25,048 nucleotides of DNA. Source: a virus. Below, piece after piece: positions 1 to 25,048 of this stretch. Positions within the stretch are counted from its first letter, which is position 1. Every line of letters starts with the position of its first letter. Position numbers and translations under genes: made by a program. The notes under the pieces were generated by a model that made no database searches, was not told the DNA's origin, and saw nothing but the letters and a program-made list of their open reading frames with translations. Location: positions 1 to 25,048 of IMG/VR virus record IMGVR_UViG_3300009130_000125; one strand, given 5' to 3'.

Positions 1-1
1 T

Positions 2-754
2 TATGGTTCACAATGCTACTCACCCGATACTTGTATATGGATCCCTAAAGATATGAATATTAGATATTCTTCATCAAGATTGTTTCAAGCCACCTCACCG
101 ACTGGTGAGGTGCATATACATATATCAGTACCAACATTCTCCAAAATGTTTGATCTAACACCTAATGGCGTTACAAGATGCCTAAGGGGTGAGCGACCAC
201 ACCACAAGCAGTGGAAATTTGAGCTGTTAGACGAATCCAAACACCCACGCCTAGGGTTTACGACACCCGTCGACCAGCTACAGATTCTTGTTGATAAGAT
301 CCGTACCAAGAGTTATGATCGTCGATGGAAGGTGTCTGCATGGAATCCAGCAGACTTTGACAAGATGGCACTAGTACCTTGCCACACCGATTTCGTTTGC
401 TACATGTCGGGTTGTGGCACATACCTAGACCTAGAGTTCAACATGCGATCTCAAGATCTACCACTGGGCAACCCTAACAACTGTATTTTCTATGCAGTAC
501 TACTAACACTACTGGCGAGAGAGGGTGGTATGACACCACGGTATCTCAAACATAACATGACCGATGTACACCTGTACGAGGATCAAATTGAGACCGCCAA
601 GGAACAACTCAAGAGACCACTAGTACCACACAAACCGACATTCGAATTATTGGATGACAAATTTGATGACATCTTTAATTGGACACATGAGTGCTATAAA
701 ATCGAAGGGTATGAGCACTCAGGTAAACTAACATACCCTAGACCCGCTATCTAA
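2..754 (+). CDS. thyA: Thymidylate synthase C-terminal part, fused in frame to an HNH-type homing endonuclease tail (5' end outside window)
   Basis: The frame is open from the window edge, so the gene begins upstream; the first ATG is at 53. Numbering from that ATG, residues about 74-233 match the C-terminal half of thymidylate synthase, which methylates dUMP to dTMP using methylene-tetrahydrofolate. Visible landmarks are the RR phosphate-binding pair (90-91), VSAWN, the catalytic PCH (Cys110), RS-D (132-135), the Asn of the NPNN segment and DVHLY (His173, Tyr175); the C-terminus ends in PAI. The usual RSCD cysteine is replaced (RSQD). Residues before about 57, including the codons before ATG53 (SPDTCIWIP), resemble the C-terminus of phage HNH homing endonucleases with a NUMOD1-like helix-turn-helix (FSKMFDLTPNGVTRCL, HHKQWKF). 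The first ~110 residues of the synthase are missing here. A YqeY-like gene starts 2 nt after the stop. Synthase assignment is firm; the endonuclease part is by motif resemblance. Confidence 0.9.
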   Translation, partial: YGSQCYSPDTCIWIPKDMNIRYSSSRLFQATSPTGEVHIHISVPTFSKMFDLTPNGVTRCLRGERPHHKQWKFELLDESKHPRLGFTTPVDQLQILVDKIRTKSYDRRWKVSAWNPADFDKMALVPCHTDFVCYMSGCGTYLDLEFNMRSQDLPLGNPNNCIFYAVLLTLLAREGGMTPRYLKHNMTDVHLYEDQIETAKEQLKRPLVPHKPTFELLDDKFDDIFNWTHECYKIEGYEHSGKLTYPRPAI

Positions 755-755
755 T

Positions 756-1196
756 ATGAACACAATAGACAAAATAAACAGCGACCTGAAGTTCGCCATG
801 AAGAACAAGGACACCACGGTTTTAACTACACTCCGTGATGTGAAGGCGGCTATCACCAAATTCGAAAAGACTGGTGGTACGGTAGATGATAATAAAGTTA
901 TCGACATCGTGAAGAAACAGTCAAAACAGCGTGAGGATTCCATTAAGGCGTTCACCGAGGGTGGGCGAACCGATCTTGCTGACAAAGAACAAATGGAGTT
1001 GGACATCCTATCCAAATACCTCCCTGAACAGCTTAGTGAGTCTGATGTGATCAAAGTGGTCGAGGACATCATTGAGCGCCTTGGTGCCACCACTATGAAG
1101 GATATGGGTAAGGTTATGGGAGCCTGTAAGGGTGAACTAGGTGGTAAAGCTGACGGTGGTGTTATCGCCAAGTCTGTGAAACAACTCCTCTCCTAG
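756..1196 (+). CDS. GatB/YqeY domain-like protein
   Basis: The 146-residue product matches the YqeY family in length and pattern: an N-terminal helix (MNTIDKINSDLKFAMKNKD), TLRDVKAAI, KKQSKQREDSIKAF, the KYLPEQLSE segment near residue 90, and the C-terminal MKDMGKVMGA followed by GKADGG. The same fold occurs as the tRNA-binding tail of GatB, the amidotransferase subunit acting on mischarged tRNA. What free-standing YqeY does is not well established, and no catalytic residues are known to me. The gene lies 2 nt after thyA and 8 nt before the DUF4326 gene, so it is probably cotranscribed with both. No Shine-Dalgarno sequence precedes the ATG, suggesting translational coupling. A role in phage-modified translation is only a guess. 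Confidence 0.85.
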   Translation: MNTIDKINSDLKFAMKNKDTTVLTTLRDVKAAITKFEKTGGTVDDNKVIDIVKKQSKQREDSIKAFTEGGRTDLADKEQMELDILSKYLPEQLSESDVIKVVEDIIERLGATTMKDMGKVMGACKGELGGKADGGVIAKSVKQLLS

Positions 1197-1204
1197 GAGA
1201 GCCC

Positions 1205-1540
1205 ATGATAGAGGTTGTTAATGTTAAAAAGGAGCCCTGTACGCATTTTTGCGGCAGGGCTTCCTCTTACATACCTTCAGTGCACGGCGTTGATCTAACA
1301 GTTCTGGGCAATCCTTTTAAATCGAAGAATTTCCCTAGAGAGGATTGCATCGAGATGTATGGTGAGTATTTGTGGGAATTATATGAGCGCGAGGATGTGC
1401 ACATAATGAAAGCATTGAACTCACTATATGATTACAAGAACGAAAAACGCCTAGGTTGCTTCTGCAAACCTAGGCGCTGTCATTGTGATTATATAGTAGA
1501 AATCTATGATGACTACTGCTTTAAGAAATCCTGTCAGTAG
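1205..1540 (+). CDS. DUF4326 family protein
   Basis: The 111-residue product has the DUF4326 pattern: an N-terminal VVNVKKEP strand, an LGNPF motif near residue 35, and a C-terminal cysteine/histidine cluster LGCFCKPRRCHCDYIVE (the family usually shows C-W-C-P-CHGD). The clustered cysteines suggest metal or nucleotide binding, but the function is unknown to me. This gene has the clearest Shine-Dalgarno sequence in the window: AGGAG 6 nt before ATG (1195-1199), overlapping the end of the YqeY gene. Its last 20 nt overlap the end of the convergent gene on the minus strand, and its 3' part contains a perfect inverted repeat that works as a terminator on the opposite strand. Confidence 0.8.
   Translation: MIEVVNVKKEPCTHFCGRASSYIPSVHGVDLTVLGNPFKSKNFPREDCIEMYGEYLWELYEREDVHIMKALNSLYDYKNEKRLGCFCKPRRCHCDYIVEIYDDYCFKKSCQ
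1443..1476 (-). terminator. Rho-independent terminator embedded in the convergent DUF4326 coding region
   Basis: Read on the minus strand, CGCCTAGGTT and AACCTAGGCG (1467-1476 and 1448-1457) form a perfect 10-bp stem with a 9-nt loop, followed by five T residues (1443-1447). It lies about 45 nt past the stop of the minus-strand gene ending at 1521, where its terminator is expected. Because the neighbour converges, the hairpin doubles as codons for the RLGCFCKPRR region of DUF4326. Confidence 0.7.
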
Positions 1541-2639
1541 GATCGTCGATATCTTTAGCCATGGTTGGGATGGTTAGGTGTTCCTTACCAATCTCTACAC
1601 CACCAAATGGATCCACACCACTTTTTCTAGCATTCTTCAAGAACTCAGCATATTCCACTGAATTCTTATCACTGGCATAGGTTGGCATGATCGCGGTTCT
1701 ACCATCCACCAAGTTGAATTGAATCTGTCGATGACTATCAGAGAATACCGACTTAGCCGCCGCCAATTGCACCCAGTCGTCCCATAACCTCTGTGAGTAC
1801 GGACTATTAGCAGCTTTACCAATAGCCTTCACGAAGTCGATATAGTCCCTGATGATAGTCTTACCCTTAGGTGATAATTCGTCGGTTTTAACTCCTTTGG
1901 AGGTTTTATAACTAGGAGCATCGATCTGTTTACCAGTGGCGTTGGTTATAGTCACTGGAGCACCATAGATATCAGAATTGATATTGTCGATACACCCAAG
2001 TCTACCCATGAGTAATTGAACCGCGAATGCAGCTTTTACAGTAGCCATACCGTCAATATGTTTGAGTATAAATTTATACAAAGCATATTCGTCATTGATT
2101 AGACCACCTTCATAAATTTGTTTGTATAAGAAGTCCCTGTTATTCCAAATTCTCCTCATGTATTTTGGCGCACCCCTCATGAACCACCTAGCGACCTTCA
2201 CCTTTTTACCATCAAGACCTACGATGTATTCGATAGGCATGTCCCTACCATCAGTCTGTTTGACATATGCGGCATAAACTGGATACAGGTTGCGGAATTG
2301 TACCCAACTAGTACCAATTGTACCCACGACCAATCCTAGAACATAGAACATGTTCTCAGGACTTTCACTGGCAAATTTATTAATTTGTGGGTTGTAAAGA
2401 CAGAATGACGATGTAGCATCCATCAGATCCGATTGGTTAATGATAACAGTACTATCGTTACCAAAATCTACGCCCCTCTTGCCTGTGATGACAACCTTAA
2501 CACCACCCACTTCGTCGATACGATAGTCAATACCTTTGGCATCAGCCTTGGAAGGATCGAAAGCCTCCACCAAAAATTTGGTAGTAACTTTGGACTTAAA
2601 ACCCTCCACGCACTCGTTAAATAATTCCCTGAAACTCAT
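1521..2639 (-). CDS. Unknown late, probably virion-associated protein
   Basis: The 372-residue product has no family I recognise. ATG at 2639 (MSFRELFNECVEGF) is chosen over an ATG 84 nt upstream because that longer form would overlap the preceding gene, while 2639 sits exactly 5 nt after a GATAATTA late-promoter-like motif. The gene is the last of a three-gene minus-strand run after the gp6-like gene, with 4 nt between it and its upstream neighbour, so a role in the tail or virion is plausible. The N-terminus (SFRELFNE) resembles the capsid-targeting peptides of T4 internal proteins (TYQEFIAE), which would instead suggest an encapsidated protein. No membrane segment or catalytic motif is evident. 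Confidence 0.75.
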   Translation of the reverse strand: MSFRELFNECVEGFKSKVTTKFLVEAFDPSKADAKGIDYRIDEVGGVKVVITGKRGVDFGNDSTVIINQSDLMDATSSFCLYNPQINKFASESPENMFYVLGLVVGTIGTSWVQFRNLYPVYAAYVKQTDGRDMPIEYIVGLDGKKVKVARWFMRGAPKYMRRIWNNRDFLYKQIYEGGLINDEYALYKFILKHIDGMATVKAAFAVQLLMGRLGCIDNINSDIYGAPVTITNATGKQIDAPSYKTSKGVKTDELSPKGKTIIRDYIDFVKAIGKAANSPYSQRLWDDWVQLAAAKSVFSDSHRQIQFNLVDGRTAIMPTYASDKNSVEYAEFLKNARKSGVDPFGGVEIGKEHLTIPTMAKDIDDPTDRIS

Positions 2640-2652
2640 ATTATTAATTATC
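2640..2652 (-). promoter_or_regulatory. Late-promoter-like motif GATAATTA-N5-ATG
   Basis: GATAATTA at 2645-2652 lies exactly 5 nt before the ATG at 2639 and contains the TAA stop of the upstream gene. It fits the shared NATAA(A/T)TA-N5-ATG pattern. Confidence 0.6.
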
Positions 2653-4512
2653 ATTTCTAGTGTCACAAAGATCCTGTGGAGTAATTCTCCTACGGTTATT
2701 ATCAATCCACTCCTCAGCATCATCCCATGTTTCCTCGTCGACCCAACCCGCTAAGATATCCCAAGGGCTCAAGAATTCATTGAATCTTACACAATTCTTC
2801 CACTTGATCTCATCGAGTTCGTTACTAACCGAAGTGTTCTCTTTGAGTATACTCGCAACATCCAATTCCACCGAATCCATGACCTCGCGGTTTACTATAC
2901 CTGTTTCCATTAGGGCTACATCATATCGTGTAGACTTGAATCCTGATGGTCTCATGAGGAACATTTTATCCACTCTCTCCTTGAACGATATGGGGACTGT
3001 GGTGGGAAATTCTATGCTCATATCCTTAAGAGAAATAGTGTTCAATTGACGAGTCTGTGGTCTGGTTGATATCAGTAGATCGGTGATGTTAGCCTTTAGA
3101 TAGCCCCCCTCATCCATACCTTGCTCACCACGCCTAGAACGGTAGTTACCACTGTCGGCACCTATAAGGAATGGGGTTCGGTTACTAGTTTTATAATAAA
3201 CCAATCCCGACTCTTCCATCCTATCAACCACAACCCCATCGATAATCAATTCACCTACGCCATTGATAGTATCATAACCAAACACGATATTGTGTTCACC
3301 ACCATCTAAGCTGGTTACATCTGAGGTCAATTCCCTGAAACTTACAGTATCATCACAGGGATCGATAAGTGCGATCTTAGCCACAATTCTAGAATTGTTG
3401 GCGTCCACCGTACTAAATCTCTTCCTAGTGTTAAACCCTGTAAAATCACCATTGGTGAGTAGATTCATGGAACCATAGTCGGTGTCAGGGTAAATACTAA
3501 CATCAAGCAGATTAGAAACCAATTCGCACCCATTAGTGATACCATTAGTACTCAACCTCAGTAGGTAATTGAATTCATTCAAAATGACCCAAACACTGAT
3601 ATCTCCGTCGAATTTGGTAAACCCTATACAAGCCTTGTGAGTATTCTCCTTGATGGTATCACAAACGGCATCATCCGCACATGGTTTGATGTTGTGGAAT
3701 ACTCTATCAAATTCAATAACACCGAAAGTATTAATTTTAAGAAGTCTATTATTGGAGTGTACCACCCATATATTATCATCCATGTCGATGTTTAACGTAT
3801 TAGCATTAGAGCCAACGAAGAACCACGGTTTATCATTCTTATAAATGTTCACACCCCATAGGTTATAGTAGTTACCTTCGGAATCCGTAACCATTGGAGT
3901 ACCATCGGAGGAGAAAAATGTATTGATGGTATCATCCGCCATCACAACCATGTTATTATGTTCAGGGCGTGTGGGCGATAGACTAGATATGAAATCCCCA
4001 TTAGGGCTATACTTATGGATCATTTTAGATGCCGTATCCATGAAGTAAATATTACCATATTTATCAGGTACAATAACACTCACCACAGAGTCGGCTACAA
4101 TAGAAAATGGTTCACCTACGGGTATATTATTACCATCAAACTTATGACACAACAAATTAGCTTGATCGAAGTAATACTTGTTACCAAATTGGTCAATAAC
4201 GTAGGCAGTGAATTCAGCATCAACATTGGTGATAGACCTCTGTGATATCAACCCCCCGAAATGGTTCAGGTTGAACAAATGATCATTACCTGAGTCTATC
4301 AAGGTAATATCAGGGTTATCCTCAAATCCTTTGTTATAGAATATACCATACCCCTGACCATTGTAGTTACCAATAATCTGGGAGGAACCATCATAATTCC
4401 AATTCTCAAGATCCAGAGTCAAATTGACATACACACCCTTCTCGTTATAAAGGGCGGGATCCGTAGGGTACTGGACATACCTAGTACCGTCTAATATAAT
4501 TTTATTATCCAT
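2644..4512 (-). CDS. Large virion protein with NHL/propeller-like repeats and a LamG-like domain
   Basis: The 622-residue product is acidic and rich in beta-strand patterns. Residues about 100-300 carry NHL/SMP-30-like propeller repeats (VIDQFGNKYYF, VPDKYGNIYFMD, VTDSEGNYYNL, DMDDNIWVV followed by LLKI). Residues about 340-480 look like a concanavalin/LamG-type domain (GEHNIVFGYDTINGVGEL, then ELIIDGVVVDRM). The C-terminus is rich in Trp, Asp and Glu. It begins 8 nt inside the end of the gp6-like gene, so it is cotranscribed and probably translationally coupled. Its place beside baseplate genes suggests a baseplate-peripheral or receptor-contacting protein; that role is inference. It lacks both a Shine-Dalgarno sequence and a good late motif before its ATG. 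Confidence 0.8.
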   Translation of the reverse strand: MDNKIILDGTRYVQYPTDPALYNEKGVYVNLTLDLENWNYDGSSQIIGNYNGQGYGIFYNKGFEDNPDITLIDSGNDHLFNLNHFGGLISQRSITNVDAEFTAYVIDQFGNKYYFDQANLLCHKFDGNNIPVGEPFSIVADSVVSVIVPDKYGNIYFMDTASKMIHKYSPNGDFISSLSPTRPEHNNMVVMADDTINTFFSSDGTPMVTDSEGNYYNLWGVNIYKNDKPWFFVGSNANTLNIDMDDNIWVVHSNNRLLKINTFGVIEFDRVFHNIKPCADDAVCDTIKENTHKACIGFTKFDGDISVWVILNEFNYLLRLSTNGITNGCELVSNLLDVSIYPDTDYGSMNLLTNGDFTGFNTRKRFSTVDANNSRIVAKIALIDPCDDTVSFRELTSDVTSLDGGEHNIVFGYDTINGVGELIIDGVVVDRMEESGLVYYKTSNRTPFLIGADSGNYRSRRGEQGMDEGGYLKANITDLLISTRPQTRQLNTISLKDMSIEFPTTVPISFKERVDKMFLMRPSGFKSTRYDVALMETGIVNREVMDSVELDVASILKENTSVSNELDEIKWKNCVRFNEFLSPWDILAGWVDEETWDDAEEWIDNNRRRITPQDLCDTRNDN

Positions 4513-6238
4513 TAGATTTTACAATTACAATTTTATTATATAGGTTATTATCGTATAGGCGGGGGACAAAAATATCGGAATAAAGATCACTAGGTGGTGT
4601 AGTGAATACCTTCTCTGGGAATTGGGGGTTGAACTGATACAATTGAATTCCTGTATTGGAAACATCCCCGTTCACGGTGTTGATAGCCTGCACACCATTC
4701 ACATTCAGTAGTAGTGAATTGAGTTCGAAAACATCCACCTTACCTGAGAAGTATGCCGATCTAGTATCAAAATATTCAACCAATGTATTGTATACATTGT
4801 TTTTCAGATCTTCATCGCTGTTATTGGAGTTAGGTGCCTTTGTAATCTCAAGCGTACTAGTCTCCAAATCCTGTCGATCGATTGTTAGGATTGGTGTTGC
4901 TATACCGAAATTAATATAGATAGGGTCGGACGGGACAATGTTGGTCGTAATGGTCTTAGTCTTATTGATAGAATCAATAATCAGCTTTTTCTGGACATCA
5001 CTTACAAAGTTACCAGTCTTAGGGATCATGAACGTGTAGATATTGTTGAAGTTACACGCATCAGAGTATTCAATCTGGTTGTATAGAGCCCTTGATTCAA
5101 GGAGAGGATTTTCCAGACCTTGATCGTAGTAGTATCTCATATAACCATCAACAAATTCATCATTCGATAAAATAACCACATCAGAAATGAAGTCCGTGAA
5201 ATTGTTTCGTATGAAAGACTTGTAATCCTCGGCAGTGACCAACCTATTCTGGGTCTGGAATGCGACTGGGGCATTACGCCTAATTGACACCAGATCGTCG
5301 GGTGTCGAGTATGGTGTGGAAGCAGAAGTATTTTCAACCCTAAAGGTATCCTCAACAACACCCAGTACATAGGTCTTGTCGGTATCGATAACGTCCAGTA
5401 AAATCTGGTTAAGTTGATCCGTGGAGAAACGCTCCAGTTCCTCCGAGATGGTGTTTGGTGTGATTATATCCTCACCCTCAACCTTAGACACCGCTAGGTA
5501 GTATACCGCGATACTAGCACCCTCAGGGACGCACATACCATTCACTCCATCACCGAAGGTTATGTCGTAAGAACCAGTGGTATTCATCCTAGCTTCAAAA
5601 TTGTTATCGAGTCCATTACTCAAAAATAGACTATCAACCTGTGACCACTCCTCCCATTTACCACTACCCACATTATCTTTGATGTACACGTTAATGGAGT
5701 TGTGACCGATTGAGGTACCCACATCCTTAGTGATGGTTATTCTTCTATTAGGAGTTCCATCCCCTAGGATTAGAGGGTGTTCAACCCACTGACCACCATT
5801 CACCACCACGTCTTCGAGTACTGCAATATCAGTGGAACCTGAGAAGGTGAATTCCAAATCTTCGATGGTGCTGTATCTACCATTACTGGTCGGTATGTAG
5901 GAGTACCTAGGGATGGTGTAGGAAATTGTATCGAGTGCCTCCTTTAGGTACATGTTAACAAACATGGAACTAGGCTGGTACCCCACGGGGTTATACCCCA
6001 ACAACTTAGTTTGCTCCATGAGTGATGTGAGGGAATCGGTCTTAGAGAATGAACTATTGGCTGCGGTACGGTTAAGCTGGTAGATCAACATTGAAAATAC
6101 CGAAGACACAGTCTCTGCCATAATATTGGAGGAGCTACCCCTATAAGCCACATCAGGGAATTGTGGCTCCAGTTTCTGCCTGATGAGGTCACTCACCGAA
6201 GCCACGTTAAATTTCAAGTACTCATCCTTAGTATCCAT
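4505..6238 (-). CDS. Baseplate wedge subunit, T4 gp6-like (baseplate J family)
   Basis: The 577-residue product resembles T4 gp6, which forms the inner ring of baseplate wedges and dimerises between wedges. Recognisable segments are the N-terminal SVSDLIRQKLEPQFPDVAYRG, TKLLGYNP, the family hallmark ITFGDGVNGMCVPEGASIAV followed by YY, and RNAPVAFQTQNRLVTAEDYK followed by SFIRNNF. It is somewhat shorter than T4 gp6 (about 660). The frame is open to 6649, but ATG 6238 (MDTKDEYL) is chosen because GATAATTA lies exactly 5 nt upstream and because the extension would be the reverse of a plausible plus-strand gene. It heads a run with the propeller protein and the unknown late protein. The gp25-like and cap-like genes lie about 2 kb away in a separate minus-strand block, so the baseplate genes are split by early-type plus-strand genes. 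Confidence 0.88.
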   Translation of the reverse strand: MDTKDEYLKFNVASVSDLIRQKLEPQFPDVAYRGSSSNIMAETVSSVFSMLIYQLNRTAANSSFSKTDSLTSLMEQTKLLGYNPVGYQPSSMFVNMYLKEALDTISYTIPRYSYIPTSNGRYSTIEDLEFTFSGSTDIAVLEDVVVNGGQWVEHPLILGDGTPNRRITITKDVGTSIGHNSINVYIKDNVGSGKWEEWSQVDSLFLSNGLDNNFEARMNTTGSYDITFGDGVNGMCVPEGASIAVYYLAVSKVEGEDIITPNTISEELERFSTDQLNQILLDVIDTDKTYVLGVVEDTFRVENTSASTPYSTPDDLVSIRRNAPVAFQTQNRLVTAEDYKSFIRNNFTDFISDVVILSNDEFVDGYMRYYYDQGLENPLLESRALYNQIEYSDACNFNNIYTFMIPKTGNFVSDVQKKLIIDSINKTKTITTNIVPSDPIYINFGIATPILTIDRQDLETSTLEITKAPNSNNSDEDLKNNVYNTLVEYFDTRSAYFSGKVDVFELNSLLLNVNGVQAINTVNGDVSNTGIQLYQFNPQFPEKVFTTPPSDLYSDIFVPRLYDNNLYNKIVIVKSNG

Positions 6239-6251
6239 GCCTATAATTATC
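6239..6251 (-). promoter_or_regulatory. Late-promoter-like motif GATAATTA-N5-ATG before the gp6-like gene
   Basis: GATAATTA at 6244-6251 is followed by TAGGC and the ATG at 6238. This is one of the few copies not overlapping a neighbouring gene, and it decides the start of the gp6-like gene. Confidence 0.65.
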
Positions 6252-6278
6252 ATGCGAGTAACTAATCTAAAGTATTTC

Positions 6279-6307
6279 TTGACATTAAACGGTAAGTAGT
6301 GCAGGAT
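6279..6307 (+). promoter_or_regulatory. Possible promoter of the small membrane-protein cluster
   Basis: A perfect TTGACA (6279-6284) is followed after 17 nt by CAGGAT (6302-6307), a poor -10 match. It is divergent from the gp6-like gene and is the only promoter-like sequence found before the small plus-strand genes. Confidence 0.35.
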
Positions 6308-6659
6308 GTACTCCGAACTTCGAAAAATGGACAAAAACACCACATCAGCCAAATTCATAAAGAACTTCTGGAAATTCATGAAATTCATGCTACCTACATT
6401 TAAGTGGTGCATGAACGCTTTCCACGATACAATCATAGCCTTCATAAAAATAGGACTCTTGATGTATGGATTATTCAAATGGGTATTCCTTATTCTATGG
6501 GTGGTTTGGTGGTCAATTGTACTATTCTTCGGATTGAACTGGATCATCATCCCACCAATGGGCATCCCCATTATAAAGTACAGTTTCAACAAACTATGCA
6601 AAATCAAGGATATCTGGGACTGGATTTTCAATGGTGATATGGAGTTCATTACAGTTTAA
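6306..6659 (+). CDS. Small hydrophobic membrane protein, unknown
   Basis: The product is 117 residues from ATG 6306, or 110 from ATG 6327 (MDKNTTSAKF). The second start fits better if transcription begins near 6313. After a basic N-terminal part, residues about 43-75 and 78-95 form two or three hydrophobic segments rich in Trp, Ile and Leu (IIAFIKIGLLMYGLF, WVFLILWVVWWSIVLFFGL, WIIIPPMGIPIIKY). An inner-membrane location is therefore likely. A holin or superinfection-exclusion role is conceivable, but the amidase gene is about 6.5 kb away and nothing proves it. Two further tiny hydrophobic genes follow. The opposite strand is also open here, but the start motif of the gp6-like gene favours this strand as coding. 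Confidence 0.6.
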   Translation: MYSELRKMDKNTTSAKFIKNFWKFMKFMLPTFKWCMNAFHDTIIAFIKIGLLMYGLFKWVFLILWVVWWSIVLFFGLNWIIIPPMGIPIIKYSFNKLCKIKDIWDWIFNGDMEFITV

Positions 6660-6666
6660 AAATACT

Positions 6667-6692
6667 AACCAACTAAATAAACCAACTAAATA
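6667..6692 (+). repeat. Tandem 13-bp leader repeat AACCAACTAAATA
   Basis: Two perfect tandem copies (6667-6679, 6680-6692) end 1 nt before the ATG of the 26-residue gene at 6694. An 11-bp copy of the core, AACCAACTAAA, recurs at 6774-6784, 3 nt before the next small gene. It may be a translation-initiation element or a duplication. Confidence 0.7.
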
Positions 6693-6693
6693 A

Positions 6694-6774
6694 ATGATTA
6701 TTATCGCACTCTTAATTTTCTTGATCGCCTTCATCGCAGTTTGGGCGGCAATCGCAATTCTCCGAAACTTATAA
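6694..6774 (+). CDS. 26-residue hydrophobic peptide
   Basis: The frame encodes MIIIALLIFLIAFIAVWAAI followed by AILRNL, a single transmembrane segment with a positively charged C-terminus. It starts right after the tandem AACCAACTAAATA repeat and is followed after 13 nt by a second small hydrophobic gene with the same MIIIA start and a copy of the same leader. Shared leader and start codons suggest the two arose by duplication or are regulated together. Function is unknown; phage peptides of this kind include holin-like and exclusion proteins. Size alone makes the call moderate, but the repeated leader supports real translation. Confidence 0.5.
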   Translation: MIIIALLIFLIAFIAVWAAIAILRNL

Positions 6775-6784
6775 ACCAACTAAA
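6774..6784 (+). repeat. Third copy of the AACCAACTAAA leader element
   Basis: An 11-bp perfect copy of the core repeat found at 6667-6692. It begins at the last base of the preceding stop codon and ends 3 nt before ATG 6788. Confidence 0.65.
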
Positions 6785-6787
6785 CCT

Positions 6788-6952
6788 ATGATTATAATTG
6801 CCTTCATTTTGAGCTTATTACTCACATTAGTCGTCTTGCTATTCATCGTCTCGGCATTTTTTATGTTCCCTCCGCTATCTATCGCTATCGGCGTAGTCGG
6901 TATAGTTTTGTACTTATTAATAGAGGTGTGTCTAGGTAGTAAAAATAAATAG
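6788..6952 (+). CDS. 54-residue membrane protein with two hydrophobic segments
   Basis: The frame starts MIIIAFILSLLLTLVVLLFI, continues through SAFFMFPPLSIAIG into a second hydrophobic stretch (VVGIVLYLLIEVCL), and ends in the charged tail GSKNK. Two membrane spans with a short Pro-Pro turn are likely. The first five residues equal those of the 26-residue gene just upstream, and the leader element AACCAACTAAA is shared. It has the general shape of a small holin or membrane effector, but no family is recognised. Confidence 0.55.
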   Translation: MIIIAFILSLLLTLVVLLFIVSAFFMFPPLSIAIGVVGIVLYLLIEVCLGSKNK

Positions 6953-6966
6953 AACACTACAAAAAT

Positions 6967-7068
6967 ATGAATACAAAAAATACCACACCACTTGTTAACC
7001 TATATGATGACGAGTGCGAATGTGACATTCTAGGAAGTGAATGCCCATCATGTGAAGATGATGTTTAA
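6967..7068 (+). CDS. 33-residue acidic cysteine-rich peptide
   Basis: The frame encodes a short peptide whose second half, YDDECECDILGSECPSCEDD, has four cysteines as C-x-C and C-x2-C and many acidic residues. This spacing could bind a metal as a minimal zinc knuckle. It follows the hydrophobic genes by 14 nt, and its leader (ACTACAAAAAT) is A-rich without a Shine-Dalgarno sequence. Existence as a gene is plausible from position and composition but unproven. Confidence 0.4.
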   Translation: MNTKNTTPLVNLYDDECECDILGSECPSCEDDV

Positions 7069-7096
7069 AAAATCACTTTTTTTTTCAAATTAGATG

Positions 7097-7130
7097 TTGA
7101 CGCCTGAGAAAATCGGGTTATAAAGGGGGC
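7097..7130 (+). promoter_or_regulatory. Sigma70-like promoter flush with the start codon at 7131
   Basis: TTGACG (7097-7102), a 16-nt spacer, and TATAAA (7119-7124) are followed by GGGGGC and ATG. Transcription should begin at or next to the A of ATG, giving a leaderless message. The G-run is too close to ATG for an ordinary Shine-Dalgarno site. Confidence 0.7.
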
Positions 7131-8393
7131 ATGACAGCGATCACAATCCCACTCACATCCCTCCCAGTTTTCGAAAAGGCAGTTGCTAAGATCAACCGCC
7201 GCGCAAACAAGCTCGGCTTCGAGAAAATCGAAGTGGAGCTTGGGGCTAAGTCTATCAAGTTCTTCGCTGAGCGCACCAGTCGCCATGGCTTCGACGTAGC
7301 GACCACCCAATTCCAGATTGAGGAGGACAAGTACATTGACCTCCAGAAAAACAATGCGGATAGACTCCGCACATGGACTGTGGAAGTTATCGAGGTGACT
7401 TACAGTGACGTAACCCACGGTTTCGAGGGTCACAAGATCGTAGGAGTCACCGAAAACGTTGAAGGTATCCACACCCTCAACACCTTCGACGAGCGTTTCG
7501 ACCTCTCCGAAGAGCGTGGTACACGTAAGTGTGACCACTGTGGTCACGACCGCAACCGCAACAAAGTGTACTTCGTGAACAAGGAAGGTGAAGACGGCTT
7601 CATCCGCCTAGGTTCATCATGCGTCTCACACTACTTCGTGAACGAGAACATCTCAGGCAATGCTCTCTCTAAGTTCAAGCTTCTTGAGGAAATTCACAAC
7701 CTCCACAAGCCTTTCGACGAGGAAGAATCTTGCTGGGGGTACTCAAGCCATCAGTCCGCTTACCTTGTGAAGGAACTCCTTCGCTGGACAGTGTTCACAG
7801 TAGCCGAGTCTGGTTACGTCTCTGTAGCTAAAGCTCGTGATAACTTTGACGTAGTAGCTACTAAGGATCAAGTGACTAGCAATATCCACGAAGAGGATGT
7901 GAAGCTTGAACTCACCGAGAAGCAGGAGAAGCAAGTTGAAGAACTCTACGAGTGGGCTAAGGAGCAGGGCACCAAGAACGAATACTTCAACACTGTGCAG
8001 CAGATTATTGAGCAGGGCTACTGCCCAGCTCGACTTGCAGGTTACATCATCGGTGTATACGGATGGTGGAATTCCGACAACAACAAGCGCATCGAGACCG
8101 AAGCCAACAAGTCACAGCACGTTGGTACTGTTGGTGAGCGTTGTGAATTCAACGGCAAGGTGGTGAAGGTTCGTGCATTCGAAGGCCACTACGGCACCAG
8201 CTACCAGACCACTGTGGTTTGCGGTGATGACACCGTGATCTACTGGAACCGCCTGAACGAAAAGGGTGGTGCACGTTGTGCCGAAGAGGGTGATGTTGTC
8301 ACCTTCTTCGCCAAAGTGAAGGATCACGGTGAGTTCAACGGTGTGCCACAGACCATCGTACAGCGAGCCACTAAGGTAGGGATCGCGAGCTAG
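7131..8393 (+). CDS. Zinc-ribbon and OB-fold-like protein, unknown function
   Basis: The 420-residue product has an N-terminal alpha/beta part, a zinc-ribbon-like region near residues 133-165 (CDHCGHDRNRN, then VYFV and LGSSCVSHYF), an acidic helical middle (about 255-290), and a C-terminal strand-rich region from about 335 (GTVGERCEFNGKVVKV, YQTTVVCGDDTVIYW, GDVVTFFAKVKDHGEFNGVP) resembling a single OB-fold. Similar C-x2-C proteins with this layout occur in phages and plasmids without assigned function. An OB-fold plus zinc ribbon suggests nucleic-acid binding. It stands alone between its own promoter and a strong terminator. Arginine codons are almost all CGC/CGT, while nearby genes often use AGG/AGA, suggesting high expression or a different origin. 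Confidence 0.85.
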   Translation: MTAITIPLTSLPVFEKAVAKINRRANKLGFEKIEVELGAKSIKFFAERTSRHGFDVATTQFQIEEDKYIDLQKNNADRLRTWTVEVIEVTYSDVTHGFEGHKIVGVTENVEGIHTLNTFDERFDLSEERGTRKCDHCGHDRNRNKVYFVNKEGEDGFIRLGSSCVSHYFVNENISGNALSKFKLLEEIHNLHKPFDEEESCWGYSSHQSAYLVKELLRWTVFTVAESGYVSVAKARDNFDVVATKDQVTSNIHEEDVKLELTEKQEKQVEELYEWAKEQGTKNEYFNTVQQIIEQGYCPARLAGYIIGVYGWWNSDNNKRIETEANKSQHVGTVGERCEFNGKVVKVRAFEGHYGTSYQTTVVCGDDTVIYWNRLNEKGGARCAEEGDVVTFFAKVKDHGEFNGVPQTIVQRATKVGIAS

Positions 8394-8403
8394 GTTATGG
8401 AAC

Positions 8404-8436
8404 AAAAAAGCGGTGTTAAACGAACACCGCTTTTTT
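8404..8436. terminator. Bidirectional rho-independent terminator
   Basis: AAAAAAGCGGTGTT (8404-8417), loop AAACG and AACACCGCTTTTTT (8423-8436) form a perfect 14-bp stem with A and T runs on both sides. It sits between convergent genes (stops at 8393 and 8440) and can end both transcripts. Confidence 0.92.
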
Positions 8437-8439
8437 GGT

Positions 8440-9615
8440 TTAAGTTCTTGTTACGAATTTGGATAGTTTAGAAATAACAGATTGTGTAGCATCTAGAGCG
8501 CCCTCAAGTTGCTTACAAATATCCTCGGTGGTTATAGCCATGAACTTCTCACCGTACTTAACGTAATGATTGTATAACGAACGTATTGGTGGGAAGAACT
8601 CGGTTACATTCATGGTAACCGTGTAACTCTCTGGGTAAGGAACACCATCAATGTAAATTAAATTACCATTACCTAAATATGAGAAGTCAATCTTACATGC
8701 TGGACACCACCTTATACCGTCAATTTCTATGGTATAGATACAAGGACTATCACCCACAAACGGGGTACGTAGATCACCCATACCCATATTATGTGAAAAT
8801 AATTCAACGAGTTCTTTATGGAATTTAGCCTTCTCGTGATCAATGGTGTTCAACAATTCGAAGGTGAGTGGGTATGAAACGGGCGAGCTGGCTCCTTTGT
8901 AGAAAGCGTCCCTACTTTCTGAAGGACTAATAGCAGGGAGAATTGACGAGGACAAATCCGCCATAGCAGGTCCTAAAGATGCCAAACCTAGGAGTGATTT
9001 AGCCCCCACACCAAACCCACCAGCCACGTTAGCAGCCCGTTCTCTTGTAAAATCCACCATTTTTGACAGAACATTCTTCTTACCTTCCTCACCGTCTGTG
9101 AACATGGTAGCGAAGGATTGATCAGTCAACTGGAGATACGGTAGACGATATTTAAATCCAGTCTTACGGGCTTGGAAAGAATTGGCTATAGGATTACCCT
9201 GAGTGAATTCTAGAGCCCTCTTGAAGCCACCTACGACACCGTCATCAGACTCAGCAATATTAACAGCCTCATCAGCCCACTGTTCAAGCTGGCGGGTATT
9301 TTTAAGTAAACTAGCTATGGTGGAAGAATACCTAGGCTGGTATTCAGTAATCACCAACTCGACTATATCATTACGATTAGCAGTTGGTGATTGTGTCCAC
9401 GCAGCATCACGGGTGATACTCAGTTCACCCTTGGGCTTATTTTCAGATTCGCCGCTAGGGAAAGCATAGTACGGATTGGCTAAATCACTTTCGTGCTTAT
9501 AAATAGGAATCTTTCGCCTACTATTAGAGACACCACTGTTGGGCACTCTATCCGACCTACGCTGTCCTGTGGTACTACCATCAGGTAGTATAATACTTGT
9601 ACCTTTCTTCGCCAT
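8440..9615 (-). CDS. Putative baseplate tail-tube cap/initiator protein (gp48/gp54-like)
   Basis: The 391-residue product starts at ATG 9615 (MAKKGTSI), chosen because AATAATTA lies exactly 5 nt upstream; a longer frame to 9666 would overlap the gp25-like gene. The N-terminal 80 residues are basic and low in complexity. The middle has a Gly/Ala-rich stretch (VAGGFGVGAKSLLGLASLGP, about 210-230). The C-terminal third carries strands typical of tail-tube-like domains (CIYTIEIDGIRWCPACKIDF, GVPYPESYTVTMNVTEFFPP). That pattern and its place directly after the gp25-like gene suggest the cap or initiator that links baseplate hub and tail tube. Assignment is by pattern only; other baseplate hub proteins remain possible. 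Confidence 0.6.
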   Translation of the reverse strand: MAKKGTSIILPDGSTTGQRRSDRVPNSGVSNSRRKIPIYKHESDLANPYYAFPSGESENKPKGELSITRDAAWTQSPTANRNDIVELVITEYQPRYSSTIASLLKNTRQLEQWADEAVNIAESDDGVVGGFKRALEFTQGNPIANSFQARKTGFKYRLPYLQLTDQSFATMFTDGEEGKKNVLSKMVDFTRERAANVAGGFGVGAKSLLGLASLGPAMADLSSSILPAISPSESRDAFYKGASSPVSYPLTFELLNTIDHEKAKFHKELVELFSHNMGMGDLRTPFVGDSPCIYTIEIDGIRWCPACKIDFSYLGNGNLIYIDGVPYPESYTVTMNVTEFFPPIRSLYNHYVKYGEKFMAITTEDICKQLEGALDATQSVISKLSKFVTRT

Positions 9616-9628
9616 ATAATTAATTATT
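9616..9628 (-). promoter_or_regulatory. Late-promoter-like motif AATAATTA-N5-ATG
   Basis: AATAATTA at 9621-9628 precedes ATG 9615 by 5 nt and overlaps the last Asn codons and TAA stop of the gp25-like gene. Confidence 0.6.
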
Positions 9629-10075
9629 GATAGGGGTACTCTGCATCTGGACTCCATTATCACCATTCACCACAAAACTCATATCAAGCACCTCCTTGGA
9701 GAGTGATGGGATATAAAATCGAATATCAACAATATATTGGCTGTTGATCATATCGGAGGTCACATGGATATCGTCCACTAAAATTCTTTTCTCCTGTTCT
9801 AGAATTTCCTCCACATCATCAGCCAGTAATCTAGCATTGTTGTCGTTAATGGGCTCAAATAGGTACACATCGAGGTTGGAACCGAATGTTGGATCCAATA
9901 TCCTACTACCTCGCTTAACCAAGAATAGGTTATGTATGGCGGCTCTGACAGAATTTACGTCAGTCACCGCCAAATTGCCTTTGGCACCACCTGTTTGGAA
10001 TATATCGATATCCCTGTAGGTGTACGATTGTGCCGAATCGGCTTTGATGTTAAGATCTTTAATGACGATGCTCAT
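9620..10075 (-). CDS. Baseplate wedge protein, T4 gp25-like
   Basis: The 151-residue product matches the gp25/protein W family, which attaches the first sheath ring to the baseplate. Visible hallmarks are VRAAIHNLFLVKRGSRILDP followed by TFGSNLDVYLFEPIND, then a helix ending LEQEKRI and strands with VDIRFYIPSL. Length is close to T4 gp25 (132). ATG 10075 (MSIVIKDLN) follows a CATAATTA motif by 5 nt. The cap-like gene starts 5 nt past its stop, so the two form a late pair. Confidence 0.9.
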   Translation of the reverse strand: MSIVIKDLNIKADSAQSYTYRDIDIFQTGGAKGNLAVTDVNSVRAAIHNLFLVKRGSRILDPTFGSNLDVYLFEPINDNNARLLADDVEEILEQEKRILVDDIHVTSDMINSQYIVDIRFYIPSLSKEVLDMSFVVNGDNGVQMQSTPINN

Positions 10076-10088
10076 AAATTTAATTATG
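10076..10088 (-). promoter_or_regulatory. Late-promoter-like motif CATAATTA-N5-ATG before the gp25-like gene
   Basis: CATAATTA at 10081-10088 is followed by AATTT and ATG 10075. It lies in the 39-nt gap after the metallophosphoesterase gene, so it is not constrained by coding sequence. Confidence 0.65.
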
Positions 10089-10114
10089 TATGAGCACCGT
10101 CTGAGACTGGATGG

Positions 10115-11491
10115 TTAGATAGGCATATCCAACACACACGGGATGCCCTTCCCGTTGTTGTGTGTGATCACCACACCTGAATTACTAAACCAGTTATTGT
10201 CCTCCGAATAACTATTACCCGTGAAGATGGATGGTAGGACTTGCCTACGCATATCAATCGAGTCATCAGTCACCAATTGCATCTTATCGATAGCACTCGC
10301 ACTCATTCGCTGGATCCTCGAATGCAGATGACCTTCCAACACAAAATTGAACATAGGCTCTTCGACGATCTCCCCGTCCACCAGTACGGGCTTTTTGAGG
10401 CGACCGTAACTACAAATGATATCAGAAGTGGAACGCTTGGATACACCCTTATCACCATGCAACATGATGTACATGATACCGTCAATCTCCACAGGAACAA
10501 CTAGTGGTGAAAATGTGACATCATAACCACTGAGTCTCATCATCTCACACACCAGATCGGCTACACCACCTTTGGTATCAGACTTATTACACTCGGTGGT
10601 TCTATCGTGGTTACCCCCTACCATATTAACTCGCTTGAGGTTATTAATCCTATCGAGGAAGAATTCGGTGAATAGTTTATGAGCCAACTTAATAGCCTCT
10701 ACACCGTGAATGCCATTCTCCATCTCTTTCCAAGAATTGGGGTGGTTAGAACCGAAACCTTCTATGAGATCCCCGTAAAAATTAACATGTACTTCGGCAT
10801 ACCCCAAATCATTAACCGTATCCACCACAGAAAGTAGTTTCTGTTTAAGAACCTCCTTATCAAAATCTGGAGTCTTAGCCAACCCCTTAACCCATGCACC
10901 TAGGTGAAGATCTGAAATGTGTACCACCCCTACATTTTTACCTTTCGCCTTTGGTTTGGGTGCCACATGCCAGAAATCGCTCTCGATGAGTTTCTGTGCA
11001 GCCTCCAGTAGATTATTTAATTCCTCCTCGACATCCTGACTGGTTTTAATTCGAACGGATAGGTTCTTGGTTTTAACCCAACCCCCTGCGGCGTCAGAGG
11101 GGTCGATACCTTCGGCGACACAGATTTCCTTGAATGTCCTTACGTCCTGTTCTGACGACACCTCTTCGTCAATAACCGCATCAATAGGTTCGTTAGGTTG
11201 AGGCTGGCCATCATTATTAACAACTTCGTCATCACCATTTGCGAGGATATTAAGATGTCCCGTGTCCTCACAAGTTTTACCATTGATCATATACAGTCCC
11301 TCGTTATAGCGGAGGATGACACTACCAATTAGACGCCTTTTAATATGCACCCCTGCTGAGCCCGAAAGGACTTCACTAGCATGTTTTATACTTTTATATT
11401 TAGCAGAGGGATTAACCTCCAATAGATATTTAAGGATATACTCAGTTTTAGACCCTTCCTTAGGAAGGGTTGGTTTGTTTTGTTTATTCAT
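10115..11491 (-). CDS. Calcineurin-like metallophosphoesterase with N-terminal winged-helix-like domain
   Basis: The 458-residue product has all metallophosphoesterase motifs in order: ISDLHLG (Asp194, His196), YGDLIEG (Asp241), GGNHDR (Asn294, His295), LHGD (His345) and EGHLHS (His388, His390). These bind two metal ions in enzymes such as SbcD/Mre11 nucleases and other phosphodiesterases. Residues about 14-75 look like a winged helix (TEYILKYLLEVNP to RYNEGLYMING), followed by an acidic linker (about 85-115), suggesting DNA binding. No SbcC-like partner is in the window, so a repair or recombination nuclease role is inference. No Shine-Dalgarno sequence is present; TATATT lies 6 nt before ATG without a good -35. 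Confidence 0.88.
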   Translation of the reverse strand: MNKQNKPTLPKEGSKTEYILKYLLEVNPSAKYKSIKHASEVLSGSAGVHIKRRLIGSVILRYNEGLYMINGKTCEDTGHLNILANGDDEVVNNDGQPQPNEPIDAVIDEEVSSEQDVRTFKEICVAEGIDPSDAAGGWVKTKNLSVRIKTSQDVEEELNNLLEAAQKLIESDFWHVAPKPKAKGKNVGVVHISDLHLGAWVKGLAKTPDFDKEVLKQKLLSVVDTVNDLGYAEVHVNFYGDLIEGFGSNHPNSWKEMENGIHGVEAIKLAHKLFTEFFLDRINNLKRVNMVGGNHDRTTECNKSDTKGGVADLVCEMMRLSGYDVTFSPLVVPVEIDGIMYIMLHGDKGVSKRSTSDIICSYGRLKKPVLVDGEIVEEPMFNFVLEGHLHSRIQRMSASAIDKMQLVTDDSIDMRRQVLPSIFTGNSYSEDNNWFSNSGVVITHNNGKGIPCVLDMPI

Positions 11492-11537
11492 AATTTCAAT
11501 ATATTGACAATTTTTACACGTTATTCCATTTGTATCA

Positions 11538-11550
11538 TATAATTAAGGGT
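11538..11550 (+). promoter_or_regulatory. Late-promoter-like motif TATAATTA-N5-ATG
   Basis: TATAATTA at 11538-11545 is followed by AGGGT and ATG 11551. AAGGG could also act as a Shine-Dalgarno sequence but is only 1 nt from ATG. Confidence 0.55.
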
Positions 11551-11961
11551 ATGAGCCACTTTCAATCATTATTCGAACATACCGTTGAACGCTTCAATTT
11601 CGGGGGCGTACAAGTACATGATTATGTTAAGATTTTAGACACTAAGGTTGACGGTGCTAATGAAGATTATATCAAAGAATTAGAAAAATTCAAGTCTGAT
11701 GATTTGAATATTAAAGTTCTTGAGATCGTCAACAATTCCGCCGAAATGGGTCGTAACCAACCTAATGACTTCTCAGCAGTGATCGGTCAGGAGATGGCTA
11801 GTGGCCTTTACCCTCGTAAAATTACCGTACCTATGAAACACCTCAAAGTTGTTGGTTATAACCAGCCACCATCAATCCCAGATTCTTGGAAATACGAAGA
11901 TAAGAGTGATGAAACTGGTGAACCAAAACCATTGAAGGATGGAAAAAAATCTAAAAGTTAG
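11551..11961 (+). CDS. Unknown 136-residue late protein
   Basis: The start at ATG 11551 (MSHFQSLFEHTVERFNFGGV) is placed 5 nt after TATAATTA; an upstream TTG in frame at 11530 would lie inside that motif. The product is hydrophilic, with a helical N-terminus, a middle of alternating strands (VQVHDYVKILD, YPRKITVPMKHLKVVGY) and a charged tail ending KDGKKSKS. No family is recognised. The late-type motif and an N-terminus resembling T4 capsid-targeting peptides suggest a virion or head-internal protein. Its stop overlaps that of the clamp-loader gene by 3-4 nt on the opposite strand. Confidence 0.7.
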   Translation: MSHFQSLFEHTVERFNFGGVQVHDYVKILDTKVDGANEDYIKELEKFKSDDLNIKVLEIVNNSAEMGRNQPNDFSAVIGQEMASGLYPRKITVPMKHLKVVGYNQPPSIPDSWKYEDKSDETGEPKPLKDGKKSKS

Positions 11962-12869
11962 AGGTTATTTTTAATCGTGATTAGACAACAGTAAAAGTTA
12001 ATTTCTTTATTAACAACCTGTGAGTCTTTAACTAGGAACTCGTTCAATATAGGGACGAGTTTTCTTGTTAGTACCACATCAAAATTGGCGGATGCATGCT
12101 TCACCATGTCGATCATAAGACTACAATGGTCGCTAAATTTTGATGGATTATTGATACAAAGAGCCCTGACTTCTTCTGGAGTTTGTGAATGGATTGACCC
12201 CCATACCTCACCCACAAAGGACACCCCCATGGTACTGGGCATCTTAAATCGACCATCCACCACGTTGGATTGCATAGACCCGATAGCGAGTCGGAAATCG
12301 GGGTAACACGACCTCAATAATTTCAACAATTCACCCTTATCGAATTCAACCCCCTCAGACTTCAGCACATTAGCACATGCCATGACGTAAGATTTCTCGG
12401 AAAATTTAATATCAAACCGCTGACAACGACTCACAATAGGCTCCGACAATCTTGATACATCATTAGCCGTGAAAATGAAGCGAGTGGTACCTGCGCAATC
12501 CTCGATAATCTCCTTGAGGGAATCTTGGGCGGTTTTGGTAAGACCGTCAGCCTCCCCGAACACCACTACCTTGATACCACCGTCTAATGATGCACAACTA
12601 GCGAAATCCTTAACTTTGGTTCGAATGGTATCGATACCACCCTCATCAGAGGCGTTAATTGATAATGACTCACACTCTAGTACATCATTTACCAGAATCT
12701 TGGCTAAGCTTGTTTTACCAATACCCGCACTCCCCACTAGGAGTAGGTGAGGGATGGTACCGTCATTTACAAAACCTTGGATGCGAACCAGAACCTCTGG
12801 ATCGAGCACCAAACTGCCCAAACTAGTAGGTCGGTACTTTTCATACCAAATAGAATCCAATGCTGACAT
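11958..12869 (-). CDS. Sliding-clamp loader ATPase, T4 gp44/RFC-like
   Basis: The 303-residue AAA+ protein opens and loads the sliding clamp during replication. Motifs are the N-terminal WYEKYRPTSL, Walker A GSAGIGKT (46-53), a Walker B position VVVFGEAD (101-108), sensor 1 FIFTAND (131-137) and the SRC arginine-finger motif (147-149). Length is close to T4 gp44 (319). The Walker B aspartate is replaced by glycine: codon GGG stands where GAC or GAT is expected, keeping only the following Glu. It starts with a 1-nt overlap to the coiled-coil gene (TAATG). A gp62-like small subunit is not recognised nearby, and the clamp itself is not in the window. Confidence 0.9.
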   Translation of the reverse strand: MSALDSIWYEKYRPTSLGSLVLDPEVLVRIQGFVNDGTIPHLLLVGSAGIGKTSLAKILVNDVLECESLSINASDEGGIDTIRTKVKDFASCASLDGGIKVVVFGEADGLTKTAQDSLKEIIEDCAGTTRFIFTANDVSRLSEPIVSRCQRFDIKFSEKSYVMACANVLKSEGVEFDKGELLKLLRSCYPDFRLAIGSMQSNVVDGRFKMPSTMGVSFVGEVWGSIHSQTPEEVRALCINNPSKFSDHCSLMIDMVKHASANFDVVLTRKLVPILNEFLVKDSQVVNKEINFYCCLITIKNNL

Positions 12870-13066
12870 TATTTATCTTTCTTGTTGTTTAGTTCTTCGG
12901 TCAAATCCTTAACCTCCTTTTCGAGGTCAACAATTCGCCCCTCCAATTTAACCATGATATCGATGGCATTTCCCATAAATACTTCCTTCTGCCAATTCGG
13001 CACCTTTAATCTCTGACACAGCTTTTGGAACTTACTCACTGTGTTTTTCCTCAGTTCATCGATCAT
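12869..13066 (-). CDS. Small coiled-coil protein, unknown
   Basis: ATG 13066 (MIDELRKNTVSKF) gives 65 residues; an in-frame TTG at 13075 would add three. The C-terminal half, from about MVKLEGRIVDLEKEVKDLTE to the lysine-rich end, has a heptad pattern of a coiled coil. TAAGG 9 nt before ATG may be a Shine-Dalgarno sequence. The stop overlaps the clamp-loader start (TAATG), indicating coupled translation and possibly a shared role in replication. It is far shorter than the T4 gp62 clamp-loader subunit (about 187), so it is not called as such. Confidence 0.65.
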   Translation of the reverse strand: MIDELRKNTVSKFQKLCQRLKVPNWQKEVFMGNAIDIMVKLEGRIVDLEKEVKDLTEELNNKKDK

Positions 13067-13112
13067 ACGGAACAACCTTACCCCTTAAAGGCCATAATTG
13101 CAAGGATTATTT

Positions 13113-13125
13113 GATAATTATTATC
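13113..13125 (+). promoter_or_regulatory. Late-promoter-like motif GATAATTA-N5-ATG before the amidase
   Basis: GATAATTA at 13113-13120 is followed by TTATC and ATG 13126, in a non-coding divergent region. A late signal is expected for a lysis gene. Confidence 0.65.
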
Positions 13126-13707
13126 ATGAAGAATTTTTTCAAAATGTTAAAGTCGGTATTCTCTCCGCCCAAATCACCTAAAATCGTCACACCCAAACCA
13201 AAACAATCACCTAAGGTGAAGGGCTCGAACACCAAGGGTGGTACTTACAAAGAAGTTTATAGACACTCCCCCCACCAGAGTGGTACTATTAAACCTAAAT
13301 ATATCATACTACACGACTCCTACGGTTCGTACGGTGGTGGGGTGTCATGGATTCAGGATCCCAAATCTAAGGTTAGTTACCACTATCTAATCGACTCCAA
13401 GGGTAATCGAACTCAGTTTGTGTACGACTCCAAGAAGGCATGGCATGCAGGAGATTCAAAGTGGAATGGTATAAACGGGATGAACAGTCACTCTATTGGT
13501 GTGGCATTCTGGGGCAATACCTATAAGAGGGCAGTGAATTTCGAAGAGATTGACTCATGTGCTAGGAAGTGTGTTTACCTCATGGATAAATTCGGCATAC
13601 CTAAATCCAACATCTTGACCCACCAAATGATCAGCCCTAACAGGAAAAAGGATACCTCCCCAAGAATTTATAAAAGGGTCTTGAAGAGGATTGATGAATT
13701 AACCTAG
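13126..13707 (+). CDS. N-acetylmuramoyl-L-alanine amidase endolysin (Amidase_2 family)
   Basis: The 193-residue product cleaves the bond between N-acetylmuramic acid and L-alanine in peptidoglycan. Zinc-site and fold motifs are IILHDS (His63), YHYLID (about 85-90), AWHAG (105-109), SIGVAFWGN, LTHQ (His166) and KKDTSP (Asp176, the usual third ligand). Residues 1-40 are a basic, Pro- and Lys-rich extension (SPPKSPKIVTPKPKQSPKVK) that may bind the wall or membrane; no clear signal peptide is seen, so a holin is probably needed. ATG 13126 is preferred to an in-frame TTG at 13111 because the late motif ends 5 nt before it. It overlaps the convergent neighbour at the stop codon. Confidence 0.93.
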   Translation: MKNFFKMLKSVFSPPKSPKIVTPKPKQSPKVKGSNTKGGTYKEVYRHSPHQSGTIKPKYIILHDSYGSYGGGVSWIQDPKSKVSYHYLIDSKGNRTQFVYDSKKAWHAGDSKWNGINGMNSHSIGVAFWGNTYKRAVNFEEIDSCARKCVYLMDKFGIPKSNILTHQMISPNRKKDTSPRIYKRVLKRIDELT

Positions 13708-15020
13708 CGATATTTATATTGCACCTTATACAAAGCAGTACCCATTTTCACACCACCCCCACATGTAGGTTCATTGATAACACGCCACTCCACTATGGCA
13801 TCCTGTCCATCCATAGACCATAAAACCTCAGTATCAATATCGGTGATAGTGACTTTACCATCAGGACAAGGCCTGTTATTCTTAAACATAACACCACCAA
13901 TAGTGCCGTAGTCGTCCAACACAGTACCCTTACGTATTGTAATTGTACTAATCTCGAAGATTGTTGGGTCTACATCAACATATAGATTAGTGAACCTATG
14001 AACACCAGAGAGTTCATCACCATTGTTTACGAAAACATTAGAGAATGTGTAATCTTTAGTTGGAGCATCGATAAAATTAAGCTCCTCCGTGGTGCAGGTG
14101 TCAGCCTCTATAGATACAGGTTTAGCCGCCTCGAACTCTATCCTAATACCTCCCACCCTATTAGGGAATGAACCGCTTTCGTAGTAGATATACCAACTAT
14201 GACAGTCATCGTGTGCAGCTATTATCTCATAAGGCATGGTCATGATGTTATGACCAAACCAATTTTTCCTGAGTGTATCATATTCACACATACTTAAACT
14301 ACTCTCAACACTTGTATCGGTAAATAATAGTTCGATCCTATTCTTCTTCACCGCCATGCTCGAAGATGTAATTACATCACTCAGTGGCACTTCGGTGATC
14401 GTTACTATATCACCATCCTCGAATTTCACAACTTCAAATTCGCCTAGGATCATATCATGTAATATATAGATAACATCCTCATGGAATACCGTCTGGTAGT
14501 GAGAACTGTAGGTGATATTGAAGAACCTCCTTTTACCTGCATCACCCAACCATATTCTACTCTCGGTGATTATCAATACCTTATCGTAGAATACTTGTAC
14601 ATCCTTGACCGACTCCCCAGCAGGGATTTCGAAATTACCGAACATACCATCAAAAACAACACCACTTGGGTCTATAATATACAACACCCCTAGAGACGCC
14701 CTCTTCTCATGTATGGAGGATGGGGAGTCATTTTTGAAGAGGACGTAGGTATTACCATATACGTCCTCATGACACCTATATATTGATCGAGTCTCTTGAA
14801 AACCACCATCCTTACACCTTATAGAATCCACATTGATCAAATCACTGATATTGGTCACTGTGGATCTATATGGTGAGTAGGTCTGGAACCCTGTGGTATT
14901 GGCATTCCTGTATTGACAGTATACCCCATCAACCATCTCAAATGGCGTCCTGTTCTGGGGTATAACAGACCCACCATGATAAATTGACGGATTTCGTATC
15001 TTCAAAAGATCAGTACTCAT
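13704..15020 (-). CDS. Unknown large beta-rich late protein, probably virion structural
   Basis: ATG 15020 (MSTDLLKIRNPSIYHGG) gives 438 residues and lies 5 nt after GGTAATTA; an ATG 18 nt upstream is less likely because it would place that motif inside the gene. The product is rich in strands, with propeller-like phrases in the first two thirds (DVYGNTYVLFKND, GVLYIIDPSGVVFDG, KVLIITESRIWLGDAGKRRF) and a C-terminal domain containing CPDGKVTITDIDTEVLWSMD. No family is recognised with confidence. The general style matches the two other propeller-like late proteins here, suggesting a tail-associated protein. Confidence 0.75.
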   Translation of the reverse strand: MSTDLLKIRNPSIYHGGSVIPQNRTPFEMVDGVYCQYRNANTTGFQTYSPYRSTVTNISDLINVDSIRCKDGGFQETRSIYRCHEDVYGNTYVLFKNDSPSSIHEKRASLGVLYIIDPSGVVFDGMFGNFEIPAGESVKDVQVFYDKVLIITESRIWLGDAGKRRFFNITYSSHYQTVFHEDVIYILHDMILGEFEVVKFEDGDIVTITEVPLSDVITSSSMAVKKNRIELLFTDTSVESSLSMCEYDTLRKNWFGHNIMTMPYEIIAAHDDCHSWYIYYESGSFPNRVGGIRIEFEAAKPVSIEADTCTTEELNFIDAPTKDYTFSNVFVNNGDELSGVHRFTNLYVDVDPTIFEISTITIRKGTVLDDYGTIGGVMFKNNRPCPDGKVTITDIDTEVLWSMDGQDAIVEWRVINEPTCGGGVKMGTALYKVQYKYR

Positions 15021-15033
15021 ATATCTAATTACC
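15021..15033 (-). promoter_or_regulatory. Late-promoter-like motif GGTAATTA-N5-ATG
   Basis: GGTAATTA at 15026-15033 is followed by GATAT and ATG 15020, in the short gap after the ligase gene. It differs from the consensus at the second base. Confidence 0.5.
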
Positions 15034-15054
15034 GCCAATAGTTATATTTCAATA

Positions 15055-16461
15055 TCAAATATCCCTAGTAGATTCCCAAATATGTTTAACTACTGGGAAT
15101 CGTAGGCTGTAATCACCAGTCTTGGAGTTCTTCGACTCTTCGAAGTACTGAACCGTAATAGTACGTCCTACGATGAGTTCAGGATTGTGGTAGAAGTTCA
15201 TGCGCTGATCCAGTGTCCAGCCCGACCCGACACCAACCTCGGTACCTTTATGAACAATAATAGCCTTAGCTAATACTGGCACCTCAACCTCCTCACCATC
15301 TTTGATGATTCGACAATTCTCATTCATCTCAGTACCCACAACTTCATACTCGGCATCGTGGAATTTTTTAACCTTCAATAGATTATATGAACGCTTACCC
15401 TCATATGCAACATCCTTACGAACCATGATTCCCTCAAACCCTCGACGGTCGGCGTCATCCACCAATTCAGAGATGAAGTCCTCGTCGATTACCAAGGATT
15501 GCTCCAATACTGATAGGCACCCTAAACTCTCAGAACCACCAAATACATTATCCCTTAGGTTCTGGATTCTTTCTGAAAGGATTCTCTCACTGGTTAGTGA
15601 CTCAAACTCCTCCAATGTGAGACAATCAAATAGAACGTATTGAGGGTCTTCAATGGTATGATCCTTACGCTTAATCTCCTTCATTACCGCTTGGAAGTCT
15701 TCATTACCGTGCTCATCCATGATACACACCTCACCGTCAAATACTGTACTCTCGGTCAAACCAATTGAGAGGATTTGATCTTTGACCACCTGTAATGTCT
15801 CAAACTCATTACCCTCACGGGAATACATCTTAACCGTCTGTAGCTCGTGATTATAGATAGCAACGCAGCGCACACCATCGAGTTTACGTGAGCCGTACCA
15901 ATCCTCGGCCTCCCAATTAGCTCGCTTAGGATCGAAAGGTTGTGCCAGTGCCACCTTGAAGGTTGGGATCAACTTAGGGTAAATTTTGTTGATAGTAGAC
16001 TCGGATGCTCGGATCTTCATATTCTTATCAAGAATACTGAAAATGAGTTCCTCATAATCGGGGTAAAGACTAACCAAGCCATTCATGGCTGCACAGGCGT
16101 CATTCCCAGTAATTCGCTTCTCTGTTAGGTAATACAGTAGATCCCACAAATTGTTATAAGAAGGGTCACACAGGTGGTCATTCTTCTTACAGTTTGTAGA
16201 CTTTAAGTGGTATTTCCTGAACGGGTCTTGAGTGAACACTAGAGCCTTCTGTACGATTACATCACCACCCAGTTCCTTCAAAATCTCCACCTTATCCGTG
16301 GTTTTGGATGTAGCCTTCATTCGATCCACGAACTCTTGGATAGTCGCTAGTGATACCAACATGTCAGGGCACGGATCAACCGACTGAACAACGTTAGATC
16401 CCTCTACAGGACTGAACATGTCATCCATCACATCACCATTTTCAATTGTTTGTTTTTGCAT
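15055..16461 (-). CDS. ATP-dependent DNA ligase
   Basis: The 468-residue product (from ATG 16461) seals nicks through a ligase-AMP intermediate. Motif I is RKLDGVR with the adenylated lysine at 193; motif III FDGEV (241-245), the YVLFDCL region (276-281), motif IV GFEGIMVRK (341-349) and motif V LLKVKKF (361-367) follow in order. The C-terminal OB-fold includes VGSGWTLDQRMNFY and the family's FPVVKHIW ending. T4 DNA ligase is similar in size (487). The frame stays open to 16533, but that part covers a terminator and a promoter. A second ATG at 16428 (MDDMFSPVEG) is also possible, since the promoter would start RNA almost exactly at 16461. Confidence 0.93.
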   Translation of the reverse strand: MQKQTIENGDVMDDMFSPVEGSNVVQSVDPCPDMLVSLATIQEFVDRMKATSKTTDKVEILKELGGDVIVQKALVFTQDPFRKYHLKSTNCKKNDHLCDPSYNNLWDLLYYLTEKRITGNDACAAMNGLVSLYPDYEELIFSILDKNMKIRASESTINKIYPKLIPTFKVALAQPFDPKRANWEAEDWYGSRKLDGVRCVAIYNHELQTVKMYSREGNEFETLQVVKDQILSIGLTESTVFDGEVCIMDEHGNEDFQAVMKEIKRKDHTIEDPQYVLFDCLTLEEFESLTSERILSERIQNLRDNVFGGSESLGCLSVLEQSLVIDEDFISELVDDADRRGFEGIMVRKDVAYEGKRSYNLLKVKKFHDAEYEVVGTEMNENCRIIKDGEEVEVPVLAKAIIVHKGTEVGVGSGWTLDQRMNFYHNPELIVGRTITVQYFEESKNSKTGDYSLRFPVVKHIWESTRDI

Positions 16462-16497
16462 TGGATGTATACTACTCGAATTACCACCCACAGTCAA
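16462..16497 (-). promoter_or_regulatory. Sigma70-like promoter of the ligase gene
   Basis: On the minus strand TTGACT (16492-16497), a 17-nt spacer and TAGTAT (16469-16474) lie 7 nt before ATG 16461. The predicted transcript starts at or next to that ATG. It directly follows the upstream gene's terminator. Confidence 0.75.
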
Positions 16498-16498
16498 C

Positions 16499-16529
16499 AA
16501 AAAAAGGCGCACGGTTCGCACCGTACGCC
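16499..16529 (-). terminator. Rho-independent terminator after the upstream GNAT-like gene
   Basis: On the minus strand GGCGTACGGT and ACCGTGCGCC (16506-16529) form a 10-bp stem with one mismatch and a 4-nt loop, followed by seven T residues (16499-16505). It lies 15 nt past the stop at 16544. Confidence 0.88.
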
Positions 16530-16543
16530 ACACTACTATGAAA

Positions 16544-17137
16544 TTAGTTGCTCATGGATTTAGCCAAATCGTAGGCTTTATTCCAATCATCCATACGCAC
16601 TCCATCACCCTTTACTGCATCACTGGATGGGTCATATATGAAGAATGCTACGTCTGGTTTGGATGCCAACGAAGAACCTTCATCATCCCAACCAGATGGT
16701 GCGTAATCCGAAACAAAATCCAAACGTGCCACTGGCTTGTATCCGTTTTTAATGTAGATGTCTTCGAGGTGGGTAGCGTAAGCATCAAAGAATTTACCGC
16801 CGTGATCTCGACGAATTTTCTGAAGTACCTTCGAAGCACCTGATTTACCTGCGGTAGGATCCTTGAACAATCCACCCATGTAGCCATCCCCCTTAACGAA
16901 GGATCCTGCCGAATCATCGGTGGCGATGAATAGGTATCCACCACCGTCCAAGATGGACTGAGCACCTTCTGGTGTTAGGATATCTACTTGGTCCCTATCA
17001 GTGGTTCTTTTAGACATAGCGACGACCTGAGCCGCTACGAAACGATCAACGTCCGTAGTAGACTCAAAGTCCGATTCTTTATATGCCCCACCGATTGACT
17101 CAGTAACCTTCTGGATTGTATTAATGAACTTGCTCAT
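16544..17137 (-). CDS. GNAT-like small late protein, unknown
   Basis: The 197-residue product has an N-terminal helix (MSKFINTIQKVTESIGG) and then an alpha/beta domain with GYLFIATDDSAGSFVKGDG followed by YMGGLFKDP, then KVLQKIRRDHGGKFFDAYAT, IYIKNGYKPVARLDF and PDVAFFIYDP. This order resembles GNAT-fold proteins, but the acetyl-CoA loop is not clear, so activity is uncertain. ATG 17137 lies 5 nt after GATAAATA. The next gene upstream encodes another possible GNAT-like protein with a similar N-terminus. The late-type start and shared N-terminal helix suggest a protein packaged in the head; that is inference. Confidence 0.65.
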   Translation of the reverse strand: MSKFINTIQKVTESIGGAYKESDFESTTDVDRFVAAQVVAMSKRTTDRDQVDILTPEGAQSILDGGGYLFIATDDSAGSFVKGDGYMGGLFKDPTAGKSGASKVLQKIRRDHGGKFFDAYATHLEDIYIKNGYKPVARLDFVSDYAPSGWDDEGSSLASKPDVAFFIYDPSSDAVKGDGVRMDDWNKAYDLAKSMSN

Positions 17138-17150
17138 ATATTTATTTATC
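17138..17150 (-). promoter_or_regulatory. Late-promoter-like motif GATAAATA-N5-ATG
   Basis: GATAAATA at 17143-17150 precedes ATG 17137 by 5 nt and overlaps the TAA stop of the upstream gene. It differs from the T4 late consensus TATAAATA only in the first base. Confidence 0.65.
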
Positions 17151-17685
17151 TCTTAGTAAGCATGAAACGGTATCTACCAGATCCCATGGTGAAGTATTCA
17201 TCCATCTCCTCCACAGAATCAATAGATCCCACTTGCTTTGTTTCAGTATCAATAACACGTACATTCAAACTGTCAAACAATTTTTCGTAAAATTTGAAAC
17301 CATCATGTGTAAGCTGCTTGTCTGATATAATCACATTGAACTTAGGAATGAGGTAGTTGGTGTAAAACCTCCTAGCCAACCCCTTAGGTGCCAACTCGGA
17401 ATCCTGATATATGCTCTTCTCAAAAATACCGAACCCTTCGGAATATTCGAATGAACTATACAACACAGGGCGGTCACCAGAATCGGTGAGAAAAACATGT
17501 TTATATTTTCCACCATCAGACACCATCATATTATAGTCCTCAAACTCTCCGACCTTTCTAAGATCTTGACGCATCCTACTATACAACCCACTGAGGTCAA
17601 ATTTAGGAACCTTGGCGATCTCAGGTGATTCATTCATCACACCACCCTTCATCACCTTCCGTATAATTGATTTAAACTTGCTCAT
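17146..17685 (-). CDS. Second GNAT-like small late protein, unknown
   Basis: From ATG 17685 (MSKFKSIIRKVMKGGVMNES) the product has 179 residues; an ATG at 17709 would overlap the previous gene and the late motif. After a basic N-terminal helix comes an alpha/beta region with KHVFLTDSGDRPVLYSSFEY, LAPKGLARRFYTNYLIPKFN and LTHDGFKFYEKLF, an order seen in GNAT-like folds, without a clear acetyl-CoA loop. Both this and the following gene start MSKF-x3-I-x-KV, and both are preceded by an NATAAATA motif. They may be distant paralogues or only share the N-terminal targeting peptide. Function is unknown. Confidence 0.65.
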   Translation of the reverse strand: MSKFKSIIRKVMKGGVMNESPEIAKVPKFDLSGLYSRMRQDLRKVGEFEDYNMMVSDGGKYKHVFLTDSGDRPVLYSSFEYSEGFGIFEKSIYQDSELAPKGLARRFYTNYLIPKFNVIISDKQLTHDGFKFYEKLFDSLNVRVIDTETKQVGSIDSVEEMDEYFTMGSGRYRFMLTKR

Positions 17686-17698
17686 ACATGTATTTATA
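17686..17698 (-). promoter_or_regulatory. Perfect T4-type late promoter motif TATAAATA-N5-ATG
   Basis: TATAAATA at 17691-17698 equals the T4 late -10 consensus and is followed by CATGT and ATG 17685. It contains the TAA stop of the homing-endonuclease gene. Confidence 0.7.
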
Positions 17699-19556
17699 AA
17701 TTTACGCATTTATCAACATCATATTCAAACTTGTAATTACCACAATCGAATATTCTAAAATATCCCCTACTCTCCATTATCTGTCTCTCGGTCTTATCTT
17801 TATCGAACCCCTGTTCCACCAACTTGTGCTTTGCAAAATTGTATCTGTGGTATCGTCTTAAATTTTTAGTCCAGAAGTAGTTGGGTTTAGTGCGATGAAC
17901 CAACTCAAATCCTAAAGTCTCGTACAAACCACCGTCACTATATCTCATATCTGCGAATGTGATCACCTTACGAGGTTTATAGGTTCTTAGAAAATATTTA
18001 TATAATTTCGATGCACCCCCTACTACGGTGGTGTTGAGTTTATTACAGAATCTTATCATCTCAAATTCACCCTCCATACCCTTGGAACCCAAAGCAATTC
18101 TCGGTGGAGAGAAAGTCATAATAGACACCAACTCACCATCCAATTTCAGACCCAACTTAATCTTGGCTCTACATGATCCTTGGAGGTGATTTTTATCGCA
18201 GAAATCCGAACTCTCTGCTGGGGTCAATTCCACAACCTTGGTGTTTCTAGCATACACTCTTCGATCCACTGATCCTAGTTTACTACTTATCACCGATTTC
18301 ACGATTTCCTTCTTAAAGGCCCACTCATCTTCGAATATATGTATTAGCTGTATACCCATATTACTACATGCTATGGTCTTCTGTAGGTGATAATCCATAC
18401 CCCTGAATTTCTCAGAATGCCAGTACAATCCATTGAACTCAATAGCTAGGTTTGATTGTCCAACGAATATATCCAGTTCCTTGTTACCGTCTATGATGGT
18501 CTTATTGGCACTTGTCACACCACTTATGGATTCCACATATTCCAATAGTTCCGTCTCGGCTAAAGATCTTGAGGAATTACACCTAGGACATCCATACCCC
18601 TCGGTTAATCTCTGGGATCGTATTCTGAACTTACCGTGCTCATTACAGATAACTTCCACATCAACGTCATACCCACCGTATTCGACATTAGTTAAGTCGT
18701 ACCTGTCACCGTGTACCTTCTTGACATTATCCAAGTATTGATCATTGGTCAGCATCATAGATACAGACTTGGCTTCATTGCTACACTTTTTACACCCGCT
18801 ATGTTTGTGTATGTGATCAGACAGTCTACATTTGAAAACACCATGGTCTGGGCAAATGATACTAACCACATCCTTGGATTTCACACCACTTTTTATGAGG
18901 GAGTAGTCATACTTACCACCATGAACCTCCACACAATCAGCTATGTATTCATCCCTACTCTTCTTAGGGGCTTTATTAGAATCCCACGCAGTACATTTAC
19001 ACTTGTACTGAGCTGATGCCGTAGGGGTACGCCTAAATACACCCCTACATGTGGTACAGAGTATGGAACACTCGGTAGACATACCTTGATACCCGCCAAT
19101 TATACGCCACCCATTCTCCCTCACCGAATCTTCGGCAAATTTCAATGGCTTTACTTTATCCTGATTCTTTTTTTCAGAATGACATTTAGGACACCCACCA
19201 CCCTCCTTATGGAGGTAAACTTTGGTAGTAAAACTACCGTGGTGGGGACACACCACTTCGATATCCTGTCGACTGTTAGCAATTTTATCGATTCTACTAT
19301 AGTCATATGTATCACCATGGCGATCTCTAAACTTATCAATATGGTAATCCAGTGGTTTAAGAGAAGCACACTTCTTACATCCAAAACCTTTCGCATGGGA
19401 ACTAGCCAACTGGTCAAACTCCCCGTGTATTGGACATTTAATACGCATAACAGTGGAGGAATTTTTAAATTCCGAGAGATTGAGATACTCATATTTATCC
19501 CCGTGTTTCCCTTTAGATCTCTCCAAGAAAACCTCCACTGTCATTCGCTTAGCCAT
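17694..19556 (-). CDS. Homing-endonuclease-like protein: zinc-finger array plus Vsr-like nuclease domain
   Basis: The 620-residue product has an N-terminal array of treble-clef-like modules of type CP-x-HG-x(n)-C-x2-C: Cys41/His44-Cys60/Cys63, Cys103/His106-Cys122/Cys125, a divergent module at 163-188, Cys235/His238-Cys255/Cys258 and Cys304/His307-Cys323/Cys326. Several are preceded by a VHG-x-KYDY-like phrase. Residues about 330-430 resemble a Vsr-like/PD-(D/E)XK nuclease (ETELLEYV, LDIFV with Asp362, AIEFNGLYWHSE with Glu373 and His380, IHIFEDEW). The C-terminal 190 residues (ARNTKVVEL to YKFEYDV) form a further domain typical of phage proteins of this kind. It starts 2 nt after nrdB, a gene often targeted by phage mobile endonucleases. 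No Shine-Dalgarno sequence is present. Homing activity is inference. Confidence 0.8.
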   Translation of the reverse strand: MAKRMTVEVFLERSKGKHGDKYEYLNLSEFKNSSTVMRIKCPIHGEFDQLASSHAKGFGCKKCASLKPLDYHIDKFRDRHGDTYDYSRIDKIANSRQDIEVVCPHHGSFTTKVYLHKEGGGCPKCHSEKKNQDKVKPLKFAEDSVRENGWRIIGGYQGMSTECSILCTTCRGVFRRTPTASAQYKCKCTAWDSNKAPKKSRDEYIADCVEVHGGKYDYSLIKSGVKSKDVVSIICPDHGVFKCRLSDHIHKHSGCKKCSNEAKSVSMMLTNDQYLDNVKKVHGDRYDLTNVEYGGYDVDVEVICNEHGKFRIRSQRLTEGYGCPRCNSSRSLAETELLEYVESISGVTSANKTIIDGNKELDIFVGQSNLAIEFNGLYWHSEKFRGMDYHLQKTIACSNMGIQLIHIFEDEWAFKKEIVKSVISSKLGSVDRRVYARNTKVVELTPAESSDFCDKNHLQGSCRAKIKLGLKLDGELVSIMTFSPPRIALGSKGMEGEFEMIRFCNKLNTTVVGGASKLYKYFLRTYKPRKVITFADMRYSDGGLYETLGFELVHRTKPNYFWTKNLRRYHRYNFAKHKLVEQGFDKDKTERQIMESRGYFRIFDCGNYKFEYDVDKCVNL

Positions 19557-19558
19557 TA

Positions 19559-20623
19559 TTAAAAGTCCAAAGATCCTAGAGATGATGCTAGGTCATTGGT
19601 TGTGTTCAGTTTTTTATATGAAATAATTTGAGACTCCTGTGGTGCCACTTGAACCCTACTAGAATCTAGGAATTCGTTCAACCAGCTTAGTGGGTTGGTT
19701 TTCACCTCTGGGAAGGGTGGTTCATAACCCAAACTTCTCATTCTGTTGTTGATATTCCAATCAACATAACCATTTAATGAAGACTTTGTCAAGCCCACCA
19801 TCTCACCTTTAGAGAATAAATAATCAGACCACTCGTGTTCAAAATCCCTCGCAGTGAGGTATGCCTCCTTGATGAAATCCTCGTGTTCAATCATGATTTC
19901 CTGAAACCCCTCAGAAGGATCACTCTTCCAGTTATTTAGGATGTTTTGTGTGAGGGCTGCATGCTCATTCTCGTCACGCTTGATAAGGCTGATGATTTTA
20001 CCATTAGCCTGCATCTTACCATTCTTGGCAAAGAAGAAACTACATGCGAATGACGTGTAGAATAGAACACCTTCAGCAATCTGTAGTGCTAGGACGGCTT
20101 TGAACAATTTTACTTTATCACAATCGTCTTCCCTCTCCCCCATCAACTCATTGAAGGGTTCGATGATAGAAGCCATCCGTTTAACCAGTTGTGGATCATC
20201 CAAAATGGAGTCAAAAAATGGTTTAGGATCTTTCGTAATCCCTTTAAGTACATGGGTATAGCTCTCGGAATGTAAATTCTCCACCATACCCCAAACATTA
20301 CATGCGTACTCCAATTCCGCATTAGTGACGTGTCGTTTCAGAAGGTCAATACTTCTACTCAGAAGTGAGTCCCCAGCAGTCTGGAATCTAAGATTGGACT
20401 CGAATATGAATCGCTCCACCTCGTTCAGAGACTCGTAACTTGATAAATCAGGTGTCATATCAATCTCCTGAGGTCGCCACAGGTTGGATATTTGCACATC
20501 ATAGGATCGAGCAAATTTTGGATATTTCACTACATCGAATCTCTGGATACCAAGAGGCTCCCCGAAGAACATGGGCTCTGCTAGTGCATCCCTACTTTTT
20601 AGGTTTAATACTGTATCAGTCAT
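19559..20623 (-). CDS. nrdB: Class Ia-type ribonucleotide reductase small subunit (R2)
   Basis: The 354-residue product carries the diiron and tyrosyl-radical site that activates NrdA for NDP reduction. Expected residues are all visible: Asp85 (QTAGDS), Glu115 and His118 (GMVENLHSESYTH), the radical Tyr122, Glu184 (QIAEG), Glu218 and His221 (KRDENEH). The C-terminal tail (LASSLGSLDF) is the segment that docks to NrdA in this family. Length is close to E. coli NrdB (376). It follows nrdA after a terminator and has its own promoter with a perfect palindrome inside the spacer. The Vsr-like homing gene follows immediately. Confidence 0.96.
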   Translation of the reverse strand: MTDTVLNLKSRDALAEPMFFGEPLGIQRFDVVKYPKFARSYDVQISNLWRPQEIDMTPDLSSYESLNEVERFIFESNLRFQTAGDSLLSRSIDLLKRHVTNAELEYACNVWGMVENLHSESYTHVLKGITKDPKPFFDSILDDPQLVKRMASIIEPFNELMGEREDDCDKVKLFKAVLALQIAEGVLFYTSFACSFFFAKNGKMQANGKIISLIKRDENEHAALTQNILNNWKSDPSEGFQEIMIEHEDFIKEAYLTARDFEHEWSDYLFSKGEMVGLTKSSLNGYVDWNINNRMRSLGYEPPFPEVKTNPLSWLNEFLDSSRVQVAPQESQIISYKKLNTTNDLASSLGSLDF

Positions 20624-20631
20624 AGTTATAA

Positions 20632-20661
20632 ATAATATAACATTTCATATGTTATAGTCAA
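20632..20661 (-). promoter_or_regulatory. nrdB promoter
   Basis: TTGACT (20656-20661) pairs with TATATT at 16-nt spacing (20634-20639) or TATTAT at 18-nt spacing (20632-20637). The leader to ATG 20623 would be only a few nucleotides. Confidence 0.65.
20636..20656. promoter_or_regulatory. Palindromic operator candidate in the nrdB promoter
   Basis: TATAACAT-TTCAT-ATGTTATA is a perfect 8-bp inverted repeat with a 5-nt centre filling the space between the -35 and -10 boxes. A protein bound here would block RNA polymerase. It does not match the NrdR box as I know it. Confidence 0.5.
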
Positions 20662-20662
20662 T

Positions 20663-20689
20663 AAAAGCGGCAGGGTTTCCACCGCTTTT
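20663..20689 (-). terminator. Terminator between nrdA and nrdB
   Basis: AAAAGCGG (20663-20670) and CCGCTTTT (20682-20689) form a perfect 8-bp stem with a further GG/CC pair inside. T runs occur on both sides. It lies about 20 nt past the nrdA stop and just before the nrdB -35 box. Confidence 0.8.
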
Positions 20690-20706
20690 GTTAGTTTTTT
20701 AATTAG

Positions 20707-22968
20707 TTAAAGTGAACAACCACCACCATCACAACCTGAGGCTTCAGTGGTTGCATGATCCACGTCACCATCGAAGGTGTTGTGGTAATAGAATGTCCTC
20801 CAACCTAGTTTAGTAGCTGTGAGAATATCTTGGATGATCCTAGCCTGTGGAATCACACCACCTTGGAATTTTTGAGGATTGTAACTCATATTACCACTAA
20901 CTCCCATATCACACCACTTGGTAATAACCGCCACACATTTGATGTGACCATCATTATTCTCTTGGTCAAAAAGTCTAACGTAGTTATCCTTATTCTTTTT
21001 GTAATTTGGTGCCACTACGATGGTGGTAGCGGTCTTAGAGGTCTTGTATGAGATAAGATCGCGTACTGGATCAATACCAGATGTACTACCCTGAATCACA
21101 CTAGATGCCTCACAAGGCATGAAGCATGAGACTGTACAGTTACGCATACCGTGCTTGAGTACTTCGCCCTCCAGAGCTTTCCAATCCTTCTTGTGCTCAG
21201 GTGGTACAATGGCGTCTACGTTTTTGTTGTAGCGATCAACTGGCATGATACCTTGTGAGTATTTAGAGGCTGCGAAATCTTCACAAGCACCTCGTTCCTT
21301 AGCCAATTCGACAGAAGCCTCGATGAGGTAGTATTGCTGCTTCTCCAAGAAGTCAGAAATCACTTGTGGTGCCTCTGGGGACTCATGATGCAAACCTTGG
21401 TTTGCGAGCCACCCTGCAAGGTTGCTCACACCAACACCGATAGATCTCTTCCTCTTTGCGAATCGCTCACAGGCGGGTACAGCATACTCTTGGATATCAA
21501 TGATATTATCGAGCATTCTTACAACCTTGAAACAAGTATCTCGGTGATCCTCATCACTCTCAATTTCAAGCATGTTGATAGCAGAGAGAACACAAACACC
21601 AGTTTCAGCCTCAGGATCTCCTGTAAATCGTTCAGGTTTAAGGGGAAATGTTACCTCTTGGCACAAGTTATATCCCTCGACCTTATCAGCCCAAGCTGAG
21701 TAACTATTGGCTTCATCGATATTCATCAAGTAGATTCGACCCGTTTCACTCCTCTGTTTAGCGAACAAGGAGAAGAAACGCTCTGCGGTGATTTTCTTGG
21801 CATCTGGGTTATCAGCCTCCCAAGATTCATATACCTCATTGAAGTGTGGCAGTCCGAATGCGGCGTATACCTCTGGTGCCATCTTCTCACTACATAATGT
21901 GATGGAACCGCCTGAAAGTAGACGCTTGTAGAAAATATTGGATACACAAATTGAATAATCCAAATATTCAACCTTACGTTCCTCGGTCATCAAGTTATCC
22001 TTGAGTTGTAGGATGGACTCAATCTCTGGGTGGAAAATGTTGAAGGTTACGGTACCCGCACCTCGACGTGCACCACCCTGCTGACAGGAGTGGATAGTGG
22101 ATTGGAACATCTTAAGCCAAGGGATCACACCAGTGTGTAGTGTCTCACCATTGTTGATAGGCTCATTGATACCACGAAGTCGTGATGCAATCAGACCAAT
22201 ACCATACTTGTCACAGGTCACCATACCACTAGCGGTATTTGCCGCGAATAGTGAACCTTTGGTGTCTTCGATGTCGATAATACAACAAGAAGAGTAACTC
22301 TTGGTATTTGTTCGAGCCCCCGCCACAATTGGCGTGGATAGGTTTGGTTTAAACTTCGAGAATTTGTCGTAGAACGCCTTGACGGTGTTAACACGCTTAC
22401 GTGGCTTCTCGTTCACACATAGAGCCATAGCTTGGAGGATGTATGCAAACTGTGGGGTCTCAATAATCTCACCAGTGGATCGATCTTGAACTAGGTACTT
22501 CTCCATCATCTGAACAATACCACCGTACTGGAACTTAAAGTCCCTGTCATGACAAATGAATTCGTCAATCTTGTTGATCTGACTTCTTGAGTAGATCTTA
22601 AGCAAATCCCCTGAATAGAATCCTCGCTTAACACCACTCTTTAGATGATCGTACAATTTAGGGGCGTTCTTACCACCCCAAACCTCTTTACGAAGTTTGT
22701 AGTTTAAGAGGCTTGCCGCAACTTTAGCATAGTTTACCTCTTGATCAATTAGACTTGCTGCCGATTCTACGAGAATTTTATGAATATCACTTGATTTGAT
22801 CCCATTGAAAATATTCAACTTAGCATTGTACAATATATGATCAGGAACCACATCCTCAACTCCCTCACACGCCCATTCCAACATTTTGTTTATCTTATCA
22901 ATTCGGAATGTGTCGGTCACTCCTTCTCTCTTTACAATTTCAATCTTGTGTTCTTCCATATCAGTCAT
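20707..22968 (-). CDS. nrdA: Class Ia-type ribonucleotide reductase large subunit (R1)
   Basis: The 753-residue product is the catalytic subunit that reduces NDPs to dNDPs. An N-terminal ATP-cone (IEIVKREGVTDTFRIDKINK, about 9-90) indicates allosteric activity control. The redox cysteines are Cys228 (SYSSCC) and Cys459 (GVCVLSAIN); the thiyl-radical cysteine is Cys436 in NLCQE. The C-terminal shuttle pair is Cys746 and Cys751 (SGCDGGGCSL). Length matches E. coli NrdA (761). ATG 22968 lies 3 nt after the -10 box, so a second in-frame ATG 9 nt on (MEEHKIEI) may be the one used. Its own terminator separates it from nrdB, unlike the usual single nrdAB transcript. Confidence 0.96.
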   Translation of the reverse strand: MTDMEEHKIEIVKREGVTDTFRIDKINKMLEWACEGVEDVVPDHILYNAKLNIFNGIKSSDIHKILVESAASLIDQEVNYAKVAASLLNYKLRKEVWGGKNAPKLYDHLKSGVKRGFYSGDLLKIYSRSQINKIDEFICHDRDFKFQYGGIVQMMEKYLVQDRSTGEIIETPQFAYILQAMALCVNEKPRKRVNTVKAFYDKFSKFKPNLSTPIVAGARTNTKSYSSCCIIDIEDTKGSLFAANTASGMVTCDKYGIGLIASRLRGINEPINNGETLHTGVIPWLKMFQSTIHSCQQGGARRGAGTVTFNIFHPEIESILQLKDNLMTEERKVEYLDYSICVSNIFYKRLLSGGSITLCSEKMAPEVYAAFGLPHFNEVYESWEADNPDAKKITAERFFSLFAKQRSETGRIYLMNIDEANSYSAWADKVEGYNLCQEVTFPLKPERFTGDPEAETGVCVLSAINMLEIESDEDHRDTCFKVVRMLDNIIDIQEYAVPACERFAKRKRSIGVGVSNLAGWLANQGLHHESPEAPQVISDFLEKQQYYLIEASVELAKERGACEDFAASKYSQGIMPVDRYNKNVDAIVPPEHKKDWKALEGEVLKHGMRNCTVSCFMPCEASSVIQGSTSGIDPVRDLISYKTSKTATTIVVAPNYKKNKDNYVRLFDQENNDGHIKCVAVITKWCDMGVSGNMSYNPQKFQGGVIPQARIIQDILTATKLGWRTFYYHNTFDGDVDHATTEASGCDGGGCSL

Positions 22969-22971
22969 AAT

Positions 22972-23000
22972 ATTGTATAAAATAATTACAACCGAGTCAA
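22972..23000 (-). promoter_or_regulatory. Sigma70-like promoter of nrdA
   Basis: TTGACT (22995-23000), a 17-nt spacer and TACAAT (22972-22977) lie 3 nt before ATG 22968. This is among the best sigma70 matches in the window. Confidence 0.8.
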
Positions 23001-23023
23001 TACGGAAATGACAAAATTATTCA

Positions 23024-23045
23024 CCCTAAAAAATTATTTTTAGGG
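23024..23045 (-). terminator. AT-rich hairpin after the PKD/propeller gene
   Basis: CCCTAAAAA-ATTA-TTTTTAGGG is a perfect 9-bp inverted repeat about 20 nt past the stop at 23066 and before the nrdA promoter. A second small hairpin (GGGTA-CCGT-TACCC, 23044-23057) abuts it. No long T tail follows, so termination is likely but not certain. Confidence 0.5.
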
Positions 23046-23065
23046 GTACCGTTACCCTAGTGGAA

Positions 23066-24916
23066 TTATTCTGGGTACTCAACCCTGAATTCGATGTTGG
23101 TGGTTTCCACGTACCCAAACCCAGTATCAACTGATACTCTGAGAGTTCTGTTTTGCTGGTCTGTACCGTTTGATGTGAACTTGAAGAACCTCAGAGATTC
23201 AGACATCTCAGTCGCAGTCATATCACCTATGTTACTAGTTACGGTGATGATAGATTCGTCTGGTACGGTGACCTCATCAACTTGGAACTTCGGCGGGATT
23301 GGGTCGTAGGTGATAATATCACCGTCAAATTTATCCAACACTAGTCTGATACCCACAATAGGCACATCCAAAAATGTGGTAATGTATGCAAAATCTGTGA
23401 ACACCCTTGTAGTGGTACCTAATAGATGTGCCGAGCAAATGTTGTTCTGGGTGAACACCCCTAAATCATCGAACTCATTCGTTTCAGCCACTACATAACC
23501 ATTAAACATACCTGTGTAGTCACCAACACTAGCCGTAGCGGTAGAAGTGTAGTAACCATCCGTTATGGTTGTGACATAATTTGCAGTAGTGTCGGGGTCA
23601 TTTATGAGATCCTCAGGACGGAATGTATATACATTACCCGTAGCATCCTCAATACCCGCCACATAACCTGTAGCATCTGATACCACACCACCAAATACAC
23701 CCTCGAAACTAACACCACCGTCAGGTGAGGTGGTTTCATCTATAACCCCACTGTATATAGTAACTGCCCCATTATTAACGTCCACTGAATGTACATCATT
23801 ACCAGTCATATACCATATCTTAGAAGTGAACACGTCATATGCAATATCCTTACCGTCTCTTATAGCAGTCTCGTTGAATGTCCTCACTATTGTTAATGTA
23901 TCTAAATTAATCACCGACCAAACTACGGAATCCTCTGAGCGGCAATAGTAGTAGTCGTCAGTAGGGTTGATGAACCCCATGGATGTGGTGTTGTTTACAA
24001 ACAAGTCATTAGTCAAGTCGGTTACACCACCCGTACTAGGATCAATAACAACCAAAGCACCCCTACCTGCATATATACCATATATTAAACCATCATTAGG
24101 GTTATACGAAATACCCGCAATTCGAGAACCCAAATCTGTGCCCACCTCCGAGGTTGCTATAGAATTGGTATTAGGACTATACAGTGTTCTGTACAGTTTG
24201 GCATCTGGATCACACCCCCACACACCAATCGAGTTTTCATCAATTTCAGTTGTGGTACATTCTATGGATGTAAGACTTACCGTAATGAGATCTTCGAACT
24301 TATCTCGACATAGGTTACAAGAACTCTTGAGCACCGCCTTTATATCGAACACACCACTGTAGTCATCATAATAACTAAAACAGAACTTATCATGGTACCC
24401 AACATGGTCACCCCCTACATATATAGAGGAAGGGTTGTCAAGTGTGATAGTGGTGGACTCTAGTGGAATACCATCCTTGGAGAAATAATGTCTAGGTTTA
24501 GCACCGTCAACAAATGCACCGTACTCACTTATAGTACCATTAACAAATAACTCAACTTCCAATGGCGGTTCACATACCGACGACAAACCCACTTCATAGA
24601 TGGCACTATCCTCTGATGCACTAGCTGATAGAATGTCCGTCGATAGGGGTGGGGATATCATAATACCCTCCTTGACAAAATGTTTGGCTGTTACATAGGT
24701 ACTGTTCTTAGTTTCAAATAATTCATCCTTACATAGCTTCACACAGGCTTTGAAGGTGCCTGAGTGTTTGTAGGTATGTCTCACTCGATCCCCGTCGAAT
24801 AGTTCGGTGGTACCATCCCCGAAATAGATCTCCTTCCTACCTACAATATCGGTGATGAATAAAACAGATTCAAACATAGTGAACACTGTACCCGTTGATG
24901 ATGTATTTAAAGCCAT
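23066..24916 (-). CDS. Virion-type protein with PKD-like and DUF6923-like propeller domains
   Basis: The 616-residue product starts with a PKD/Ig-like domain (about 22-65: IYFGDGTTE and RHTYKHSGTFKACVKL). Cysteine pairs follow at CKACVKLC-like spacing and in SSCNLCRDKF (about 198-206). Residues about 235-510 form propeller-type repeats resembling DUF6923 (RIAGISYNPNDGLIYGIY, ALVVIDPSTGGVTDLT, DVFTSKIWYMTGNDVHSVDV, GYVAGIEDATGNVYTF). The C-terminal 100 residues form another beta domain. Such domains bind surfaces or sugars in bacterial and phage proteins, so a tail-peripheral or host-contact role is plausible. A TAATTA motif lies 6 nt before ATG and a TTGACA further upstream. Confidence 0.8.
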   Translation of the reverse strand: MALNTSSTGTVFTMFESVLFITDIVGRKEIYFGDGTTELFDGDRVRHTYKHSGTFKACVKLCKDELFETKNSTYVTAKHFVKEGIMISPPLSTDILSASASEDSAIYEVGLSSVCEPPLEVELFVNGTISEYGAFVDGAKPRHYFSKDGIPLESTTITLDNPSSIYVGGDHVGYHDKFCFSYYDDYSGVFDIKAVLKSSCNLCRDKFEDLITVSLTSIECTTTEIDENSIGVWGCDPDAKLYRTLYSPNTNSIATSEVGTDLGSRIAGISYNPNDGLIYGIYAGRGALVVIDPSTGGVTDLTNDLFVNNTTSMGFINPTDDYYYCRSEDSVVWSVINLDTLTIVRTFNETAIRDGKDIAYDVFTSKIWYMTGNDVHSVDVNNGAVTIYSGVIDETTSPDGGVSFEGVFGGVVSDATGYVAGIEDATGNVYTFRPEDLINDPDTTANYVTTITDGYYTSTATASVGDYTGMFNGYVVAETNEFDDLGVFTQNNICSAHLLGTTTRVFTDFAYITTFLDVPIVGIRLVLDKFDGDIITYDPIPPKFQVDEVTVPDESIITVTSNIGDMTATEMSESLRFFKFTSNGTDQQNRTLRVSVDTGFGYVETTNIEFRVEYPE

Positions 24917-24950
24917 GTTGTTTAATTAATATATAAAGTTGTTATGTCAA
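24917..24950 (-). promoter_or_regulatory. Promoter region of the PKD/propeller gene
   Basis: ATTAATTA (24923-24930) lies 6 nt before ATG 24916, close to the late pattern. TTGACA (24945-24950) stands 16 nt upstream of its TAATTA, so both promoter types may overlap here. Confidence 0.45.
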
Positions 24951-25048
24951 TTACTTTTGAGGATCAACCACCACTGGTGGTCTAGTTGGTTGCCTCTCGG
25001 ATTCATCACTAGATGGATCGACCGTACTTACATACTGAGGATTGGGCT
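24951..25048 (-). CDS. C-terminal end of an unidentified protein (continues beyond window)
   Basis: The minus-strand frame open to the window edge ends with TAA at 24951-24953 and encodes a hydrophilic, Pro-rich tail (YVSTVDPSSDESERQPTRPP followed by VVVDPQK). It lies 34 nt upstream of the PKD/propeller gene in the same direction, as expected for a neighbouring gene. The tail is too short and low in complexity to identify the protein. Confidence 0.55.
   Translation of the reverse strand, partial: PNPQYVSTVDPSSDESERQPTRPPVVVDPQK

Follow-up and report, generated by a model that had tools for sequence, protein, structure and literature searches.

An HNH homing endonuclease domain inserted in frame in phage thymidylate synthase, probably without splicing

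The gene at the left end of the viral contig analyzed here is, with high probability, a phage thymidylate synthase (TS) gene that has been invaded, in frame, by an HNH homing domain of the phrog_2081/953 type—an insertion that appears to need no splicing and to be tolerated by the enzyme that harbors it. The window, by which we mean the whole stretch of DNA analyzed, is the entire viral record of 25,048 bases. Its left end falls within the gene, so the 5′ part of the gene cannot be read here, and the architecture was worked out by computation from the visible 3′ part together with relatives in which the gene is complete.

The survival of homing endonucleases in genes is usually put down to introns or inteins that are removed. 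Protein architecture alone appears to suffice in this case, and the host is an enzyme of central nucleotide metabolism. The phages concerned include Bacillus Herelleviridae, Klebsiella jumbo phages, Vibrio phages and that of the window itself, which, to judge by its ribonucleotide reductase, may be a distant T4-like myovirus. Half of the protein is overlooked when such genes are annotated as ‘thymidylate synthase’ alone or as ‘HNH endonuclease’ alone.

THE GENE AT THE LEFT END OF THE WINDOW

The reading frame is open from the first bases of the contig through to its stop codon (Table 1), and the HNH half and the TS half are both real and share this single frame. In a profile search with the fragment alone, window residues 2–81 match phrog_2081 ‘HNH endonuclease’ (E 2.8e-16), and PF00303 (thymidylate synthase) covers residues 88–245 (E 1e-40). 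An earlier note on this DNA had claimed that an HNH tail reads in frame into TS, and these matches, in this open frame, bear it out. The note had also placed the start of the TS region, VDQLQ, near residue 73 and about 35 residues before the catalytic Cys. The first figure stands if residues are counted from the ATG at position 53, VDQLQ being residue 90 of the whole open frame; the second is close to the actual distance, which is 37 residues before Cys127. Its observation that the junction (...FELLDESKHPRLGFTTPVDQLQ...) has no intein-type His-Asn followed by Cys, Ser or Thr was correct.

Table 1. Features of the TS–HNH gene in the window
Feature	Position	Strand	Basis
Open frame, HNH-family tail into TS C-terminal part (TS-C)	2..754	+	ORF reading
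C-terminal part of inserted HNH-family domain (domain start off the contig)	2..238	+	phrog_2081
End of HNH core, CYSPDTCIWIPKDMNIRY, with YS..TC...N motif	14..67	+	aligned to relatives' LDKDxxxxxYSxxTC...N
NUMOD-like DNA-binding subdomain of insert (predicted)	92..223	+	PF22083 I-HmuI_NUMOD-like, residues 31-74
3′ linker between insert and TS, LDESKHPRLGFTTP	227..268	+	sequence comparison
TS C-terminal part	263..751	+	PF00303 profile 107-262, E 1e-40
TS catalytic Cys codon (PCH, residue 127)	380..382	+	alignment with TS relatives
Stop codon of TS	752-754	+	

Within the insert tail, the LDKD that precedes YS..TC...N in relatives falls off the contig, and the PF22083 match is under the Pfam curated cut-off (E 3.1e-5). 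Sequence comparison, together with a structural model of the relative L020, indicates that the 3′ linker LDESKHPRLGFTTP is the counterpart of a stalk strand described below, the second of two, which is NNYRYGTTFNQI in L020; RLGFTTPVDQL of the window linker matches YRYGTTFNQI there. The catalytic residues that mark a protein as TS—the Cys, R-S-x-D, N and D-x-H-x-Y—are present in the visible C-terminal part, with the motifs RS.D..LG...N and DVHLY retained in the alignment.

The closest matches to the insert tail, L020 (45.6% over 79 aa) and L018 (41%), are both inserted in TS, and free-standing members of the family rank behind them. An exact search of viral contigs with the first 44 bases of the window found no overlapping contig. 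By analogy with its relatives, we infer that the phage of the window has the N-terminal part of TS (TS-N) upstream in the same frame.

RELATIVES AND INSERTION SITES

Phage proteins that match across the window junction were found by tblastn of the window protein. Two scans of IMG/VR then added 18 further distinct fused genes, and a scan of GTDB added 2 more. Altogether there are 24 distinct genes, the window included, from isolate phages, viral metagenome contigs and two GTDB contigs; L102 and the window are cut at the 5′ end. Each complete relative is a single continuous ORF that reads TS-N, HNH, TS-C: 564 aa in Bacillus phage 015DV002, for example, 517 aa in Klebsiella jumbo phages KP13-7/phiKp_21, and 477 aa in Vibrio phages D69/D181/D148. 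All 24 genes are in frame and none of the 24 inserts contains a stop, in a collection of relatives that was sought by insert and junction patterns. No TS of the ThyA type other than the fused gene is present in the complete phages 015DV002, KP13-7 and D69.

Two loops of TS have been entered. Site A lies between YGxxWR and (I/V)DQL and holds the insert in 19 of the 24 genes, that of the window among them. Site B, about 20 residues earlier, lies between IW.eW and LGPxYG and is used by five (L021, L035, L086, L098 and L108). The TS part of L028, L029 and L181 belongs to a divergent TS-like family. Nearly all of the fused genes retain the catalytic motifs of TS, and the match of the 015DV002 protein to phrog_2081 is a strong one (E 7e-43).

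The HNH core, too, is kept in nearly all of the fused genes, and is altered in L100. It takes the form L-D-[K/R]-[D/E] ... YS..TC ... N, the first stretch of which is absent from the window, and in it the first canonical His is replaced by Lys or Arg. The catalytic base is in doubt, therefore, since LDKD stands where a canonical HNH has His. Cleavage of DNA by the HNH domain and TS activity of the fused protein are both presumed. Only in a minority of the fused genes is there, ahead of the HNH core, a plausible internal start that has a Shine-Dalgarno-like motif, so the nuclease would usually be produced within TS and in no other form. On this account, the idea that it is expressed separately as a general rule was rejected.

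Some of the relatives have peculiarities of their own. Just 3′ of the fused gene in L028 (4115–4423) is a 103-aa remnant of a TS C-terminus, as if an earlier TS end had been displaced. The TS-C of L025, L052, L086, L097, L102 and L108 has, before QRS, an extra loop that is ~30–50 residues long (e.g. TRELSLEER...PTREISLMWNQRS), and a comparable break is found in TS without HNH in L153 and L154. Other host enzymes were sought in eight ORFs of the family whose flanks were unusual or whose matches were strong, and among them the HNH reads in frame into another domain only in L082. There (2977–3999), a decayed HNH copy is followed by an HNH domain of this type that continues in frame into a match to phrog_1238 (phosphoheptose isomerase); it is perhaps another unspliced fusion.

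TOLERANCE OF THE INSERT BY TS

AlphaFold2 models were made of one protein for each site, L020 for site A (535 aa; pLDDT 91.7, pTM 0.81) and L035 for site B (462 aa; pLDDT 93.7, pTM 0.84). The predicted TS fold is complete in both. Superimposed on solved TS structures (E. coli/Mtb ThyA), L020 gives Z 39.5 with an rmsd of 1.1 Å over 263 residues and L035 gives Z 40.0 with 1.1 Å over 259, and the structural alignment spans both sides of the insert.

The HNH domain is held outside the body of TS in these models. In L020 the insert is predicted to be joined to TS by two short strands, residues 116–118 (VKV) and 369–371 (YRY), that form a kind of stalk, and a similar pair of motifs can be picked out by eye in other site A proteins: KVVKVPPRI/YRYALP in 015DV002 and EVVKIKNRI/YRYELS in L029. 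Matches in fold searches with the models were filled by TS, and a phmmer comparison of the insert with PDB sequences gave no match.

MOBILITY

Bacillus phage 015DV002 carries the insert, whereas 015DV004, which is nearly identical to it, is empty at this place. Their flanks are ~98–100% identical, but the ~200 nt directly 3′ of the insert are only ~60–78% identical, after which identity returns to 96–100%. KP13-7, which is filled, and Muenster, which is empty, are 96% and 92% identical outside, and ~50–65% on both sides of the insert. Divergent tracts adjoining the insert are as expected of homing accompanied by co-conversion, if that is how the insert arrived; ordinary recombination can also give rise to them.

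Trees of the insert and of TS are of the quick kind, their branches long and their sampling mixed, and depict a pattern rather than a resolved history: in the first, inserted domains stand mostly apart from free-standing ones (3 label changes versus 21 when shuffled), and in the second, presence of the insert is scattered (18 versus 22.6). The window was left unplaced in both, its row covering 18% of the columns in the insert alignment and being subject to long-branch attraction in that of TS.

The course of events might be as follows. The insert, which would have no splicing apparatus, would sit in a loop of TS that is exposed to solvent and lies between YGxxWR and the (I/V)DQL helix. Its two ends would meet as a short two-strand stalk, and because they do, TS could fold as the normal enzyme with the nuclease domain outside. 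When a co-infecting phage supplies an empty TS allele, the HNH domain would nick or cut it, and repair would most likely copy the insert, together with some of the TS sequence that flanks it, into the empty allele. An element of this kind might escape being selected out because TS tolerates it.

We incline, if only by a little, to the broader view that these genes represent a distinct class of homing elements, and a widespread one, in which the HNH domain is mounted by a two-strand stalk in surface loops of TS. One protein would then act as enzyme and as homing endonuclease, and living phages would show every stage from invasion and spread through gene conversion to decay and domestication. 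On that view, the elements would be constructed so that the enzyme tolerates them, and would for that reason have no need of splicing. In this way it becomes testable whether an unspliced mobile element can be neutral to the enzyme that hosts it, and the near-identical filled and empty phage pairs can be used for direct crosses.

A DECAYED REMNANT IN RB49-TYPE PHAGES

RB49, a laboratory phage, offers a view of what may remain after domestication. The td gene of this phage and its Krischvirus relatives (410 aa) carries, at site A, a shortened and decayed remnant of the domain, in which LDKD has become LDSD, and YS..TC has become LA..TT (LAPDTT). The remnant was found in 58 of 58 matching Krischvirus records and is under purifying selection, dN/dS being about 0.15 between RB49 and LF73P4. 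The td gene that bears it is the only ThyA-type TS in RB49. The passages in which two surveys count the homing elements of RB49 (PMC1524935, PMC2993671) do not mention the td remnant.

ALTERNATIVE EXPLANATIONS

For the junction in the window the earlier note had offered two options, a true protein fusion or a group I intron with an ORF that continues into the second exon. The former is supported in sharper form, as an insertion rather than an end-to-end fusion, TS-N being upstream in frame in all complete relatives; the latter is not supported. HNH/NUMOD endonucleases are often encoded by introns, and TS genes can host insertions that bear stops, T4 td being one example. In another, Bacillus phage KKP_4048 (L010:1501–2683), ~296 inserted bases that contain stops in all frames interrupt TS after ...CKLYQR, and in the TS of Yucatan (L016), a close relative, a stop codon stands at this very position. 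Even so, that the inserts are self-splicing introns, of group I or another kind, with an ORF in frame with both exons, is very improbable. The covariance-model search that the earlier note had proposed gave no group I match at E<=5 in the first 1.2 kb of the window, and none at E<=1 in the scanned isolate and metagenomic fused loci; the intron of T4 nrdB, run as a positive control in one of the same scans, was detected at E 1.8e-5. This null result is supportive rather than conclusive, since the intron-like insertion of KKP_4048 likewise has no Rfam match at E<=1. Conservation of the insert as protein would seem to be the stronger evidence. Between D69 and L017, amino acid identity is 60% in the insert and 45% in TS, nucleotide changes are concentrated at third codon positions, and conservation at the amino acid level continues across insert and linkers in the TS frame. 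Domain and linkers leave only about 50–160 nt for an intron core, moreover, and the inserts are free of stops. The split in KKP_4048 lies downstream of the Cys, and this is consistent with a window site different from that of td. An intein of a degenerate or new kind, spliced out of the translated protein, would be in frame on both sides, scattered in distribution and flanked by co-conversion-like tracts just as the insert is, but we give this explanation hardly any credence, either. No Hint/intein Pfam domain was matched in the complete fused proteins, and the relatives' junctions have no conserved Cys/Ser start or His-Asn end; the insert is wholly taken up by its N-domain, HNH core and NUMOD-like part; and the TS fold is predicted to be complete with the insert in place. 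It seems likely that the insert is not spliced at all, and that what is finally made is the fused protein.

The remaining alternatives concern the integrity of the window gene and the nature of the insert. With the upstream part of the gene out of sight, the phage could in principle have a split TS, with TS-N encoded separately and the window gene comprising HNH and TS-C only. Wherever the 5′ sequence of a relative is complete, however, TS-N precedes the insert in frame, and the insert tail of the window is closest to two such continuous genes, all of which makes a split a very long shot. An assembly chimera comes to mind when a junction sits at the end of a metagenomic contig, but isolate phages sequenced independently show the same order, type of junction and frame, and against a pseudogene stand the catalytic motifs retained in TS; we find either idea next to incredible. 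Finally, the insert might not be, or might never have been, a mobile endonuclease, but rather a fixed accessory domain of TS, such as an autoregulator that binds DNA or mRNA. The decayed remnant, kept in every Krischvirus record and under purifying selection, speaks for this. Against it, nearly all the other genes have an intact HNH core, inserts are scattered over TS lineages, and near-identical phages differ in their presence or absence. An accessory domain fits Krischvirus, then, but not the remaining cases, and as a general account we regard it as unlikely.

COMPARISON WITH KNOWN SYSTEMS

In-frame invasion of TS by an HNH domain that is not spliced out, the explanation we prefer, resembles several known arrangements without coinciding with any of those considered below. 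We found no description of an HNH insertion in TS in the open-access literature. Closest among published examples are insertions into the DNA methylases of actinophages. One of these is an additional homing endonuclease, of the LAGLIDADG type, reported not to be associated with the methylase's intein (PMC9957025, 2023; PMC11855218, 2025). Another is the ShiLan domain, which is in frame but conceals an HNH gene that is read in a different frame, and which is proposed to be unspliced; its distribution is patchy and there is evidence of its transfer between divergent methylases (PMC9957025, PMC11855218).

Like the TS inserts, these methylase insertions are in the frame of the host, and neither intein nor intron splicing can be detected in ShiLan. 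The TS family presents the same combination: an endonuclease insert in frame, no splicing signals as far as sequence can tell, and a patchy distribution. The host enzyme is a non-essential methylase in the LAGLIDADG and ShiLan cases, whereas here it is TS. The LAGLIDADG nuclease belongs to another family than HNH, and the ShiLan HNH is out of the host frame whereas that of the TS insert is within it and is co-translated. The inserts in TS, in contrast to those in methylases, occupy two loops, occur in very diverse phage groups, and have left a decayed remnant fixed in RB49-type phages. Free-standing HNH proteins of phrog_2081/953/374 are composed of the same parts as the TS inserts—N-domain, W..M..RC.. 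core, LDKD..YS..TC..N and NUMOD-like tail—but have genes of their own, and the inserted ones mostly cluster separately.

The td gene of T4 contains a ribozyme, a group I intron, with the GIY-YIG enzyme I-TevI. Splicing of td and regulation of I-TevI have been described (PMC2988022). Both td and the present family are cases of a mobile endonuclease element within a phage TS gene, but the HNH inserts have no detected ribozyme and lie upstream of the catalytic Cys. Inteins, similarly, are mobile inserts, co-translated in frame within conserved enzymes; the HNH inserts differ from them in that neither a Hint splicing domain nor splice-junction residues were found. In phage Aeh1, insertion of MobE splits nrdA, producing a gene in pieces. 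There, too, an enzyme of nucleotide metabolism tolerates an HNH element that is unspliced, but NrdA is divided into two polypeptides, whereas TS with its insert is a continuous chain.

OTHER GENES IN THE WINDOW

Immediately 3′ of TS in the window, at 756–1196 (+), is a gene for a YqeY-like (GatB/YqeY) protein. A 620-aa ORF at 17694–19556 (−) matches DUF723 and, weakly, the nuclease MTES_1575. It overlaps the end of an nrdB-like gene, and looks like another free-standing homing endonuclease that adjoins a gene of nucleotide metabolism. The ribonucleotide reductase large subunit is encoded at 20707–22968 (−), and its nearest relatives, at about 44%, are those of cyanophages S-RIM50 and P-SSM2.
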